DNA from: Halorubrum salinum
GTDB taxonomy: Archaea > Halobacteriota > Halobacteria > Halobacteriales > Haloferacaceae
Assembly (NCBI RefSeq): GCF_024494575.1
Contig: NZ_JANHDO010000003.1
Span: 186,001-250,000 of the forward strand
Length of the DNA stretch: 64,000 nucleotides
Direction of reading: 5' to 3'
Positions 1-64,000 of this stretch are shown piece by piece (positions within the stretch are counted from its first letter, which is position 1; every line of letters starts with the position of its first letter). The notes beneath the pieces are model-generated. The model saw only the letters and a list, made by a program, of their open reading frames with translations, had not been told where the DNA came from and ran no database searches. The translations under genes were made by a program, and so were the position numbers.

Positions 1-1075
1 CGGTGTCGACGTCGCGCATGAAGACGCCGGTGTCGTAGTCGTCTATCCCCTCCCCGTGGAGGAATATCACCTGTTTGTCACCGATGCGGCGACCGTAGAA
101 CTCGATCTCGCCGTAGTCTTCGTGGACCAGCCGCGACGCCTGCGCGACGCCCGTCGGGTCGCGTACGGCCTCTAAGATCTTCGCCGCGTCCTCCGGGTTC
201 GAGAGGTCCTCTTTGTGCGTACACGGGACGTGAACGAAGAAGCCGCTCTCGTCGTCCTCGTTCAGCGCGTCGATCACGTTGCTGCTGAGCTGTCCCCCTC
301 CGAAGCCGCCGAGCGGCCCCGGATGCACCCACGGCGCGACCAGCCTGAGCCGGTCGCCGTTGTCGATGACGAGCGTCTCGACGTCGGGGCGGGCCTCGAC
401 GCCGAGATCGAGCGACGCGCGGTCGTTCCGGAGGATTCCGGAGGTGAGTTCGAACGCCGAGACGTCGGTGTTGCTCCGGATCAGGTAGTCGACGACGAGC
501 AGCACGAACACGAGGAAGGCCGCCGCGATGAGCAGCGACGCGAACGCGAACACGTGTCGGTACGTCGAGAAGCCGAGGTCTCCGCCCCCGCCGATCGCGT
601 AGAAGGCGGCGATGAGCGCGGCGGGCTCGGCCAGCGAGACGAGGAGGACCCGCTTGTATCGATCGATGCCCGTCGAGATCACGAGCACCAAGATGTTGAG
701 CAGGTACAGCGTGATGAAACACAGCCAGATGATGCTCCACGCGTTCCCGATGTTGTTCGCTCCGGAGAGCACCAAGGCGTAGACGAACATGACGAACTGG
801 CTCGTGAGCGCCAGGAAGTAGCTCCACGTTCGCGGGTACTGTGACAACACCCGAGAGAACAGCTCGGCGGCGAACGCGAACGGGACGAAAAACAGCAGGA
901 CTGCGACCGGTAGCACGCTCGCGGGCGCGGGATCGAGCGGAGTGAACGTCGAGACGGCGACGAAGGCGATCGCGCCGTACACGAGACTGAGCCCCGCGAG
1001 CGCCGGGACCTGTACCGAGAGCGAGGGGACGCTGAACACCAGCCGCTGGAAGATATCGACGTTGTCCGCGCCCAT
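1..1075 (-). CDS. DUF2070 family membrane protein (partial, C-terminus off the left edge)
   Basis: About 358 codons are visible, starting at the ATG read from 1075 downward; the gene continues beyond base 1. The N-terminal half is strongly hydrophobic, with about six to seven membrane segments up to roughly residue 205. It is followed by a soluble domain with the motifs APWVHPGPLGGFGGG and HVPCTHKEDLSNPED. This layout and these motifs fit archaeal DUF2070 proteins, whose function is unknown. The HPGP and CTH stretches look like metal- or substrate-binding loops, but that is inference. The start codon follows the stop codon of the upstream glycosyltransferase with no gap, so the two are almost certainly co-transcribed. 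Confidence 0.8.
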   Translation of the reverse strand, partial: MGADNVDIFQRLVFSVPSLSVQVPALAGLSLVYGAIAFVAVSTFTPLDPAPASVLPVAVLLFFVPFAFAAELFSRVLSQYPRTWSYFLALTSQFVMFVYALVLSGANNIGNAWSIIWLCFITLYLLNILVLVISTGIDRYKRVLLVSLAEPAALIAAFYAIGGGGDLGFSTYRHVFAFASLLIAAAFLVFVLLVVDYLIRSNTDVSAFELTSGILRNDRASLDLGVEARPDVETLVIDNGDRLRLVAPWVHPGPLGGFGGGQLSSNVIDALNEDDESGFFVHVPCTHKEDLSNPEDAAKILEAVRDPTGVAQASRLVHEDYGEIEFYGRRIGDKQVIFLHGEGIDDYDTGVFMRDVDT

Positions 1076-2104
1076 TTATTTCACCCCGTAGATCGCTTCG
1101 AGCTCGTCTATCGTCCGCTCGACGGAGAACCGCTCGACCGCGTCGCGCGTCGGACGGTCGCGGTCGAGACAGTCGTCCACCGCCCGACCCATGTCGTCGA
1201 TGTCGCCGTGCGCGAACCGCGCGCCGTTGTCGCGACCGATCGTCTCGTCGAACGGCGACACGTCCGCGGCCGCGACGGGGGTCCCGCAGGCGTTCGCTTC
1301 GAGCGTCGAGAGGCCGAGCGTGTCGCAGGTCGAGGCCGTGACGAACACGTCGAGCGCGGCGTAAAACGCCGGGAGGTCTCCGCGCGGCAGGAAGTCACGG
1401 ATCCGCACGTTCTCCGGAGCCGCGCGTTCGAGCGACTCCCGGACCGGCCCCTCCCCGACGAGTTCGAACCGGAGGTCGGGCCGTCGCTCGGCCAGACGGA
1501 GGATCTCGTCGACGTGTTTCTTTCGCGTGAGTCGACCGCTGTAGCCGATCACGGGGTCGTCGGACTCGAACAGCGGATCGGTCGGGCGGAACGTGTCCAT
1601 CTCGATGCCGACCGGGAGCTTCCGGGGGGTCACGTCGCGGCGTATCCGGTCGGTGGAGGCGGTCACGCAGTCGAACGACCGGAGCAGTCGGTTCTCGTAC
1701 GCGACGTACAGCCGTCCCGCGGCGGTCGCGAGCGCCTCCGATCTGAGCCCTTGGACGAAGTAGTCCTCGACCGGGGTGTGGTGGGTGTAGACCGACTTCA
1801 CGCCGCGTCGCTTGGCGTACCGGGCCCCCATCAGCCCCGTCGACGCGGGGCCGTGGCAGTGGACCACGTCGAAGTCGGGCAGCGTGGAGAGCCGCCGGTA
1901 GGTCGGCACGCGGTACTGCTCGTAAAACGGGTTCGGCAGCGAGGGGACGGGGAACTCGTGGTCGTCGGGCTCGTGGCTGCTCTCGGGATAGACGACGGAA
2001 ACCTCGTGTCCGCGGTCCCGGAGCCGATCGCGCCACGCGCTGATCGTGTAGGTGACGCCGTCGATGCCGGGGAAGTAGCTGTCGGTGAAGAATCCGATAT
2101 TCAT
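1076..2104 (-). CDS. GT4-family glycosyltransferase
   Basis: The 342-residue protein has the two-lobed GT-B layout. The N-terminus MNIGFFTDSYFPGIDGVT is typical of GT4 enzymes that use nucleotide sugars. VVHCHGP and SVYTHHTPVEDYF belong to the acceptor lobe. The C-terminal lobe has YSGRLTRKKHVDEIL, ELVGEGP and DTLGLSTLEANACGTPV. In that last motif the usual E-x7-E reads D-x7-E, a conservative change. The probable role is adding hexose to a lipid or other cytosolic-face acceptor; the substrate cannot be read from sequence. It directly precedes the DUF2070 gene with zero spacing. The start ATG at 2104 gives a complete Rossmann beta-strand. Confidence 0.85.
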   Translation of the reverse strand: MNIGFFTDSYFPGIDGVTYTISAWRDRLRDRGHEVSVVYPESSHEPDDHEFPVPSLPNPFYEQYRVPTYRRLSTLPDFDVVHCHGPASTGLMGARYAKRRGVKSVYTHHTPVEDYFVQGLRSEALATAAGRLYVAYENRLLRSFDCVTASTDRIRRDVTPRKLPVGIEMDTFRPTDPLFESDDPVIGYSGRLTRKKHVDEILRLAERRPDLRFELVGEGPVRESLERAAPENVRIRDFLPRGDLPAFYAALDVFVTASTCDTLGLSTLEANACGTPVAAADVSPFDETIGRDNGARFAHGDIDDMGRAVDDCLDRDRPTRDAVERFSVERTIDELEAIYGVK

Positions 2105-2404
2105 GCGAAGATCCGTCTGCGAACGTCGGTCCGCTGGAGGTGTCTCTCGGCGGCCGCCGAGGCGGCCACACGCACCGCTCGACGGAGGGCGCTACCGCTC
2201 CGCGGCGGAACGGATCGGAACCGGGGCGGGATGGCGGGGCGTGTGTCGGAAGGCACGGCTTCTCGATGGGCGCTTCCCCTCCGATCCGCATCAAGATTTT
2301 CATTCAGAGACGACGTGCCGGCGGCCGACGTGGCGTCCGGTAACGAACTGCGTCCGACGCCCGCGGTGCCCCATCCTTATCACTCGTCGCGCGAATTCCG
2401 ACGC
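2105..2404. other. divergent intergenic region between the glycosyltransferase and nnr
   Basis: This 300-base spacer separates two divergent genes. I see no convincing small gene. The short reading frames here have no recognisable protein character and are continuations of antisense frames. A TATA-like CCTTATCAC lies at about 2374-2382, placed correctly for the nnr start at 2405. An A/T-rich CAAGATTTTCATTC around 2292-2305 is the only other base-composition feature. Confidence 0.5.
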
Positions 2405-3898
2405 ATGATCACGACCGACCGGATGGCGGCGGTCGACGCCAACGCGGCCGCGCTCGGCGTCCCCCGGAAACAGCTCATGGAGTCGTCTGGCAACGCGGTT
2501 GCGCGCGAGGTGCGAGCCGTCGCAGGCCCCGGCGCTACCGTCGCGCTCCTCTGTGGACGCGGCAACAACGGCGGCGACGCGTTCGTCGCCGCGCGTTTCC
2601 TCTCTGCGTACGACGTCACGGTCTCCCTGCTCGGGCGGTCGGAGTCGATCCGGACCGACATCGCCCGTGAGAACTGGGCGGCGCTCGCCGAGTGCGAGAT
2701 CCCGACCGAGACGGTGACCGACTCGACGGACCTCGACCTCGGCGACGCCGACGTGGTCGTCGACGCGATGCTCGGGTCGGGGGTGACGGGAGCGCTCCGC
2801 GAACCGGAGCGGAGCGCGGCGCGCTCGATCAACGCGAGCGACGCGGCGGTCGTCGCCGTCGACGTCCCGTCCGGCATCGACGCGGACACGGGCGACCCGA
2901 CCGGCGCGGCCGACACGGGCGATCCGGCAGGGACCGGCGCTGGCGGCCCGACCGAGGCCGACGACGCCGTCGCGGTCGAGGCCGACCGCGTCGTCACGTT
3001 TCACGACGCGAAGCCCGGTCTCGACGCGCTCGACGCCGCGGTGACCGTCGCGGACATCGGGATACCCGCGGCCGCGGAGCGGTTCACCGGTCCCGGCGAC
3101 CTGCTCGGAATCACGCGCGATCCGGCCTCGCACAAGGGCGACAACGGCGAGGTGCTCGTCGTCGGCGGCGGCCCGTACACGGGCGCGCCGTCGCTCACCG
3201 CCCGGGCGGCGCTCCGAACCGGTGCCGACCTCGTCCGAGTCGCCTGTCCCGAGACCGTCGCGCGCGAGATCCAGGGCTTCTCGGCCGACCTGATCGTGCG
3301 CGACCTTCCGGGCGACCGGATCGGGCTGAACCACCTCGACCGGATCCGTGATTTGGCCGCCGGAAACGACGTCGTCGTGCTCGGTCCGGGACTGGGGGAC
3401 GGCGACGGGACCGCCGACTTCGTCCGGGCGTTCCTCGACGAGTACGACGGCCGGGCGGTCGTCGACGCCGACGCGCTCCGCGTGGTCCCGGAGGTCGACA
3501 CGGACGCCGACCTGATCTGTACGCCCCATCAGGGCGAGTTGGTCGGAATGGGCGGCGAGACCGCCGACGACCCCGACCGACGGGGCGACCTCGCGCGGTC
3601 GTTCGCGGCCGAGATCGGTCACACGCTGCTCGTGAAGGGCGCGTACGACGTGGTGACGGACGGCGACGCCGTGCGGCTGAACCGGACCGGCAACCCGGGG
3701 ATGACCGTCGGGGGGACCGGTGACGTGCTCGCCGGGGCGGTCGGCGCGCTGGCCGCGCAGACCGACGCGTTCGACGCGGCCGCCGTCGGCGCGTACGTCA
3801 CCGGGACCGCGGGCGACCTCGTCGCAGACGAGCGGGGATACGGGCTCGTGGCGACGGACTTACTCGACCGGCTCCCCGAGGCGATGCGTGATGCCTGA
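2405..3898 (+). CDS. nnr: bifunctional NAD(P)H-hydrate epimerase / ADP-dependent dehydratase
   Basis: This enzyme repairs damaged NADHX and NADPHX. The 497-residue protein has an N-terminal YjeF_N epimerase domain (about residues 1-225), with GRGNNGGD at 51-58 and VAVDVPSGIDADTGDP. Its C-terminal YjeF_C kinase-fold dehydratase has HKGDNGEVLVVGG, TPHQGELVGMGGE and GNPGMTVGGTGDVLAG. The frame stays open far upstream, but the ATG at 2405 gives the family N-terminus and lies about 25 nt after a TATA-like box. An Asp/Gly/Thr-rich insert (ADTGDPTGAADTGDPAG) sits in the epimerase domain. The end overlaps the moaC start by 8 bases, so the two are co-transcribed. Confidence 0.93.
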   Translation: MITTDRMAAVDANAAALGVPRKQLMESSGNAVAREVRAVAGPGATVALLCGRGNNGGDAFVAARFLSAYDVTVSLLGRSESIRTDIARENWAALAECEIPTETVTDSTDLDLGDADVVVDAMLGSGVTGALREPERSAARSINASDAAVVAVDVPSGIDADTGDPTGAADTGDPAGTGAGGPTEADDAVAVEADRVVTFHDAKPGLDALDAAVTVADIGIPAAAERFTGPGDLLGITRDPASHKGDNGEVLVVGGGPYTGAPSLTARAALRTGADLVRVACPETVAREIQGFSADLIVRDLPGDRIGLNHLDRIRDLAAGNDVVVLGPGLGDGDGTADFVRAFLDEYDGRAVVDADALRVVPEVDTDADLICTPHQGELVGMGGETADDPDRRGDLARSFAAEIGHTLLVKGAYDVVTDGDAVRLNRTGNPGMTVGGTGDVLAGAVGALAAQTDAFDAAAVGAYVTGTAGDLVADERGYGLVATDLLDRLPEAMRDA

Positions 3899-4430
3899 AG
3901 ACACCGGGGAGGCCGGCGGGGGAACGGAGGTCGGCGAGGAGACACCGAACGCCGACGAACTGACGCACACGACGGAGTCCGGCGAGGTCCGGATGGTCGA
4001 CGTGGGCGCGAAACCGGACACGAACCGGCGCGCCGTCGCCCGCGGCGAGATCCGGCTGACGCCCTCGACCGTCGCGGCCGTCGAGGCCGACGAGGTCGGG
4101 AAAGGTGACGTGTTAGCGACCGCCCGAATCGGCGCGGTGCAGGCGGTCAAACACACGTGGGAGACGATCCCGATGTGTCACCAGATCCCGATCACGAACG
4201 TCGACACCGACTTCGCCGTCGGCGACGACCGGATCGAGCTGACCGTCGCCGTCGAGACGACGGGGAAGACGGGCTGCGAGATGGAGGCGCTAGAGGGAGT
4301 CACGACCGGACTCAACGTTGTCTGGGACATGGTGAAGGCGGCCGAGAAGGACGCCGACGGGCAGTATCCCGACACCCGGATTTCGGACGTGGAAGTGGTC
4401 GACAAGGAGAAGCGGCGACTCGACGAGTGA
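3891..4430 (+). CDS. moaC: cyclic pyranopterin monophosphate synthase MoaC
   Basis: MoaC makes cyclic pyranopterin monophosphate, the second product of molybdenum-cofactor synthesis, acting after MoaA. The 179-residue protein shows MVDVGAKPDTNRRAVARG, AVKHTWETIPMCHQIPI, TGKTGCEMEALEGVTTGLN and VVWDMVKAAEKD. The Cys-His pair and the E-M-E-A-L helix are the conserved active-site segments. The first 30 residues are an acidic extension typical of halophiles. The start ATG at 3891 overlaps the end of nnr by 8 bases; starts further upstream would lie inside nnr. A second molybdopterin gene (moaB) lies at 53598 in this window, not adjacent. Confidence 0.93.
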   Translation: MPEDTGEAGGGTEVGEETPNADELTHTTESGEVRMVDVGAKPDTNRRAVARGEIRLTPSTVAAVEADEVGKGDVLATARIGAVQAVKHTWETIPMCHQIPITNVDTDFAVGDDRIELTVAVETTGKTGCEMEALEGVTTGLNVVWDMVKAAEKDADGQYPDTRISDVEVVDKEKRRLDE

Positions 4431-4599
4431 GGAACAGGGGAGCCACCGATGAGCGCGTCGGCGGAACAACGGAAACGTTCAATTCGGCGGCCGACCAACG
4501 TCGACGCATCGACCATGGACGCGAACATCGAACGCGGCGGCGCGCTCGCGCGCGGTCCGAGAACCGAGGTGGCGGCCGCCCCTCCCTGAGGTCGTCGGC

Positions 4600-4956
4600 G
4601 TGGACATCAGCGGTCGTCACGAGGAGGGCGGCGAGTACCTGATGGTGGCGGCCGCGGTCCACGCGCGGATCGATTCGACACGGATCCGCTCCGTCGAGGG
4701 GATGGGGTTCGCGGCCGTCAGAGAGGGCCCGACGCTCGACGCGACGGTCGCGCTCACGGCCGAGGCCGTCGATGACCTGCCCGAGCCGCCGGACGGGCCC
4801 GTGGTCGCGGAGGGCGGCGAGTTCTACGAGGAGCCGGCCGAACGGATCGGCCTGAGCTTTCGACCCGAGTTTAAATACGTCGAGAGCATAGGCGAACGCG
4901 AAACCGTGCAGGCAGCACACCACGCCGCGTACGCCGCTCGCGACCTCCTGTTATGA
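4600..4956 (+). CDS. DUF2209-like small protein
   Basis: The 118-residue acidic protein begins VDISGRHEEGGEYLMVAAAV from a GTG at 4600. I recognise it as resembling the archaeal DUF2209 family, of unknown function. The frame is open upstream to at least 4501 but has no ATG there, and the sequence before 4591 does not look like protein, so GTG 4600 is the best start. The next gene, hflX, starts inside its stop codon (ATGA overlap at 4953-4956), so they are translationally coupled. The 170-base gap before it holds only a weak A/T-rich patch near 4470-4485. Confidence 0.65.
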   Translation: MDISGRHEEGGEYLMVAAAVHARIDSTRIRSVEGMGFAAVREGPTLDATVALTAEAVDDLPEPPDGPVVAEGGEFYEEPAERIGLSFRPEFKYVESIGERETVQAAHHAAYAARDLLL

Positions 4957-6314
4957 CGGGGGGAGCCGAGGGGAACGCCGGGGGAGAACGCGTCGAGGGG
5001 GCGAACGCCACGAACGAGCGCCGCGCGGTCGTCGCGAAGCGCGTCGACGCCGGCGACGCCGACCTGACTGAGATCAGCCAGCTCGCCGCCGCGGCCGGCT
5101 ACGAGGTCGTCGACGAGCTGTCACAGACCCGCACCGAGGACGCCGCGTTCATGTTCGGTGAGGGGAAGGTCGCGGAGCTGCGCGACCGGGTTCTCCGTAC
5201 CGACGCCGACGCGGTCATACTCGACAACGACGTGGGGCCGTACCAGACGTTCAACATCGGCGGGGAGCTTCCGGAGGGCGTCGAGGTGATAGACCGGTTC
5301 ACGCTCATCCTCGAGATCTTCGGCCAGCGCGCCAACACGCGGAAGGCCCAGCTACAGGTCGAACTCGCGCAGCTGCGGTACGAACTGCCGCGCGCGGAGG
5401 CGAAAGCGAGCCTCGCGAAGCGCGACGAGCGGCCGGGGTTCATGGGGCTCGGCGAGTACGACGAGAGCGTCGAACGCGACATCAAACGCCAGATATCGGA
5501 GATACGCGACGAGTTGGACTCGATCGCGGAGAAGGAGCAGGCGCGCCGCGAGCAGCGCCGCGACTCCGGGTTCGACTTGGTCGCGCTCGCCGGCTACACC
5601 AACGCGGGCAAGTCCACGCTGATGCGGCGGCTCGCGGCCGAGATCGACGTGGACGAGAACGCCGACCGCCACCCCGACCTCGACACGACGGCGGAGTCAC
5701 AGGACATGCTCTTCACCACGCTCGGCACGACGACGCGCCGCGCCGAGATGGAGAAGCGCGACGTCCTCCTCACCGACACGGTGGGGTTCATCGCCGACCT
5801 CCCGCACTGGCTCGTCGAGTCGTTCGAGTCGACGCTCGACTCCGTGTACCGCGCGGACCTCGTCCTCCTCGTCGTGGACGCGAGCGAGTCCGTGGAGGCG
5901 ATGCGCGAGAAGCTCGTCACCAGCCACGACACGCTGTACGAGCGCAACGAGGCACCGATAGTCACCGTGTTCAACAAGGTCGACCGGCTCGCGCCCGGCG
6001 AGTTGGCGGACAAGCGGGCCGCGCTCTCCGGCGTGGCACCGGACCCGGTCGCCGTCTCGGCGAAGACGGGAGCCGGTGTCGCGGAACTCCGCGACCGCGT
6101 CGAGGCGGAACTCCCGGAGTGGGAACGCGAGCGGCTCGTCCTCCCCGTCTCCGACGACGCGATGAGCCTCGTCTCGTGGATCCACGATCACGGCCACGTC
6201 GCCGACGAGACGTACGCGAGCGATCAGGTCACGGTCGACTTCGAAGCGAAGCCGTCGATCGTGGCGCGGGCGCGGTCGAAGGCCGCCGGGCTCGCCTCGG
6301 CCGAATCGGTCTGA
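4953..6314 (+). CDS. hflX: HflX-family ribosome-associated GTPase
   Basis: The 453-residue protein has the HflX N-terminal domain (FMFGEGKVAELRD, VILDNDVGPYQTFNIGG, QRANTRKAQLQVELAQLRY), a coiled helical linker around 165-200, and a TRAFAC GTPase domain. The GTPase motifs are G1 GYTNAGKS at 214-221, G2 FTTLGTTTR, G3 DTVGFI at 275-280, G4 NKVD at 341-344 and G5 SAKTG. HflX proteins bind the large ribosomal subunit and can split or rescue stalled ribosomes in bacteria; the archaeal role is inferred. The first 20 residues are a Gly/Glu-rich extension. It is coupled to the DUF2209-like gene by a 4-base overlap. Confidence 0.92.
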   Translation: MTGGAEGNAGGERVEGANATNERRAVVAKRVDAGDADLTEISQLAAAAGYEVVDELSQTRTEDAAFMFGEGKVAELRDRVLRTDADAVILDNDVGPYQTFNIGGELPEGVEVIDRFTLILEIFGQRANTRKAQLQVELAQLRYELPRAEAKASLAKRDERPGFMGLGEYDESVERDIKRQISEIRDELDSIAEKEQARREQRRDSGFDLVALAGYTNAGKSTLMRRLAAEIDVDENADRHPDLDTTAESQDMLFTTLGTTTRRAEMEKRDVLLTDTVGFIADLPHWLVESFESTLDSVYRADLVLLVVDASESVEAMREKLVTSHDTLYERNEAPIVTVFNKVDRLAPGELADKRAALSGVAPDPVAVSAKTGAGVAELRDRVEAELPEWERERLVLPVSDDAMSLVSWIHDHGHVADETYASDQVTVDFEAKPSIVARARSKAAGLASAESV

Positions 6315-6380
6315 CCGTGCCGAGGTCGACGGGGCCGCGAGAGGGGTCTGACCGCTTCTCAGCGGCCGGGTGTTCGGACA

Positions 6381-6390
6381 AAGTATACAT
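6381..6390 (+). promoter_or_regulatory. TATA box of acs1
   Basis: AAGTATACAT lies about 28 bases before the ATG at 6414. An archaeal TATA box sits about 26 nt before the transcription start, so the acs1 message would begin at or next to its start codon (leaderless). The short arms GTTCG and CGAAC flank the box at a distance, but the repeat is too short to call an operator. Confidence 0.6.
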
Positions 6391-6413
6391 GCTTCCGATT
6401 GCGAACGAATATC

Positions 6414-8384
6414 ATGGATGACGCCGGAGTGGACGGCCGGCGCTCGCTCGGGAACGACAGCGCGGTCGTGAGCGGCGGCGACGCGATCGACCCGCCGGAG
6501 TCGTTCCGCGACCGGGCGGTCGCGAGCAACGCCGAGGTGTACGAGTCGTTCGAGCGGGAGGGACCCGAGGCCTGGCGAAGGGCGGCCGACCTGCTCGACT
6601 GGGAGCGACCGTACGAAACCGTCCTCGACGACGACGATCCGCCCTTTTACGAGTGGTTCCCCGAGGGACGGCTCAACGCCGCGACGAACTGCGTCGATCG
6701 GCACCTCGAAGACCGGCGGAACCAGCTCGCGATCCGGTGGTTCGGCAAGCGCGGCGAGCGCCGGTCGTACACCTACCTCGACTTACACCGGGAGGTGAAC
6801 GCGCTGGCGGCCGGGCTTCGCGACCTCGGCGTCGGCGAGGACGACGTGGTGACCCTGTATCTCCCCATGATACCGGAGCTGCCGGTCGCGATGCTCGCGT
6901 GCGCCCGGATCGGCGCGCCGCACAACGTCGTCTTCGCGGGGCTCTCGGCGGAGGCGTTGGCGACGCGGATCGACGCCGCTGACTCGGAGTACCTGATCAC
7001 CTGTGACGGCTACTACCGCCGCGAGGACGCGTTCAACCAGAAGTCGAAGGCCGACAACGCTCGGCTCCGGATCGACGGCGACCTGCGTGAGACGGTCGTC
7101 GTCGATCGGCTCGGCGACGCTCTCGACGTATCGCTCGGCGACGACGAGCACGCCTACGAGAGCCTCGTCGACGCGCACGACGGCGAGACGGTGGATCCCG
7201 TCGCCCGCGACGCGACGGACCTCCTGTTCGTGATGTACACGTCGGGGACGACCGGCCGACCGAAGGGCGTCGAGCACGCCACGGGCGGGTACCTCTCGCA
7301 GGTCGCGTGGACCACGCGCAACGTCCTCGACGTCCGCCCGGACGACACCTACTGGTGTGCCGCAGACATCGGGTGGATCACGGGTCACTCCTACGGCGTG
7401 TACGGACCGCTCGCGCTCGGGACGACGACGGTGCTCTACGAGGGATCGCCCGACTACCCCGACCGCGACCGCGTCTGGGACCTGATCGAGCGCAACGCGG
7501 TGAGCGTCTTCTACACCTCGCCCACCGCGATACGGTCGTTCATGAAGTGGGGCTCGGAGTACCCGGACGCCCACGACCTCTCGTCGATCCGCCTCCTGGG
7601 GACCGTCGGCGAGTCGATCACGCCGAAGGCGTGGCGGTGGTACCGCGAGCACGTCGGCGGCGGCGACGTCCCGGTCGTCGACACGTGGTGGCAGACCGAG
7701 ACGGGCGCGATCGCGCTCGCGACGCTCCCCGGGATCTCGCCGATGAAACCCGGGACGGTGGGACCGCCGCTCCCCGGGATCGACGCGCGCGTGGTCGACG
7801 AGGACGGCGACCCGGTCGAGCCCGGCGAGCCCGGCTACCTCACGATCGCCGCGCCGTGGCCCGGCATGTTGCGCGGGCTCCGCGAGGGCGACGACCGCTA
7901 CCGCCGCGAGTACTGGTTGGAGGGCGAGGACGGCTGGCGGTACCGGACCGGCGACGGCGCGACCGTCGACGAGGACGGGTACATCACGATCCTCGGTCGC
8001 GTCGACGACGTGATCAACGTCCGCGCGCACCGGTTCAACACCGCCGAACTGGAGTCGGCCATCGTCGAGACGGACGGCGTGACGGAGGCGGCGGTCGTCG
8101 GCGATGACGACGGCCAGATCGTGGCGTACGTCACCACCCAAAGAGGGGTCGACACCGACGATCCGCTCCGCGAGGCGATAGGCGAGCGGCTCGCCCGGTC
8201 CGTCGGCGACGTCGCCCGTCCGGATCGGATCGTCTTCACGCCGGAGCTGCCGAAGACTCGCTCCGGGAAGATCATGCGCCGGCTGCTGGAAGACATCGCC
8301 CGCGGCGAGGAGTTCGGTGACGTCAGCGCGCTCCGGAACCCCGAGGTCGTCGGCGAGATCGAATCGACCGTTCGCGAGGAGTGA
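6414..8384 (+). CDS. acs: acetyl-CoA synthetase-like AMP-forming acyl-CoA ligase, divergent copy
   Basis: The 656-residue protein is colinear with acetyl-CoA synthetase, which makes acetyl-CoA from acetate, ATP and CoA via acetyl-AMP. It has the adenylate motif YTSGTTGRPKGVEH at 275-288, DTWWQTETG, RTGDGATVDEDGY, the hinge LGRVDDVINV and the C-terminal acetylation-site motif PKTRSGKIMRR. Several normally fixed positions differ from the second copy at 10535: ESITP for EPINP, TETGA for TETGG, and RAHRFNT (537-543) for SGHRLGT. It may prefer another short acid or be less active. ATG 6414 is chosen over TTG 6399 because it fits the TATA spacing. A 260-base gap and then the Bat-type regulator follow. 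Confidence 0.88.
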   Translation: MDDAGVDGRRSLGNDSAVVSGGDAIDPPESFRDRAVASNAEVYESFEREGPEAWRRAADLLDWERPYETVLDDDDPPFYEWFPEGRLNAATNCVDRHLEDRRNQLAIRWFGKRGERRSYTYLDLHREVNALAAGLRDLGVGEDDVVTLYLPMIPELPVAMLACARIGAPHNVVFAGLSAEALATRIDAADSEYLITCDGYYRREDAFNQKSKADNARLRIDGDLRETVVVDRLGDALDVSLGDDEHAYESLVDAHDGETVDPVARDATDLLFVMYTSGTTGRPKGVEHATGGYLSQVAWTTRNVLDVRPDDTYWCAADIGWITGHSYGVYGPLALGTTTVLYEGSPDYPDRDRVWDLIERNAVSVFYTSPTAIRSFMKWGSEYPDAHDLSSIRLLGTVGESITPKAWRWYREHVGGGDVPVVDTWWQTETGAIALATLPGISPMKPGTVGPPLPGIDARVVDEDGDPVEPGEPGYLTIAAPWPGMLRGLREGDDRYRREYWLEGEDGWRYRTGDGATVDEDGYITILGRVDDVINVRAHRFNTAELESAIVETDGVTEAAVVGDDDGQIVAYVTTQRGVDTDDPLREAIGERLARSVGDVARPDRIVFTPELPKTRSGKIMRRLLEDIARGEEFGDVSALRNPEVVGEIESTVREE

Positions 8385-8490
8385 CTCCGACGGGCGTCGA
8401 CGTCGCAGACGGGTCCGGCCACGACCCGGCCCGCACGGCGTCGTCGACGTCCGGCGACGGTTCCGTTTCGCTTTCTATACTGTCTGCGAA

Positions 8491-8510
8491 ATACTTCGTC
8501 GCCGAAGTGT
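8491..8510 (+). repeat. short inverted repeat downstream of acs1
   Basis: ACTTCG and CGAAGT (8493-8498 and 8503-8508) are separated by four bases, and the arms extend by one more A-T pair with a G-T mismatch. It lies 107 bases after the acs1 stop in the spacer before the Bat-type regulator. It could form a small hairpin in RNA or be a protein site; there is no T-run after it. Confidence 0.35.
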
Positions 8511-8610
8511 CCGAAGCGGTACAGCTGACCGTCTCTCGCACGCGCGATGAGAACGGGTAGTGACGAATACGCTCGGTACGAGGCCGGAGACGCGACGCAG
8601 AGACCGATCG

Positions 8611-8641
8611 TTTTATTTCGGTTTGGCTGTACGATCCGAAA
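8611..8641 (+). promoter_or_regulatory. TATA box and inverted repeat before the Bat-type regulator
   Basis: TTTTATTT at 8611-8618 is a TATA-like box about 30 bases before the ATG at 8645. It overlaps the left arm of an inverted repeat TTTCGG (8616-8621) and CCGAAA (8636-8641) with a 14-base spacer, which covers the expected transcription start. This is a possible operator, for example for autoregulation, but the arms are only six bases. Confidence 0.4.
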
Positions 8642-8644
8642 CAG

Positions 8645-10441
8645 ATGCCTGACGCGCTCGACACGGAGGCGTACGACGCGCTCGTGACCGCCGCGGAGAC
8701 GTACCGCGCGGCGCTGACGGTCCGGCTCGCCGGCGAGGCCGGGCTCCGGGCCGACGAGATCGGACGCGTCACGCCCGGTCACCTCCGGGAGGTGGGCGTC
8801 GCGTCTGAACACGTCCTCCTCGCCGTCCCGTCGGGAGACGAGAGCGCGGGCCCGGAGACGGCGGACGAGTCTCCGAACGACGGGGGCTCGATCGACCGCG
8901 AGACCGTTGCTCCTGCGTCGCTCGCCGCCGAACTCCGAAGATACGCAGACAGCGAGGGGATCGGCGAGACCGACCCGTTCGTGAGCGTGTCTGCGCGGCG
9001 GATCCAGATGGTCGTGCGCGAGACGGCGACGCGCGCGTCGGCACGGACCGACGGGACCGTCAGTCCGGACGTGACCGTGAACGACCTCAGACACACCTTC
9101 GCGCGCCGCCTCCTCGTCGACCGCGACGTCGACCCCCACGCCGTTCGCGACGCCGGCGGGTGGGAGACGACCGCGCCCCTCGACCCGTACCTCGACCGTC
9201 TCGACGGGCGAGCGCTCGCCGAGGCCGTCGCTCGTCCCCCGTCAGGTCGGGACGCGCCCGCCGCCCCGAACGACGCGGGCGGGACGTCGGACCCGGACCG
9301 GGCGGCACCGACCGGGCTCGCCGGATTCGAGGCGATCGCGACCGGAGACGACGACGGCGACGGTCGTCCCATCTCGGCGGTACCGCGGCGGCTCGCGGCG
9401 GACGACAGGTGGGCTGAGGCGTGGGTTGTCCGCGAGCCCACCGACGGCGGCCGCGTCGACGTCGCGGGAGCCGCGGGCGTCGAACCGGAGGCGCTCCGCG
9501 AGCGCGGGCTCGTCGACGGCGGACCGTGGCACGACGCACTGGAGGGGACCGCGGTGACCACCGACGGCCATCCCACGACGGGGGGGCGGCCCGCGGTAGC
9601 GGTCCCGGTCACCTACGAGAACGTGACGCACGGCTCGCTGTGTGCGGTCGCCGCCGACGGCCGCCCGGTCGACGCGCCCGAACGTCGAACGACAGAGGTG
9701 CTCGGACGGTCGCTCGGCTGGGCCGTGACCGCGAGGCGCTGGCGGAAGCTGCTCCACTCCGACGCGGTGACCGAGGTGGAGTTTCAGACGACCGACGACG
9801 CCGCGTTCCTCGCGCGGGCGAGCGCGGCTCTCGACTGTCAGATCGACCTCTCTTCGACGGTCACCGTCTCCGACGACACGTCCCGATTGTATCTGTCGGT
9901 GACCGACGCCAGACCGCAGGGGATCGCGGACGTCGTCGACGGCCTTCCCGGCGTCTCCGATCTCCGCCTGATCGAGACCGACGAGGAGGGGTGCTCGGTG
10001 TCGGTTCAGGTGACGGAGGGGTCCGCCGTCCAGACGCTCACCGACTACGGGGCCACGGTCCGCGACGCGACGGCCGCGGACGGCCGGGTGCGCGTCATCG
10101 CAGATCTGCCCGAAGGGACGGACGTGCGTCCGGTCGCAGACGGGTTTCGCCGCGCGTTCGACGAGGCGCGACTCGCGAGCAAGGAGTCGGTCGCGCGGTC
10201 TCCCCGGACCGAATCGTCGCTCCGTGAGGGAGTCAAAGACCGGTTCACAGACCGGCAGTGGACCGCGCTCTCGGCCGCGTACCACGGCGGGTACTTCGAC
10301 TGGCCGCGGGGGAGCACCGCCGAGGAGGTCGCCGACGCGATGGACGTCTCGTCGCCGACGTTCCACAACCACCTCCGGAAGGCCCAGCGCGCGCTCTTGG
10401 ACGGGCTCTTCGAGGACGAGCGCCGACTGCGCCGCTCGTGA
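8645..10441 (+). CDS. Bat-type transcriptional activator with a tyrosine-recombinase-like N-terminal domain
   Basis: The 598-residue protein has four parts. Residues 10-195 resemble the tyrosine recombinase catalytic domain, with GLRADEIGRV (Arg35), NDLRHTFARR (146-155) and GGW...DPYL (Trp173, Tyr182). Residues 250-365 look like a GAF sensor. Residues 375-520 are a BAT (bacterio-opsin activator) domain, and 530-590 are an HTH_10 DNA-binding domain with STAEEVADAMDVSSPTFHNHLRKAQRALL. The catalytic His before DLRHTF is Asn146, so recombinase activity is doubtful; Arg35, Arg149 and Tyr182 remain. The BAT-HTH end marks it as a haloarchaeal regulator. Lying between two acs genes and before an acetate-type symporter, it probably controls acetate use (inference). 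Confidence 0.82.
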   Translation: MPDALDTEAYDALVTAAETYRAALTVRLAGEAGLRADEIGRVTPGHLREVGVASEHVLLAVPSGDESAGPETADESPNDGGSIDRETVAPASLAAELRRYADSEGIGETDPFVSVSARRIQMVVRETATRASARTDGTVSPDVTVNDLRHTFARRLLVDRDVDPHAVRDAGGWETTAPLDPYLDRLDGRALAEAVARPPSGRDAPAAPNDAGGTSDPDRAAPTGLAGFEAIATGDDDGDGRPISAVPRRLAADDRWAEAWVVREPTDGGRVDVAGAAGVEPEALRERGLVDGGPWHDALEGTAVTTDGHPTTGGRPAVAVPVTYENVTHGSLCAVAADGRPVDAPERRTTEVLGRSLGWAVTARRWRKLLHSDAVTEVEFQTTDDAAFLARASAALDCQIDLSSTVTVSDDTSRLYLSVTDARPQGIADVVDGLPGVSDLRLIETDEEGCSVSVQVTEGSAVQTLTDYGATVRDATAADGRVRVIADLPEGTDVRPVADGFRRAFDEARLASKESVARSPRTESSLREGVKDRFTDRQWTALSAAYHGGYFDWPRGSTAEEVADAMDVSSPTFHNHLRKAQRALLDGLFEDERRLRRS

Positions 10442-10499
10442 CTCGTGGGGCGGCGGGCCCCGCGGAGAGTATCACGATTTTTCGTATTTAGCGTGAGCG

Positions 10500-10508
10500 T
10501 TTATATGG
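10500..10508 (+). promoter_or_regulatory. TATA box of acs2
   Basis: TTTATATGG lies about 31 bases before the ATG at 10535, in an A/T-rich patch (10479-10508) that stands out from the GC-rich surroundings. The position predicts a very short 5' leader. Confidence 0.6.
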
Positions 10509-10534
10509 TGAGATCGGTTGGGTAAGACCGTACC

Positions 10535-12526
10535 ATGACAGAGGGTGACGGTCAACTGGAAGCGAGGTTGGCAGAGCAGGCGGTGTTCGAGCCGTCGGAG
10601 TCGTTCGTCGAACAGGCGAACGTCTCCGACCCCGAGATCTACGACGATTTCGAGGAGAACTGGCCGGAGTGCTGGGAGACGGCGGCCGACCTTCTCGACT
10701 GGGAAACCGGGTACGATCAGGTGCTCGACGATAGTAACCCGCCCTTCTACGAGTGGTTCACGGGCGGCGAACTGAACGCGTCGGCGAACTGTCTCGACCG
10801 ACACCTCGACGAGCGGGGCGACGAGGCCGCGATCGAGTGGGTCGGCGAGCCCGTCGACGAGGACGATCGCACGTACACGTACGAGGAACTCCACCGCGAG
10901 GTAAACGAGTTCGCGGCCGCGCTCCGCGAACAGGGCGTAGAGGAGGACGACGTGGTGACGATGTACATGCCGATGATCCCGGAGCTGCCGATCGCGATGC
11001 TGGCGTGCGCCCGTATCGGCGCGCCCCACAGCGTCGTCTTCGCGGGATTCTCCGCCGACGCGCTCGCGACGCGCATGAACTCCGCGGACTCCGAGTATCT
11101 CGTCACCTGCGACGGCTACTACCGGCGCGGCGACCCCCTCGACCACTTGGAGAAGGCCAACGAGGGGCTCGCGGACGTCGAGCACGACACCACGACGGTC
11201 GTCGTCGACCGACTCGGCCCGAACGGCGACGACTTCGGCCGCGACCTCGGCGACGACCAGATCGACTACGACGACCTCGTCGACGCCCACGCCGGCGCGG
11301 AGGTCGAGCCGGTCACCCGCGACGCGGAGGACATGCTGTTCCTCATGTACACGTCGGGGACCACGGGCAAGCCGAAGGGCGTGAAACACACGACCGGCGG
11401 GTATCTGTCATGGGTTTCCTGGACGTCTCAGGCCGTCCTCGACATCAAGCCCGAAGACACGTACTTCTGCTCGGCCGACATCGGCTGGATCACGGGCCAT
11501 TCGTACATCGTCTACGGGCCGCTGTCGCTGGGGACCACGACGATGATGTACGAGGGGACGCCGGACCACCCGGAGCGCGACCGGCTCTGGGAGATAGTGG
11601 AAGAGTACGACGCGACCCAGCTGTACACCGCGCCGACCGCCATCCGCGCGTTCATGAAGTGGGGCGAGGAGTACCCCGACCGTCACGACCTCTCCAGCCT
11701 GCGGCTGCTCGGGACCGTCGGCGAGCCGATCAACCCGCGCGCCTGGAAGTGGTACTACCAGCACATCGGCGACGAGGAGTGTCCCGTCGTCGACACGTGG
11801 TGGCAGACCGAGACGGGCGGGATGATGGTAACGACGCTCCCGGGCGTCAAGGACATGAAGCCGGGAGCGGCCGGACCGCCGCTGCCGGGTCTCGACGTCC
11901 AGATCCTCGATACGCTCGGCGACGAAGTGGAGCCGGGCAAGGCCGGCTACCTCACGGTACAGAAGCCGTGGCCGGGGATGCTCCGAACGCTGTATAAAAA
12001 CGACGAGCGGTACATCGAGGAGTACTGGGCGGAGTACTCCGACACGGACAGCGACGACCCCGACGACTGGGTGTACTTCCCCGAGGACGGGGCCAAGATC
12101 GACGACGACGGCTACATCACCGTGCTCGGCCGCGTCGACGACGTGCTCAACGTCTCCGGCCACCGGCTCGGGACGATGGAGATAGAGTCGGCCATCGTCG
12201 GCGTCGAGGGCGTCGCGGAGGCCGCCGTCGTCGGCGGTGACCACGACATCAAAGGCGAGGCCGTCTACGCGTACGTGACGACGGAAGACGGCTACGAGGG
12301 CAACGACGAGCTTCGCGAGGCGATCGTCGCCGCCGTCGAGGACGCCATCGGGCCGATCGCTCGCCCCGAACAGGTCGTGTTCACGCCCGACCTCCCGAAG
12401 ACCCGCTCCGGAAAGATCATGCGCCGCCTGCTGGAGAACATCGCCGACGGCAAGGAGTTGGGTAACACCAGCACGCTCCGGAATCCCGAGATCGTCGAGG
12501 AGATCCAGCAGAAAGCCAACGAGTAG
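10535..12526 (+). CDS. acs: acetyl-CoA synthetase (AMP-forming), canonical copy
   Basis: The 663-residue protein has all classical Acs motifs: YTSGTTGKPKGVKH (272-285), TVGEPINPRAW, DTWWQTETGGMM, the hinge LGRVDDVLNVSGHRLGT (Ser541, Gly542 in the CoA tunnel position) and the C-terminal PKTRSGKIMRRLL containing the lysine acetylated in bacterial Acs. It activates acetate to acetyl-CoA in the cytosol. It is clearly a paralogue of the protein at 6414, with the same N-terminal arrangement (ESFVEQANVSDPEIYDDFEENW), but keeps the signature residues the other has lost. A solute symporter operon begins 110 bases downstream, which supports acetate as substrate. Confidence 0.94.
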   Translation: MTEGDGQLEARLAEQAVFEPSESFVEQANVSDPEIYDDFEENWPECWETAADLLDWETGYDQVLDDSNPPFYEWFTGGELNASANCLDRHLDERGDEAAIEWVGEPVDEDDRTYTYEELHREVNEFAAALREQGVEEDDVVTMYMPMIPELPIAMLACARIGAPHSVVFAGFSADALATRMNSADSEYLVTCDGYYRRGDPLDHLEKANEGLADVEHDTTTVVVDRLGPNGDDFGRDLGDDQIDYDDLVDAHAGAEVEPVTRDAEDMLFLMYTSGTTGKPKGVKHTTGGYLSWVSWTSQAVLDIKPEDTYFCSADIGWITGHSYIVYGPLSLGTTTMMYEGTPDHPERDRLWEIVEEYDATQLYTAPTAIRAFMKWGEEYPDRHDLSSLRLLGTVGEPINPRAWKWYYQHIGDEECPVVDTWWQTETGGMMVTTLPGVKDMKPGAAGPPLPGLDVQILDTLGDEVEPGKAGYLTVQKPWPGMLRTLYKNDERYIEEYWAEYSDTDSDDPDDWVYFPEDGAKIDDDGYITVLGRVDDVLNVSGHRLGTMEIESAIVGVEGVAEAAVVGGDHDIKGEAVYAYVTTEDGYEGNDELREAIVAAVEDAIGPIARPEQVVFTPDLPKTRSGKIMRRLLENIADGKELGNTSTLRNPEIVEEIQQKANE

Positions 12527-12636
12527 CGACCGCGGCACCGTTTTCGAGAGACGCAATCGAAACGATACGACGCCACCGCGACAATCCATCACGAAAAACG
12601 ACCACAAACCGATCACGATGCGACATACCACGACAC

Positions 12637-13107
12637 ATGACAGATAATAGCTCACACGACACGGACGACGTGGCCACCGACGGGGGCCGCGCAGCCGACG
12701 ACGCGGCCACCGATGGCGGCGTCGCGACCGGCGCGGCACAGAAGCACAGCGACACCGACTACCTCGGAGCGGAGGTGAACATCCTGAATCCGAGCACGCC
12801 GTACATGCGCGATCACCTCCGCATCGTCTGGACCGGGTTCGCCATCTGGGTCCTCGCGGTGTGGGGACCGGTGACCCTGACGCGGCTCGCACCCGGCCCG
12901 ATGACGAGCCAGATGCCGATCTTGGGATTCCCGCTCCACTACTTCCTCGTCGCGTTCGGTGCGCCGACCAGCGCGCTGATCTTAGCGTTCTGGTACTCGC
13001 GTAAGCGAGACGCGCTCGACGAGAAGTACGGTATCGACCACGCCACCGGTACGGAGAGCGGAAGCAGCGCTAACGTCGCCGCGACCGACGGGGGGTCCGA
13101 CGAATGA
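12637..13107 (+). CDS. DUF4212 small subunit of a sodium:solute symporter
   Basis: The 156-residue protein has two membrane helices, at about 64-84 and 98-120, in the DUF4212 pattern with YMRDHLRIVWTGFAIWVLAVWG. DUF4212 proteins always accompany a large symporter of the SSS family, and that gene starts inside this one's stop codon (ATGA, 13104-13107). Both tails are low-complexity and carry the motif A-T-D-G-G: twice at the N-terminus (DVATDGGRAADDAATDGG) and once at the C-terminus (VAATDGGSDE). The role is inferred as an accessory subunit for acetate or other monocarboxylate uptake. Confidence 0.85.
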   Translation: MTDNSSHDTDDVATDGGRAADDAATDGGVATGAAQKHSDTDYLGAEVNILNPSTPYMRDHLRIVWTGFAIWVLAVWGPVTLTRLAPGPMTSQMPILGFPLHYFLVAFGAPTSALILAFWYSRKRDALDEKYGIDHATGTESGSSANVAATDGGSDE

Positions 13108-14870
13108 CCGCGAGTTCGCTCCTCCTACAGAGCGACCTCCTTCCGGAGGCGCTCGACATCTCGTTCAAGATAGGGCCGGCGCTCCTCGTCATCGGAATGT
13201 TGGGCCTGTTCCTCACGATCGGCTTCGTCTTCCGCGTGGCCGACACCGACGACATGTGGGTCGCCGGTCGGTCCATCGGGAACGTCGAGAACGGCATGGC
13301 GATCGGGGCGAACTGGATGTCGGCCGCCTCGTACCTCGGCATGGCAGCGTCGATCGCGCTCGCGGGGTTCTACGGGCTCGTGTTCGTCGTCGGCTGGACG
13401 ACGGGCTACTTCATCCTGCTCATCTTCCTCGCCGCGCAGCTGCGCCGCTTCGGGAAGTACACCGCGCCGGACTTCGTCGGCGACCGCTTCAACTCCGACA
13501 CCGCGCGCGCCATCGCGGCGGTGACGACGTTCCTCATCGGATTCGTCTACGCCATCGGCCAGGCGAAGGGGATGGCGCTCGTCGGCCTGTACATCTTCGG
13601 TAACTACGGGGGGCTCATTCCCGGCCTCGACGGGTACCAGGTGATGGTCGTCGCCATGATGGTCGTCACCGTGGGCTACCTGACCCTGTCCGGGATGCTG
13701 GGCGCTACGAAGAACCAGGCCGTCCAGTACGTCATCCTCATCCTCGCGTTCGTCGTCGGGCTGTTCGTCGTCGGCTGGACGAACGGCTACTCCACGGTGT
13801 TACCGCAGCTCGAATACGGGATGTTGATCAGCGAACTCGGTAGCGAGTTCTCCGAGCCGTTCGCCTCGTCGAGCTACTACCTCTGGGTCGCCACCACGTT
13901 CTCGCTGATCGTCGGCACCTGCGGCCTGCCGCACGTGCTCGTCCGGTTCTACACGGTCGAGAGCGAACGGACGGCCCGCTGGTCGACGGTGTGGGGGCTG
14001 TTCTTCATCTGTATCCTCTACTGGAGCGCTCCGGCGTTCGCGGCGTTCGGGACCGACCTCTACTCGCAGAACGTCGGTGCGACCTACGGCGACCCCGGCA
14101 TGACGAGCGCGGCCAGCGAGGTCATCGTCGTGCTGGCGGCGCAGCTGTCCGGGCTCCCGGACTGGTTCGTCGGCATCGTCGCGGCCGGCGGTATCGCCGC
14201 GGCGATCGCGACGGTCGCCGGGCTGTTCATCGCCGGTTCCTCGGCGATCAGCCACGACATCTACACGAACATCATCAACGAGGACGCGACGCAGCGCCAG
14301 CAGATCCTCGTCGGCCGCCTCTCGATCGTCGCGCTGGGCGCGCTGACCACGCTGGCCGCGCTCAACCCCGCGTCGTCGATCGCGGCGCTCGTGGGATACG
14401 CGTTCTCGCTCGCCGGCTCCGTCCTGTTCCCGATGTTCTTCCTCGGTATGTGGTGGGAGAACGCCAACCGGCCGGGCGCACTCGCAGGCATGACGACCGG
14501 GCTCACGCTCTGGTCGATCCCGATGATCAACCAGATCGTCCCGACGTACATCGGCTCCCTCGAAGCGCCGCTGTCGGCGGGACTGGCTCAGTGGATGCCC
14601 GCCATCGGATCGGCGCTCATCACGCTCCCGATCGTGTTCGTCGTCACCATCGTCGTCTCGATGGCGACCGACGAGCCGTCGCTCGAAACGAAGCGGATCG
14701 TCCGGCAGTGTCACAGCCCCGAGCCGATGGGGCAACAGGAGACCGCCGAGGACGTGGTCGCCGCGGACGGCGGTGAGGACGTTGCGACCGATGGTGGCCG
14801 CGCAATCGACGACGCGGCCGCCGAGGGCGACCGCGCAGTTGACGACGGATCAACGGAGGAGGAACGATAA
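13104..14870 (+). CDS. sodium:solute symporter, probable acetate permease (SSS family)
   Basis: The 588-residue protein has about thirteen membrane helices and SSS-family features: DDMWVAGRSIGNVENGMAIG near residue 50, WMSAASYLGMAAS, TGYFILLIFLAAQLRRFGKYT, and GLPHVLVRFYTV. Family members partnered with a DUF4212 subunit (VC_2705-like, related to ActP) move acetate or similar acids with sodium. The C-terminal tail (about 545-588) is acidic and carries VAADGGEDVATDGGRAIDD. It overlaps the small subunit by 4 bases and the UspA gene by 1 base. With two acs genes upstream, acetate is the most likely substrate; this is inference. Confidence 0.88.
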   Translation: MTASSLLLQSDLLPEALDISFKIGPALLVIGMLGLFLTIGFVFRVADTDDMWVAGRSIGNVENGMAIGANWMSAASYLGMAASIALAGFYGLVFVVGWTTGYFILLIFLAAQLRRFGKYTAPDFVGDRFNSDTARAIAAVTTFLIGFVYAIGQAKGMALVGLYIFGNYGGLIPGLDGYQVMVVAMMVVTVGYLTLSGMLGATKNQAVQYVILILAFVVGLFVVGWTNGYSTVLPQLEYGMLISELGSEFSEPFASSSYYLWVATTFSLIVGTCGLPHVLVRFYTVESERTARWSTVWGLFFICILYWSAPAFAAFGTDLYSQNVGATYGDPGMTSAASEVIVVLAAQLSGLPDWFVGIVAAGGIAAAIATVAGLFIAGSSAISHDIYTNIINEDATQRQQILVGRLSIVALGALTTLAALNPASSIAALVGYAFSLAGSVLFPMFFLGMWWENANRPGALAGMTTGLTLWSIPMINQIVPTYIGSLEAPLSAGLAQWMPAIGSALITLPIVFVVTIVVSMATDEPSLETKRIVRQCHSPEPMGQQETAEDVVAADGGEDVATDGGRAIDDAAAEGDRAVDDGSTEEER

Positions 14871-15331
14871 TGTACGACCGCATCCTCGTACCCACGGACG
14901 GAAGCGACGTCGCGGAGGCCGCCGTCGACCACGCGCTTGACCTCGCGGAGAAGTACGACGCCGAGGTCCACGCGCTGTACGTCGTCGACATCGACTCCGT
15001 GAACTTCAGTCTCGGGACCGAACAGGTCGACCGTCTCAAACAGGGCCGGTTCGACGAGATGGGCGAACTGAAAGACCAAGCCGACGAGGCGACCGGCGTG
15101 GTCGCCGATCGCGGAACCGAACGCGGCGTCGACGTCGTCGAACACGTCTCTGGCGGCCGACCGCACAAGGTGATCGGCGACTACGCCGAGGACCACGACG
15201 TGGACCTCATCGTGATGGGGAGCCACGGTCGCGCCGGCGTCCGCCGCGCGCTGCTCGGGAGCGTCACCGAGCGCACGCTGCGCTCGACGCACGTCCCCAT
15301 TCTCGTCGTCGACTACCTCGACGAGGAGTGA
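14870..15331 (+). CDS. universal stress protein (UspA family)
   Basis: The 153-residue single-domain Usp begins MYDRILVPTDGSDVAEAAV. It has the ATP-binding signature G-x2-G-x9-G-S (GSHGRAGVRRALLGS) and ends VPILVVD. Its start overlaps the stop codon of the symporter by one base, so it is part of the transporter operon. Usp proteins often accompany transporters in haloarchaea and may regulate them in response to ATP or stress; the specific role here is inferred. Confidence 0.9.
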   Translation: MYDRILVPTDGSDVAEAAVDHALDLAEKYDAEVHALYVVDIDSVNFSLGTEQVDRLKQGRFDEMGELKDQADEATGVVADRGTERGVDVVEHVSGGRPHKVIGDYAEDHDVDLIVMGSHGRAGVRRALLGSVTERTLRSTHVPILVVDYLDEE

Positions 15332-15436
15332 GCGGCACCGAACGAACCGGCGCTCGCGGCGCGTTTCAGGCCCCGGTGTCGTTCGTTCTCGGCTCGGTTC
15401 CACAACACCGACGTACCTCGATCCCCACCAACACGC

Positions 15437-15697
15437 ATGACCGACACGAACTCGCCTGACGACGGAAAGACGGACCAGAGCGTCGCCGACCGCCTGCGAT
15501 CGCAGGTCCGCGAGAACCGGACCGGGATGGTCGGCGATCTGGCGTTCGCCGTCGCGTGGGTGACGCTCGCGTCGCTCCTCTACGACTTCGTGTTTCCGAC
15601 GGCACCGCGGTGGGTCCTGTACATGTTCATGCTGGCGGGGATTCCGGCGTACTTCGGTTTCTTCATCTCGGTCGAGATGGCGAAACGGAGCCAGTGA
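15437..15697 (+). CDS. small two-helix membrane protein, unknown function
   Basis: The 86-residue protein has a polar acidic N-terminus of about 30 residues and two membrane helices at about 34-55 and 60-80 (AFAVAWVTLASLLYDFVF and WVLYMFMLAGIPAYFGFF), ending EMAKRSQ. I do not recognise a named family. It lies 105 bases after the UspA gene on the same strand and could be a late part of the acetate transporter operon or an independent gene. Confidence 0.7.
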   Translation: MTDTNSPDDGKTDQSVADRLRSQVRENRTGMVGDLAFAVAWVTLASLLYDFVFPTAPRWVLYMFMLAGIPAYFGFFISVEMAKRSQ

Positions 15698-15740
15698 GGC
15701 CGGCAGAGCGCGTCGCCGCCGCCGTTCTGTGGGTACACAA

Positions 15741-15749
15741 CACTTATCA
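15741..15749 (+). promoter_or_regulatory. TATA box of the cold-shock protein gene
   Basis: CACTTATCA lies about 30 bases before the ATG at 15776. This favours the start at 15776 over the in-frame upstream ATG at 15749, which lies within the promoter. Confidence 0.5.
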
Positions 15750-15775
15750 TGCAGTCGGGTGTCTCTCGACGTGCG

Positions 15776-15970
15776 ATGGCGACAGGCAAGGTCGACTTCT
15801 TCAACGACACCGGCGGCTACGGATTCATCGAGACTGACGACGCTGACGAGGACGTGTTCTTCCACATGGAAGACGTCGGCGGCCCGGACCTCGAGGAGGG
15901 ACAGGAGGTAGAGTTCGAGATAGAGGAGGCCGAGAAGGGGCCGCGAGCGACGAACCTCACCCGGCTGTAG
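15776..15970 (+). CDS. cspA: cold-shock domain protein
   Basis: The 64-residue protein is a single cold-shock (OB-fold) domain that binds single-stranded nucleic acid. It has RNP1 as GGYGFIET and RNP2 as DVFFHME. The usual lysine and tryptophan before RNP1 appear as GKVDFFNDTGGYGF, a normal haloarchaeal variant. The surface is very acidic (EEGQEVEFEIEEAEKG). A start nine codons upstream is possible, but the family N-terminus MATGKVDFFN and the promoter position support 15776. It stands alone. Confidence 0.93.
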   Translation: MATGKVDFFNDTGGYGFIETDDADEDVFFHMEDVGGPDLEEGQEVEFEIEEAEKGPRATNLTRL

Positions 15971-16168
15971 CTCGTCTCGTCCGGCTGCGACCCTCGGGGA
16001 TCTCGCCGACGGCGACGCCGGAGACTCTCACGCACAGCGCGCGAACCGCGTCTCGCGTATATCACCGCCGCGAGCGACGGCCACGCCGTCGCGGCGGCGG
16101 CCGGCGGCTCGGCACTCGGCACTCAATTCCCGTTTTCGGTTCTCGGCTCTGGACTCCGGCCTCTCGGC

Positions 16169-17164
16169 TCAAAGCGACAGGTCCACGCCGGTGGCCTCCG
16201 CGGAGTGCTCCCAGAGGCGTCGGGCGTCGTCGAGGTCGTAGGACGCGTCGTTCGAGCGGCCCACTATCGGCGACCCGCGCATGTTCAGGAGGCCGCCGGG
16301 CTCGACGTACGCGCCGCCGTCGACGTCGGCGGTCGCGGCGTACAACAACGGGAGCGCGCCCGTCGCGGCGTCCTGACCGAACACGGCGTTCGCGACGCGC
16401 ATCACGGCGGCGGCGAGAGGAGTGCCGCTCTCTTCTGCGGTCCGCATCTGGAGGTTCGTGGCGGCGTATCCGGGGTGACAGGCGACGCTGCGGACGCCGA
16501 CGGGGTCGTCGGCCGCGTCGATCCGCCGTTGCAGCTCGTAGGCGAAGAGCAGGTTCGCGAGCTTGCTCCGACCGTACGCGTCCCACTTGTCGTACGACTC
16601 CTCCCAGTTGAGGTCGGAAAAATCCATCTCGCCGCGCTCGTGTGCGCCCGACGACTGGGTGACGACGCGGGCGTCCCCGGCCCCGTCGGGCGTTCCGCTC
16701 CCCGGCCTCTCCGACCCGCCGTCTTCGATTCCGTCTGCGGCGGCGAGAAGCGGGAACAGCCGACAGGTGAGCGCGAAGTGGCCGAGGTGGTTGACGCCGA
16801 GTTGGGTCTCGAAGCCGTCGTCGGTCTCGCGCCGCGGGATCGCCATCACGCCCGCGTTGTTACACAGCACGTCGACGGCGTCGTAGCCGTCGGCGACGCC
16901 CTCGGCGAACGACGCCACCGAGTCGAGCGAGGCGAGGTCGCACTCGCGCACCTCCAGCGTACCGTCCGTGTCGCCGCCGGCGTCCGCGCGGATCTCGGCG
17001 GTCGCGTCCGCGCCGCGGTCGACGCTTCGACACGCCATCACGACCGTTGCTCCCCTCGCGGCGAACGCCCGCGTCGCCTCGAACCCGAGCCCGCTGTTCG
17101 CACCGGTGACGACGACCGTCTTCCCGTCCAGTCGCGGCATCTCGTCGGCCGTCCATCCTGCCAT
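16169..17164 (-). CDS. short-chain dehydrogenase/reductase
   Basis: The 331-residue protein has the classical SDR motifs: the nucleotide-binding TGANSGLG at 20-27, LCNNAGV, a catalytic Ser in TQSSGAHE, and the Tyr-Lys pair in YGRSK. It resembles retinol-dehydrogenase-like SDRs, which are common and poorly defined in haloarchaea, so the substrate is unknown. A Gly/Ser/Pro-rich insert (DGIEDGGSERPGSGTPDGAG) lies before the catalytic Ser. The start could also be the Met at residue 9. The spacer to the FAH-family gene upstream (72 bases) allows co-transcription. Confidence 0.88.
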   Translation of the reverse strand: MAGWTADEMPRLDGKTVVVTGANSGLGFEATRAFAARGATVVMACRSVDRGADATAEIRADAGGDTDGTLEVRECDLASLDSVASFAEGVADGYDAVDVLCNNAGVMAIPRRETDDGFETQLGVNHLGHFALTCRLFPLLAAADGIEDGGSERPGSGTPDGAGDARVVTQSSGAHERGEMDFSDLNWEESYDKWDAYGRSKLANLLFAYELQRRIDAADDPVGVRSVACHPGYAATNLQMRTAEESGTPLAAAVMRVANAVFGQDAATGALPLLYAATADVDGGAYVEPGGLLNMRGSPIVGRSNDASYDLDDARRLWEHSAEATGVDLSL

Positions 17165-17236
17165 ACGCTATCCGAGGCGCGTCACCACAAGAAACCTGTC
17201 GGCCGCGGCGTCAGTGGGCCGGCGCGGCTCGACCGG

Positions 17237-17980
17237 TCACGGGATCCGCACGTCGTGTTCGAGGACGCCGACGCCCTCGACGTCGACCTCGACGGTGTCG
17301 CCGTCGGAGAGCGGACCGACGCCCTCGGGCGTGCCGGTCGCGATCACGTCGCCGGCTTCGAGCGTCATGTACGTCGTGATCTCCTCTATCAGCGTGGGCA
17401 CGTCGAAGATCTGGTGTGCGCGGTCGCTCGACTGCTTCGTCTCGCCGTTCACGCGCAACTCGACGCTCGCGTCGTCGGGCACCTCGTCGGGCGTGGCGAG
17501 GACCGGGCCGAGCGGCGCGGCGTTGTCGAACGCCTTCCCACGGACCCAGTTCTGCTCTCTGTTCTGGTCGTCGCGGTTCGAGATGTCGTCCATGCAGGTG
17601 AACCCCGCCACCACGTCCATCGCGTCGTCGGCGTCGACGCCCTTGCACTGCTCGCCGATCACGACCGCGATCTCGGCCTCCCAGTCGATCCGGTCTTTGC
17701 CCGCCGGGACGGTGACGGTGTCGCCGTGGCTCGCGAGCGCGTTCGGCGGCTTCAAGAAAAGCAGGGGACGGTCGGGCACGTCGTTGCCAAGCTCCGCGGC
17801 GTGTTCGGCGTAGTTGCGGCCGATACACACGATCTTCGAGGGGTCGGTCGGCGGGAGCACGTCGATCTCGGGCGAGTCGAGCGCGTACTCGTCGCCGGCG
17901 AACGCGACGGTGTCGCTCGCGGGGTCGTACGTGCCTTCGCGGATCGATCCGGCCGGGTCGCGGAACCGTACGCGGTGCAT
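17237..17980 (-). CDS. fumarylacetoacetate hydrolase family protein
   Basis: The 247-residue protein has an FAH catalytic fold in its C-terminal two thirds: IVCIGRNYAEHAAELGN, PLLFLKPPNALASHGD, the metal-ligand segment DWEAEIAVVIG, FTCMDDISNRDDQ, and DVIATGTPEGVGPL. Family members hydrolyse or decarboxylate beta-diketo acids with Mg2+; examples are acylpyruvase, oxaloacetate decarboxylase and 2-hydroxyhepta-2,4-diene-1,7-dioate isomerase. Sequence alone does not choose between them. The N-terminal ~65 residues are the short lid domain typical of this subgroup. Confidence 0.9.
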   Translation of the reverse strand: MHRVRFRDPAGSIREGTYDPASDTVAFAGDEYALDSPEIDVLPPTDPSKIVCIGRNYAEHAAELGNDVPDRPLLFLKPPNALASHGDTVTVPAGKDRIDWEAEIAVVIGEQCKGVDADDAMDVVAGFTCMDDISNRDDQNREQNWVRGKAFDNAAPLGPVLATPDEVPDDASVELRVNGETKQSSDRAHQIFDVPTLIEEITTYMTLEAGDVIATGTPEGVGPLSDGDTVEVDVEGVGVLEHDVRIP

Positions 17981-18040
17981 GGTCGGCGTGTGCGAGGCCG
18001 CGGCACAAAGCGTTCCCGGTTCGGCCGCCGAGCGACCGAC

Positions 18041-19237
18041 TCACCGCCGCCGGAGGCGTATCGAGACGTCGTTGCCGCCCATGTCGCTCCTGTCGAACGC
18101 GAGGTCTCCGCCGAACGTCTCGACGGTGAGTTCCGTCAGCCAGAGCCCCAGACCGCTGCCGTGGTGCGTCGGCGTGATCTCCGCGCTGTCGAGGATCACC
18201 TCCCGCTCGTCGGGCGGTATTCGCGGGCCGTCGTCTTCGACCCGGAGGACGATCCACTCGCCGTCCGGGTCGCTCGCGGCGGTCGCGCCCTCGACGCTGA
18301 CGCGGACCCGCGGCGTCGGGCTCGGGTTGTGCTCTATCGCGTTGTCCACGAGGCTGTCCACGGCGTATCGCAGGCGGCTGTCTCCGAGCACGGACGCGGA
18401 CTCGGGAAGCGAGAGGGAGATATCGGCGGCCGGCGACCGCTCGCGGTGGTCCTCGACCACCGACCGGACGAGGGGGACCGGGTCGATCTCGTCGCCCTCC
18501 TCTGTCGGTCGGCGGAGCACGCGACGGATGTTCCCCGCCTCGTCCGCGAGCCGCTCCAGTTCGTGGGCCGCCCGCTCGATCGTCGCCGCCACGTCGACCG
18601 CCTCGTCGTCTCGCCGGTCCATCTCGGCGAGCAGGCGCGTCGTGTGGCCCGCGACGACGTTCGCGTTGTTGCGGATGTTGTGACGCAGGATGCGATTCAA
18701 CACCTTCAGCCGGCGTTCGTTCCGAGATATCTCCGTGAGGTCTGTGTACACGGCGAATCCGCCGTCTCTCGCCGCCTCGTCTCCCTCCGCGTACGGTACG
18801 CCTCGATACAGGAACTCCCGGAGTCCGGTCGCCGTCTCGCGTTTGACCTGCTGATAGTTGACTTCGCCGGCGGCGGAGCGCTCGTCGAGCCGGCGGGCCT
18901 CCTCGCGCTTCCAGTCTGGGACGATCCAGTCGTTGAGCGACCCGCCGCGTATCTCGCCCGGGTCGTAGCCGAAGACGTCGACGAACGCCCGGTTCACCGA
19001 CCGAACGATCGGTTCGTCGTCGACGAAGTCGAACTCGACGACAGCGTCCTGGACGTGTTCGATGAGGTGTCGGTAGCGGCCCGAATCGACCGCGCGGCCG
19101 TCGCCGGTCGGACGCGTTTCGGTCGCATGACCGTCGCCGGCGGTGCGCGTCTCGTCACCGCCGCGGTCGCTCCCGGCGCGCTCGGTACTCCCGGCCTCGC
19201 TCGCATCGTCCCCTCGACCCGATCGGTCACGCCCCAT
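18041..19237 (-). CDS. PAS-domain sensor histidine kinase
   Basis: The 398-residue protein is soluble, with no membrane segment. Residues 1-48 are a disordered Asp/Gly/Thr/Arg-rich head. Residues 52-170 form one PAS domain (YRHLIEHVQDAVVEFDF, GYDPGEIRGGS). A haloarchaeal dimerisation/phosphoacceptor helix follows with LRHNIRNN (His186), and then an HATPase domain with SLVDNAIEHN, VEDDGPRIP and HHGSGLGLWL. It autophosphorylates and passes phosphate to an unlinked response regulator; none is encoded nearby. The signal sensed is unknown. The gene is divergent from the hydrolase gene at 19454. Confidence 0.9.
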   Translation of the reverse strand: MGRDRSGRGDDASEAGSTERAGSDRGGDETRTAGDGHATETRPTGDGRAVDSGRYRHLIEHVQDAVVEFDFVDDEPIVRSVNRAFVDVFGYDPGEIRGGSLNDWIVPDWKREEARRLDERSAAGEVNYQQVKRETATGLREFLYRGVPYAEGDEAARDGGFAVYTDLTEISRNERRLKVLNRILRHNIRNNANVVAGHTTRLLAEMDRRDDEAVDVAATIERAAHELERLADEAGNIRRVLRRPTEEGDEIDPVPLVRSVVEDHRERSPAADISLSLPESASVLGDSRLRYAVDSLVDNAIEHNPSPTPRVRVSVEGATAASDPDGEWIVLRVEDDGPRIPPDEREVILDSAEITPTHHGSGLGLWLTELTVETFGGDLAFDRSDMGGNDVSIRLRRR

Positions 19238-19416
19238 GCTGTGGCTCCGAGGTCATTCGGTTCCGATACGTCGATGAAACTGTTAAGCGTGTAGTCGAGG
19301 GTCGATATTGCGATAAGGTGGTCTAGAAGTGATCGAGTGTCCTCATCGATCGAAGTTTGCGGGTGAACCGGACGTTCCTCACCACGAGCCTCCGGTCCGA
19401 CCCTCTGCGGTGTCGG

Positions 19417-19425
19417 ATTTTATTA
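19417..19425 (+). promoter_or_regulatory. TATA box of the UPF0173 hydrolase gene
   Basis: ATTTTATTA lies about 33 bases before the ATG at 19454, inside the 216-base divergent spacer (19238-19453). The rest of that spacer has no gene I can support; it includes a moderately A/T-rich patch at 19275-19340 that may hold the promoter of the histidine kinase. Confidence 0.55.
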
Positions 19426-19453
19426 GCGTTCGCCGAGATGGTCCGAGCGGACT

Positions 19454-20176
19454 ATGGAACTCACTTGGCACGGCCACTCGACGTGGCACGTCGTGGTCGA
19501 CGACACGGAGCTGCTCATCGACCCGCACTTCGACAACCCGAAGACGGACGTGGATCCGGAGGAACTCGACCCCGACTATCTCCTCTTGACGCACGGGCAC
19601 ACCGACCACATCTCGGACGCGGACCGGTACGAGGACGCGACGGTCGTCGCCACCCCCGAGCTGACGGGGTACGTACAGGACACCTTCGGCCACGACAGCG
19701 CAGTCGGCGGGATGGGGATGAACATCGGCGGCACCGTCGAGTGCAGCGACGCGTGGGTGACCATGGTGCGCGCGGACCACTCGAACGGGATCGACACCGG
19801 CTACGGCACCTCCGCGGGGATGCCCGCCGGCTTCGTCATCGGCGACAAGAAGCCGACACAGGAGTCCGACCCCGACTGCACGACGTTCTACCACGCCGGC
19901 GACACGGGCCTGATGTCGGAGATGGTCGACGTGATCGCGCCGTACCTCGAACCCGACGCCGCCGCGCTCCCGGCGGGCGATCACTTCACGATGGGGCCGG
20001 CCGGCGCGGGGATCGCCGCCGACTGGGTCGGCGCTGACGTCGTCTTCCCGATGCACTACGACACGTTCCCGCCGATCGAGATCGACACGCGGGAGTTCGT
20101 CAACGAGGTGAAAGCCGCGGGAGCCGCAGCGGAGCCGATCGTCCTCGACGGCGACGAGACCTACGTCTTGGAGTGA
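19454..20176 (+). CDS. UPF0173-type metal-dependent hydrolase
   Basis: The 240-residue protein is a compact metallo-beta-lactamase fold. It begins [13 protein letters not shown], has the metal-binding motif THGHTDH around residues 50-56, further ligands in RADHSNG and [10 protein letters not shown], and [12 protein letters not shown] near the end. This order matches the UPF0173 group, related to YtkL and UlaG-like phosphodiesterases, whose physiological substrate is unknown. It is a single gene with its own promoter, convergent with the DUF1405 gene. Confidence 0.88.
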
Positions 20177-20209
20177 CGGTACGGTGGGCCGGTGAGCCGA
20201 AAAGCTGGC

Positions 20210-20908
20210 TCACAGCCGACGGAACGACCGCGCCGCGAGCCAGACGGCCCCGATCCCTATCGCGAGCGTCGCGCCGGCGAGGACCGGCCCGGGCTCGTAC
20301 AGAAGCGGCGGGTGGTATCCGAAGCCGTAGTCGACGACCGCGTTGAGACCGACGAGCGCGAGCGCCGTCGCGAGCGCGCCGCGCGTCGTCCGGCCGAACG
20401 CCGGGAACAGCAGCGCGAGCCCGACGAAACAGAGGTGCGTCCCGATCACGCCCCAGTAGTAGACCAGCGCGTCGGGCGCGGCGAGGTACGCGCCGACCGC
20501 GAGGTTCAGCGAGACGAGCGGCCAGAGCCCGAACTGGACGAGCCAGACGAACGCGACGGTGTGGAGATACGCCAGCGGCCGCGAGGTCGGCGCGTCGACG
20601 ACGCTCTCGCCGGCCCGAACCGTCGGGACGACGCTCGCGAGGACCAGCCCGCCGAGGGCGACGCCGACGGCCGAGTCCGCGTACAGCGGCCACAGCCAGA
20701 CGGGGACGTCGCCGGCAGTCGGCGCGTAGTAGCCGACGCCCACGGCGAACATGAACGCGGTGAATCCGAAGACGATCGCGAGGCTCCGGGGCGTCCCCAG
20801 AAGCTCCGTCGTGACGGCCGCACGGACGCGGTCGCGGACCGCCGGATCGCGGAGCCGCCCGAGGAGCGTTCGAGCCGCCGTCAGTCGGCCGCGATCGGAG
20901 GATGACAC
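20210..20908 (-). CDS. DUF1405 family membrane protein
   Basis: The 232-residue protein has about six hydrophobic helices. The motifs VGYYAPTAGDVPVWLWPLYADS and AYLHTVAFVWLVQFGLWPL are characteristic of DUF1405, found in archaea and Bacillales and of unknown function. It ends 34 bases from the convergent hydrolase gene. The N-terminal 35 residues are cytoplasmic and basic. No substrate can be proposed from sequence. Confidence 0.85.
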   Translation of the reverse strand: MSSSDRGRLTAARTLLGRLRDPAVRDRVRAAVTTELLGTPRSLAIVFGFTAFMFAVGVGYYAPTAGDVPVWLWPLYADSAVGVALGGLVLASVVPTVRAGESVVDAPTSRPLAYLHTVAFVWLVQFGLWPLVSLNLAVGAYLAAPDALVYYWGVIGTHLCFVGLALLFPAFGRTTRGALATALALVGLNAVVDYGFGYHPPLLYEPGPVLAGATLAIGIGAVWLAARSFRRL

Positions 20909-21072
20909 ACCGAGCGATCGGTTCCCCGCCGACCTAAAACCGCCCCTTTCGGACGGGACTGACCGCGGCGCGTTTCCGACGCCGCGCGACCCCGAGCGGG
21001 CCCGAGCGTACCGAACACGTGTTCACTGTCTGACGCGTGGTGATTATCACTCGCGGAGTTTTGCGAGACACC

Positions 21073-21080
21073 TTTTTTAG
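21073..21080 (+). promoter_or_regulatory. TATA box of the pilus operon
   Basis: A T-rich TTTTTTAG lies about 27 bases before the ATG at 21103. It fits that start and argues against the in-frame upstream start at 21037, which would precede the promoter. Confidence 0.5.
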
Positions 21081-21102
21081 TACTCGTGAACAGTTCGAAG
21101 TT

Positions 21103-24057
21103 ATGACCACAGGGGACGCCGAGCGCTCGCCTCCGTCAGGGGACGGCACGGCGGAGCCGCCGGCGTTCGAGCCGGACGCCGTTCCCGATCTGTTGGCTGC
21201 GGGTGCGACCGCCGCCCGCCACCTCAGCGATCGCGTCGGTACGGGCGGTGAACGCGAGGGGCCGACGGCGGTGAAGGGGCGGTACACGTGGGACGACTAC
21301 GCGGAGGAGTTCTTTTTCGACGCTGACGGGACCCCCCCGACCGACGAGGAGGGGGAACCACGCGATTTCACGCACGCCGACAAGACCGAGGCGCTCGGGT
21401 TCGATCCCGACCGGACCGAACCGCTCCTCGGGGCCGGCGAGCGCGCGGCCGCGGACCTCGCGGACCTGGTCGACGAGCGTACGGTGAACGTGAACCCCGA
21501 CGTCGACGAGGACGCGTTCTTCTCGACCGACGACGGACGCGCGACACTCGCGAACCGCTACGACCTGGAGAAAGCGGTCCCGCTCCCGAAGAAGGCGCAC
21601 TTCCGCGAGATCGAGCGGTACTGGGTGAACAAGCCGTACGCGTTCGTGATGGTCTTCCGGTCCACGAAGGAGAACGAGGTGAAGTACTACGCGGTGCAGC
21701 CGTATCGGACCGAGATCGAGACCGACCTCGTCGAATTTCTCACCGGGAAGCTCCGCACGTCGATCAAGTACGCGGACGAGGCGATCGCCGGCGGCGACGA
21801 GACGTTCCGCGAGGGCGTCATCGTCGACGAGACGCTGACGCTTCTCGATCGATACGGCCTCTACGACCGCGCCGACGGCGGGCGGGGAGCCGTCGACGAC
21901 CTGATCGACGGCCTCTCCGATCGCTTCGGACTCGACGTCACCGCCGGTATCGCCGGGCGGATAACGGAGTCGCTCGGCTACGAGCCCCCGATGGAGGGGA
22001 GCGACGCCGCGACCGCGGTGCGCGCGCGGCCCGAGCCCGCGGTCCTCGCCGAGGACCCGGAGACGCTCACCGATCATCAGGTCGAAAAGCTGCTCTACTA
22101 CCTCAAGCGCGACTTCATCGGCTACGAGCGCATCGACCCGATAAAGTACGACATCAACGTCGAGGACATCTCCTGTGACGGGTACGACTCGCCCGTCTTC
22201 GTCTACCACTCCGACTACGAGCAGATCATCACCAACGTCTACCACGGCACCGACGAGCTGGACGACTTCGTCGTGAAGCTCGCACAGCGCTCCGGGAAGG
22301 GGATCTCGAAGCGTCGCCCGCAGGTCGACGCCACGCTCCCCGACGGCTCCCGCGCGCAGCTCACGCTCGGTCGGGAGGTTTCGGACCACGGCACGAACTA
22401 CACGATCCGGCAGTTCAACGACGTGCCCTTCACCCCGATCGACCTGATCAACTGGAAGACGTTCTCGCTCGACGAGATGGCCTTCCTGTGGCTCGCCATC
22501 GAGAACCACAAGAGCCTGATCTTCGCGGGCGGCACCGCCTCCGGGAAGACGACGAGCCTGAACGCGGTCTCGCTTTTCATCCCCTCGAACGCGAAGATCG
22601 TCTCCATCGAGGACACGCGCGAAGTCGAGCTTCCACAGCGCAACTGGATCGCCTCCGTCACCCGCCCCTCCTTCTCGGACGACGACAAGGGCGACATCGA
22701 CGAGTTCGACCTGCTTGAGGCCGCGCTCCGCCAGCGCCCCGACTACATCGTGATGGGCGAGATCCGCGGCGAGGAGGGCCGGACCGCATTCCAAGTGATG
22801 TCGACCGGCCACACCACCTACACCACCTTCCACGCCGACACGGTCGGCGAGGTGCTCAAGCGGTTCACCACCGACCCGATCAACGTCTCGAAGACGATGT
22901 TCACCGCCCTCGATCTCGTCTCCGTGCAGACGTCGACGCGGGTGCAGGGCCGGAAGGTGCGCCGCAACAAGTCGCTCACCGAGATCAACCACTACGACGC
23001 CGAGAACGACGAGATCAACGTCCAAGACGTGTTCCAGTGGCAGGCGGAGACGGACGAGTTCCTCCAGATGGGCGACTCGAACACGCTCGACGACATCATG
23101 TTCGACCGCGGGTGGAGCCGCGAGACGCTCGACGCCGAACTCCGGAAGCGGCGGATCGTGTTAGCGTACCTCATCGACCGCGGACTCAACAGCTACGCGC
23201 AGGTGGCGGCGACGTTTCAGGCGTTCATCAACGACCCGGAGACGGTGCTCGCGCTGATGGCCAACGAGGAGCTGGAGCGCTCGCTCGAGGACCTCCGCGA
23301 GATGGAGTCGGTCCTGATCAACGTCGACCGCGACAAGGAGGAGATGGTCCCGCGGCCGGAGCCCGACGAGGCGGGCCGCGAGGAGGTCGAAGGCATCCTC
23401 GACGAGGCCGAGGACCTGTTCGCGGAGTACCGCGGTCGGCTGCCCGACTCCGTCGCTGACGCGCTGCTCGACGTCGCGCCCGCCCGCGACGTGGAGGCCG
23501 AGCCGGACGCGGACCACGAGACGCTGGCGTCGACCGCGCGAGAGGCGGCGACGCTCGACGCCGAGGCGGTCTCGGCGGTCGGCGTCGAGTCAGACGCGCT
23601 CGACCCCGACCGTCTCGTCGGCGCAGATCCCGCCGGCGCAGATCCCGCCGGCGCAGATCCCGCCGGAGCGGACTCCGCGGGCGAGGCGAGTCCCGGATCG
23701 CCCCCGGCGTCCGACGTCGACGGGGACCGGTCGCCGGAGTCGACGACGTCGCCGCGAGCACCGACCGCGCCGGACCACGACGCGTTCGAGGGGGTGGCCG
23801 ACGCGACGCCTCCGTCGGAGAACGGACGCGACGACGAGGCCGTTGACGGGATCGACTTCGACGAACCCTTCGAGGAGGGAATCGACGTGTTGGGCCAGTC
23901 GCCGGGGGACGGGACCGAGGAGCAGGGAGACGAACCGGACGCGGACGAAGCCGACGATCAGGGTGGGAACGCAGACGGCGAGGGTGAGACCGGAACCGAC
24001 GACGAGCCGGACCGCGACTGGGGGTTCGGTACCGTCGATCCCCCGGAGGAGGACTGA
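21103..24057 (+). CDS. pilB: type IV pilus / type II secretion ATPase (PilB-TadA family), copy 1
   Basis: The 984-residue protein is an archaeal secretion ATPase that powers filament assembly at the inner face of the membrane. The N-terminal ~190 residues are a haloarchaeal head region. The domain before the ATPase has YWVNKPYAFVMVF and DISCDGYDSPVFVYH. Walker A is GGTASGKTTS near residue 475, the Asp box IEDTREVELP, Walker B IVMGEIRGEEG, and the His box TGHTTYTTFHAD. The last ~200 residues are an acidic, probably disordered tail with a short A-D-P-A-G repeat at about 841-856. The gene starts an operon with pilC 27 bases downstream. A shorter paralogue lies at 60151. Confidence 0.92.
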   Translation: MTTGDAERSPPSGDGTAEPPAFEPDAVPDLLAAGATAARHLSDRVGTGGEREGPTAVKGRYTWDDYAEEFFFDADGTPPTDEEGEPRDFTHADKTEALGFDPDRTEPLLGAGERAAADLADLVDERTVNVNPDVDEDAFFSTDDGRATLANRYDLEKAVPLPKKAHFREIERYWVNKPYAFVMVFRSTKENEVKYYAVQPYRTEIETDLVEFLTGKLRTSIKYADEAIAGGDETFREGVIVDETLTLLDRYGLYDRADGGRGAVDDLIDGLSDRFGLDVTAGIAGRITESLGYEPPMEGSDAATAVRARPEPAVLAEDPETLTDHQVEKLLYYLKRDFIGYERIDPIKYDINVEDISCDGYDSPVFVYHSDYEQIITNVYHGTDELDDFVVKLAQRSGKGISKRRPQVDATLPDGSRAQLTLGREVSDHGTNYTIRQFNDVPFTPIDLINWKTFSLDEMAFLWLAIENHKSLIFAGGTASGKTTSLNAVSLFIPSNAKIVSIEDTREVELPQRNWIASVTRPSFSDDDKGDIDEFDLLEAALRQRPDYIVMGEIRGEEGRTAFQVMSTGHTTYTTFHADTVGEVLKRFTTDPINVSKTMFTALDLVSVQTSTRVQGRKVRRNKSLTEINHYDAENDEINVQDVFQWQAETDEFLQMGDSNTLDDIMFDRGWSRETLDAELRKRRIVLAYLIDRGLNSYAQVAATFQAFINDPETVLALMANEELERSLEDLREMESVLINVDRDKEEMVPRPEPDEAGREEVEGILDEAEDLFAEYRGRLPDSVADALLDVAPARDVEAEPDADHETLASTAREAATLDAEAVSAVGVESDALDPDRLVGADPAGADPAGADPAGADSAGEASPGSPPASDVDGDRSPESTTSPRAPTAPDHDAFEGVADATPPSENGRDDEAVDGIDFDEPFEEGIDVLGQSPGDGTEEQGDEPDADEADDQGGNADGEGETGTDDEPDRDWGFGTVDPPEED
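23624..23668 (+). repeat. 15-bp tandem repeat coding A-D-P-A-G
   Basis: Three consecutive copies of a 15-base unit (GGCGCAGATCCCGCC) lie in the acidic tail of PilB copy 1, followed by a degenerate fourth (A-D-S-A-G). It keeps frame and adds five residues per copy, so length may vary between strains. Confidence 0.75.
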
Positions 24058-24084
24058 GCCGATGCACGCTGGGGGGCGAGTGCG

Positions 24085-26115
24085 ATGAGCGTGGACACGG
24101 GCGTCGGCGATGGCTCCGTCGACGGCGACCTCCTCGCGGAGCTGTTTTACCCGGCGTTCGAGCTCCTGTTCGACCCCGACGGCGACTTCGTCGGCGACGT
24201 CGAGCGAACGCTCGCGGAGGCGCGCATGCCCGATCAGGTCGAGATGTACGTGTCGCGCGCGCTCGGTGCGGGCGTCATCGTGGGCGGCGTCCTGTGGCTC
24301 GTCGGCACGCTCGTCGGCTACGGGATCTTCTCGCTCGGACTGCTCGATCCGACCGCGCTCTCGCTCGGTATCCCCGCCCCCAACCCGGCGGCTCAGGAGC
24401 TGCTTCGTTCGCTCGTCGTGCCGACGGCGATCGTCCTCAGCGGGCTCGTCTTCGGGTCGCTCGGCTTCGCTGCGGGGTTCGGCGGGCTCGTCGCGGTCCC
24501 CTACTCGCGGGCCTCGGCCCGCGAGCGCGAGATCAACCTCCTTCTCGCCGACTCCGTCTCGTTCATGTACGCGCTGTCGGTCGGCGGGCTCAACCAACTG
24601 GAGATCCTTCAGGCGATGGCCACGGCGGAGGACACCTACGGCGAGGTCTCTCGCGAGTTCCAGAGCATCGTCAACGAGACGGAGTACTTCGGCACGGACT
24701 ACCGGAACGCGATCCGCCAGCAGTCGATGGAGACCCCCTCTGACGAGCTGTCGCAGTTCCTCGCGGACATGCTCTCCATCGTCAACTCCGGCGGCGACAT
24801 GGAGAGCTTCCTGAAGGACAAAAAGGAGAAACACCTCCGCACCTCGAAACAGGAGCGCGAGATGACCTTGGAGACGCTGGAGCTGTTCGGCGAGATGTAC
24901 ATGACGCTCTCGCTTTTTCCGCTGCTCCTCATCATCATCCTCGTCATCATGGGGATGATGGGCGAGGCGGACGACCGGCTCCTGTACGCGACGGTGTACG
25001 CGCTCATCCCGCTGACGGGCGCGGGGTTCTTAGTGCTCGTCTCCACCGTGAAACAGGACGAGCCGGGAGACGGCTACCTCCGGCCGGACGGCGGCAGCGA
25101 GCGGCTCCGGCAGACCAGCAAGGAGGGGCTGTTCCACTTCGGGCTCGTCGAGGCGTTCGTCGGACGGTTCGGCGTCTTCGACCGGATCCGGAACAGGGAG
25201 GGGACCTACAAGACGAAACAGATCCTCGCCTCGCCGCACCTGTTCTTGCGCGACAATCCGCTCTACACCCTCGCGCTGACGGTGCCGACCGCGCTCGTCA
25301 TCGTCGTCGTCGCGGCGGTCGGCGGGAGCGCGCCGACGACGTTCGACGGGTGGGTCGCCCGACCGGTGTGGGCGACGTTCGTCTGGGTGTACGTTCCGAC
25401 GTACCTCGTGTTGGTCCCGCTCGCGGTGTTCCACGAGTGGAGCCAGCGGTCGAAGCGGGCCATAACGGGGAAGCTCTCCGAGAGCCTCCGGAAGCTCTCG
25501 TCTGCGAATGACACCGGACAGACCCTGCTCGAATCGGTCGAGACCGTCGCGGACACGTCGAGCGGGACGCTCGCCGAGGAGTTCGAGGTGATCCACGCCA
25601 AGGTGAACTACGGGATGAGTCTCCGGGACGCTCTGGTCGAGTTCAACAACGCGTACGCGGTCCCGCGGCTGGCCCGCACGGTGAAGCTCATCTCGGAGGC
25701 ACAGGAGGCCTCCTCGCAGATCACGGACGTGTTGACGACGGCGGCGCAGGCCTCGGAGAACCAGGACGACATCGAGCGCGAGCGCCGCTCTCGCACGCGG
25801 ATGCAGGTCGCGATCATCGTGATGACGTACGTGACGCTTCTCGGCGTGATGGCGATACTCCAGACGCAGTTCATCGACGTGATGGGCGGGCTCTCCTCGC
25901 AGGCCGAGGGCGGTTCGGCGGGCGCGGGCTTCGGCGGCGGTGGCGGCGTCGACCCCGACGTCCTCTCGCTTCTGTTCTTCCACGCGGTGACGCTGCAGGC
26001 GATCCTGTCGGGGTTCATCAGCGGGTACATCCGCAACGCCGACATCGTCTCCGGCGTCAAGTTCGCCGTCGTCCTCCTGACGCTCGCGCTGGGGGTGTGG
26101 ATCTATGTCGGATGA
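24085..26115 (+). CDS. pilC: type II secretion F-family membrane platform protein (PilC/TadC), copy 1
   Basis: The 676-residue protein has two T2SF domains, each an amphipathic helical region followed by membrane helices. The first has FMYALSVGGLNQLEILQAMA and the second has SGTLAEEFEVIHAKVNYGMS and LARTVKLISEAQEASSQITD. Several membrane helices are visible (about residues 60-80, 110-140, 270-310, 390-450, 570-590, 630-675). It forms the membrane base on which the PilB ATPase acts. It overlaps the next pilin-like gene by 11 bases. The Gly-rich segment GSAGAGFGGGGGVDPD lies outside the membrane between the last helices. Confidence 0.9.
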   Translation: MSVDTGVGDGSVDGDLLAELFYPAFELLFDPDGDFVGDVERTLAEARMPDQVEMYVSRALGAGVIVGGVLWLVGTLVGYGIFSLGLLDPTALSLGIPAPNPAAQELLRSLVVPTAIVLSGLVFGSLGFAAGFGGLVAVPYSRASAREREINLLLADSVSFMYALSVGGLNQLEILQAMATAEDTYGEVSREFQSIVNETEYFGTDYRNAIRQQSMETPSDELSQFLADMLSIVNSGGDMESFLKDKKEKHLRTSKQEREMTLETLELFGEMYMTLSLFPLLLIIILVIMGMMGEADDRLLYATVYALIPLTGAGFLVLVSTVKQDEPGDGYLRPDGGSERLRQTSKEGLFHFGLVEAFVGRFGVFDRIRNREGTYKTKQILASPHLFLRDNPLYTLALTVPTALVIVVVAAVGGSAPTTFDGWVARPVWATFVWVYVPTYLVLVPLAVFHEWSQRSKRAITGKLSESLRKLSSANDTGQTLLESVETVADTSSGTLAEEFEVIHAKVNYGMSLRDALVEFNNAYAVPRLARTVKLISEAQEASSQITDVLTTAAQASENQDDIERERRSRTRMQVAIIVMTYVTLLGVMAILQTQFIDVMGGLSSQAEGGSAGAGFGGGGGVDPDVLSLLFFHAVTLQAILSGFISGYIRNADIVSGVKFAVVLLTLALGVWIYVG

Positions 26116-26710
26116 CCGCGCCGGCCGGATCGGACGGCGGGCGCTCGGCGACCGGAGCGAGCGCCCCGAACCGGTCGGACTCGGCGACCGCCGCGCGCAG
26201 ACGCCGATCGACTTCGCGGTCGGCGCGGGCGTGTTCCTGTTGACGCTCGCGTTCGTGGTCGCGTTCGTCCCGTCGCTCTTCGATCCGTTCGCCGCGGCCG
26301 ACACGGCCGCGCCGCTCGTGAGCGACCGGATCGCCGCCGCGCTCGCCGACGACGTCCTCGCCGCGTCGCCCGCGGATCCGGGCGTGTTGTCGCCCGCGTG
26401 CACCGTCGCCTTCTTCGAACCGAACGGCACCCTCGCTACCGACGCCGGCTGTGCAGACGGCGTCGCGACCAGCCCGGACGCGCAGTTCGGCCTCGACCGC
26501 GACGTGCAGGTCGTGATACACCGACCGGACGAGACGGCCCCGAGCGAGAACCCGGCGAACGTCACGATACCGACCAGACACGGCACGTTCGAGGACGTCG
26601 TGCTCTCCCGGCCGGAATCGCCCGGCGACGCCGGCGGCGACGTCACCGTCTCACAGCGGCTCGTCTCGCTCCACGGCGAGCAGTATCGGCTCACGGTGCG
26701 GGTGTGGTGA
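26105..26710 (+). CDS. pilin-like secreted or membrane-anchored protein 1 of pilus operon
   Basis: The 201-residue protein has a short cytoplasmic head, then D-R-R-A-Q (28-32) immediately before a hydrophobic helix (DFAVGAGVFLLTLAFVVAFV) and a large extracellular part with several cysteines (CTVAFF, CADG). The arrangement is that of an archaeal type IV pilin or minor pilin, with a possible class III cleavage between Ala31 and Gln32. I cannot assign a named family. It overlaps pilC by 11 bases and ends 2 bases before the next gene, so it is translated as part of the operon. Confidence 0.7.
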   Translation: MSDDRAGRIGRRALGDRSERPEPVGLGDRRAQTPIDFAVGAGVFLLTLAFVVAFVPSLFDPFAAADTAAPLVSDRIAAALADDVLAASPADPGVLSPACTVAFFEPNGTLATDAGCADGVATSPDAQFGLDRDVQVVIHRPDETAPSENPANVTIPTRHGTFEDVVLSRPESPGDAGGDVTVSQRLVSLHGEQYRLTVRVW

Positions 26711-26712
26711 CG

Positions 26713-27351
26713 ATGCGGGGACTCCTCGACCGGCTCGGCGGCGGACGGCGCGACCGCGCGCAGGCGCACACCTTAGAGGCGTTCGCGGCGGCCATCCTGC
26801 TCGTCGCGGGGCTGACGTTCGCCCTGCAGGCGACGGCCGTGACGCCGCTTTCGGCCAGCACGTCGAACCAGCACATCGAGAACCAGCAGCGCGCGGTCGC
26901 GGGCGACCTGCTCGCGACGAGCGCGGACAACGGCGACCTCGAGTCGGCGCTGCTCTACTGGGACCCCGAGGCCGATTCCGGCGACGGCGCGTTCGTGGGG
27001 ACGGGCGAAGACGAGAGCTACACCGAGGGCGGTCCGCCGAACGACTTCGGCGAGACGCTGAACCGGACGTTCCTCGACCGATCGATCGCGTTCAACGTGG
27101 ATATCCGACACGGCGACCGCAACGAGAACCGGACGGAGGTGGTGGACATGGGGAGGCCGAGCGACAACGCGGTGACCGCGAGGCGGTCGGTCGCGCTCGC
27201 AGACGACGCGAACCTGACGGCTCCCGGGTACGAAGACACGACGCTCCGTCAACTGGAGGGCGACCCCGGCGCGTTCTACGTCGAAGACGACGTCGTCGCC
27301 GGCGACGTGTACGACTACGTGGAGGTGCGCATCGTCGTATGGCGGATGTGA
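26713..27351 (+). CDS. pilin-like protein 2 of pilus operon
   Basis: The 212-residue protein begins MRGLLDRLGGGRRDRAQAH. D-R-A-Q (14-17) comes directly before the hydrophobic helix TLEAFAAAILLVAGLTFALQ. A Q at +1 and a Glu a few residues later resemble the archaeal class III prepilin site recognised by PibD/FlaK-type peptidase. The extracellular part is acidic with several N-x-S/T sites (NRT and NLT). The ATG at 26713 lies just after the previous stop; in-frame GTG codons at 26704 and 26707 are alternatives. It overlaps the next gene by 13 bases. Confidence 0.7.
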   Translation: MRGLLDRLGGGRRDRAQAHTLEAFAAAILLVAGLTFALQATAVTPLSASTSNQHIENQQRAVAGDLLATSADNGDLESALLYWDPEADSGDGAFVGTGEDESYTEGGPPNDFGETLNRTFLDRSIAFNVDIRHGDRNENRTEVVDMGRPSDNAVTARRSVALADDANLTAPGYEDTTLRQLEGDPGAFYVEDDVVAGDVYDYVEVRIVVWRM

Positions 27352-28337
27352 ACGTCCCGCCCGCGGCCGACGGCGACGAGGCGGACGACGAGAGGCGTCT
27401 CCGCGACGGCGACCGCTTCCGCGACGCCGACCGCGGACAGCTCCTGTTGGTCGCCGGACTGGTCATGGCCGTCTCGCTGGTGGCGCTCGTGGTCCTGTTG
27501 AACGCGAGCATCTACAGCGAGAACCTCGCGACGCGCGGTATCGAGGCCGCCGACGGCGAGCCCCTCGAAATCAGGGCGGCCGCGGTCGACGGAACCGGGA
27601 CGCTGATCGACGCGACGAACCGCGAGCGCCCCGACAGCTACGGTTCCGCCGAGACCGCGGTCGAAGACGGGATCACCGACCTCGACGGGCGGCTCGCGCG
27701 GACCGCGGCCGAACGCGGCGGGATCTCTCAGCTGAACCCGACCGGGGATGGCCTCCGAGAGGGCCGATACGTCGCGGGCTCGGTCGACGACTCGGCGGCC
27801 GTCCGGGACGCAGAGCGGACGCGGGCGTTCGTGTTCGCGGTCGGGGAGCCGTCGCTTCCGGACGCGAGCGCGTCGACCGCTCCCGGGACGGCCGTCACCG
27901 TCGTGTTCAACCGAACCGGATCGAACACCACCCACGAGGTGTACGTGTACGACCCGGACGACGGGTCGGACGAAGCGGCGGTCGCGACCGCGACGAACGG
28001 GACGGACGCGACGGAGACGTGTCGGCTGGAGACGGTCGACGGCGGGCGGCTTCCGGTCGATCTCACCGCTGGGACGATCGACGGCGAACCGTGTCCGGGG
28101 ATCTGGCCGGCGGAACTGCGCGGGGACGCCGATCCGTACGACATCGAGTTCGCGAACGCCGACGGCGTCGACGCCGAGATGACCGCGACCGCGCTCACGA
28201 CGAGGGAGCCGGACGGCCCGCTGGCGGACGCATCCTCTCCGGCGGTGTACGACGCCACCCTCCGGTTCCGCTACCGGACGGCGGACGTCCGGTTCGAGAC
28301 GACCGTTCGGGTCGCCCCGGGTGAACCCGATGAGTGA
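27339..28337 (+). CDS. pilin-like protein 3 of pilus operon
   Basis: The 332-residue protein has a 30-residue acidic head, then D-R-G-Q (31-34) before the helix LLLVAGLVMAVSLVALVVLL. The extracellular domain is about 270 residues long and Thr/Asp-rich, with many N-x-S/T sequons (NRTGSNTTHE, NGTDATE) and two Cys-containing segments (ETCRLE, EPCPGIW). It is the largest of the five and may be a minor pilin or tip-like subunit; that is inference. It overlaps the following gene by 8 bases. Confidence 0.7.
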   Translation: MADVNVPPAADGDEADDERRLRDGDRFRDADRGQLLLVAGLVMAVSLVALVVLLNASIYSENLATRGIEAADGEPLEIRAAAVDGTGTLIDATNRERPDSYGSAETAVEDGITDLDGRLARTAAERGGISQLNPTGDGLREGRYVAGSVDDSAAVRDAERTRAFVFAVGEPSLPDASASTAPGTAVTVVFNRTGSNTTHEVYVYDPDDGSDEAAVATATNGTDATETCRLETVDGGRLPVDLTAGTIDGEPCPGIWPAELRGDADPYDIEFANADGVDAEMTATALTTREPDGPLADASSPAVYDATLRFRYRTADVRFETTVRVAPGEPDE

Positions 28338-28875
28338 CGCCGGCAGCGAGGGCCGGTCCGCCTCGATCCCTCCCGCGGCGGGGGGCGGCCGGGGGTCGCT
28401 CGCAGCCGACGACAGGGCCGTGAGCGTCACCGTCGGCTACGTGCTCACGCTCGCGATCGGCGCGCTGCTGCTCTCCGGAGTCGTCGTCGCCGTCGGCGGC
28501 GTGATAGACGGGCAGACGCAGCGGACCGTCGAGAGCGAACTCGCCGTCGCCGGGCAGACGGCCGTCGCGAATCTCGAGGCCGCGGATCGGCTCGCTCGCG
28601 CCGCCGAGGCCGATCGTCCGGGAAGCGAGGGAGACGTGACCGTCGCGGTCGAGGCCGACCTCCCGTCGCGGATCGCGGGGAGACCGTATCGGATCGCGGT
28701 CGACTCGGACGCGGTCGCGGTCCGGACCGATAGCCCCGACGTCCGGATCGAGATCCCTCACGCCGCGACCCGAGACGTGTCGCCGACGACGGTTCGCGGT
28801 GGGGCGATCCGCATCAGATACACCGTCGCCGACGGGGCCTCTGGGCCGGGGACACTCGAGGTGACGGAGCGATGA
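28330..28875 (+). CDS. pilin-like protein 4 of pilus operon
   Basis: The 181-residue protein has D-D-R-A-V-S (27-32) before the helix VTVGYVLTLAIGALLLSGVVVAV. This matches the haloarchaeal pilin N-terminus pattern (R-A-V-S-P-V-I-G in many PilA proteins). The rest is a small beta-rich acidic domain. ATG 28330 is preferred; a GTG at 28321 is also in frame. The start overlaps the previous stop by 8 bases, and the stop overlaps the next start by 4 bases (ATGA). Confidence 0.75.
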   Translation: MSDAGSEGRSASIPPAAGGGRGSLAADDRAVSVTVGYVLTLAIGALLLSGVVVAVGGVIDGQTQRTVESELAVAGQTAVANLEAADRLARAAEADRPGSEGDVTVAVEADLPSRIAGRPYRIAVDSDAVAVRTDSPDVRIEIPHAATRDVSPTTVRGGAIRIRYTVADGASGPGTLEVTER

Positions 28876-29708
28876 GCGACGGAGCGCGGCTCCGCGGGCG
28901 AGGCGACGGGGACGAACGCGGAGGCCGGGCCCCGACGATCTCGGTCGCCGACGGCGGGTTCGCGGGGCTCGCGTCCGACGACCGGGGCGTGAGCAACGTC
29001 GTGGGGTACGTCCTCGTGTTCTCGCTCGTCACCGTCACGATCGGGACGGTGTTCACGGTCGGGCTCGCCGGGGTGGAAGACAGACAGGAGGCGGCGCGTC
29101 TCGCGAACGTCGAGCGCGCCTTCGAGGTGCTCGACGACAACGTTCGGGACATCCAGCGGTACGACGACCCCAGCCGGTCGACGGAGATCAGGATGAACGG
29201 GGGGCGACTCGCCGTCGCCGATCCGACGACGGTGTGGATCGAAAACGAGAGCGGGGGACGGATAACGAGGGAGATCACGACCCGGCCGATCGAGTACACG
29301 AGCGGAGACACGACGATCGCCTACGAGGCCGGAGCGCTGTTCCGGAGCGATTCGGGCGGAACGGCGGTGCTGTCCGACCCTCCGTTCGTCGCCGCAGAGG
29401 GCGAAACGGTCCTCCCCGTCGTCCGGCTGTTAGAGGTGTCCGGTGCCGTGACCGCCGGCGGGGACGGGACCGTCCAGATCGAGACGGGCACGCCGAACGA
29501 CGGCGGACTCACCCGACTCGACGCCGCGGACGACCCCCACGAGATCCGGATCGAGTCGCCGCGAGCGCCCGCGTGGGGACGGTACTTCGATCGCACCGAC
29601 GGCTTCGGGGACGTCACCGCGAACGAGACCGTCGCGAGCGCGACGCTCACGGAGAACCAGACCGTGTACGTCCGCCGGATAGCCATCGACGCCGCGCTTC
29701 GGTCGTGA
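28872..29708 (+). CDS. pilin-like protein 5 of pilus operon
   Basis: The 278-residue protein has a 36-residue head containing SVADGGF, then D-D-R-G-V-S-N-V-V-G (36-45) before the helix YVLVFSLVTVTIGTVFTVGL, again the haloarchaeal pilin pattern. The large extracellular part has N-x-S/T sites (NETV, NQTV) and beta-strand-rich sequence. It is the last gene of the operon: a 77-base spacer with a new TATA box separates it from the transcription factor S gene. Confidence 0.75.
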   Translation: MSDGARLRGRGDGDERGGRAPTISVADGGFAGLASDDRGVSNVVGYVLVFSLVTVTIGTVFTVGLAGVEDRQEAARLANVERAFEVLDDNVRDIQRYDDPSRSTEIRMNGGRLAVADPTTVWIENESGGRITREITTRPIEYTSGDTTIAYEAGALFRSDSGGTAVLSDPPFVAAEGETVLPVVRLLEVSGAVTAGGDGTVQIETGTPNDGGLTRLDAADDPHEIRIESPRAPAWGRYFDRTDGFGDVTANETVASATLTENQTVYVRRIAIDAALRS

Positions 29709-29756
29709 CCGCCGAGGGGGACGACGCGGCGCGCTCGCGGCGACTCGATCCCGCCG

Positions 29757-29765
29757 TTTATATAC
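29757..29765 (+). promoter_or_regulatory. TATA box of the TFS gene
   Basis: TTTATATAC is a near-consensus archaeal TATA box lying 25 bases before the ATG at 29786. The transcript would start at or within a few bases of the start codon. Confidence 0.7.
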
Positions 29766-29785
29766 GATCCGCGGTTCCCTCCGAC

Positions 29786-30106
29786 ATGAAGTTCTGCGAC
29801 GAGTGCGGCTCGATGATGAAGTCGGGCGAGGGCGAAGACCACTGGGTGTGTGACTCCTGCGGCTACGAGATCGGGCGCGAGGACGACGACGACGAGTGGA
29901 CCACGGAGTCGCAGGTCGAATCGGAGGTCGTGGACGTGAGCGACGCGGAGGACAAGGGTCTCCCGAAGACCACCGCGCACTGCCCCGAGTGCGGTAACGA
30001 CCGCGCGTACTGGTACATGCAACAGATCCGCTCTGCCGACGAGTCCGAGACCCGATTTTTCGTCTGTACCGAGTGCGAGCACAAGTGGCGCGAAGACGAC
30101 CACTGA
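29786..30106 (+). CDS. tfs: transcription factor S
   Basis: The 106-residue protein is the archaeal TFIIS/RPB9-like factor that stimulates RNA cleavage by stalled RNA polymerase. It has an N-terminal zinc ribbon with Cys4, Cys7, Cys22 and Cys25. The C-terminal zinc ribbon (CPECGN, CTECEHKW) contains the acidic Asp-Glu tip in QIRSADESET that reaches the polymerase active site. The linker is acidic (EDDDDEWTTESQVESEV). Both ribbons and the DE tip are intact, so it should be a functional cleavage factor. It has its own strong promoter. Confidence 0.96.
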   Translation: MKFCDECGSMMKSGEGEDHWVCDSCGYEIGREDDDDEWTTESQVESEVVDVSDAEDKGLPKTTAHCPECGNDRAYWYMQQIRSADESETRFFVCTECEHKWREDDH

Positions 30107-30211
30107 GGATTCTCGTCCGGCGGCGGGACAGCCGCGCGCCGGCGACGACCGCTCGTCACCCTCGGCGGAGCCGACACCTCGTTTTAGGTGTGCGCGCCAC
30201 GACGAGTGCGT

Positions 30212-30787
30212 ATGCGCCCGCCGTCGCTGCCGCGCGCACACCTCGACGGGTGGCGACGCGTCTCCGAGACGACCGAGAGACCGTTCGCCGCCGGGCCCGT
30301 CTCGGTCGAGGCGCACACGCTTCGATACGAGCGAACCGGACCGACGCCGCGGCCATTCGTCTTCGCGAGTCGCCTCCAGATTCGACCGGAGACGGCTCCG
30401 AACGCCGCCCTCACGCGGCTCGTGGAACGGCAGGCGAAATCGGGATTCCGCGATCGCCTCGCCGCGCGCGACATCGACGCCGTCGAGCACCGCGGCGATC
30501 GTGCGATCGCGATCGACGACCCGAACGCCTCACAGGCGACGCTCTCGACGTTCCGGGGACGGTGTGTGACCGCCGACGGAGCGGGCGAGTCGACCGACGG
30601 TGATCGGGGAGAGTCGGTCGCCGTCGAGGCGCTTCTCGCGGTGTGGGTCGCCGACGGATACCTCCTCGCGGGCGGTGCCTACCCGGTCCCCGACGACGCG
30701 TATCCGGCGGGCCGAGACGCGTCGGCCGCTCGCCGGGACCTGCTCCGGATCGTCCGGGGAGTGACCCCCGGATCGTCCGGGGAGTGA
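30212..30787 (+). CDS. conserved haloarchaeal protein, unknown function
   Basis: The 191-residue protein begins [19 protein letters not shown] and includes SFRDR-like and basic segments ([13 protein letters not shown]-type strand, [18 protein letters not shown]) and [18 protein letters not shown]. It has no signal peptide and no membrane helix, and I do not recognise a family. The start at 30212 lies about 30 bases after TTTTAGGT; the in-frame GTG at 30188 is less likely. The last codons lie inside a short direct duplication (30745-30788), which may have altered its C-terminus. Confidence 0.65.
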
Positions 30788-30788
30788 C
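30745..30788 (+). repeat. 21-bp direct repeat at the end of the unknown gene
   Basis: A 21-base sequence beginning CCGGATCGTCCGGGGAGTG occurs at 30745-30765 and again at 30768-30788, a 23-base period. Because 23 is not a multiple of three, the second copy is read in another frame and supplies the stop codon. Confidence 0.75.
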
Positions 30789-30873
30789 TCCCGACCGCCC
30801 ACGGAGCGAGGATCCGTCCGGACCGCGGTACCGGACCGGAACGCTCAACTCGGGGACGCTCTCATCGGAGAGC

Positions 30874-32025
30874 ATGACCACGGACGGAGCGCGCGTCGGG
30901 CTGTCGCCGGAGCAGGCGTGGGCGGCGGCGGTCGCCCTCGTCGCCGCGGTCCTCGCGGTCGGATCGGCGGCGTTCCCGCGAATCGTCTACGACCGGTTCC
31001 TCTGGCGGTACTTCTGGGGGCCGGTCGCGGCCGACGGACAGGGGGCACAGTGCGCCGTGCGAGACGCCGACGGGACCACCCTTCTCGACAGTACCGCCGC
31101 CTGCGCGGAGGCCGTCGACGCCGGTGCGGTCGTCGCCTTCCCGGGATACACCACGGTGTCGACCGTGAGCTACGTCGTGATACTGCTGGGGATGCTGGTC
31201 GGCGTCGTGTTCCTGCTCCAGCGGTTCGACATCGGCAACGAGCTGCGCTTTTTCTACGCGCTGTTCCCGTTCATGCTTCTCGGCGGAACGCTCCGGACGG
31301 TCGAGGACGCGGGCGTCGCGGCGATGGACGCGGGCGTCGAGCCGCTCATCCCGTTCCCGGCGAGCGCGCTCTTGATCAGTCCGTTCATCTACTTCACCGT
31401 CTTCGGCGTGACGCTCGCGTGCGTAGTCGCCGCCTACGGGCTCGCCGGGCGCGGGGTCGTCGACGACTACGCGCGGCCGCTGTTCGCGATGGGCGTCGGC
31501 GCGCTCGCGCTCGCGCTCGGTTACCTCTCGTACCTCGCCGCCGCCACCGACTACGTCGACTTTTATCCGATCATCCTCGTCTCGACGCTCGGCATCGCGA
31601 CGCTCGCGACGCTCGTGACGTGGGCGCTCGCGACGCGGTACGAGCCGTCGGTCAGACAGGGGACAGGATTCGCGGGGATCCTCATCATCTGGGGGCACGC
31701 GGTCGACGGCGTCGCCAACGTCATCGGCCTCAACTGGATGCCGGCGCTCACCGGAACGCCGAACCTCGTGCCGAAACACGTCGTTAACGCCCTCATCGTC
31801 GACTGGACCGGCCGGCTGCTTCCCGACTCCGTCGTCGCCGTCACCGGCGACGCGTGGCCGTTCCTGCTCGTGAAGCTCGCGGCGGCGACGTTCGTCGTCT
31901 GGGTGTTCAACGGCGAGATGTTCGAGGAGTCGCCGCGGTACACGCTGATGCTTCTCATCACCGTGCTGGCGGTCGGACTCGGCCCCGGAAGCCGGGACAT
32001 GCTGCGCGCGACGTTCGGGATCTGA
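30874..32025 (+). CDS. DUF63 family membrane protein
   Basis: The 383-residue protein has about eight to nine membrane helices. It carries DUF63 features: [14 protein letters not shown] near residue 42, [25 protein letters not shown], and [18 protein letters not shown]63 occurs only in archaea and its role is unknown. The polar and charged residues inside the membrane (R-T-V-E-D, H-A-V-D-G) suggest a transporter or membrane enzyme; this is inference. The start at 30874 is chosen because the frame upstream overlaps the preceding gene and has no membrane or family character. Confidence 0.88.
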
Positions 32026-32115
32026 CCGTCTGCGGCGATCCGATCACGCGGCGTTCGACGGCACCTCGATGGCACGCTGGCGACGGCGCCCGCGAGCCGT
32101 CCGCCGCAACGCCAC

Positions 32116-32123
32116 CTTATAAG
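32116..32123 (+). promoter_or_regulatory. TATA box of coaBC
   Basis: CTTATAAG lies about 30 bases before the ATG at 32149, consistent with a leaderless or near-leaderless transcript. Confidence 0.6.
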
Positions 32124-32148
32124 CCACCGCGGGCGAAACTCACGGGCA

Positions 32149-33339
32149 ATGTCCGAGGGGTCACCGTCGATGCTCGCGGGCGTCAACGTCGCGCTCGGGG
32201 TCTCGGGGAGCATCGCGGCCGTGAAAGTCGTCGAACTCGCACACGAACTCCGCCGGCAGGGCGCGAGCGTCCGCGCGGTCATGTCGCCGGCGTCGACGAA
32301 CATCGTCCACCCGTGGGCGGTCGACTTCGCGACGGACGAACCCGTCGTCACCGAGATAACGGGCGACGTGGAACACGTCGAACTCTGCGGGCGCGACGGC
32401 TGGGCCGACGTGCTGCTTCTCGCACCGACGACCGCGAACACCGCGGGGAAGGTCGCGGCCGCGATCGACGACACGCCCGTGACGACCTGCGCGACGACCG
32501 CGCTCGGCGCGGACGTGCCGGTCGTGTTGGCCCCGGCGATGCACGAGCCGATGTACGACCACCCGGGCGTCCTCGACGCGCTCGACCGGCTGGAGTCGTG
32601 GGGCGTGTCCCTCGTCGATCCGCGGATCGAGGAGGGGAAAGCGAAGATCGCGGAGGAGGCGGCGATCGTCACCGCGGTCGCTCGCGCGACGACGCCGCAG
32701 ACGCTCGCCGGGACGCACGTCGTCGTCACCGCGGGCGCGACCAAAGAGCGGATCGACCCGATCCGAATCCTGACGAACCGAGCCTCGGGCAAGACCGGCC
32801 GCGCTGTCGCCCGAGCGCTGTCCGTCCGCGGCGCGCGCGTGACGCTGGTTCAGGACGGGCCGGACGTGCCGTACGCGGACGTGGTCCGCGTCGAGACCGC
32901 GGACGAGATGATGCGGGCGTGTCGACGGACCGCGGCGACCGCGGACGCGCTTATCTCCGCGGCCGCAATCTCGGATTTCACCGCCGACGCGGTCGACGAG
33001 AAGATCCGATCGGGGTCGCCGCTGTCGGTCGATCTGGAGCCGACGCCGAAGCTGATCGACTCGGTTCGAGAGGCGTACCCGGACCTCCCCATCGTCGGAT
33101 TCAAAGCCGAGACGTCCGGCGACGACGCGGCGATGATCGCGGAGGCGGAGCGGATCCGCGACCGGGTCGGCCTCGCGTTCGTCGTCGCCAACGACGCGAG
33201 CGTGATGGGCGACGACGAGACGCGCGTTCTCCTCGTCGCCGAGGGCGGAACGGACCCGGAGGAGGTCACCGGGTCGAAAGACGCCGTCGCGGGGCGGATC
33301 GCGGACCGGCTCGCCGAGCGCCTCGGTCGGGGTGACTGA
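32149..33339 (+). CDS. coaBC: phosphopantothenoylcysteine decarboxylase / phosphopantothenate-cysteine ligase
   Basis: This bifunctional enzyme performs two steps of coenzyme A synthesis from phosphopantothenate. In the 396-residue protein, the CoaC flavoprotein domain (1-180) has GVSGSIAAVKVVEL, LLLAPTTANTAGKVA and APAMHEPMYDHP, the archaeal form of the PxMNxxMW active-site motif. The CoaB domain (185-396) has VVVTAGATKERIDPIR, NRASGKTGRAVARAL, AAAISDFTAD and VVANDASVMG. All key blocks are present. The gene is monocistronic, with a 286-base spacer before the Mrp operon. Confidence 0.95.
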   Translation: MSEGSPSMLAGVNVALGVSGSIAAVKVVELAHELRRQGASVRAVMSPASTNIVHPWAVDFATDEPVVTEITGDVEHVELCGRDGWADVLLLAPTTANTAGKVAAAIDDTPVTTCATTALGADVPVVLAPAMHEPMYDHPGVLDALDRLESWGVSLVDPRIEEGKAKIAEEAAIVTAVARATTPQTLAGTHVVVTAGATKERIDPIRILTNRASGKTGRAVARALSVRGARVTLVQDGPDVPYADVVRVETADEMMRACRRTAATADALISAAAISDFTADAVDEKIRSGSPLSVDLEPTPKLIDSVREAYPDLPIVGFKAETSGDDAAMIAEAERIRDRVGLAFVVANDASVMGDDETRVLLVAEGGTDPEEVTGSKDAVAGRIADRLAERLGRGD

Positions 33340-33391
33340 CCGCCGACGGTCTACGGAATCGGGCCGGTGCCAGAACGGATCGGCGTCAGAG

Positions 33392-33444
33392 CGGGTCGGA
33401 AACAAACGGATCGGAGCCAGAACGGGTCGGAAACAAACGGATCG
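33392..33444 (+). repeat. two-copy 31-bp-period direct repeat
   Basis: Two copies of a 22-base sequence beginning CGGGTCGGAAACAAACGGAT lie at 33392-33413 and 33423-33444. The intervening 9 bases also resemble those before the first copy, giving a 31-base period. There are only two full copies, so this is not a CRISPR array. It could be a slippage duplication or a regulatory cluster for the Mrp operon. Confidence 0.7.
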
Positions 33445-33612
33445 CGCTCGAATCGGCGAACGACGGGGTTCGCATCGCGTATCGGGACACAGAGCGGTCG
33501 CGTCGTCTCGGGACGCGCATATCCGCTGGGATACAAACTGTTTTGAGGCGGTAGGAAAAGTAACCGGGTAGAGATACCGATGCACACAGAGACCGTCATC
33601 CCCCGATCCGGC

Positions 33613-33619
33613 GGAGGTG
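33613..33619 (+). promoter_or_regulatory. ribosome-binding site deciding the mnhE start
   Basis: GGAGGTG lies 6 bases before the GTG at 33626. It is a strong Shine-Dalgarno match, unusual for this window, and favours GTG 33626 over the GTG at 33617, which overlaps the site. Confidence 0.6.
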
Positions 33620-33625
33620 TGGTGG

Positions 33626-34867
33626 GTGACTGACGCCAGTGACGAGTCGGACGCGGCCGATCCCGACGTAACGGCGGGAGACCCCGCCGAGACCGGATCC
33701 GGCCCGTCAGGCGAGGGCGGTCGACGGGGCACGGTCGTCGTGCCCGTCGAACGGACGCCGACTCTTCGCGCGACGGTCGCACACGCGGTCGAGTCCGCCG
33801 CATCCGGTGAGTTCTCCGCGGTGCACTTCGTCGAGATCGCCTCGTGGCGCGACGGCGACCCGGAAAGCGAGGAGCGGACGGCCGAGGCCGAGCGGATCCT
33901 CGAACGCGTGTTGGCGTGGGCAGAGGCCGATCTCGCGGACTCGGACGCCGACGAGACGGACGTCACCATCGCGGTCGATCTCATCGGCTCCGACGACTAC
34001 CTCTTCGGACCGGACGACTACGTCAGCGTGCTGGTCGAGTACGCCGAGGAGAACGACTGCGACGCGGTGCTCTTGGACCCGGAGTACACGCCAGTCGGCA
34101 ACACGACGCTGCTCCAGCCGCTCGAGTTCGCGCTGTCGAACACGGGGCTGGCAGTCGAGACCGCGCCCGTGACGCGGCCGACGCGACGCGAGCGGCTCAG
34201 AAGCGAGGCGACGGGCGTTCGATTCGCCGCGATGTTCGGGCTCTCGCTGGCGTTTTACTTCGTGCTCGGCGACCCACTGTACTGGTTCGACTGGGTGACG
34301 GGCGTCGCGAGCGCGGCGATCGTCTCGATCACTCTCTCGCGGATCAGCTTCGACGCGGACCCTGCGCTGCCGCGGACGCCGCTGCGGCTGGCTCGCGGCG
34401 CGATCTACGTCCCCGTCCTCCTGTACGAGATCGTGATGGCGAACCTCGTCGTCGCGCGGGTGATACTGGATCCCCGACTCCCGATAGAGCCGACGATGAA
34501 CCGGATGCGCGTGATCGTCGGAAGCGGGCTCCCGCTGATGACGCTCGCGAACTCGATCACGCTGACGCCGGGGACGCTCACCGTCCGCGCCCGCGACAGC
34601 GACCTGTACGTCCACTCGCTCATCCCGTGGGCCCGCGACGGGCTCTTCGACGGGTCACTGGAGCGCTGGACCCGGTTCGTCTACTACGGTCGGTCGTCCG
34701 CCCGGCTCCCGACGCCCAGAGAGCGTGACGACTGCGCGGTGTTGCAGGGCCCGGACGCGACGGAGGACCTGCCGATAGCCGCGACCGATGGCGGTGAGGA
34801 CGCGACCGCCGAGCCGACTCCGACGGACGGGGCGGCCGGGGACGCAGCGGAGGTGACCGACGGATGA
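33626..34867 (+). CDS. mnhE: Mrp antiporter subunit E with an N-terminal UspA-like domain
   Basis: The 413-residue protein is much longer than ordinary MnhE (about 160). Residues 35-185 look like a universal-stress/nucleotide-binding domain (RGTVVVPVERTPTLRATVAHAV, FSAVHFVEI, DDYVSVLVEYAEENDCDAVLLDPEY). Residues ~200-350 are the MnhE membrane part (AAMFGLSLAFYFVLGDPLYWFDW, LARGAIYVPVLLYEIVMANLVVARVIL, LTPGTLTV, DLYVHSLIPW). The tail is acidic and has AATDGGEDAT. It begins the nine-gene Mrp operon, overlapping mnhF by 4 bases. The Usp-like part may couple antiport to nucleotide or stress state (inference). Confidence 0.9.
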   Translation: MTDASDESDAADPDVTAGDPAETGSGPSGEGGRRGTVVVPVERTPTLRATVAHAVESAASGEFSAVHFVEIASWRDGDPESEERTAEAERILERVLAWAEADLADSDADETDVTIAVDLIGSDDYLFGPDDYVSVLVEYAEENDCDAVLLDPEYTPVGNTTLLQPLEFALSNTGLAVETAPVTRPTRRERLRSEATGVRFAAMFGLSLAFYFVLGDPLYWFDWVTGVASAAIVSITLSRISFDADPALPRTPLRLARGAIYVPVLLYEIVMANLVVARVILDPRLPIEPTMNRMRVIVGSGLPLMTLANSITLTPGTLTVRARDSDLYVHSLIPWARDGLFDGSLERWTRFVYYGRSSARLPTPRERDDCAVLQGPDATEDLPIAATDGGEDATAEPTPTDGAAGDAAEVTDG

Positions 34868-35169
34868 CGCTCGTCGACGCGACGCTCGTCGCCGGCTACA
34901 CCGTCGCTGACGTGCTCTTGTACGCGGCGGCCGGCTTCGCCGTGCTCGCGATCGGGATGCTCTACCGCGCGGTGAAGGGACCGACGATGCAGGACCGCGT
35001 GCTGGCGGTGAACGTCCTCGGGACGAACACCGTCGTGATCCTCGGCCTGCTGGCCGCCGCGCTCGGCGAGCCGACGTTCCTCGACGTCGCCTTGGTGTAC
35101 GCGCTGTTGAACTTCCTGATGGCGATCGCCATCTCGAAGTTCACGGTCGAGCGGGGTGGTGTCCTGTGA
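34864..35169 (+). CDS. mnhF: Mrp antiporter subunit F
   Basis: The 101-residue protein has three membrane helices and the MnhF signature LYRAVKGPTMQDRVLAVNVLGTNTV, ending ALLNFLMAIAISKFTVERGG. MnhF is an essential small subunit of the multi-protein Na+/H+ antiporter, placed next to the E and G subunits. It is linked by 4-base overlaps at both ends (ATGA with mnhE; GTGA with mnhG). Confidence 0.93.
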   Translation: MTLVDATLVAGYTVADVLLYAAAGFAVLAIGMLYRAVKGPTMQDRVLAVNVLGTNTVVILGLLAAALGEPTFLDVALVYALLNFLMAIAISKFTVERGGVL

Positions 35170-35495
35170 TCGACGCGGTCGAGACCGTCCGCGTGGGGCT
35201 GATCGTCGTCTTCGTCCTGCTCGGGCTGTTCTTCTCGTTCGTCTCGATGGTGGGCGTGCTCCGACTGCCGGACGTGTATTCGCGGGCGCACACCGCCTCG
35301 CAGGCCGACACCCTCGGCGCGGGGTTCGGCCTCGCGGCCGTCGCGCTCACCGTCGGCTGGGAGGGCGCGGGGTTCAAGAGCGTGCTCCTGTTGTTCTTCA
35401 TCTTCGTGACGAACCCGACCGCGGCCCACGGGATCGCCCGGGCGGCCTTCGAGGAGGGGATCGTGCCGTGGACCGAGGGGGACGAGCGCCGATGA
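35166..35495 (+). CDS. mnhG: Mrp antiporter subunit G
   Basis: The 109-residue protein begins with GTG and has three helices and the MnhG signature GVLRLPDVYSRAHTASQADTLG. It ends AHGIARAAFEEGIVPWTEGDER, also typical. It belongs to the same complex as MnhE and MnhF. Four-base overlaps link it to its neighbours. Confidence 0.93.
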   Translation: MIDAVETVRVGLIVVFVLLGLFFSFVSMVGVLRLPDVYSRAHTASQADTLGAGFGLAAVALTVGWEGAGFKSVLLLFFIFVTNPTAAHGIARAAFEEGIVPWTEGDERR

Positions 35496-36070
35496 CGGGC
35501 GCACTCAGCGTAACCGCACCCGTCGCAGCGCAGGTCACGGCCATCGAGGCGAGCCTGCTCGCGTTCGTCGTGCTCACGGCGCTGGCGACCGCGTTCGCGC
35601 GCGACGTGCTCGCGGCCGTCATCATCTTCGGAGCGTACAGCCTCGGCATGGCGGCGCTGTACGTGTTCTACCGCGCGCCGGACGTGGCGCTGACGGAGGC
35701 CGCGATCTCGGCCGGCGTGACGACCGTGCTGCTGCTGTTGACGCTCGCGAAGACGACGCGGATCGACCACGAGGCGGCCTTCGAATCGGTGAACTACCCC
35801 GCGGCCGGCGCGGCCGCGTTCCTGTTCGTCGGGCTGTTGCTCACGATGGACGCGATCCCGGCGATCGGCTCGCCGAACGCGCCCGTGTGGTCGAACCCGG
35901 ACGTGACCCAGTGGTACCTCGCAGAGACGTACGCGCAGGTCCACGTCGAGAACACGGTGATGGGCGTGCTGGCGGCGTTCCGCGGGTTCGACACCTTCGG
36001 CGAGGCGATCGTCGTCTTCGCCGGCGGGATCGCCGCACTGATCGTCCTCCGACGGGAGGTGTTCGCATGA
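35492..36070 (+). CDS. DUF4040 / MnhB-type subunit of the Mrp antiporter
   Basis: The 192-residue protein has about six membrane helices. The core AVIIFGAYSLGMAALYVFYRAPDVALTEAAISAGVTTVLLLLTL is the DUF4040 segment, which in bacterial Mrp systems is the C-terminal part of MrpA. Here it is a free-standing gene, so the large MrpA has been split. The middle loop faces outside (NAPVWSNPDVTQWYLAETYAQVHVENTV). ATG 35492 overlaps mnhG by 4 bases. Confidence 0.88.
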   Translation: MTGALSVTAPVAAQVTAIEASLLAFVVLTALATAFARDVLAAVIIFGAYSLGMAALYVFYRAPDVALTEAAISAGVTTVLLLLTLAKTTRIDHEAAFESVNYPAAGAAAFLFVGLLLTMDAIPAIGSPNAPVWSNPDVTQWYLAETYAQVHVENTVMGVLAAFRGFDTFGEAIVVFAGGIAALIVLRREVFA

Positions 36071-36732
36071 GCGATTCCGACCGACGCGACGACGCGAACC
36101 CACGCGACGGCGGCGACCTCCCGCCCCACCGCGCCGTCGACCGGTCCGGGCGACTCGACTCGACCGAGCGACAAGGGACGCCTTACACGGAGAGCCAAGT
36201 CATCATGCCGACCGTGAAGGTCGTCGCTCCGTTCGCGTTCACCTACGGGCTGTTCGTCACCTTCCACGGCGGCGGCTCGCCGGGCGGCGGGTTCCAGGGC
36301 GGCGCGATCATGGCCGCGGTCGTGTTCATGATCGCCTTCGCGTTCGGCATCGAGTCGACCCGGACCTGGCTCGCGAACACCGTCGTCGTCGCGCTCGCGG
36401 TCGGCGGCGCGCTCGCGTTCGCCGGCATCGGCCTCGTTCCGGTCGCGCTCGGCGGCGCGTTCCTCCAGTACGACCTGCTTCCGATCCCGATCAAGTACGG
36501 GTTAGAGGCGGTCGAGATCATCGGAATCGCTCCGCTCGTCGCCGGCGTGTTGATGGGGCTGTTCTTCCTGCTCGCCAACGGCTTCGCCCTCGGAGGCGAC
36601 GGGTTCGAGCCGGACGACCCGGACGAATCGGACGCCCCGGATGGCGGGTCCGGCGACGGAGACGCTGGCGGAGACTCCGCGTCGCCGGCGGCGGTCGCAG
36701 ACGGCGGCCGCGAGCACGGAGGTGACGCATGA
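36067..36732 (+). CDS. mnhB: Mrp antiporter subunit B
   Basis: The 221-residue protein has an acidic 45-residue head, then four helices of the MnhB domain: PTVKVVAPFAFTYGLFVTFHGG, SPGGGFQGGAIMAAVVF (the diagnostic G-G-S-P-G-G-G-F-Q-G-G motif), and EIIGIAPLVAGVLMGLFFLLANG. The C-terminal tail is acidic and ends VADGGREHGGDA. It overlaps the DUF4040 gene and mnhC by 4 bases each. MnhB is part of the same Na+/H+ antiporter. Confidence 0.93.
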   Translation: MSDSDRRDDANPRDGGDLPPHRAVDRSGRLDSTERQGTPYTESQVIMPTVKVVAPFAFTYGLFVTFHGGGSPGGGFQGGAIMAAVVFMIAFAFGIESTRTWLANTVVVALAVGGALAFAGIGLVPVALGGAFLQYDLLPIPIKYGLEAVEIIGIAPLVAGVLMGLFFLLANGFALGGDGFEPDDPDESDAPDGGSGDGDAGGDSASPAAVADGGREHGGDA

Positions 36733-37229
36733 CGACCGCCGGACTCGCTTCGGTCGTCTCCGCCGCCGCGACGGCGACCGGACCGGTCGAGATACTGACG
36801 ACAAGACACGCGTACGTCGCGTTCGCGCTGCTCCTGTGTATCGGACTCTACATGATGATCGCGAACCCGAACCTCGTGAAGAAGATCGTCGGACTGAACC
36901 TGTTCCAGACCGCCATCTTCCTGCTTTTCATCACCTCGGGATACGTCGAGGGCGGCGCGATTCCCATCGTGCCGTCCGGAGGGGCGGAGACGGGGACGTA
37001 CGTCAGTCCGCTCCCGCACGTGCTCGTGTTGACCGCCATCGTCGTCGGCGTGAGCCTCACCGCGGTCGGGCTCGCGCTCTGTATCCGTATCTACGACGAG
37101 TACGGAACGCTCCGTACCGACGTCCTCCGCGAGCTGCTCCGCGACGAGGGATCGATCCCCGAGAGAGCGGACCTCGGGACGGGGGGTTCGAACGCGCCGG
37201 ACGGCCTCGGAGGTGAGTCGGATGACTGA
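36729..37229 (+). CDS. mnhC: Mrp antiporter subunit C (NuoK-like)
   Basis: The 166-residue protein has three helices in the NuoK/MnhC pattern: AFALLLCIGLYMMIANPNLVKKIVGLNLFQTAIFLLFI and PLPHVLVLTAIVVGVSLTAVGLALCIRIYDEYGTL. The glutamates usual in NuoK helices are absent or changed, as in other MnhC proteins. The C-terminal 45 residues are cytoplasmic. The end overlaps mnhD by 8 bases. Confidence 0.93.
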   Translation: MTTAGLASVVSAAATATGPVEILTTRHAYVAFALLLCIGLYMMIANPNLVKKIVGLNLFQTAIFLLFITSGYVEGGAIPIVPSGGAETGTYVSPLPHVLVLTAIVVGVSLTAVGLALCIRIYDEYGTLRTDVLRELLRDEGSIPERADLGTGGSNAPDGLGGESDD

Positions 37230-38829
37230 CGTGCTCCTCCCGGTCGCCATCGCGGTACCGCTCGTGGCGGCGACGCTACCGATCGCCTTGGGGGTCCGGT
37301 ACGACGACCTCGGGTGGCCGGTCGCGGCGGCGGCGACGACGGCGCTCGCGGGGGTCGCGGCCGCGATAGTCGCGAGCGTCGCTCGGGGCGACCGACTGTC
37401 GCACGCGCTCGGCGGCTACCGGCCGCCGATCGGCATCGAACTGGTCGCCGACCCGCTGTCGGCCGCGGTGCTCGCGTTAGTCGCCGCGGTCTCGCTCGCG
37501 ACGCTCGCCTTCGTGCGGGTCGCCGGTCCCCGCGGGAACCCCTTCTACAGCGGGTACCTGCTCCTCGTCGGCGGGCTGACGGGGATGACGCTCACGGGCG
37601 ACCTGTTCAACCTATTCGTGTTCTTAGAGATCGTCGGGATCTCGACGTACGCGCTCATCGCGGCCGACCGCTCGGGCGCGAGCGCGTACGCCTCGCTCAA
37701 GTACCTCGTCGTCGGGACCGTCGGTGCCTCGCTGTACTTACTCGGCGTCGGCTACGCGTTCCTCGCGACGGGCACGCTGAACATGCTCGACATGCAGGCA
37801 CAGCTCGCCCAAGTGGGATACGGCGACCCGCTCGTCAGGGCGAGCTACGCGCTCATCGTCGCCGGGCTCGGGCTGAAGATCGCGGTGTTCCCGATCCACG
37901 CGTGGCAGCCGGACGCCTACCAGCGCGCGCCGGACGCGGTCACGACGATCGTGGCCGCGCTCGTCTCGACCGCGAGCGCGTACGCGCTGCTCCGCGTGAG
38001 CTACACGGTCTTCACCGTCGAGTTCCTCGCCGCGAGCGACGCGATCACGACGACGATGCTCGTCGTGTCCGGCGCGTCGATCCTCGCGGGGTCGGTGCTG
38101 GCGGCGATGCAATCCGACCTCAAGCGGATGTTCGCGTACTCCTCTGTGGCGCAGTTCGGCATGATCGTGGCCGCGATCGCGCTCGCCAACGAGACCGCGC
38201 TGCTCGGCGCGGCCGTCCACCTCGTCGGGCACGGCCTGATCAAGTTCGGGCTGTTCCTCGGCGTCGGCCTGCTCGCGTACGGCTACGGGGCCCGCCGGCT
38301 GGAGGACCTCGCGAGCGTCGCCCGGGAGGCACCGTTCACCGCCGGATCGATCGCCGTGCTCGCGCTCGCGCTCGTCGGGATCCCGCCGTCGGTGGGGTTC
38401 CTCGGCAAGTGGTACATCGGCGTCGGCGCGGTCGAAACGAGTCTCGCCGACGGCGGCGCGGCCGGAATCGGTATCGCGGCCGTGATCTTCGTCAGCACGC
38501 TGTTCACGCTGTCGTACGTCGCACGGCTGTTAGAGCGGTTCTACTTCGCCGGCGTCGGGCTGCCCGGCGACCACGGCGAGCCGGCCGTCGCCGACGGCGG
38601 GACCAGCGGTGACGACACAGCCGCTCGCGACGAGACACACGAGCGTTCGAGTCCGCGGCGAGTCTCGCCCGTCGAGGACGCACCGACGGTGCCGGGCGTG
38701 CCCGATCGAGTTCCGCCCGCGTCGCTCGCAGCGCTCGTCGCCGCGGCGCTCGTAGCGATCGCGCTCGGCTTCGCCGGGTTCGGTCTCGCGGAGTGGTTCG
38801 ACCCGTTCCTCACGGAGGTGTTCGCATGA
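37222..38829 (+). CDS. mnhD: Mrp antiporter subunit D (proton-conducting NuoN/MrpD-like), first copy
   Basis: The 535-residue protein has about fourteen membrane helices and the antiporter fold of complex I subunits. Key charged residues are visible: the TM5-type Glu in FVFLEIVGISTYALIA and the TM7-type Lys in GLKIAVFPIHAWQPDAYQRA, with a further Lys in LKRMFAYSSVAQFGMI. A cytoplasmic loop near 440-480 carries AVADGGTSGDD. ATG 37222 follows GGAGGTG at 37209-37215 and is preferred to GTG 37213. It overlaps mnhC and the next gene (4 bases). Confidence 0.92.
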   Translation: MTDVLLPVAIAVPLVAATLPIALGVRYDDLGWPVAAAATTALAGVAAAIVASVARGDRLSHALGGYRPPIGIELVADPLSAAVLALVAAVSLATLAFVRVAGPRGNPFYSGYLLLVGGLTGMTLTGDLFNLFVFLEIVGISTYALIAADRSGASAYASLKYLVVGTVGASLYLLGVGYAFLATGTLNMLDMQAQLAQVGYGDPLVRASYALIVAGLGLKIAVFPIHAWQPDAYQRAPDAVTTIVAALVSTASAYALLRVSYTVFTVEFLAASDAITTTMLVVSGASILAGSVLAAMQSDLKRMFAYSSVAQFGMIVAAIALANETALLGAAVHLVGHGLIKFGLFLGVGLLAYGYGARRLEDLASVAREAPFTAGSIAVLALALVGIPPSVGFLGKWYIGVGAVETSLADGGAAGIGIAAVIFVSTLFTLSYVARLLERFYFAGVGLPGDHGEPAVADGGTSGDDTAARDETHERSSPRRVSPVEDAPTVPGVPDRVPPASLAALVAAALVAIALGFAGFGLAEWFDPFLTEVFA

Positions 38830-40961
38830 CTGACGTTCCAATTCAGGATCTACGACCCCTACTGGCGGTTCTCGTCTCGTTCGTCGCGGCCTTCTTCATC
38901 GTCGCGTCGTACCGCTCGCCGAACGTCCGCGAGGGGTGGACGATCGCGGCGGCGCTCGCGAAGTTCGGGATCGTCGCCTCGATGCTGCCGGCCGTCCTCG
39001 ACGGCGCGGTCTTCGAGTGGTCGCTCGGGGCCTTCCTACCCGGGGGAATCGAGTTCGTCTTACGCGCCGACGCGCTCGGAATGCTGTTCGCGTTCCTCGC
39101 CAGCGGGCTGTGGATCATCACCTCGTTTTACAGCATCGGCTACATGCGCGGCAACGACGAGACGAATCAGACGCGCTACTTCGCCGCGTTCGCCGTGTCG
39201 CTGTCTGCGACGATGGGGATCGCGTTCGCCGGCAACCTCGTGACGATCTTCGTGTTCTACGAGCTGCTGTCGATCGCGACGTACCCGCTCGTCGCGCACG
39301 ACGAGACCGACGAGGCGCGCTCGGCCGGCCGGAAGTACCTCGCGTACACGATGTTCGGCGGCGGCGTGTTCGTGCTCGCCGGCACCGCGTTAGTCTACCT
39401 GATCGCCGGTAACGTCTCCTTCACCGCCGGTGGCATCGAGGAACTCGCGAACGCCGACCCCGGGTTGGCGATGCTCGCCTTCTTCCTCCTCGCCATCGGA
39501 TTCGGCGTGAAGGCCGGCATCATGCCGCTCCACCAGTGGCTGCCCGAGGCGATGGTCGCGCCGACGCCCGTCTCCGGGCTGCTCCACGCGGTCGCGGTCG
39601 TCAAGTCCGGGGCGTTCGGGGTCTCGCGGGTCGTCCTCGACGTGTTCGGCCCCGAGCTCGTCTTCGACCTCACCTTACCGCTCGGCTTCTCCGCCGGGCT
39701 CGTCCTCTCGACCATCGGCGCGATCACGCTGACCGCGGCGAGCTTCATCGCCCTGCGCAAGGACCACCTGAAACAGCGGCTCGCGTACTCGACGGTGAGC
39801 CAGCTGAGCTACATCATCCTCGGGCTCGGCCTGTTCGGATGGTACGGGCTCGTCGGCGCGCTGCTGCACATCCCGGCGCACGCGTTCATGAAGCTCACCC
39901 TGTTCTTCTGTGCGGGGAACATCCACGTGTCGACGCACACGGACTACATCTCGGAGATGGCGGGGATCGGCAAGCGGATGCCTCTGACGATGGGGGCGTT
40001 TACCGTCGCCTCGCTCGGGATGGCGGGGATCCCGCTTCTCGCCGGGTTCGTCAGCAAGTACTACATGCTGATCGGGGGAATCCGGATGGGGATGGAGCTG
40101 ACGCCGATCGCCTACTACCTCGTCGGGGCGCTTCTGCTCTCCGGCGTGTTGAACATCGCGTACTTCTGGCCGGTGATCTACACGGCCTTCTTCGAGGCCG
40201 AGGACGACCACGACGCGAAGCCGCTCGTCGACTTCCGGATGGGCGGGGAGTCGCGGTCGACGCTTCCGGCCACCGATGGTGGTCGCCCGGAAGACGAGGA
40301 CGCGGACGACCCCGACGGCGGTGACGACGACGGTGACGGTGCCGCCGGTGACGACGTCGACGAGGTCGTCGAGCGCGCGGGAAGCGACGACGAGGCGTCA
40401 GAGGGTTCCGACGACGACGCCGGCGTTCCCGACGACTCCGACATCCCCGACGCGGAGATGGACGACCTCCCGACGGACGAGGAGGGCGTCGTCCGGCCGG
40501 ACTTCGACACGAGCGAGCGCGACTTCTCCGAGCCCGCAGAACGCGTCGACACGGGCGATTACGCGGTCGACTCACGCCCCTCGGACGTCGACGTGCCCTT
40601 CGGCGTGGGACGGAGTGGAGACGCCGAGTCGGCCGAGGGCTCCGTCGACGAGTCCGACCACGGTCATGACGACCACGAAAGCGGTCACGACGACCACGAA
40701 ACTGACCACGAAACTGACCACGGCCACGACGATCACGACGACCACGGCCACCACGGCGGACCGCCGCCGGGCGGCTGGGAGCGCATCGACGGCGTCGCGG
40801 CCCTCCTCGGCCGCGAGTCGACGTGGTTCACCCTCGGGCCGATTCTCACCGCGATGAGCCTCGCGGTGCTGCTCGGCGTGATCCCCTACGAGATGGGATT
40901 CCTGGAGCTGATCGAGCTCATCGTTGACACGCGGCTCCCCGAAGAGGTGATGCGGCCATGA
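38826..40961 (+). CDS. Mrp antiporter large subunit (MrpA/D-like) with acidic, His-rich C-terminal loop
   Basis: The 711-residue protein is a second proton-conducting subunit. Helices carry FYELLSIATYPLVAHDETDEAR (TM5-type Glu), GVKAGIMPLHQWLPEAMVAPTP (TM7-type Lys), VVKSGAFGVSRV and KLTLFFCAGNIHV. After about residue 460 comes an unusual 180-residue cytoplasmic-type segment: first very acidic (with ATDGGRPEDED), then His/Asp-rich from about 608 to 645 with repeated H-D-D-H and D-H-E-T units. A last helix follows (FTLGPILTAMSLAVLLGVIPY). The His cluster could bind metal ions; this is inference. It overlaps both neighbours by 4 bases. Confidence 0.9.
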   Translation: MTDVPIQDLRPLLAVLVSFVAAFFIVASYRSPNVREGWTIAAALAKFGIVASMLPAVLDGAVFEWSLGAFLPGGIEFVLRADALGMLFAFLASGLWIITSFYSIGYMRGNDETNQTRYFAAFAVSLSATMGIAFAGNLVTIFVFYELLSIATYPLVAHDETDEARSAGRKYLAYTMFGGGVFVLAGTALVYLIAGNVSFTAGGIEELANADPGLAMLAFFLLAIGFGVKAGIMPLHQWLPEAMVAPTPVSGLLHAVAVVKSGAFGVSRVVLDVFGPELVFDLTLPLGFSAGLVLSTIGAITLTAASFIALRKDHLKQRLAYSTVSQLSYIILGLGLFGWYGLVGALLHIPAHAFMKLTLFFCAGNIHVSTHTDYISEMAGIGKRMPLTMGAFTVASLGMAGIPLLAGFVSKYYMLIGGIRMGMELTPIAYYLVGALLLSGVLNIAYFWPVIYTAFFEAEDDHDAKPLVDFRMGGESRSTLPATDGGRPEDEDADDPDGGDDDGDGAAGDDVDEVVERAGSDDEASEGSDDDAGVPDDSDIPDAEMDDLPTDEEGVVRPDFDTSERDFSEPAERVDTGDYAVDSRPSDVDVPFGVGRSGDAESAEGSVDESDHGHDDHESGHDDHETDHETDHGHDDHDDHGHHGGPPPGGWERIDGVAALLGRESTWFTLGPILTAMSLAVLLGVIPYEMGFLELIELIVDTRLPEEVMRP

Positions 40962-42736
40962 CTGCCGCGACCGGCCTCCTCACCTCGATTCCGCCGTACG
41001 TCGTGCTCGCGGTCGCCGCGCTCGCGGTGCTCGCGCTCCCGCGTCGCGCGGGCCACGCCGCGGCCGCGCTGGCGACGGCGTTCACCTTCGGACAGGCCGT
41101 GCTGCTCGGCGACGGCGGCACCGGGGCGCACCTCGCAACGCAGCTGTTCGGCTTCGACGTGGTCTTCTTCAACGTCGACCAGTTCTCGCTCTTGATGGGC
41201 GTCGTCGTCGGCTTCCTCGCGACGGCGGCGGTGCTGTACGCCTACGGCACGGAGGCGCCGACGTGGGTGACCGCGTTCGCGCTGATTTACGTCTCCTCTA
41301 CCGTGGGGACGATCTACGCCGGCGACTGGCTCACCCTGATCTTCTTCTGGGAGCTGATGGCCGTCACCAGCACGCTTCTGGTGTGGCAGTACGGCGGCGC
41401 GGCGGTGCGCGCGGGCTACCGCTACGCGCTGTTCCACGGGATCGGCGGGACGATCCTCCTCGGCGCGGTCGTCGTTCACTTCGCGCACGCCGGGACGTTC
41501 CTGTTCTCGGCGACGACCGGGATCCATCCGGCCGCGACGGTGCTCGCGGCGATCGGCATCGGGATCAACTGCGGGTTCGTCTTCTTGCACACGTGGTTGC
41601 CGGACACCTACCCGCGCCCGCACGTGGCCGCGTCGGTGTTCCTCTCGGTGTTCACGACGAAGACGGCGGCGTACGTGATGTACCGCGCGTTCCCCGAGGG
41701 CGGGATGTGGTTGGCGTACCTCGGCGGGATCATGGCCGTCTACGGCGCGTTCTTCGCGCTGCTCCAGTACAACCCGCGTCGCCTGCTGTCGTATCACATT
41801 CAGGCCCAGCTCGGCTACATGCTCGCCGGGTTCGGGCTCGCGACGTACGTGGGCGAGTTCGCCGTCACCGGCGGGTTCGCGCACCTGTTCAACAACGTCC
41901 TCTACAAGAGCCTGCTGTTCATGGCTGTCGGCGTCGTGATCTACCGGACCGGCGTCGAGGACATCAGAGACATGGGCGGGCTCTGGCGCGAGATGCCGGT
42001 CACGTTCATCGTGTACCTCGTCGGCGCGGCCTCGATTACCGCCGTGCCCGGGTTCAACGGATTCATCTCGAAGGGGATGGTGCTCGACTCCGCCCACGAG
42101 GTCCACAACGTCACGCTGCTTCTGGACAGCGGCCTGCTCTGGTGGCTGCTCGTGCTCGGCGGCGTGGGGACGTTCATGTCGTTCATCAAGCTCGGCTACT
42201 ACATGTTCTTCCACGGCTCGGCGACGCTGTCGCCGAAGGACGCGACCCCGTTCCAGACGGCCGGGATGGTCCTCGCCGGCGGGGCGTGCGTCTTCTTCGG
42301 CGTCTTCTACACCCAGTTGATCGAGCTGATGCCCTTTACCGAACTCATCCTGAGCGACGAGGTCTACTTCAAGCCGTACAGCCAGAGCCACCTCACCGAG
42401 AGCGCGGCACTGCTCGTCGCCGGCTTCGTCGGCTTCTTCGCGCTGAAGCGGCCGCTCGGTTGGCTCGCCCACCACATGCCCGACGTCGACGCGGTGACGT
42501 ACCCGGCGATGTTCTACCTCGGGCGCGCGTCGATCTGGGGCGTCACGGAGCTGTGGGCCGCGGTCGACCGCGCGGTGATGGGGCTCGTCGGCGCGATCGA
42601 GTGGACCGCGATGAATCCGCGAGAGGCGCTCGGTCGGGCCGGCGTCGACGCCGAGATCCGCACCGGGATCGGTCGGAGCGTCCTCTTCTTGACCGTCGCG
42701 GCCGGCGTCGCGCTGTTCGTGTTCGTGTTGAGCTGA
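40958..42736 (+). CDS. Mrp antiporter large subunit (third MrpD/NuoL-like), lacking the TM7 lysine
   Basis: The 592-residue protein is the third proton-channel-type subunit of the operon. The TM5-type Glu132 is present (FFWELMAVTSTLLVW). The TM7 segment reads GINCGFVFLHTWLPDTYPRP, so Asn204 replaces the conserved Lys; the following FTTKTAAYVMYR keeps a TM8-type Lys. Other landmarks are LSYHIQAQLGYMLAGFG and FNNVLYKSLLFMAVGV. It ends the operon; the next gene has its own promoter 70 bases on. It may have a structural or altered-coupling role (inference). Confidence 0.9.
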   Translation: MTAATGLLTSIPPYVVLAVAALAVLALPRRAGHAAAALATAFTFGQAVLLGDGGTGAHLATQLFGFDVVFFNVDQFSLLMGVVVGFLATAAVLYAYGTEAPTWVTAFALIYVSSTVGTIYAGDWLTLIFFWELMAVTSTLLVWQYGGAAVRAGYRYALFHGIGGTILLGAVVVHFAHAGTFLFSATTGIHPAATVLAAIGIGINCGFVFLHTWLPDTYPRPHVAASVFLSVFTTKTAAYVMYRAFPEGGMWLAYLGGIMAVYGAFFALLQYNPRRLLSYHIQAQLGYMLAGFGLATYVGEFAVTGGFAHLFNNVLYKSLLFMAVGVVIYRTGVEDIRDMGGLWREMPVTFIVYLVGAASITAVPGFNGFISKGMVLDSAHEVHNVTLLLDSGLLWWLLVLGGVGTFMSFIKLGYYMFFHGSATLSPKDATPFQTAGMVLAGGACVFFGVFYTQLIELMPFTELILSDEVYFKPYSQSHLTESAALLVAGFVGFFALKRPLGWLAHHMPDVDAVTYPAMFYLGRASIWGVTELWAAVDRAVMGLVGAIEWTAMNPREALGRAGVDAEIRTGIGRSVLFLTVAAGVALFVFVLS

Positions 42737-42812
42737 GCGGCACGGTCGTCGCCCGCCGAATGGCGGGCCGAGACGCGTGCCCGCCGCCGTTCTGAGAGTG
42801 CCGGAAAGGGGG

Positions 42813-42819
42813 CTTTATT
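42813..42819 (+). promoter_or_regulatory. TATA box of the CARF-HTH regulator
   Basis: CTTTATT lies about 29 bases before the ATG at 42845, in the 108-base spacer after the Mrp operon. Confidence 0.55.
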
Positions 42820-42844
42820 CGAACGCGGTTCCTCCCTCTCGCGT

Positions 42845-43891
42845 ATGCAGACCCACATCGTGCCGGTCGGGTTCGACTACGACCGCATGATCGCCCCGCT
42901 CATCCGGGACCAGTTCGACGTCGACCGGGTGATCCTCTTGGAGGGGACGGTCGGCAGCGAGGCCAACGTGGAGTACTCGCGGAACATCGCCCGGAAGCTC
43001 GAACAGGACTTCACGAACTTACTCGGCGCGGAGACCGTCCGCGAGCGGCTGACCGACGTGTACGACTACGACGCCGCCTTCGAACGCGCCTTCGACCTGA
43101 TCAACGCGGAGCTCGACGGCAGCGCGAGCGACGACGGAGGCACGGGCGACGCGGCTGCGGACGCCGCAGGCGGCGACACCGACGACGCGACCGCTGGCGG
43201 CGACGACCGGGAGGTGTGGGTGAACCTCTGTTCGATGCCCCGGCCGGTCTCGTTCGCGTTCGCGACTGCGGCCCACTCGATCATGGTCGAGCGACAGGAC
43301 GACCGCGACCGGATACACACCTACTACACCGCCCCCGAGAAGTACCTCGAAACCGAACTCGCCGAGGAGCTGCGGGCGAACCGCGACCTGCTCGAAGAAC
43401 TGGTCGCGGAGCGCGACGCGGCGGACGGCGCGGCCGACGGTGACGACGGCGGTGGGGGCGACGGGACCTCCGGCGTCGACGCCGATCGAATCGCGGACCG
43501 GCTCGCCACGACCACGGAGCTGCTCTCCGAGTTCGACGAGCGCGGCACGACCATCGGGGCGAAGCGCATCGGCGACAGCCACGTTATCGAACTCCCCGTC
43601 GCCTCCTTCCAGAACGTCAAACCCTTCGAGGAGCTCGTCTTGTTCACCCTGGGCGAGCACGGCGAGTTCGCCTCCGTCTCGGAGTTGGCCGAGACGCTCG
43701 CAGACGACCTCAACGAGGAGTATACGGACTCGTTCCGCTCGAAGGTGATATACAACGTCGACCGCCTCGGTCCCGGCGGAAAGGGCTACATCGAGCGCGA
43801 GGAGCGCGGGAAGTCCTACCGGACGACGCTCTCGCGGATCGGCGAGCTGTGGGTCCGCGCGCACGCGGGTGACGACCGCGACTTGGCGTGA
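42845..43891 (+). CDS. CARF-domain transcriptional regulator (HFX_2341 / DUF6293 type)
   Basis: The 348-residue protein starts MQTHIVPVGFDYDRMIAPLI, the first strand of a CARF-like nucleotide-sensing fold. The second ligand motif is WVNLCSMPRPVSFAFATAAH. Two Asp/Gly-rich linkers flank this region. The C-terminal third is a winged helix (FTLGEHGEFASVSELAETLADD, IYNVDRLGPGGKGYIEREERGKSYR). I recognise this as the haloarchaeal HFX_2341-like family. CARF proteins bind cyclic oligoadenylate or other nucleotides in CRISPR systems, but no CRISPR gene is in this window. The ligand and targets here are unknown; a chromosomal housekeeping role is possible. Confidence 0.82.
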   Translation: MQTHIVPVGFDYDRMIAPLIRDQFDVDRVILLEGTVGSEANVEYSRNIARKLEQDFTNLLGAETVRERLTDVYDYDAAFERAFDLINAELDGSASDDGGTGDAAADAAGGDTDDATAGGDDREVWVNLCSMPRPVSFAFATAAHSIMVERQDDRDRIHTYYTAPEKYLETELAEELRANRDLLEELVAERDAADGAADGDDGGGGDGTSGVDADRIADRLATTTELLSEFDERGTTIGAKRIGDSHVIELPVASFQNVKPFEELVLFTLGEHGEFASVSELAETLADDLNEEYTDSFRSKVIYNVDRLGPGGKGYIEREERGKSYRTTLSRIGELWVRAHAGDDRDLA

Positions 43892-43993
43892 ACCGTCCCG
43901 CTCAGCGATCCGCTGATCAGATCCATCGCTCGGCGCGAGCCGAGCGTGCGCGTGGCTCGTCACCCGGCGCGTCACGGCTACCGTGACCGTCCG

Positions 43994-44001
43994 CTTTTTA
44001 T
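43994..44001 (+). promoter_or_regulatory. TATA box of cofH
   Basis: CTTTTTAT lies about 29 bases before the ATG at 44026. Confidence 0.5.
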
Positions 44002-44025
44002 CCGTGGGACGGGGACGGTTACGGG

Positions 44026-45462
44026 ATGACTTCGGCGGGCGACTCCGGCGCGACTCCGACCGGCGACGGAGCCGCCGCCATCGACGGAGACGAGTTCGAC
44101 TTCGCCGCCCCCTCGACCGACCAGTCGTTCGAGAACGCGCTCGCGAAGGCCCGCGACGGAACGCGGCTCACCGTGGACGACGCGGTCGAACTGCTCGCGA
44201 CGGGCACGGACCGAGCCGGGATCGACCCGGTCCGCAAGGAGGCCGTGTTGGAGGCCGCCGACCGTCGGCGACGCGAGGCGGTCGGCGACGAAGTGACGTT
44301 CGTCGCCAACATTAACAACAACGTCACCACGGCCTGTAACACCGGCTGTCTGTTCTGTAACTTCAAGGACTCCGCCCACGCCTTCGAGGCCGACAGCGAC
44401 GCCGACCACGCGGGGTTCACCAAGACGCCCGCGGAGTCGAAAGCGATAGTCGAGGACGCGCTCGACATGGGCGTCTACGAGGTGTGTTCGGTCTCCGGGC
44501 TCCATCCCGCGCTGGCGCTCGACGCGGAGCACCACGAGATCCTCGCCGCCCACGACGACCCCGCGAGCGCGGTGAACTACAAGCCGCCGAGCCGCTACGC
44601 CACCGATCCGGGCACCTACGTCGAGCAGGTAGAGGCGATGTCCGTCGGCGGGATCCATGTCCACTCGATGACTCCGGAAGAGGCGTATCACGCCAAACGA
44701 GGCACCGATTGGACGTACGAGGACGTGTACCGCGACCTCTCCGCCGCGGGGCTCGACTCCGCGCCGGGCACCGCCGCGGAGATCCTCGTCGACGAGGTCC
44801 GCGACGTGATCTGTCCCGGGAAGATCGGCACCGACGACTGGGTGGCGGCGATGGAGGGCGCGGTCGCGGCCGGCCTCGACGTGACCTCCACGATGATGTA
44901 CGGCCACGTCGAGACGGTCGAACACCGCGCCGAGCACCTCGGCGTGATCCGCGACCTGCAGGACCGCACCGGCGGGATCACGGAGTTCGTCCCCCTCTCA
45001 TTCATCCACCAGAACACGCCGCTGTACCGGCACGGCGTCGTGGACGGCGGCGCGTCGCGCGCCGAGGACGAGCTGGTCGTCGCGGTCGCGCGCCTCTTCT
45101 TAGACAACGTCGACCACGTGCAGGCCTCGTGGGTCAAGTCGGGCGACGCGCACGGTCTCAAACTCCTCAACTGCGGTGCCGACGACTTCATGGGGACGAT
45201 CCTCTCCGAGGAGATCACGAAGCGGGCCGGCGGTGAATACGGCGAGTACCGCTCGTTCGACGACTACGTCGAGATGATCACGGCGATCGGTCGGCAGCCG
45301 GTCGAACGCTCGACCGACTACCGGACGCGTCGACGTCTCGACCCCGAGGACGGCCCGCACGGCCCGAAGCTCGGTCCGCGGGCCGACGGCACGCCGCTCC
45401 TGTCTGACCGCTCGTCTGCGGGCGGCGAACCGGGTGCGGAATCGGCCGGGGCCGACGACTGA
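44026..45462 (+). CDS. cofH: 5-amino-6-(D-ribitylamino)uracil-L-tyrosine 4-hydroxyphenyl transferase (CofH)
   Basis: CofH is the radical-SAM half of FO synthase; with CofG it makes the deazaflavin chromophore of coenzyme F420 from tyrosine and a ribityl-pyrimidine. The 478-residue protein has the [4Fe-4S] motif C-x3-C-x2-C at Cys104, Cys108 and Cys111 (TTACNTGCLFCNF), EVCSVSGLHPAL, GIHVHSMTPEEAYHAKR, PGTAAEILVDEVRDVICP and MYGHVETVEHRAEHL. The first 40 residues and the last 50 are acidic extensions. cofG is not in the window. The gene stands alone with its own promoter. Confidence 0.92.
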   Translation: MTSAGDSGATPTGDGAAAIDGDEFDFAAPSTDQSFENALAKARDGTRLTVDDAVELLATGTDRAGIDPVRKEAVLEAADRRRREAVGDEVTFVANINNNVTTACNTGCLFCNFKDSAHAFEADSDADHAGFTKTPAESKAIVEDALDMGVYEVCSVSGLHPALALDAEHHEILAAHDDPASAVNYKPPSRYATDPGTYVEQVEAMSVGGIHVHSMTPEEAYHAKRGTDWTYEDVYRDLSAAGLDSAPGTAAEILVDEVRDVICPGKIGTDDWVAAMEGAVAAGLDVTSTMMYGHVETVEHRAEHLGVIRDLQDRTGGITEFVPLSFIHQNTPLYRHGVVDGGASRAEDELVVAVARLFLDNVDHVQASWVKSGDAHGLKLLNCGADDFMGTILSEEITKRAGGEYGEYRSFDDYVEMITAIGRQPVERSTDYRTRRRLDPEDGPHGPKLGPRADGTPLLSDRSSAGGEPGAESAGADD

Positions 45463-45535
45463 GAGCGGGGCACGCGACGGAACCGATCGCGGAGACCGCC
45501 ACAAAGTATTCGCCGGTGACGACACACGCGCCGTC

Positions 45536-46012
45536 ATGCGCCGTAGAACCCTCCTCGCGGCCGCGAGCGCTGCCGGGAGCGTTCCGCTCGCCGGCTGTCC
45601 GACGCCCCCGTGGAGCGAGGATCCGGCGCAGATCGACGGGGTGACGGTGACGTTCCGGAGGGTGTACGACGGGGCGATCGAGGGGCACGACCACGGCCCG
45701 CGAGACGTTGCCGCGCTCCGTCCGGCTCTCGACGCCGACCCGCCCCGGCTGAGCGTTGTCGGCGTGATCCTCGACGGCGCGCGGGAGTGTTACGGAGCTA
45801 CGCTCCGCGAAGCGAGCCTCGCCGACGACATCCTCGAACTCCGGATAGCGACCGTACGCACGTCGGATTCGGCGGCAGGCGTCTGTCCCGACGTGGGACA
45901 GACACATCCGTATTCGGTCGCGGTCTCGTTCCGCGACGCGGCCGTTCCCGAGCGGGCGGTCGTCCGCCACGGCGACGAGACAGTGCTCGACGAGCTGGTC
46001 GCGACCGGCTGA
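45536..46012 (+). CDS. predicted Tat-exported lipoprotein, unknown function
   Basis: The 158-residue protein begins [21 protein letters not shown]: twin arginines, a hydrophobic stretch, and a lipobox L-A-G-C with Cys21. This fits haloarchaeal Tat-dependent lipoproteins anchored on the outer face of the membrane. The mature part is about 138 residues, with two further cysteines ([10 protein letters not shown] and AGVCPDVG). I do not recognise a family. A TATA-like AAAGTATT at 45503-45510 lies about 30 bases before the ATG, supporting this start over upstream in-frame codons. Confidence 0.75.
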
Positions 46013-46110
46013 CCGGCGCGGACGGCCTCACCGAGGCGGGTCCGACCGGTCGAGGGCACCGTCGGGTCGAGGCCTGCCACCGCCTCCCACGAGGGCGACC
46101 AATCGCCACG

Positions 46111-46119
46111 CTTTATTAA
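46111..46119 (+). promoter_or_regulatory. TATA box of hpt
   Basis: CTTTATTAA lies about 25 bases before the ATG at 46140, a strong archaeal TATA match giving a near-leaderless transcript. Confidence 0.6.
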
Positions 46120-46139
46120 TCGCCCCGAGTACCCGCGAC

Positions 46140-46709
46140 ATGGACCAGTTGCGGCAGTCGCTCCTCGACGCGCCGATAATCGAGAAAGGCGAGTACCAGT
46201 ACTTCGTCCACCCGATCAGCGACGGCGTTCCGATGCTCGAACCGGAGCTGCTCCGGGAGATCGTCATCCGGATCATCCGAAAGGCTGAGCTGGAGAACGT
46301 CGACAAGATCGTCACGCCCGCCGCGATGGGGATCCACATCTCCACCGCGCTCTCTCTCATGACCGACATCCCGCTCGTCGTCATCCGCAAGCGGCAGTAC
46401 GGCCTCGACGGCGAGGTGCCGCTGTTCCAGGAGACGGGCTACTCCGAGTCGGAGATGTACATCAACGACGTTGAGGAGGGCGACCGCGTGCTCGTGTTAG
46501 ACGACGTGCTCTCGACCGGCGGCACGATGAAGGCGATCCTAGACGCGCTCACCGACGAGGTCGGTGCGGACGTCGTGGACGTCGTCGCGGTGATCAAGAA
46601 GGCGGGCGACAACGAGCTCGACGACACCGACTACAACGTGAAGACGCTGATCAACGTCACCGTGGAGGACGGCGAAGTCGTGATCGTCGACGCCCAAGGC
46701 GACGAGTAG
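46140..46709 (+). CDS. hpt: archaeal-type purine (hypoxanthine/guanine) phosphoribosyltransferase
   Basis: The 189-residue protein salvages a purine base by transfer to PRPP. It has the PRPP-binding loop [18 protein letters not shown], the signature of type I phosphoribosyltransferases, plus [17 protein letters not shown] and [14 protein letters not shown]. The overall architecture matches archaeal HGPRTase-like enzymes, which resemble adenine phosphoribosyltransferases, so the base preference is uncertain. It is a single gene, convergent with the permease gene at 46789. Confidence 0.9.
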
Positions 46710-46788
46710 GCCCGTCTCGACGGAGACGCGTTCGGCTTCCGTCACGGATCCAGAACCCGCGTACCGAAGACTGAGAGAAGCGCTTAGC

Positions 46789-47829
46789 TTAGATTGCGTC
46801 GTAATCCTCGCGGAACGTTTCGAGCGTCGCGGCGAGCACGCCGATGACGATCGGGCCGACGAACAGCCCGGTGAAGCCGACGGAGTAGATCCCGCCGAAC
46901 ACGCCGAGCAGGATGACCGCCGGATTGAGATGTGCCTGCTGGTCGATGACGAACGGCCGGGCGTAGTTGTCGACCATGGCGATCACGAGCACCCCGTAGA
47001 CGGCGAGGAACACGCCCGCAGTCACCTGATCGATGGCGATGAGGTACGCCGCGGCCGGCCCCCAGACGAAGAACGCGCCGACGAGCGGGACGAGAGCGAG
47101 CACGGCCATGACGAACGTCCAGAAGACGACGTCCGGGATCCCGGCGGCCCAGAGACCGATCCCGGCCACGACCGCCTGCAACAGCGCCACGACGATGTGT
47201 CCGATCACGACACCGCGGGTCATCGCGTCGACTCGGTCAACGAGATCGGAGGTAACGTGCTGGGGCAACGGACTCGTCGAGCGGAGCCAGCGAACGAACG
47301 CCGGGCCGTCGATGAGCGTGTAGTAGACGAGAAACAGCGCCAGCGAGAGCCCGACCGACGCGCGGAGCCCCGTCGTGACGATCCCGCTTACCCCGCCGAA
47401 AAGCGAGTCGACGAGGAGCTGTCCGCCCATCGCGAGCAGCTCGCCGACGTCGACCTCCTGTCCGGTGAGAGCACCGATCTCGGCTTCGATCGCGGCTACG
47501 TCGATGTCGGTATTTCCGCGCGCGATGTCGGCCAAGTCGCGGGCGAACACCCACGAGATGTACGCGACAGGCAGGATGACGGAGACGACGGCGGTGAGAA
47601 TGAGCCCCAACGCGGAGAGCATGCTCCCGAACCGCTGTGCGAGCGACTGTCGGAGCCAACGGGACAAGAGAGACCGAAGCCGCCGCGAGAGCCGAACGTG
47701 GAACGGAAAGAGCACGTACGCGAGGATGGCCGACGCGATGACGTACTCGACGAACGGGAGGATGACGAAGATAGTCAGTAAAGAGACGGATCCGATGAGC
47801 AACAGGAGAAACGACTGACCGCGGTTCAT
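46789..47829 (-). CDS. AI-2E family transporter (YdiK/PerM-type permease)
   Basis: The 346-residue protein has about seven to eight membrane helices. Landmarks of the AI-2E/PerM family are LPFVEYVIASAILAYVLFPFH, LALFLVYYTLIDGP, VRWLRSTSPLPQH, LVPLVGAFFVWGPAAAYL and DNYARPFVIDQQAHLNPAVILLGVFGG. Family members export small molecules or act as Na+/H+ antiporters; the name does not prove autoinducer transport. Followed on the same strand upstream by the DUF6149 gene, 60 bases away, so co-transcription is possible. Confidence 0.88.
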   Translation of the reverse strand: MNRGQSFLLLLIGSVSLLTIFVILPFVEYVIASAILAYVLFPFHVRLSRRLRSLLSRWLRQSLAQRFGSMLSALGLILTAVVSVILPVAYISWVFARDLADIARGNTDIDVAAIEAEIGALTGQEVDVGELLAMGGQLLVDSLFGGVSGIVTTGLRASVGLSLALFLVYYTLIDGPAFVRWLRSTSPLPQHVTSDLVDRVDAMTRGVVIGHIVVALLQAVVAGIGLWAAGIPDVVFWTFVMAVLALVPLVGAFFVWGPAAAYLIAIDQVTAGVFLAVYGVLVIAMVDNYARPFVIDQQAHLNPAVILLGVFGGIYSVGFTGLFVGPIVIGVLAATLETFREDYDAI

Positions 47830-47889
47830 GTCTGTGCCCTCTCGCCGCCGCGATATAAACGTGGCCGGCGACGGGAGCGTTGACGCGTC

Positions 47890-48486
47890 TCAGGCGCTGG
47901 CTTCGTCCTCGTCGAGTCCGGGTGCGGCGCTCGGGTCGACCTCGTCGGGCTCTTCGGTCTCACCGCCGACGACGGTCTCGCCCTCGTCGGTCTCGACGTA
48001 GACGTCGTCGGCGAATCCGGCGAGCGCGTTCTCGTACTCTGCGGTCTCGAGTCGCTCCGGCGTCTCCGCCGCTTCCGGGATCCCGTCGGCCGGTCGAAAC
48101 GCGCCGAGCGGGTCGTCGATGGTTATCGCGTGGTCGGCGAAGAACTCCTCGTAGCGGCGGTAGTGTGCCTCCAACTCGTCGCCGGGTATCTCCATCATCT
48201 CCGTCCAGCCGTGATTGAAGAAGTCGAAGTTGGCCTGAACGTGCGTGATCTCGCGAGCCTCGGCCTCGGTGAACCCCCGCTCTAGGGCGGCGACGTACGC
48301 GTCCATCGTCGCGTCGAAGAAGCCGTCGAGGTGGTCACGTCGCTCCTCGCGACGCTCTTCGTCGGCCTTGTTGAGGAAGATGCTCGTGTGGAGGTCGACG
48401 AGTTTGTCGTTCGCCACGTCCCCCACAACCGGCGTCGTAAGCGCCTTCTTCGCGGCCCAATGGCGGATGTTCTGCCGAATTTTCAT
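47890..48486 (-). CDS. DUF6149-like haloarchaeal protein
   Basis: The 198-residue protein begins MKIRQNIRHWAAKKALTTPVVGDVANDKLVDLHT. It is mostly alpha-helical with EREEERR-type charged helices (DEERREERRDHLDGFFDATMDAYVAALERG), then HVQANFDFFNHGWTEMMEIP, and an acidic disordered tail of about 50 residues. I believe it corresponds to DUF6149, of unknown function. It has no signal peptide or membrane helix. It is divergent from the DUF1684 gene at 48626. Confidence 0.7.
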   Translation of the reverse strand: MKIRQNIRHWAAKKALTTPVVGDVANDKLVDLHTSIFLNKADEERREERRDHLDGFFDATMDAYVAALERGFTEAEAREITHVQANFDFFNHGWTEMMEIPGDELEAHYRRYEEFFADHAITIDDPLGAFRPADGIPEAAETPERLETAEYENALAGFADDVYVETDEGETVVGGETEEPDEVDPSAAPGLDEDEASA

Positions 48487-48595
48487 ACCCGTGATTGGAC
48501 CGCGACACTCTTGAATCTGTGGCGTCCGCGGTCGACTTCCCGTGCCGACGCGAGCGCTTCGAGCGGCGGCAGCCGAACCGCGGTCGCGACGAAAC

Positions 48596-48620
48596 CTATA
48601 TTGTACACAACGAACAATAT
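48596..48620 (+). promoter_or_regulatory. TATA box overlapped by an inverted repeat (operator candidate) before the DUF1684 gene
   Basis: ATATTGT (48598-48604) and ACAATAT (48614-48620) form a perfect 7-base inverted repeat with a 9-base spacer. The TATA-like CTATATTG (48596-48603) overlaps the left arm, and the start codon at 48626 lies just after the right arm. A protein bound here would block both TBP and polymerase, so repression is the simplest reading. Confidence 0.55.
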
Positions 48621-48625
48621 CGGGT

Positions 48626-49219
48626 ATGACCGAGGCGACCGACGGCGACGACGACTGGGCTCGACAGATAACGCACGAGCGACGGGCGAAGGCGGAACAG
48701 TTCCGGGATTCGGCGCGGTCGCCGCTGCCGGAGTCGATGCGTGGGGACGAGTCCCCCGGGCTGGCGTACTTCGACCCGGACCGAACGTACCGGTTCGTGC
48801 TCCCGCTTCACGAGCACGACGACCCGGAGACCGTGACCGTCGAGACGACCGCCGACGGCGAGCAGACGTACCGACGGTGGGGCGAGTTCACCTTCGAGAT
48901 CGGCGGCGAGACGTCCGTCCTGCAGGCGTATCGGCCGGCTGATGGGTCCGACCGGTTCTGGGTTCCCTTCCGAGACGAGACCAACGGGGAAGAAACGTAC
49001 GGCGCGGGCCGGTACCTCGATCTCGAACCGGAGCGCGACCGCGTCGACGGCGAGTGGATCCTCGATTTCAACCACGCGTACAACCCGACGTGCGCGTACA
49101 ACCACGCCTACGAGTGTCCGCTGATACCGATGGAAAACTGGCTCGACGTCCGGATCGAGGCCGGCGAGAAGGACTTTCCCGCCGATCCCGCTGGGTCCCA
49201 CTCCCCGGAGTCGAACTGA
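48626..49219 (+). CDS. DUF1684 family protein
   Basis: The 197-residue soluble protein contains the DUF1684 core: LAYFDPDRTYRFVLPL, FWVPFRDETNGEETYGAGRY, DFNHAYNPTCAYNHAYECP and ENWLDVRIEAGEKDF. Conserved Cys, Asn and Tyr residues form a small, possibly metal- or ligand-binding beta fold. The function is unknown in all organisms. The start at 48626 is set by the promoter and by the good N-terminus MTEATDGDDDWARQITHERR. It may be repressed through the inverted repeat before it. Confidence 0.88.
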   Translation: MTEATDGDDDWARQITHERRAKAEQFRDSARSPLPESMRGDESPGLAYFDPDRTYRFVLPLHEHDDPETVTVETTADGEQTYRRWGEFTFEIGGETSVLQAYRPADGSDRFWVPFRDETNGEETYGAGRYLDLEPERDRVDGEWILDFNHAYNPTCAYNHAYECPLIPMENWLDVRIEAGEKDFPADPAGSHSPESN

Positions 49220-49314
49220 CCGATCGTTTCCTCGGCCCCCGCGTGAGCGACGGTGTGTCACGGCTACAGACGCGGATGACAACCCACATTAACCATGAAT
49301 CCGAACGCCCGCGT

Positions 49315-50553
49315 ATGAGTGATTCGTACGTGATCGTCGGTGACGGTATCGCGGGTGCGTCCGCGGCCGAGACGCTCCGTGAGGAAGCGCCGGACGCCGA
49401 GATCACGGTTCTCACCGACGAGGGAGAGTCCCTCTACAACCGGATCCTGATAAAGGAGTACGCGAAGGGGAAGCTCCCCGAAGCGCCGATCTCGATCCAC
49501 CAGGAGTCGTGGTACGACGACCACGACGTCGACCTCCGGCTCAACACGGTCGTCGTCGACATCGACGTCGAAAACGACGCCGTCCACACCCACGAGGGCG
49601 AGACGTTCGAGTACGACTCGCTCCTTCTCGCCGTCGGCGGGACCCCTCAACAGCTCCCCGTCGAGAACGCCGATGCCGACGGGATCCACCACTTCTGGAC
49701 GTTCCAAGACGCCCGAAACATCAAAGAGAGCGTCGAGGACGCAGAGCGGGCCGTCATCGTCGGTGCGGGGCTTCTCGGCATCGACTTCGCCGCCATCTGC
49801 GGCGCGCAGGACGTGGAGGCGAAGTACCTCATGCGCGGCGACGCGTGGTGGCGCTACGCGCTCTCCACGGAGGGCGCAGAGATCATGCACGACGCGATGC
49901 GGGAACGCGGCGTCGAACCGGTCTTCGACTCCGGCGTCGACCACTTCGAGGTGGACTCCGAGGGCCACGTCGAGGCGGCAGTCGACCCGAACGGCGAGCG
50001 CTACGAGTGCGACTTCGCGGGCGTTGCGATCGGCCTCAACTTCAACACCGAGCTCGTCGAGCCGACGCCGATCGAGACGGAAAACGGCATTGTCGTCGAC
50101 GAGTACATGCGGACCAACGTCGACAACGTGTTCGCGGCAGGTGACATCACCACGTTCAACGACCTCGTGCTCGGCGAGCAGGGTAAGAACGGCTCGTGGG
50201 GATCGGCCAAAGAGCAGGGGACGGTCGCCGCGCGCAACATGATCGAGTACGGTTCCGACGCGTTCGAGTGGGTCTCCTCGTACTCGATCACCCACTTCGA
50301 CTTCCCGTTCCTCTCGTTCGGTCACCCGACGATCGGCGACGAGTCGGTCGAAGCGATGACCGACGAGGGCGAGTGGCGGCGCGTGGCGCTCAAAGACGGC
50401 AAGGTCGTCGGCGGCGTCCTCATCGGCGACCTCTCGCCGCAGTCGGCGTTCAAACAGCTGATGCGTGAAGGCCGCGACGTGAGCGGCCAGACGGACCTGC
50501 TCATGGAGCCCGGCTTCGCAGTCGACGACCTCGCGGCGACGACCGAACAGTAG
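49315..50553 (+). CDS. NAD(P)/FAD-dependent pyridine nucleotide-disulfide oxidoreductase
   Basis: The 412-residue protein has the FAD-binding GDGIAGASAAETL at the N-terminus, the NAD(P)-binding VIVGAGLLGIDFAAI in the middle, and the FAD-anchoring VFAAGDIT near residue 278. It lacks the redox-active CxxxxC of disulfide reductases. It resembles NirB-type/rubredoxin-reductase-like flavoproteins. The electron partner is unknown. ATG 49315 follows a TATA-like ACATTAAC (49286-49293) by about 26 bases. A longer frame to 49054 overlaps the DUF1684 gene and is not coding. Confidence 0.9.
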   Translation: MSDSYVIVGDGIAGASAAETLREEAPDAEITVLTDEGESLYNRILIKEYAKGKLPEAPISIHQESWYDDHDVDLRLNTVVVDIDVENDAVHTHEGETFEYDSLLLAVGGTPQQLPVENADADGIHHFWTFQDARNIKESVEDAERAVIVGAGLLGIDFAAICGAQDVEAKYLMRGDAWWRYALSTEGAEIMHDAMRERGVEPVFDSGVDHFEVDSEGHVEAAVDPNGERYECDFAGVAIGLNFNTELVEPTPIETENGIVVDEYMRTNVDNVFAAGDITTFNDLVLGEQGKNGSWGSAKEQGTVAARNMIEYGSDAFEWVSSYSITHFDFPFLSFGHPTIGDESVEAMTDEGEWRRVALKDGKVVGGVLIGDLSPQSAFKQLMREGRDVSGQTDLLMEPGFAVDDLAATTEQ

Positions 50554-50607
50554 CGTCCGCGGCGGTCAGTACCTTTTCCCGCTCTGAGGTCGTATCGTCG
50601 TGTATAG

Positions 50608-52785
50608 ATGGCCCACGGCGCGCGCGACGGTCAATCGGATCCCCCCGGAAACGGGTTCTACGCGTCGTTTATCGAGGAGAGCACGGATCCGGTCTTGTCC
50701 GTCGATGCGACGGGTGCCGTGGTGTACGCGAACCCGGCCGCGGCGCGAACGCTGGGGTACGATGCCGAGTCGCTCGTCGGTCGTCACCTCGAATCGATGG
50801 TCCCCGAGAGCACTGCCGACCGACGGGCCCGGTCCCTCCGCGAACGGCTTTCGACGCCCGAGCGTCTCGTCGACAGCGGAGACGTCACGGTTCCGCTCGC
50901 GGACAGCGACGGGACGGCTCGCTCGTTTTCGGCTCGGTTCCACGAACACGACCCGGGGGACGGTCCGGTCTATACCGGCGTCTTCCGCGAGCGCACCGAG
51001 GGCACTCGAGGTCGCGACCTCCGGACGTACCGGAATCTGATCGAACACGCCGGACACGCGATATACGTCACCGACACCGACGGCACGATCGAGTACGTCA
51101 ACCCGGCGTTCACGGAACACACCGGCTACGAGCCGGAGGAGGCCGTGGGCGAGACGCCGGCGATCCTCAACTCCGGAGAGATGCCGACTGATTACTTCGA
51201 CTCGCTGTGGGAGACGATCCGCTCGGGCGGGGTGTGGGAGGAGGAGATCGTCGACCGGAGAAAAGACGGCACGCTGTACCATGCCCACCAGACGATCGCG
51301 CCGGTGTTCGACGAGGCGGGAACGGTCTCTCGGTTCGTCGCCATCCAGACGGATATCACGGACCGGAAGCAGGCGGAAGGACGGCTGAAGCAGTACCGCG
51401 ACATCGTCGAACGGCTGGACGACCCGATCCTGTTGCAGAACCGCGAGGGCGAGTTCGAACTCCTCAACGAGGCGGTGAGCGAGTTCGCCGGCGTGTCTCG
51501 CGAAGCGCTGTACGGGGCGGACGAGTCCGTCTTCATGGACGACGCGAGTGCCGCCGACATCGACGAACACCGGCAGACGGTCTTGGAGACCGAGGAGCCG
51601 GCGTCGTACGAGATCTCGCCGACGTTTCCGAAAGGCGACCGGGACGCGACGTTCAGCACCCGTCGGTACCCCTACTACGACGGCGACGGCGAACTGGCGG
51701 GGACGTTCGCGGTCTGTCGTGACGTCACCGAACTCAAGCGACACGAGGCCGAACTGGAACGGTACGAGCGCGCCGTCGAGGGGGCGACCGACCTCATCGC
51801 CGCCGTCGACCGCGACGAGCGATTTCTGTTCGCGAACGAGCAGTACCGGTCGTACCACGGGATAGACGAGGAGGCGGATATCTGCGGCCGCACCCTCGAA
51901 GACGTCGTCGACGACGAGCAGTATCGCGACGTGGCCCGACACGTGAGCCGGGCGCTCGACGGGAACGCGGTCGAGTACCGGACGAGCCGAACCCATCCGG
52001 ACCGCGGCACGCGACGGTTCGACGTCCGGTACTATCCGCTCGAACACGTCGAAGACGGGGCCGTTTCCGTCGACGGCGTCGTCGGGGTCCTGCGCGACGT
52101 GACCGACAGTGAGAACCGCGCTCATCAGCTTCGCGTCGTCGACCGGGTGTTGCAACACAACCTCCGGAACGCGATGACGGTCGTCCGGGGGCGGGCGAGA
52201 CAGATAGCCGAGTCGGACGACCGGGCGGCAGTCGACGCGGCCGACGACGTGATCGCCCGCGCCGAGGCGCTGTTGTCGACGAGCGAGAAGGTTCATCACA
52301 TCACCGAGGTGTTGAGCGATCCGCCGGAGACGGAGCCGGTCGACGTCTCCAGAACGGTCGAGCGTATCGCGGCGGCGGTCGCAGACGAGTTCCCGGAGGC
52401 GTCGGTGTCGGTGTCGATCGCGGAGGCGTCGCTGACCGCGTCGGCGACGACGTGGCTCAGCCGCGCCGTCGACGAGCTGTTACGAAACGCGATCGTCCAC
52501 CACGACGGGGACGCGCCGACCGTCGAGGCCGCGGTGGAGCCGACCGACGACGGCGTGGCGGTCCACGTCACCGACGACGGTCCGGGGCTGTCGGGCATGA
52601 ATCGAGAGGTGTTAGAGACGGGCGAGGCCGTCGACGCCCTGTATCACGGGAGCGGGCTCGGCCTCTGGCTCGTCTACTGGGTCGTCCAGCAGTCGGGCGG
52701 GTCCGCTCACGTCGAAGCGGTTGCCCCCCGAGGGACGCGCGTCACCGTCACCCTCCCGCGGCCGGCCGTGCGCGGGGGCGTGTGA
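50608..52785 (+). CDS. multi-PAS sensor histidine kinase
   Basis: The 725-residue soluble kinase has four PAS modules, at about 15-125, 137-260, 262-380 and 385-505. The second is the clearest (IEHAGHAIYVTDTDGTIEYVNPAF, GYEPEEAVGETPAILNSGEM). The phosphoacceptor helix has VLQHNLRNAMTV (His517). The HATPase domain has AVDELLRNAIVHH, VTDDGPGLSGM and YHGSGLGLWLVYWVV. No membrane helix or receiver domain is present, so it senses cytoplasmic signals and must pass phosphate to an unlinked regulator. The second PAS has features often seen in flavin- or heme-binding PAS, but no cofactor residue can be called. Confidence 0.9.
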   Translation: MAHGARDGQSDPPGNGFYASFIEESTDPVLSVDATGAVVYANPAAARTLGYDAESLVGRHLESMVPESTADRRARSLRERLSTPERLVDSGDVTVPLADSDGTARSFSARFHEHDPGDGPVYTGVFRERTEGTRGRDLRTYRNLIEHAGHAIYVTDTDGTIEYVNPAFTEHTGYEPEEAVGETPAILNSGEMPTDYFDSLWETIRSGGVWEEEIVDRRKDGTLYHAHQTIAPVFDEAGTVSRFVAIQTDITDRKQAEGRLKQYRDIVERLDDPILLQNREGEFELLNEAVSEFAGVSREALYGADESVFMDDASAADIDEHRQTVLETEEPASYEISPTFPKGDRDATFSTRRYPYYDGDGELAGTFAVCRDVTELKRHEAELERYERAVEGATDLIAAVDRDERFLFANEQYRSYHGIDEEADICGRTLEDVVDDEQYRDVARHVSRALDGNAVEYRTSRTHPDRGTRRFDVRYYPLEHVEDGAVSVDGVVGVLRDVTDSENRAHQLRVVDRVLQHNLRNAMTVVRGRARQIAESDDRAAVDAADDVIARAEALLSTSEKVHHITEVLSDPPETEPVDVSRTVERIAAAVADEFPEASVSVSIAEASLTASATTWLSRAVDELLRNAIVHHDGDAPTVEAAVEPTDDGVAVHVTDDGPGLSGMNREVLETGEAVDALYHGSGLGLWLVYWVVQQSGGSAHVEAVAPRGTRVTVTLPRPAVRGGV

Positions 52786-52814
52786 CCGCCGCCGTACTCG
52801 CCGTGCCGCCGATA

Positions 52815-52823
52815 CGTTTATCA
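52815..52823 (+). promoter_or_regulatory. TATA-like box before the 69-residue protein gene
   Basis: CGTTTATCA lies about 34 bases before the ATG at 52853, in an A/T-rich 40-base stretch after the histidine kinase gene. Confidence 0.4.
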
Positions 52824-52852
52824 CGATCTATGGTGTATGTTAACTCGTGACA

Positions 52853-53062
52853 ATGCGTGAGACGGACAGGCGGATCCGGGTCCGGCGGGTCGGACTCATC
52901 CCGGACGACGCGCGGGTTCGCCACTTCGACGAGCTCGACGAGGACGCACAGGCCGCGGTCAGCGAGCTGGCCGGCCGCCCCCGAACCGGGCGGGAGACGG
53001 GCGATCTGGACGACGGCGACGTGGTGAAGTTCACCGACTACTACCAGATTCGCACGCGCTGA
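52853..53062 (+). CDS. small haloarchaeal protein, unknown function
   Basis: The 69-residue protein reads as a compact fold: RRIRVRRVGLIPDDARVRHFDELDEDAQ, then AVSELAGRP and DLDDGDVVKFTDYYQIRTR. The halophile-like acidity and the promoter position support it as a real gene. I do not recognise a family. A GTG two codons earlier (52847) is an alternative start. It lies just ahead of another small gene on the same strand (53108), and both may be part of one transcript. Confidence 0.6.
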   Translation: MRETDRRIRVRRVGLIPDDARVRHFDELDEDAQAAVSELAGRPRTGRETGDLDDGDVVKFTDYYQIRTR

Positions 53063-53107
53063 CCGCCGAAGCGAAGTTGTTTTCGCCCGCGAAACGAAAC
53101 CCGAACC

Positions 53108-53524
53108 ATGGACAGTGGCGGATCTACAGACATGACGCTGGCGTTCGAGCTGGAGGCTCTGAAGACTCTCGCCGACCCGAACGCCGTGTTCAACAACGCC
53201 CGGCAGTGGACGGAGTACGTCGGGGTCGTCAGCGAAAAGCCCACGTACGTCGTCACGAACTTCACGCGCAAACACCGCGTGCGTCAGGACTTCTTCTCGG
53301 GACCGCGCGGCGTCGAGGAGAGTCTGGAGAACATCGCACAGCAGTTCGACACGGACCGGCACGTGTTCGTCGGCGTCGACGACGAAGACGAGGCGCTCGC
53401 CGACGCGACCGGCTGGGAGTTCCTCCACGTCGAGGACGCCGCGGACGCCGCCGGCTGGACGCTGACGTCCGACGAACCCGACGAGGAACCGGCGGAGTCG
53501 CCCTCGCGCGACGACTGGCCGTAG
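53108..53524 (+). CDS. conserved haloarchaeal protein, unknown function
   Basis: The 138-residue soluble protein has a helical start (MTLAFELEALKTLADPNAVFNNARQW), then strands VGVVSEKPTYVVTNFTRKH, the segment RQDFFSGPRGVEESLENIA, and RHVFVGVDDEDEALADATGWEF. The pattern of a nucleotide- or ligand-binding alpha/beta fold is plausible, but I cannot name it. The tail is acidic and disordered (DEPDEEPAESPSRDDWP). It is 45 bases downstream of the 69-residue gene and 73 bases before moaB. Confidence 0.72.
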   Translation: MDSGGSTDMTLAFELEALKTLADPNAVFNNARQWTEYVGVVSEKPTYVVTNFTRKHRVRQDFFSGPRGVEESLENIAQQFDTDRHVFVGVDDEDEALADATGWEFLHVEDAADAAGWTLTSDEPDEEPAESPSRDDWP

Positions 53525-53597
53525 CGGGCGGAGTCGCGGGAACCGGATCGTCGTCGAGACGCGGGGTGTTTTGGGCGTCCGCGGCGAACTATCCGAC

Positions 53598-54287
53598 ATG
53601 ACCGACAGCCACTCTCACGGTAGCGACGACGGCCGGTCGGACCGCGGGGCCGGTGATCACGACCACGACGCCGGCAGCGAGGGCAACGGCCACGGCGACC
53701 ATCATGACCACGGCGACCATCACGACCACGACGCCGACACCGTCGCGGTCGCCGTGGTGACCGTCTCCTCCTCCCGCTCGATCGACTCGGGCGACACGTC
53801 CGGCGAATACGTCGCGACGGCGTTCGAGGAGGCCGGACACGAGGTCTCAGTTCGCGAACTCGTCCCGGACGAGTACGACAGCGTTCAGGGGACCGTCGAC
53901 CGACTCGCCCGACGCAAGGACACCGACGTGGTCGTCACCACCGGCGGGACCGGAGTCACTCCCGACGACGTGACTCCGGAAGCGGTCCGGCCGCTGTTCG
54001 CGAAGACGCTCTCCGGATTCGGGGAACTGTTCCGCCGGCTCTCCTACGAGGAGATCGGTACACGGACGATCGGATCGCGGGCGACCGCGGGTATCACCGC
54101 GGGGACACCGGTGTTCTGTCTCCCGGGCTCCGAGAACGCGGTCAGGCTCGGCGTCGACGAGATACTCCTCCCGGAAGTCGGCCACCTCGTCGGGCTCGCC
54201 GGTCGCGACCGCGAGGACGATGCGGATGAGGATAGCGGCGGATCGGACGACGAGAACGGCGACGAACCGGGGAAATCAGAGAAATAA
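53598..54287 (+). CDS. moaB: molybdenum cofactor protein MoaB/MogA family with a His-rich N-terminus
   Basis: MogA/MoaB-type enzymes adenylylate molybdopterin so that molybdate can be inserted. The 229-residue protein has the fold core [63 protein letters not shown] and [18 protein letters not shown]. The first 47 residues are rich in His, Asp and Gly ([20 protein letters not shown]), which is not a family feature and could bind metal. The C-terminal 30 residues are acidic. ATG 53598 begins this extension. moaC is elsewhere, at 3891. Confidence 0.92.
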
Positions 54288-54391
54288 ACGGAACGCTGAG
54301 CTCGCTCACGGTCGCGTCTACTGAGGAAAAACGCCGTGACGTCGAACGGTCCGCGGACCGACGGACTACGGGACGGCGGACGGCGACCGAC

Positions 54392-54631
54392 CTACTCCGC
54401 CGCCGCGTCGGCGTCGGCGTCGGGATCGTCCGACTCGTCGGACCGGAGCGCGGCGAACAGTCCGTCGGGGTCGGATCGGACGTCCGCCAGGGTCGCGCCC
54501 GCGAGTCCGCCGAGCGCCCCGCCGGTGCTCGCGGCGTTTCGGCTCACTAAGCCGCCCACCGCGGCCCCGACGGCCGCACCGATCGCCGCACACTTCGCTC
54601 TCGACAACGCGTTCTTGATTCTGGCTTTCAT
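54392..54631 (-). CDS. small glycine-zipper protein
   Basis: The 79-residue protein has a basic head (MKARIKNALSRAKC) and a glycine-zipper hydrophobic segment AAIGAAVGAAVGGLVSRNAASTGGALGGLAGATLADV, then a short acidic tail (SDESDDPDADADAAAE). Such Gly-x3-Gly patterns pack helices in membranes; a role in the cell membrane is inferred. The ATG at 54631 is chosen over a start 25 codons upstream because the extra sequence (TGTDGRFLSSRRERYR) does not look like protein. It converges on moaB. Confidence 0.6.
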   Translation of the reverse strand: MKARIKNALSRAKCAAIGAAVGAAVGGLVSRNAASTGGALGGLAGATLADVRSDPDGLFAALRSDESDDPDADADAAAE

Positions 54632-54724
54632 ACGATAGCGTTCTCTCCGAGACGACAAAAACCTGCCGTCGGTTCCCGTGGCCGCCGCGCGGGTGTTCCG
54701 TCGCACTCGGTCGCGGCGGCGTCC

Positions 54725-55507
54725 TCACTGCAGGCGCTTCGTCGTCTCCACGAGCGGGTGACGGGCGTAGTCGACGATCTCGATGTCGGTGATGTCGTCG
54801 AGCCCCTCCTTTTCGGCCGTCTTGGCCATTCCGAGGTCGATTCGCACGTCCGGAACGATGACGTACGCGTCCATCGTCTCGATGCCGCTCTCGTGAGCGG
54901 CCATCACCCGGTGGTGCCCGTCCGCGAGGTGGAGCGTCCCGTCGTTGTCGATGACGACGAGGGGCTCCGCGAGCCCGCGTTCGAGCTCGTATTTCCGGCC
55001 TTCGAGCTCGTCGGCGTACACCCGCGCCTGCGTCGGCGTGAGGTTCGTGAGCCGGACTTCGCGACGCTCCTCGGTGAGCGGGACGCCGTGGATCTGTTCG
55101 AGCGTCCGCATCAGCTTCCCGACCTTGCTCGGCGTCGCCCGCTCGATCTGCGAGCGCACGACGTCGGTGTTCGAGATGATACCCACGAGGTTGTCGGCGT
55201 CGTCGACCACGGGGAGCCGCTGGATCCCGGACCGGAGGATGACGCGGGCCGCGTCGGTCACCTTCATGTTCGGATGCGCCACGATGAGGTCGTCCGACAT
55301 CACCGTGAACACGGGCGCGTCGTCGTCGGCCAAGAGGAGGTCTGCGGCCGAGATGAACCCCTCGACGGTCCGCCCCTGCGTGACCGGGAACCCGTTGTGT
55401 CCGTCGCTCTCGGCCATGCGGCGCGCGACCGACCCGGCGGTCTCGTCGGGACTCACCGTCTCGACGTCGCGGGTCATGTACTCGTCGACGGTCGGTTTGC
55501 CGCTCAT
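54725..55507 (-). CDS. CBS-domain protein with a ParB-like C-terminal domain
   Basis: The 260-residue protein has two CBS domains at about 4-60 (VDEYMTRDVETVSPDETAGSV) and 70-125 (MSDDLIVAHPNMKVTDAARVIL, VDDADNLVGIISNTDVVRSQI). These bind adenine nucleotides in other proteins. The C-terminal part (135-260) resembles ParB/sulfiredoxin domains: NLTPTQARVYADELEG, PLVVIDNDGTLHLADGHHRVMAA. Tail residues extend to VETTKRLQ. ParB-like domains can be CTPases or kinases. The combination suggests a nucleotide-controlled enzyme or DNA-associated regulator. The ATG at 55507 starts MSGKPTVDEY; a TTG at 55519 adds four residues. Confidence 0.85.
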   Translation of the reverse strand: MSGKPTVDEYMTRDVETVSPDETAGSVARRMAESDGHNGFPVTQGRTVEGFISAADLLLADDDAPVFTVMSDDLIVAHPNMKVTDAARVILRSGIQRLPVVDDADNLVGIISNTDVVRSQIERATPSKVGKLMRTLEQIHGVPLTEERREVRLTNLTPTQARVYADELEGRKYELERGLAEPLVVIDNDGTLHLADGHHRVMAAHESGIETMDAYVIVPDVRIDLGMAKTAEKEGLDDITDIEIVDYARHPLVETTKRLQ

Positions 55508-55560
55508 CGACGAGGACAAGGCCCTCGTGGGTTAAAAAGGGAGGCGCTACCGCTCGGTCG

Positions 55561-57816
55561 TCACTGCGGGCTCGGACTGGACGGGCTCGACACGTTGCCC
55601 TCCTTGAGCGCAGACCCGGTGATCGACTTGAGTCGGGAGACGAGCGAGTCCTTCTCGGCTTCGCCTTCGAGGGCGATGTCGAGGACCTCGCTGATGTGGC
55701 TCACCGGGATGACCTCGATCATGTCCTCGTACTCGTCTTCGATCATCACGTCCTGCTCGTTGGCGGCGGGGATGATGACCCGCGTGCAGCCGGCCTTCGC
55801 CGCCGCCTCGATCTTGTGGGTCACGCCGCCGACGGGCAGCACGTCGCCGCGCACCGACAGCGAACCGGTCATCGCGAGGCTCTGGTCGACGCCGACGTCC
55901 TCCAGCGCGCTTATCACGGCCGTGGCGACCGTGATCGACGCGGAGTCCCCGTCGACGCCCTGTTGACCGGCCTGCACGAACTGGATGTGGATGTCCATCT
56001 CCGAGATGTTCTCGTCGGAGAACTTCTTGATGATCGCGGAGACGTTCGACACGGACTCCTGTGCCATCTCCTTCAGCTGTCCCGTGGCGATGACTTCCCC
56101 GGGCCCCTGCGACGGGGCGACCTCGGCCATCACCGGGAGCATGATACCGGAGTCCTCGCCCATCACGGCGAGACCGTTGACGCGGCCGACGACGTAGCCG
56201 TCGGAGACCTGCAGCTCGTAGTCCTTCCGGCGCTCGATGAAGTCGTCCGCGAGCTGCTGTTCGATGGAGCGCGAGCGCCCCTTCGCCTGCAGCACGTGGT
56301 CGCGCGTGGTCAACTCGGCGTCCTCGCCGCGGGCGATGTCGCCGGCGACCCGGACGAGCCCGCCGAGGTTCCGGAACAGGAGGGTGAGATGGCCCTTCCG
56401 ACCGGACCGGCGCTTGGCTTCGAGGATGACTTCCTCGACGGCCTCGGCCGTGAACTCCGGCAGACGGCCGTCCTTCGCGACCTCCTGGGCGATGAAGCGG
56501 ACGTACTTCCGACGCATCTCTGGGGTGTCCTCGATGGTGTCCTCCATGTACACCTCGTAGCCGTACCCCTTGATCCGCGAGCGCAGCGCCGGGTGCATGT
56601 TCTCCATCGCGTCGAGGTTCCCCGCCGCGATCATGACGAAGTCGGTCGGGACGGGCTCGGTCTGGACCATCGCGCCCGAGGAGCGCTCGGACTGGCCCGT
56701 GATCGAGAACTCGCCCTCCTGGATCGCCGTCATGAGGTGCTGTTGGCTCCGGATGTCGAGCGTGTTGATCTCGTCGATGAACAGTACGCCCTTGTTCGCC
56801 TTGTGGATGGCCCCGGCCTCGACGCGGTCGTGACTCGGCGTCTCCATCCCGCCGGACTGGAACGGGTCGTGGCGAACGTCGCCGAGCAGCGCGCCGGCGT
56901 GTGCGCCCGTCGCGTCGCGGAACGGCGCGGTCTGCGTGTCGCCGTTGTTGACGAGCAGGTTCGGGATCATCGCGTCGGAGCCGCGGTTCAGGTAGCGGAA
57001 GACGAGGTAGACGACCCCGGCGGCGATGATGCCGACGAGGATCTGTCCGACGATGATGAGCGCGTAGCCCAACACGACGGCGATGATGATCCACATGAGA
57101 AGCGACCGCATCTGGTTGCGCTTTCGCGCCTCCTCGCGGTGCGCCTCCACGATCTGGTCGCCCTTGCCGGCCGGCACCGTCCGGACCTTCGGCTTGTTGC
57201 CGTCCTCCGGGTTGTGGTAGACTAAGACGTCCTGTAGCTCCTCTTTCGGTAGGAGTTCGGACATCGCCTTCGCGAGCATCGACTTCCCCGTCCCGGGCGA
57301 GCCGATCATCATCACGTGGCGGCGCTGTTTGGCCGCCTTGATGATCACGTCGCGGGCGTGCTCCTGGCCGATCACCTGGTCGACGAGGCGGTCGGGTATC
57401 TCGAGTTCGGCGGTCGTGTCGATCTTGAGTCCGCCAAGCAGGTCGTCTTCGTCGGGGTCGTCGTCGATCTCCGCCCCCTCGACCTCGACCGTGCTGCCGA
57501 GTTCGTCGATGCCGCCCTCGGTCGGTTCGGCGTCGTCGGTAGTGGCCCCGTTTGATTCCTCTCGTCCCGCCCCGACGCCGTCGGTGCTCGGATCGTCTTC
57601 GATGACGACCGTGTCGTCCCAGACTTCCTCCGAGCCGTCACTGCCGGAGTCGTCGCTCGCCGACTCGGCCGAGTCGTCGGGCGCTGACCCGGAGTCACCG
57701 GGGTTCCGCGGGGCGTCGCCGCCGTTCCCCGCCGGATCGGAGGGCGCGGAATCGGCGTCGTCCCGCCCCTCGTCGGTCCCGGTTGTCGGGTCGTTCGTGT
57801 CCTTTTCGTTGCTCAT
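55561..57816 (-). CDS. lonB: ATP-dependent membrane protease LonB
   Basis: The 751-residue protein is the archaeal membrane-anchored Lon. Residues 1-135 are an acidic disordered head. The AAA+ domain has Walker A GSPGTGKS (172-179), Walker B VLFIDEI (344-350), and between them two membrane helices (about 239-273) that anchor it to the cytoplasmic face. The protease domain (about 550-735) has the catalytic Ser625 in GVDGDSASI and Lys668 in GGVTHKIEAAAKAG. LonB is essential in Haloferax and controls carotenoid synthesis and membrane-protein turnover. ATG 57816 is used since longer frames add no family sequence. It is divergent from nadM. Confidence 0.94.
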   Translation of the reverse strand: MSNEKDTNDPTTGTDEGRDDADSAPSDPAGNGGDAPRNPGDSGSAPDDSAESASDDSGSDGSEEVWDDTVVIEDDPSTDGVGAGREESNGATTDDAEPTEGGIDELGSTVEVEGAEIDDDPDEDDLLGGLKIDTTAELEIPDRLVDQVIGQEHARDVIIKAAKQRRHVMMIGSPGTGKSMLAKAMSELLPKEELQDVLVYHNPEDGNKPKVRTVPAGKGDQIVEAHREEARKRNQMRSLLMWIIIAVVLGYALIIVGQILVGIIAAGVVYLVFRYLNRGSDAMIPNLLVNNGDTQTAPFRDATGAHAGALLGDVRHDPFQSGGMETPSHDRVEAGAIHKANKGVLFIDEINTLDIRSQQHLMTAIQEGEFSITGQSERSSGAMVQTEPVPTDFVMIAAGNLDAMENMHPALRSRIKGYGYEVYMEDTIEDTPEMRRKYVRFIAQEVAKDGRLPEFTAEAVEEVILEAKRRSGRKGHLTLLFRNLGGLVRVAGDIARGEDAELTTRDHVLQAKGRSRSIEQQLADDFIERRKDYELQVSDGYVVGRVNGLAVMGEDSGIMLPVMAEVAPSQGPGEVIATGQLKEMAQESVSNVSAIIKKFSDENISEMDIHIQFVQAGQQGVDGDSASITVATAVISALEDVGVDQSLAMTGSLSVRGDVLPVGGVTHKIEAAAKAGCTRVIIPAANEQDVMIEDEYEDMIEVIPVSHISEVLDIALEGEAEKDSLVSRLKSITGSALKEGNVSSPSSPSPQ

Positions 57817-57857
57817 AGAATCGGGTGTCGCTACGAAAACGGAAGGGTCGGCAACTG

Positions 57858-57866
57858 ATATACTTT
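57858..57866 (-). promoter_or_regulatory. TATA box of lonB
   Basis: Read on the minus strand, AAAGTATAT lies about 46 bases before the lonB ATG at 57816, so the transcript would have a leader of roughly 20 nt. Confidence 0.5.
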
Positions 57867-57913
57867 CTCCCCGCCGGTCGGGCGGGTGGAATCGGCAGAT
57901 CGGTGCGTAGGAG

Positions 57914-57935
57914 CGTTTTAAGTCCAGAAAACGCG
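57914..57935. promoter_or_regulatory. perfect inverted repeat in the lonB-nadM divergent promoter region
   Basis: GCGTTTT (57914-57920) and AAAACGC (57929-57935) are perfect 7-base arms with an 8-base spacer, giving a 22-base element. It lies between the two divergent TATA boxes, about 21 bases before the nadM TATA and about 48 bases beyond the lonB TATA. This spacing fits a dimeric regulator acting on one or both genes. Confidence 0.55.
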
Positions 57936-57956
57936 CGTGGCGTGGTCTCACGAGGT

Positions 57957-57965
57957 TTATAAATG
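57957..57965 (+). promoter_or_regulatory. TATA box of nadM
   Basis: TTTATAAAT is close to the archaeal consensus and lies 26 bases before the ATG at 57987, predicting a leaderless transcript and ruling out the in-frame upstream start at 57963. Confidence 0.7.
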
Positions 57966-57986
57966 AGGGCTGCGGTATGTCGATCC

Positions 57987-58517
57987 ATGCGCGGGTTCTA
58001 CATCGGGCGGTACCAGCCGTTTCACGACGGTCACCACCACATGGTCGAGGAGATCGCGGCGGAGGTCGACGAACTCGTCTTGGGGATCGGATCCGCCGGC
58101 GACTCTCACACCACCCGGAACCCGTTCACCGCCGGCGAGCGCGTGATGATGGTGACGAAGGCCGTCGAGGACCTCCCCGTCACGACGTACGTCGTCCCCA
58201 TCGAGGACCTCGACCGCAACTCCGTGTGGGTGAGCCACGTCCAGAGCATGACCCCGCGGTTCGACGTGGCCTACTCGAACAACCCGCTCGTCGTCCGGCT
58301 GTTCGAGGAGGCCGGCGTCGAGGTGCGCCAGTCGCCGATGTTCCGCCGGGACGTGCTGGAGGGGACCGAACTCCGAGAGCGCATGATCCACGGGCGCGAC
58401 TGGGAGACGCTCGTCCCCGAGGCCGTCGTCAGCGTCATCGAGGAGATCGGCGGCGTCCAGCGAATTCGACGGATCGCAGAGACCGATTCGAACGGCGCGG
58501 GCCCGTCCGACGAGTGA
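57987..58517 (+). CDS. nadM: nicotinamide-nucleotide adenylyltransferase (archaeal NadM)
   Basis: The 176-residue enzyme joins NMN with ATP to form NAD+. It has the nucleotidyltransferase motif GRYQPFHDGHHHMV at residues 6-19 (the archaeal form of the (H/T)xGH signature), GIGSAGDSHTTRNPFTAGER, VPIEDLDRNSVWVSHV, and the C-terminal EGTELRERMI, equivalent to the SGTxxR motif. All active-site blocks are present. The SAM-hydrolase-family gene follows 136 bases downstream on the same strand but has its own TATA box. Confidence 0.94.
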   Translation: MRGFYIGRYQPFHDGHHHMVEEIAAEVDELVLGIGSAGDSHTTRNPFTAGERVMMVTKAVEDLPVTTYVVPIEDLDRNSVWVSHVQSMTPRFDVAYSNNPLVVRLFEEAGVEVRQSPMFRRDVLEGTELRERMIHGRDWETLVPEAVVSVIEEIGGVQRIRRIAETDSNGAGPSDE

Positions 58518-58653
58518 CGCGCCGCCGTGCGGCGGGCTCGTCCATGCAGCGCTGACAGAGTCGGTGAACCGGCCGAGAGAGCACTTCGGCACGGACGGTC
58601 GCCGCTCCGCTGCTCCCGCCTCCTTTATGCGTCCGCCGACCGCCGGATCGGAT

Positions 58654-59493
58654 ATGCTCACGCTCACTTCCGACTTCGGCTCGCCGTACCCCGCCGCGAT
58701 GAAAGGAGTGATCCGCCGGCACACGGACGCAGAACTGATCGACGTCGGCCACGATCTGCCCCGCGGCGACCCGCGGGCGGCGGCGTTCTGGCTCCGCTTC
58801 GTCCTCCCGGAGTTCCCGCCCGCGGTCCACTGCGCCGTGATCGACCCCGGCGTGGGGACCGGACGCGACGCGCTCGTCATCAGGGCCGGCTCACACGTCG
58901 TCGTCGCGCCCGACAACGGGCTGGCGATGCCGCCCGCGCGGGCGCTGGCGACCGACGAGACGGACGTCGACGTCTGGGCGATCGACGCGGCCGACCCGGA
59001 GAGCGCGACGTTCCACGGCCGCGACGTGTTCGCGCCGACCGCGGCGCGCGTCCACGAGGCGATCTCCGACGAGTCCGGAGGGTCCCCCGACGAGGCGAGC
59101 CGGTCCGACGTCGCCGACGCGCTCGCGGAGATGGACGACCTCTCGCGCGCGTCCGACCCGGTCGACCTCGTCTTCCCCGACCCGACCGTCGAGCGCGACG
59201 ACAGCGGCGGCGTGGCCGCGGTCGACGGCGAGGTGCTCGCGATCGACCGGTTCGGAAACGTGATAACCAACGTTCCGGGGGAACTGCTCGAAGACCGCGA
59301 CTGGGTGCGCGTCGACGGCGACCTCACGCCGGTCGTCGAGACGTTCGGCGCGGTCGACCCGGGCGAGCGACTCGTCACGGTCGGGAGCCACGGCCACGTC
59401 GAGTGCGACGTGAACGACGGCCGCGGTGACGGGGCGTTCGACATGCGTCCCGGGGACTCGGTGCGGTTCGTCGCCGACAACGTCAGCGTGTGA
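58654..59493 (+). CDS. SAM hydrolase / SAM-dependent halogenase family protein (DUF62)
   Basis: The 279-residue protein belongs to the family that attacks S-adenosylmethionine with water (giving adenosine and methionine) or halide. It starts MLTLTSDFGSPYPAAMKGVI and has HDLPRGDPRAAAFWLRFVLP, AVIDPGVGTGRDALVI, APDNGL, TFHGRDVFAPTAARV and DRFGNVITN, the conserved blocks of both domains. The Asp-Arg-His-type hydrolase set appears present (HDLPRG, GRD), so SAM hydrolysis rather than halogenation is likely. TATA-like CCTTTATG at 58622-58629 supports ATG 58654 over ATG 58627, which lies within the box. Confidence 0.88.
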   Translation: MLTLTSDFGSPYPAAMKGVIRRHTDAELIDVGHDLPRGDPRAAAFWLRFVLPEFPPAVHCAVIDPGVGTGRDALVIRAGSHVVVAPDNGLAMPPARALATDETDVDVWAIDAADPESATFHGRDVFAPTAARVHEAISDESGGSPDEASRSDVADALAEMDDLSRASDPVDLVFPDPTVERDDSGGVAAVDGEVLAIDRFGNVITNVPGELLEDRDWVRVDGDLTPVVETFGAVDPGERLVTVGSHGHVECDVNDGRGDGAFDMRPGDSVRFVADNVSV

Positions 59494-59557
59494 ATCGGAC
59501 CGCGAAGGGCCGCGAGCGCCGACCGGCCGAAAGCTGGCCGCGCGAGCCGAGAACGGG

Positions 59558-60013
59558 CTACAGTTCGACGCCGGAGGGGATCAGGCTCTCGTTCCGCAGG
59601 AGGTTCCCCTCGTGGTCGTAGACGAGGAAGGTGTCTTTGTCGTACGCGACGAGTCGGTCGCCCTCGACGTCGATCTCGACGCGGTAGTGCGCGTCCTCGT
59701 CGCCCGCGGAATCGCGCGCGGCGTGGATGAAGGGAAGGACGTCCGTGGCCGTTTCGTTGAGTTCGAGGACGAAGTCCCCGGTGTATCGGTTCGTCACGGC
59801 GACGACGCCGTCGGGGTCGTCGGCCGCGGCGAGCGGCTCGCGGAGGCGATACGCCACGTCGATGTCGCTCGCGGCGAGCAGTTCGCCCCCGCCGTCCGAG
59901 AGGCGGTCGCGCAACAGCCCCTCGGGTCCACGGAAGTCGATGCGGACCAGAGGGGTCGCCCGAGCGTCGTCACCGACGCCCTCGACGGTCAACTCGAAGT
60001 AGTCACGCCGCAT
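59558..60013 (-). CDS. DUF5793-like haloarchaeal protein
   Basis: The 151-residue protein begins MRRDYFELTVEG and is beta-strand-rich and acidic: PLVRIDFRGPEGLLRDRLSD, DIDVAYRLREPL, GVVAVTNRYTGDFVLELN, ADYRVEIDVEGDRLVAY-like strands and FLVYDHEGNLLRNESLIPSG. It has no signal peptide or membrane helix. I think it matches DUF5793, of unknown function. The ATG at 60013 is preferred; one at 60028 adds MDGQA. It is divergent from the second pilB and ends 65 bases from the SAM-hydrolase gene. Confidence 0.7.
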   Translation of the reverse strand: MRRDYFELTVEGVGDDARATPLVRIDFRGPEGLLRDRLSDGGGELLAASDIDVAYRLREPLAAADDPDGVVAVTNRYTGDFVLELNETATDVLPFIHAARDSAGDEDAHYRVEIDVEGDRLVAYDKDTFLVYDHEGNLLRNESLIPSGVEL

Positions 60014-60113
60014 TGCCTGTCCGTCCATTCGCGGCCGTCCCGTATCAACTTGACGGGCGGTGTGACGCCGGCGTGGCCGCGCCCCGGTCTCACCGGCGAT
60101 ATCTGCCGAGGGG

Positions 60114-60124
60114 ATTTTAAATCG
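60114..60124 (+). promoter_or_regulatory. TATA box of the second pilB
   Basis: ATTTTAAATCG lies about 32 bases before the ATG at 60151, inside the near-palindromic GGGGATTTTAAATCGCCCC. The symmetry is imperfect, so I treat it as a promoter rather than an operator. Confidence 0.55.
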
Positions 60125-60150
60125 CCCCGGCACATACGGCCGGTAACGGA

Positions 60151-61842
60151 ATGGCGAGTGACACCGGAGCGGCCGACCTCGAAGGAAGCGTCGAGGACCT
60201 CCGGCGACGCCTCTCGCGCGTGTGGGAGACGCTTCGCGGCGTGGACATCGACGTCCGCCCGTTCCGACCGGGGCGAGACGGCCCGCTCGCTACGTTCGAC
60301 GTTCCCGAGGGCGAACGCGAGATCGACCGGTACTGGGTGAACGCCCCGTACGCGTACGTCGTCGTCACCTACGACGACGCGGACAGCGAACACCGGTACT
60401 ACGCGGTCGAACCGGACCTAGACCGGTTCGAGCGCGACCTCCTCGACCGCGTCGTCGACGATATCCGCGACCCGCTGCTCTATCGCGAGGGGACCGGCAA
60501 GACCGACGCGGCGACGCTCCGGGGGGAACTGGAGTCGCTCCTCGAGAGCTACGGCGTCGACGCCGGGATGGACACCTTCCACGCGCTCACCTACTACCTC
60601 TACCGCGACTTCCGCGGCTACGGGCGGGTCGACCCGCTCCTCAACGACCGCCACATCGAGGACGTCTCGTGTGACGGCTACGACCTGCCGATCTTCGTCT
60701 ACCACGACGAGTACACTGACATCCAGACGAACGTCTCGTTCGGGAAACAGGAGCTCGACAACTACGTGATCCGGCTCGCCCAGCAGTCCGGGCGGCACGT
60801 CTCCGTCGGCGACCCGATCGTGGAGACGACGCTGCCGGACGGCTCGCGCGCGGAACTCGCGCTCGGCGAGGAGGTGACGCCGCGCGGCTCCGCGTTCACG
60901 ATCCGCCAGTACGCGGAGGACCCGTTCACGCCGATCGACCTCGTGGAGTACGGCACCTTCTCGATCGAGCAGATGGCGTACTTCTGGCTCTGTATCGAGC
61001 ACAACAAGAGCCTGATCTTCGCGGGCGGCACCGCCTCCGGGAAGACTACCTCGATGAACGCGGTGTCGATGTTCGTCCCGCCGCGCGCGAAGGTGCTCAC
61101 CATCGAGGACACGCGCGAACTCTCTCTGTATCACGACAACTGGCTCTCGTCTGTCACCCGCGAGCGCCGCTACGAGGGCACCGACATCGACATGTACGAC
61201 CTCCTTCGGTCCGCGCTGCGGCACCGCCCCGAGTACATCATCGTCGGCGAGGTCCGCGGTGACGAAGCGATCACCCTGTTTCAGGCGATGAACACGGGTC
61301 ACACGACGTTCTCGACGATGCACGCCGACTCGATCGAGACGGTCATCAACCGGCTGGAGAACGAGCCGATCAACGTGCCGCGCGCGATGGTCCAGTCGCT
61401 CGACATGCTCTCGATCCAGACGCTGACGCGGTCCGGCGACCAGCGCGTGCGACGCGCGAAGACGATCGGCGAGATCGGGGGGATAGACCAGCGGACCGGC
61501 GAACTCGACTACTCGTCGGCATTCGAATGGGACGCCGAGAGCGACGAGTTCCGCCGAAACGACTCGTCGCTGATGGACGAGATCGCCGACGAGCGTGGCT
61601 GGTCCCGGTCGGAATTGCTCCGCGAGATCGAGCGACGCGAGCGGTTCCTCGAACTCCTTCGCGCGCTCGACGTCACCGACTACCGCACGTTCACCGCCCT
61701 CGTTAACGAGTACTACGCCGACCCGGAGCGCGTGATGGACCGGCTCGAATCGCGCGCCGACGGGACGGCGGCGGACGACGGCGACCGGCGGGGTGACGTC
61801 ACCGCCGGCGGCGAACGCGCAGCCGACGCCGACCGCCGATGA
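60151..61842 (+). CDS. pilB: type IV pilus / type II secretion ATPase (PilB family), copy 2
   Basis: The 563-residue protein lacks the long acidic tail and the ~130-residue extra head of copy 1 at 21103. It has RYWVNAPYAYVVVTYD, DVSCDGYDLPIFVYHDEY, Walker A GGTASGKTTS near residue 291, the Asp box IEDTRELSLY, Walker B IIVGEVRGDEAITLFQ, and the His box TGHTTFSTMHAD. It is complete and should be active. A 43-base stretch over Walker A (61004-61046) is identical to copy 1. It overlaps the second pilC by 4 bases. This is a separate filament or secretion system, not a duplicate of the first operon. Confidence 0.92.
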   Translation: MASDTGAADLEGSVEDLRRRLSRVWETLRGVDIDVRPFRPGRDGPLATFDVPEGEREIDRYWVNAPYAYVVVTYDDADSEHRYYAVEPDLDRFERDLLDRVVDDIRDPLLYREGTGKTDAATLRGELESLLESYGVDAGMDTFHALTYYLYRDFRGYGRVDPLLNDRHIEDVSCDGYDLPIFVYHDEYTDIQTNVSFGKQELDNYVIRLAQQSGRHVSVGDPIVETTLPDGSRAELALGEEVTPRGSAFTIRQYAEDPFTPIDLVEYGTFSIEQMAYFWLCIEHNKSLIFAGGTASGKTTSMNAVSMFVPPRAKVLTIEDTRELSLYHDNWLSSVTRERRYEGTDIDMYDLLRSALRHRPEYIIVGEVRGDEAITLFQAMNTGHTTFSTMHADSIETVINRLENEPINVPRAMVQSLDMLSIQTLTRSGDQRVRRAKTIGEIGGIDQRTGELDYSSAFEWDAESDEFRRNDSSLMDEIADERGWSRSELLREIERRERFLELLRALDVTDYRTFTALVNEYYADPERVMDRLESRADGTAADDGDRRGDVTAGGERAADADRR

Positions 61843-63992
61843 TCGCGTACATTCCGCTCGCCGCCGCGCTCGCGGCCTGCGTCGCCGTACTCCTCCCGGC
61901 GGTCAGCCGCCGCGCCGACCGGTTCGCCACGCGGCTCGGGCTGCTGGCGTTCGGAGACGCGGTCGTCGGCGACCCCGAGCGACGCCGACGGCAACGCGAC
62001 CGGCTCCGCGCGGCCCACGTCGCCGGAACACACCGCGAGTACGCGTCGAAGACCCTCCTGTACGCCGGCGTCCTCGGCGTCGCGGGAAGCGTCATCGGCG
62101 TGTACGCCGTCGGCGGACTCCTCTCGATGCTTTCGGTCGGAGAGGCGACGCTGCGCGGGCTGCTCCCCGAACCGCTCTCGTTTCTCGCCGGGATCGCACG
62201 GCTCACTGAACTGGGGCTGTCACAGCTGTTCCTCCTGCTCGCGTTCGCGTCGGCGACGGTCGGATCCGCGCTCGCGGCGGGAGCGTACTACGGTCGCTGG
62301 GAGCTGTTGCGCCAGCGCGCCCACACGCGATCGACGGCGATCGACGCCACGCTCCCGCGGACCGTCGCGTTCATGTACGCGCTCTCGCGGTCGGGGATGG
62401 CCTTCCCTCGGGTGATGGACACGGTCGCGGAGAACGAGGCCGTCTACGGCGAGGCCGCGACGGAGCTGTCGATCGCGGTGCGCGATATGAACGCCTTCGG
62501 AACCGACGCGCTGACCGCGCTCCAGCGGACCGCGCGCCGGACGCCGAGCGAGGACCTCGGTGACTTCGCGGAGAACCTCGCGTCGGTGCTCGGCACCGGT
62601 CAGCCGATCTCGGCGTTCCTGAGCGACCAGTACGACCGGTATCAAGAGGAGGCCGAGTCGAAACAGGAGCAGTACCTCGAACTGCTCTCGACGTTCGCGG
62701 AGGCGTACGTCACGGCGCTCGTCGCCGGGCCGCTGTTTTTCATCACGATACTCGTCGTGATCGGGCTCGTGTTACAGGACACGCTCCCGCTTCTCCGCGT
62801 GGTCGTGTACCTCGGCTTACCCCTCGCCACGTTCGGCTTCGTCGTCTACGTCGACAGCGTGGCGCAGGGCGTGGGCGGTACGGAGACCGTCAGCGACGGG
62901 GATGAGACGGCCGACGGCGACGCGGCGCTCGGGCGGACGACCACGGCGCAGGCCGACGGAGGAGAGCCCGTCCGAGGGCCGGACGCGGCCGACGGCGAGC
63001 GCGACGCCGCCGGTCCGGCCGACCCGTGGACCGCGAGCCGGGAGCGGCTCCGCGTCTACGACCGCCTCCGGAGGGTCAGAGAGTGGGTCGCGTCGCCGCT
63101 TTCGAGTGTCCTCGCCGAACCGCACACGGTGGTTTTCGTCTCCGTCCCCCTCGCACTCGTCGGCTTTCTTGCCGCGGTGCTCCCGGTGGCGAGCGGGACG
63201 CCCGTCGAGGTGGTCGACCAGTTCGACACGGCGTTCGTCGTCGCGACCGCCGCCGCGCTCGGGTCGTACGCGGCGGTGTACGAGGTCAGCAAACGGCGCG
63301 TTCGGCGGCGAGAGGCGGCGGTCCCCGACTTCCTCGACCGGCTCGCCAGCGTCAACGAGGCCGGAACGTCCGTCGTCGGTGGGATTCGCCGCGTGGCCGA
63401 TTCGAACCTCGAAGCGCTGACGGCGGACGTACAGCGGACCCGACGCGATATCGACTGGGGGGCGGACGCCGCCACGGCGCTGCGGCGACTGAAACGCCGC
63501 GTGCGGTCGCCGATGGTCTCGCGTGCGGTCACGCTCGTTTCGAACGCGATGTACGCGAGCGGCGACATCGGTCCCGTCCTCCGGATCGCCGCGGACGAGG
63601 CGCGCGCGACGTGGTCGCTTCGGCGCGAGCGCCGACAGGTCATGCTCACGTACCTCGTCGTGATCTACATCTCTTTTTTCGTCTTCCTCGGGATCATCGC
63701 CGCGCTCTCCGTGTCCTTTATCCCCGCGGTCGAGTCCGCAGCGGTCCCGGGTAGCGGGACGTCCGCGAGCGGCGGACTCCCGGGCGGCCAGTCCGGGATC
63801 GTGGACGGACTCGGCGACATCGACGCGTTCGCCTACGAGCAGCTGTTCTTCCACGCGGCGGCGGTGCAGGCGGTCTGCTCGGGGCTCGTCGCCGGCCAGC
63901 TCGGGGAGGGGTCGGTACGTGACGGCGTGAAACACGTCGTCGTGCTGCTCGCGCTGACGCTCGCCGCGTTCGCCGTGATCGGGTTCGTCTGA
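61839..63992 (+). CDS. pilC: type II secretion F-family membrane platform protein (PilC), copy 2
   Basis: The 717-residue protein has two T2SF domains (TVAFMYALSRSGMAFPRVMDTV; VPDFLDRLASVNEAGTSVVGGI) and about eight to nine membrane helices, as in copy 1. The cytoplasmic linker between the halves (about 345-405) is Asp/Gly-rich and contains QADGGEPVRG. The C-terminus has GSGTSASGGLPGGQSG before the last helices, similar to the Gly-rich loop of copy 1. It overlaps pilB copy 2 by 4 bases. Only eight bases follow in the window, so any pilin genes of this system lie beyond the right edge. Confidence 0.9.
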   Translation: MIAYIPLAAALAACVAVLLPAVSRRADRFATRLGLLAFGDAVVGDPERRRRQRDRLRAAHVAGTHREYASKTLLYAGVLGVAGSVIGVYAVGGLLSMLSVGEATLRGLLPEPLSFLAGIARLTELGLSQLFLLLAFASATVGSALAAGAYYGRWELLRQRAHTRSTAIDATLPRTVAFMYALSRSGMAFPRVMDTVAENEAVYGEAATELSIAVRDMNAFGTDALTALQRTARRTPSEDLGDFAENLASVLGTGQPISAFLSDQYDRYQEEAESKQEQYLELLSTFAEAYVTALVAGPLFFITILVVIGLVLQDTLPLLRVVVYLGLPLATFGFVVYVDSVAQGVGGTETVSDGDETADGDAALGRTTTAQADGGEPVRGPDAADGERDAAGPADPWTASRERLRVYDRLRRVREWVASPLSSVLAEPHTVVFVSVPLALVGFLAAVLPVASGTPVEVVDQFDTAFVVATAAALGSYAAVYEVSKRRVRRREAAVPDFLDRLASVNEAGTSVVGGIRRVADSNLEALTADVQRTRRDIDWGADAATALRRLKRRVRSPMVSRAVTLVSNAMYASGDIGPVLRIAADEARATWSLRRERRQVMLTYLVVIYISFFVFLGIIAALSVSFIPAVESAAVPGSGTSASGGLPGGQSGIVDGLGDIDAFAYEQLFFHAAAVQAVCSGLVAGQLGEGSVRDGVKHVVVLLALTLAAFAVIGFV

Positions 63993-64000
63993 CCCGCCGC

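Follow-up and report, generated by a model that had tools for sequence, protein, structure and literature searches.

What is a domain resembling a tyrosine recombinase doing in a transcription regulator that is encoded between two acetyl-CoA synthetase genes? The question is raised by a single open reading frame in the window, by which we mean the whole stretch of 64,000 nucleotides of Halorubrum salinum DNA that was analysed. The first-pass annotation, made from the letters alone, had read the protein as a recombinase-like domain followed by GAF-like, BAT and HTH_10 domains. The recombinase-like, BAT and HTH_10 domains were confirmed in the frame, and the GAF-like one gave a weak match:

8645..10441, + strand: INT-BAT regulator gene, 598 aa (open ORF; domain matches; full-length relatives across Halobacteriales)
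8645..9232, + strand: residues 1-196, tyrosine-recombinase catalytic-domain fold with a degraded active site and without a core-binding domain (profile, predicted structure, alignment)
9335..9754, + strand: about residues 231-370, GAF-like region (weak Pfam match; GAF_2 of relatives; alpha/beta pattern in the full-length model)
9761..10225, + strand: residues 373-527, BAT domain (PF15915, 1.9e-40)
10244..10399, + strand: residues 534-585, HTH_10 DNA-binding domain (PF04967, 5.3e-19; dN/dS about 0.05)

Domains of the regulator and the fold of its N-terminus

The HMM search that had been suggested for the integrase-like part returned a Phage_integrase match at residues 117-183 (5.7e-6), which in the window protein fell just below the gathering score (26.6 bits; gathering score 27.1). 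The GAF_2 match was weak (0.014). When 36 family members were scanned with Pfam, BAT, HTH_10 and Phage_integrase were each found in all 36 and GAF_2 in 21, so that the pairing of BAT with HTH_10 that marks Bat-type regulators was present in every relative scanned as well as in the window protein. The nearest relatives of the window protein were all from Halorubrum, and most of the Halorubrum genomes searched carried the regulator at 61-69% identity. Across the class, 333 of 391 genomes matched the N-terminal domain profile, some of them through ordinary integrases, and no relative was found when a phage collection was searched with this domain. Regulators of Natrialbaceae (L069-L113) were longer, at about 730-780 aa, with extra sequence separating INT from BAT; 12 of the 36 relatives scanned were hit by PAS models, so this extra sequence probably includes a PAS domain.

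A profile of the N-terminal domain, built from 46 sequences, matched archaeal XerA (4a8e, 4.5e-15, positions 5-171; 5hxy, 2.2e-7) and covered the whole catalytic domain. The AlphaFold model of residues 1-202 had a pLDDT of 90.9 and was matched to XerA by Foldseek (E 1.5e-6). The comparison of roughly the first 200 residues with a recombinase fold, which the first-pass annotation had proposed as a check, came out in its favour, as the VIA alignment with XerA 5hxy gave a Z of 17.7 and an rmsd of 2.7 over 153 residues, with residues 1-183 falling on the catalytic fold. Phage repressors stood in the same VIA match list, SroF with a Z of 13.8 and MrpR/YopR with a Z of 11.5-12.3. Because the profile finds XerA 4a8e and the predicted structure aligns to 5hxy, the integrase match is not a chance similarity, and a tyrosine-recombinase catalytic fold at the N-terminus of the regulator is confirmed. 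XerA aligned by its second half only: the protein starts at the catalytic domain, and the core-binding domain is absent. The INT domain was acidic (20 K+R, 36 D+E). Most haloarchaeal proteins are acidic, and its charge therefore gives no sign of DNA binding.

Active-site decay, origin and selection

Arg35, Arg149 and Tyr182 were retained in the window protein and Asn146 occupied the box II His position, as had been claimed from the letters. In addition, Trp173 stood at the box III His/Trp position, and the catalytic Lys of the strand 2-3 hairpin was missing, so that the full set (Arg, Lys, His, Arg, His/Trp, Tyr) was incomplete by Lys and His. In an alignment of 112 homologs, the residues that grip the phosphate were kept in 94-100% (Arg149 in 112, Trp173 in 111 and Arg35 in 105). 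The box II His was kept in 3 of the 112, the substitutes being Ser (45), Arg (44), Gly (10) and Asn (3); Asn146 is thus one among many substitutes rather than a special feature. The nucleophilic Tyr was present in 90 proteins and replaced in 22, by His in 11, Phe in 7 and Leu in 4. The positions of the XerA hairpin Lys were taken by acidic or small residues in the family profile, and a hairpin Lys of any kind occurred in only six of the 112 proteins, always inside a long insert loop.

These results bear on whether the N-terminal domain has kept recombinase activity, or works as a nicking or topoisomerase-like enzyme, and controls transcription by cleaving DNA. Such a reading could draw on Arg35, Arg149, Trp173 and Tyr182 in the window protein and on the three relatives in which His is also kept. 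However, Asn replaces His, the XerA position has no catalytic Lys, and the 22 relatives that have exchanged the Tyr show the same gene order. With the catalytic set degraded and the core-binding domain missing, we judge active recombination very improbable. No pair of dif- or lox-like sites was seen at the locus.

Standalone proteins of about 200-230 aa from other haloarchaea were matched by the fused domain at E 1e-45 to 1e-53, versus about 1e-22 for ordinary integrases. The closest of these relatives retain a complete R-K-H-R-W-Y set. In the tree, the fused domains formed one clade (support 100/99), which three standalone proteins adjoin. Because the fused domains form one clade, they go back to a single ancient fusion in haloarchaeal ancestry, after which catalysis was lost. 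Median dN/dS was 0.35 for the INT domain, 0.24 for BAT and 0.05 for HTH_10, indicating purifying selection on the INT domain, although these values are rough because synonymous sites are probably near saturation in such GC-rich genomes. The standalone proteins of loci L181-L188 (200-230 aa) consisted of the catalytic domain alone, with R-K-H-R-W-Y complete and without a core-binding domain, and are the nearest kin of the fused domain and possible minimal recombinases. Two integrase genes of 233 aa with identical scores lay on small contigs of the window genome (G000:C4:8600-8920 and G000:C5:1291-1611); the two probably stem from the same mobile element or plasmid, present more than once.

The earlier proposal that a recombinase fold had been reused in a regulator, as a second DNA-binding or dimerisation module, was borne out in its first part: the fold, the family-wide loss of the chemistry, the complete standalone kin, the single clade and the purifying selection all support reuse. 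The task taken on by the module is less certain. Retention of Arg, Arg and Trp with loss of the acid/base and nucleophile residues is the trace that a DNA-contacting role would be expected to leave; structural roles for these residues are also possible. Alternatively, the recombinase-derived domain may work off DNA, as a dimerisation or signal-relay module, with HTH_10 alone binding all sites. This possibility, which we take seriously without preferring it, is favoured by the missing core-binding domain (the DNA clamp of recombinases), by the acidity of the INT domain and by its moderate constraint relative to HTH_10. On the other hand, it is the three residues contacting the scissile phosphate that were kept while the chemistry was lost, and a DNA element found only at the regulator gene, described below, needs a binder.

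Gene order and promoter elements

The regulator ORF was confirmed to lie between two acs genes, with all genes on the + strand:

6414..8384, + strand: acs1, AMP-forming acetyl-CoA synthetase (ORF, neighbourhood comparison)
10535..12526, + strand: acs2, acetyl-CoA synthetase, opening the downstream operon (ORF, neighbourhood comparison)
12637..13107, + strand: DUF4212 small membrane subunit (ORF, neighbourhood comparison)
13104..14870, + strand: SSF sodium:acetate symporter, ActP homolog (ORF, neighbourhood; ActP of H. volcanii in PMC7746861)
14870..15331, + strand: UspA-type universal stress protein (ORF, neighbourhood comparison)

Genome contigs were scanned with the N-terminal domain alone, blind to context, which gave 80 loci from Halorubrum, Halobellus, Natrialbaceae, Halorussus, Haladaptatus, Halalkalicoccus, Halarchaeum and others; two plasmid records, from Haloferax and Halococcus, brought the set to 82. 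Where flanking DNA was covered, an acs gene lay upstream of INT-BAT in 79 of 80 loci and downstream in 79 of 79, on one strand throughout, and the downstream acs was mostly followed by DUF4212, SSF and Usp. The order acs - INT-BAT - acs was shared by the more divergent members, including those with a divergent N-terminus, and the Haloferax alexandrinus plasmid carried exactly the same cluster. Genomes without INT-BAT mostly had a lone acs2. In Halorubrum sp. CBA1125 (L062) the upstream acs was not adjacent to the regulator but about 4 kb away, seemingly through an insertion between the two. One genome that has lost the regulator (L126) retained short acs1 fragments (at about 5.3-5.4 kb) and, ahead of its acs2 (at 6.9 kb), a degenerate -56 element, and its cluster seems to have been caught in mid-decay.

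In H. volcanii, acs7-HVO_A0155-ssf-uspA28 form one transcript that is made on acetate only, and acs8 (HVO_A0158) and acs7 (HVO_A0156) are separated by one gene number (PMC7746861). HVO_A0157 falls at the position of the INT-BAT counterpart, an identity given by this position; a literature search with this locus tag found nothing on the gene. A regulator of the acetate operon was named neither in that study nor in a study of H. mediterranei.

Four promoter features were recognised by conservation or alignment:

6375..6388, + strand: conserved promoter block CGGACAAAGTATAC upstream of acs1 in Halorubrum (alignment)
8613..8641, + strand: TATA-like TTATTT and TTCG-N16-CGAA dyad, ending just before the regulator start codon (conservation)
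10478..10493, + strand: UAS-like element TTTTTCGTATTTAGCG in the promoter of the acs2 operon, at 57 nt from the acs2 ATG on its upstream side (Halorubrum conservation)
10499..10507, + strand: probable TATA element GTTTATATG of the acs2 operon (alignment; putative promoter role)

The element TTTTTCGTATTTAGCG was exact in 27 of 31 Halorubrum genomes and had at most two mismatches in all 31; it was 99% conserved in the genus, versus 53% for the 40 nt upstream. In other families, TTTTGTACAACTAGA or TTTTGTATAATTAG was found at about -56 from the acs2 start in 42 of 44 cases. The conserved element of the acs2 promoter was sought upstream of acs1 and of the regulator and was absent from both. The acs1 block of Halorubrum, CGGACAAAGTATAC, differed from the corresponding Natrialbaceae block, GGAACGTTTATTC.

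To ask whether the -56 element tracks the regulator, a matrix was built without Haloferacaceae and tested on genomes with and without the regulator, almost all of them Haloferacaceae. Eight of 11 acs2 promoters from regulator-bearing genomes scored at least 13 at -56 to -60, and the other three scored low. None of the 16 promoters from regulator-less genomes carried the element, all scoring 3.2 or less. The Halorubrum variant scored low with this general matrix. Because the regulator-less genomes also lack most of the cluster, these counts establish co-occurrence of element and regulator rather than binding, and the element may have disappeared with the cluster as a whole rather than with the regulator. 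A scan of the whole genome with the Halorubrum -56 element found an exact site at acs2 only; sites with three mismatches were at control level, and a wider regulon is therefore not claimed. Together, the conserved gene order and the promoter elements that track the regulator strongly support the link to acetate genes that the first-pass annotation had drawn.

Upstream of the regulator itself, the dyad TTCG-N15/16-CGAA was present in 72 of the 80 loci, whereas 0.8 were expected from shuffles; the half-sites TTCG and CGAA were 15 or 16 nt apart in most of them. Thirteen further loci, from other Haloferacaceae and other families, had the dyad in 11 cases, with a spacing of 16 in nearly all. It was sought upstream of acs1 and acs2 in the 80-locus set and was absent, being confined to the regulator promoter, and the pattern occurs once in the window genome. 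The dyad covers the interval between the TATA-like TTTAT and the probable start site, a placement that would suit autorepression.

It had also been suggested that the protein bridges the promoters of the two acs genes. This idea is unsupported: the genes are co-directional, the acs1 promoter carries neither element, and the dyad is found at the regulator only. The -56 element and the dyad might instead be bound by other factors, such as another HTH_10 protein, a TrmB-like protein or a TFB/TBP pair, with INT-BAT regulating only itself or distant genes. Haloarchaea have many HTH_10 regulators, 27 in Natrialba magadii (PMC3403918), and both sites are tied to the INT-BAT protein by co-occurrence rather than by experiment. 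Nevertheless, elements, regulator and cluster are found together across families and genomes without the regulator lack the -56 element, and we consider binding by other factors rather unlikely.

Candidate mechanism and known systems

We think it probable that the INT-BAT protein is a Bat-type activator dedicated to acetate uptake and activation, encoded within the cluster that it serves and equipped with a catalytically dead recombinase module. A signal would reach the GAF/BAT part, as in Bat of Halobacterium. HTH_10 would then bind at the element that lies about 56 nt ahead of acs2 and immediately before the TATA box, and the bound regulator would recruit TFB/TBP, so that acs2-DUF4212-actP-usp is switched on during growth on acetate. 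Through the TTCG-N16-CGAA dyad, the regulator may control its own gene, probably negatively. The N-terminal module would go back to a catalytic domain of the XerA type that was acquired on a single occasion in the haloarchaeal line and lost its general acid/base and nucleophile chemistry while retaining the phosphate-gripping Arg/Arg/Trp; its present role is most likely that of a second module for DNA contact or dimerisation. The -56 element does not resemble the dyad, so one binding domain would account for at most one of them. A division of labour in which the dead recombinase domain is a second sequence-specific module reading the dyad, while HTH_10 reads the -56 element, is conceivable but on the doubtful side.

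If the activator model is true, the haloarchaeal acetate operon gains a regulator, and the family would clearly exemplify how a cellular lineage turned a recombinase catalytic domain into part of a transcription factor, with catalytically complete standalone kin for comparison. If the INT domain does read the dyad, a family of transcription factors that is cellular rather than phage-borne, occurs across most Halobacteria and takes part in carbon metabolism would have been built on a retired tyrosine recombinase. Thanks to its two conserved DNA elements, the idea can be tested directly in Haloferax volcanii.

Parts of this picture have precedents. Bat of Halobacterium salinarum, the activator of bop, resembles INT-BAT in its C-terminal helix-turn-helix, in a GAF sensor that gives a weak match in the window protein and, on the proposed model, in activating a promoter that has an upstream activator sequence, but it has PAS and GAF domains, no recombinase domain, and acts on bacteriorhodopsin genes, not on acetate genes (PMC2253796, PMC3184054). 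Archaeal XerA (4a8e, 5hxy) shares the catalytic-domain fold and sequence profile with the INT domain; unlike the INT domain, it has a core-binding domain and all catalytic residues. MrpR is a DNA-binding repressor with a recombinase fold but no recombinase function, and, like the window protein, it keeps the Tyr and has Asn at the box II His position (PMC10516654). As here, MrpR/YopR of SPbeta and SroF of phi3T (8a0a, 8bj6, 9rd5) are regulators that use a recombinase fold without recombination. An incomplete active site in a recombinase fold is thus common to both groups, whereas MrpR and SroF pair a core-binding with a catalytic domain and have no other DNA-binding domain, and the window protein lacks the core-binding domain and has HTH_10. 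MrpR is a phage repressor with a core-binding domain and without BAT/HTH_10; INT-BAT belongs to an archaeal host and a core metabolic gene. Identity between MrpR/SroF and the INT domain was 10-11% in the aligned region, indicating no close sequence relation.

The family itself has been catalogued as fam30-04 among archaeal tyrosine recombinases, with no function given in the catalogue's entry (Badel et al. 2021, PMC8371274). That entry reports the same domain string, Phage_integrase, BAT and HTH_10, some with GAF_2; in the text that could be searched, neither decay of the active site nor synteny with acs, promoter elements or a role in regulation is mentioned for it. The window protein carries this string and is by it a probable fam30-04 member, with Phage_integrase 0.5 bit below the gathering score. 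The domain string and the existence of phage regulators with a dead recombinase fold are thus already known; searches of the open-access literature turned up no description of a link to acetate genes, of an active site lost across the family, of one common origin or of either promoter element. Our results suggest that an old DNA-cutting fold has been reused to help control metabolism, and the fam30-04 proteins, although listed among archaeal recombinases, are very probably not recombinases.

Follow-up and report, generated by a model that had tools for sequence, protein, structure and literature searches.

Do the five proteins encoded directly behind a PilB-PilC pair in the haloarchaeon Halorubrum salinum belong together as prepilins, and would that motor assemble them into one filament? 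In the window (the whole 64,000-nucleotide stretch of DNA analysed here), the PilB-type assembly ATPase (21037..24057, + strand) has 1006 aa when read from a GTG, with an in-frame ATG at 21103 as a possible alternative start; it carries long N- and C-terminal extensions and matches the Pfam domains T2SSE (6.5e-31) and PilB3_C (1.3e-9), with PilB3_N below the cut-off. The PilC/TadC membrane platform protein follows (24085..26115, + strand, 676 aa; T2SSF in two stretches, 1.7e-27), and behind it lie five putative prepilins, P1 to P5, each with a Pfam match above the cut-off: P1 (26105..26710; DUF7287, PF23958, 8.8e-43), P2 (26713..27351; DUF7288, PF23959, 1.7e-61), P3 (27339..28337; DUF7261, PF23922, 2e-11), P4 (28321..28875; DUF7266, PF23928, 9.8e-26; GTG start, in-frame ATG at 28330) and P5 (28872..29708; DUF7289, PF23960, 5.4e-58). 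All five genes are on the + strand, and neighbours overlap or stand 2 nt apart. The next gene after P5, for transcription factor S (29786-30106), has TTTATATA about 25 bases upstream and is therefore read as a separate transcription unit. We regard the seven genes from 21037 to 29708 as the likely operon of a dedicated archaeal type IV pilus-like machine.

The tetrapeptides at the predicted cleavage sites are RRAQ (P1), DRAQ (P2), DRGQ (P3), DRAV (P4) and DRGV (P5), exactly as the initial annotation had recorded them within 26105-29708. P1 is predicted to be cut between Ala and Gln, with its first mature codon at 26198, a leader of 31 aa, a mature chain of 170 aa and Asp at +5; P2 likewise between Ala and Gln (26761; leader 16 aa, Glu at +6); P3 between Gly and Gln (27438; leader 33 aa); P4 between Ala and Val (28420), leaving the smallest mature subunit at 151 aa; and P5 between Gly and Val (28989; leader 39 aa). 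Predicted mature lengths run from 151 to 299 aa. Every protein has one strong hydrophobic 19-residue window (mean hydropathy 2.04-3.05, the best elsewhere being at most 1.21), which begins 2-10 residues past the predicted +1 and agrees with the single hydrophobic helix earlier placed right after the site. The available passages of an earlier review define class III prepilins by a charged -2 and Gly, Ala or Ser at -1 (PMC4371748); all five proteins have a charged -2, Ala or Gly at -1, and a single N-terminal hydrophobic segment directly after.

Chance placement of these sites was estimated from 200,000 shuffles of each leader together with two further residues. R[AG][QV] fell at the exact place with a probability of 0.002-0.006 per protein, and the joint probability for five proteins was 6e-13, or 1.4e-9 if any of five neighbouring positions is allowed, a product that presumes independence and concerns a motif picked after the fact. 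When all six frames of the 64 kb were scanned for [RK][AGS] followed by a hydrophobic stretch free of charged residues, 11 matches came up, and the four without a second hydrophobic segment downstream were exactly P1, P2, P4 and P5; P3 was missed because the filter forbids the Asn that it has towards the end of this stretch.

Conservation of the sites was examined in alignments of 111-114 distinct homologue segments per family, drawn from 40 genome stretches, 80 named loci and the window, with identical segments removed beforehand and one divergent outlier locus (L054) included. Arg -2 is present in 108/111 DUF7287, 114/114 DUF7288, 103/112 DUF7261, 113/113 DUF7266 and 111/111 DUF7289 rows (549 of 561 over the five families), and ranked by majority residue its column comes third in DUF7287, fifth in DUF7261 and first in the other three. 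The -1 residue is Ala or Gly except in a few rows, so that R-[AG] before the cut is conserved at 92-100% across families whose mean column identity is merely 23-37%; [RK][AGS] is missing at the aligned site in 9 of 112 DUF7261 rows. Asp -3 varies widely (26/111 in DUF7287, 60/114 in DUF7288, 87/112 in DUF7261, 71/113 in DUF7266, 59/111 in DUF7289). Of the shared motif D-R-[AG]-[QV] proposed by the initial annotation, the R-[AG] core with its near-invariant Arg therefore stands, and the poorly kept Asp, which varies from 26/111 to 87/112, led us to drop the full form. The prepilin peptidase sites earlier proposed are thus class III sites in all five proteins and are kept in their homologues, and cleavage of P1 to P5 by a prepilin peptidase at these positions is, judged from sequence, very probable.

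The +1 residue divides the families in two. Gln is found in 109/111 DUF7287, 113/114 DUF7288 and 110/112 DUF7261 homologues, and Val in 96/113 DUF7266 homologues, DUF7289 being mixed (84 Val and 19 Gln of 111); Asp +5 is kept in 109/111 DUF7287 and Glu +6 in 113/114 DUF7288 homologues. In pairwise HHalign runs between families, whose E-values lack database calibration, DUF7266 and DUF7289 aligned with a probability of 95.0, limited to 49 N-terminal columns, and the DUF7261 N-terminus scored 77.0 against that of DUF7287 and 71.9 against that of DUF7288. Against a PilA-type profile, the N-termini scored 87.9 (DUF7289), 60.3 (DUF7266), 4.4 (DUF7261), 0.3 (DUF7288) and 0.2 (DUF7287). Given these helix scores and the kept +1 residue, the helices do fall into two classes, and the suspected split into Gln (DUF7287, DUF7288, DUF7261) and mostly Val-Ser (DUF7266, DUF7289) subunits extends across haloarchaea, with the mixed +1 of DUF7289 as a qualification. 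The extracellular domains had been called unrelated, which is doubtful for P1 and P2: the full DUF7287 and DUF7288 profiles align over 141 columns, close to their whole length, with a probability of 90.9 that drops to 29.0 when only the ectodomains are compared. The heads of these two proteins may be related.

AlphaFold2 models P4 (DUF7266) as a single 70-residue helix, 28-97, followed by seven strands (pLDDT 86.3), and P2 (DUF7288) as helices 14-42 and 46-73, two short helices and four strands (pLDDT 87.0). As models, both are compatible with a pilin build of helix plus strand domain. PDB fold searches with the two models returned no significant match and no pilin; five profiles searched against PDB sequences yielded scattered matches, among them DUF7266 to Natrinema PilA2 at E 0.69, and a match of DUF7287 to a coiled-coil PDB chain (E 4.2e-5) was discounted as helix similarity. 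In Pfam, P4 (12.8 bits) and P5 (18.4 bits, 0.004) stay below the Pilin_N cut-off of 25.2 bits, and P1 to P3 have no Pilin_N match. Four of the five proteins matched PHROGs of unknown function, and no DUF7288 relatives were found in viral contigs and phage records.

Genome-wide, one reading frame matches prepilin peptidase profiles (PF01478, A24, and PF06847, Arc_PepC_II), and no second, EppA-like A24 peptidase was found with these two profiles; a single enzyme would therefore have to process the two classes, provided that both are cleaved. The genome has seven T2SSE ATPase matches, two of them within the window. The second window ATPase (60151-61842) has strong PilB3_N and PilB3_C domains and lies beside a PilC-like gene (61839-63992), and strong Pilin_N genes are present elsewhere in the genome.

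DUF7288 occurs in 106 of the 119 genomes sampled from the family and in 273 of the 292 sampled from the class Halobacteria (272 of 291 good ones). The tie between the pilins and the upstream PilB-PilC pair, proposed from the window, is conserved: of 41 loci, the window's included, 40 have all five families on a single strand and 39 have PilB and PilC, and 72 of 80 named loci have the five families in order, several exceptions being truncated by contig edges. In a tree, the window PilB clusters with PilB from the corresponding locus of other haloarchaea, its closest named relative being that of Halorubrum yunnanense (86% identity). DUF7287 was found in none of the 19 class genomes without DUF7288, against 5/5 positives. 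In nine of the 19, a close PilB of this type is missing (52% identity at most for the best match); the locus of a tenth (G328) ends at a contig edge, that of an eleventh (G272) is in broken pieces, and eight of one genus keep PilB. Co-loss as a simple proof of joint function is weakened by these eight of 19 (unbroken in six), and DUF7266 cannot be used for it because it is matched in 11 of the 19 genomes and, in positives, also outside the operon.

Five subunits are not the whole set: near most loci there is in addition a longer DUF7289 paralogue, usually divergent from pilB, with a median of 493-502 residues past the site. It is on the opposite strand in 24/41 and 53/80 loci, and the short and long positions are exchanged in 5 of 41 and 7 of 80. 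Its +1 is mostly Gln (16/25 and 42/48) where the pattern found a site, 27 further long frames having given none. In the window's own genome, the long gene lies on another contig and encodes a C-terminal DUF7305. The available passages of Makarova 2016 (PMC4858521) describe arCOG02911, one pilin family of these loci, as duplication-prone and variable in length, and we infer that it corresponds to DUF7289.

Neither DUF7287 nor DUF7288 occurs in the eight genomes of that one genus, which keep PilB at 68-74% identity. In a tree, their PilB falls inside the clade of the window locus (28-row set, support 99/98). Directly behind PilC, seven of these genomes have a gene for one Val-Ser pilin, [DE]R[AG]/VSPVVGF (slash, predicted cut), with about 510-630 residues past the site; of three such pilins tested with Pfam, two have similarity to the Ig-like Big_1 domain, one above the cut-off. 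In the eighth genome (G223, locus L179), PilB and PilC are in broken pieces and no pilin was matched, and in G266 (L182) PilB is split into two parts about 6.4 kb apart. An apparent internal TGA in PilB of six genomes of this genus was taken as the alignment overrunning the stop; the stop-to-stop PilB frames are open over 721-780 codons in 6 of 8 (L175-L178, L180 and L181). Evidently, PilB-PilC of this type can pair with other pilins, which supports the view, given in the available passages of Makarova 2016 (PMC4858521), that the motor and the pilins behave as modules in evolution.

Those passages also describe the Haloferax PilB4 locus, with a long halobacterial ATPase bearing extra N- and C-terminal parts, a TadC/PilC and its own pilins. 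The operon in the window resembles H. volcanii PilB4-PilC4 (Makarova 2016, clade 2, second type) in all three respects and fits the PilB4 type by gene content and description, HVO_1160 being a putative orthologue of its ATPase. DUF7287 and DUF7288 were both matched in the H. volcanii control genome, and the H. gibbonsii PilB at the corresponding locus (L142, cut by a contig end) groups with the window PilB in the tree. For H. volcanii PilB4-PilC4, the earlier review, in its available passages, names just two relatively large, co-regulated, FlaFind-positive pilins (PMC4371748). Compared with PilA/Pilin_N proteins (PF07790), DUF7266 and DUF7289 share the Val-Ser start, a frequent Gly +6 and a PilA-like helix, whereas all five window proteins are below the family cut-off and three have Gln +1 and dissimilar helices. 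The Methanococcus Epd pilins described in the same passages (RAQ, KGQ; PMC4371748) likewise have Gln +1 after basic-Gly/Ala, which Methanococcus EppA needs; here, in contrast, there is one A24 gene and, instead of Glu +5, Asp +5 in DUF7287 and Glu +6 in DUF7288.

Bacterial type IV pili and type II secretion systems have a minor pilin tip complex of several co-encoded, divergent, mostly single-copy pilins. The window set is analogous in its co-encoded, divergent, mostly single-copy pilins and differs in having no sequence or fold match to bacterial pilins (five profiles against the PDB; two models).

In the assembly we favour, each protein, once inserted in the membrane, would lose its charged leader to a single PibD that cuts after R-[AG], so that the hydrophobic helix becomes the new N-terminus; PilB and PilC would then draw the subunits out of the membrane and build one heteromeric filament from them. 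Joint assembly of the five in this way is probable, as far as sequence can indicate. A preferred division of labour, with the Val-Ser subunits (DUF7266 and DUF7289, whose helices are PilA-like) as shaft and the Gln subunits (DUF7287, DUF7288 and DUF7261) as tip or starter complex, is put forward tentatively. It is extremely improbable that the motif arose by coincidence, in ordinary single-pass membrane proteins whose haloarchaeal N-termini happen to be rich in Arg and Asp: the leaders are rich in Asp and Arg and Asp -3 is poorly kept, but Arg -2 with Ala or Gly -1 is near-invariant in five families linked to a PilB-PilC operon, and the joint shuffle probability is at most 1.4e-9.

The five could instead be minor pilins only, starting or tipping a shaft of PilA-type pilins encoded elsewhere, which we consider unlikely. 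In its favour, the operon usually carries one gene per family; strong Pilin_N genes lie elsewhere in the same genome; on a Haloferax mediterranei megaplasmid, where the five pilin genes are annotated as hypothetical, the next annotated gene is a PilA-type pilin; and 10 of 124 loci (11 counting one weak match) have a PilA-type gene no more than about 9 kb away. Yet most of the 124 have none in the examined stretch; the genus described above pairs PilB-PilC with a single pilin having Ig-like parts; and, according to the available passages of the review, H. volcanii expresses pilB4-pilC4 while its pilB3-pilC3 deletion is without PilA pili (PMC4371748). It is more doubtful still that the processed proteins stay in short, pseudopilus-like assemblies, as a secretion or sensing piston and not an extended pilus. 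This would suit the several sizeable ectodomains (151-299 aa mature), the want of an obvious small, abundant shaft subunit and the fact that a pilus from this locus is not reported in the available passages of PMC4371748 and PMC12542753; however, among ten proteins scanned with Pfam, none beside the operon could be identified as a secreted substrate or a channel, and an unreported pilus may just reflect nobody looking under expressing conditions.

The PilB4-type locus has already been predicted in the literature (Makarova 2016, PMC4858521, available passages), and the system is of a known kind, extended here in detail; new are the statistics of the sites, the two classes of helix alongside just one peptidase gene, the longer paralogue and the genus with replaced pilins. 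The DUF names of the five subunits are absent from the literature searched. A 2025 study of H. gibbonsii states, in its available passages, that PilB4-PilC4 is normally expressed above PilB3-PilC3 and is down-regulated by virus, its impact remaining to be established (PMC12542753). Our broadest reading is speculative: a near-universal haloarchaeal heteropolymeric pilus might have two kinds of subunit marked at +1 (Gln for tip or starter, Val-Ser for shaft), one peptidase, and a motor independent of its subunits, the last because in one genus a single pilin with Ig-like parts has taken the place of all five. Almost all of the Halobacteria sampled have the operon, yet its five subunits bear only DUF names or annotations of unknown function; with exact predicted cut sites, two classes and a genus with replaced pilins, both the make-up of this pilus and its role can be put to a direct test.

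Of the five prepilin-like proteins encoded at 26105-29708 in the window, four matched PHROGs of unknown function, although neither viral contigs nor phage records contained a DUF7288 relative; the PHROGs matches possibly reflect a mis-called provirus in that library. Elsewhere in the window, a second PilB-PilC pair (60151-63992; strong PilB3_N and PilB3_C matches, T2SSF) lies at the window end, about 30 kb from the first. A possible gene is the large ORF at 16205-19294 (1029 aa), to which Pfam gave no match.

In Haloferax mediterranei, the copy of the five-pilin locus on megaplasmid pHME505 carries a PilA-type pilin gene directly after the five (L187:10110-10535). The divergent locus of genome G035 (L054) has no DUF7261; its DUF7288-like protein lacks the QAHTLE start, and its PilB falls outside the clade holding PilB of this locus type. 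Contig C4 of the H. salinum genome encodes a long prepilin with DUF7289 and DUF7305 (L088:1486-2907; site RG|QSEVIG), whose counterpart in relatives is usually divergent and adjoins pilB.

The PilB-PilC of the five-pilin locus is retained in eight genomes of one genus (L175-L182), in seven of which a single VSPVVGF pilin replaces the five. In L182 (G266), about 6.4 kb lies between the two parts of PilB, a gap that suggests an insertion. That single pilin resembles in build a RAVSPVIG pilin of 533 aa that is weakly similar to Big_1 and is encoded directly 3′ of another PilC on contig C6 of the H. salinum genome (L089:184-1785).
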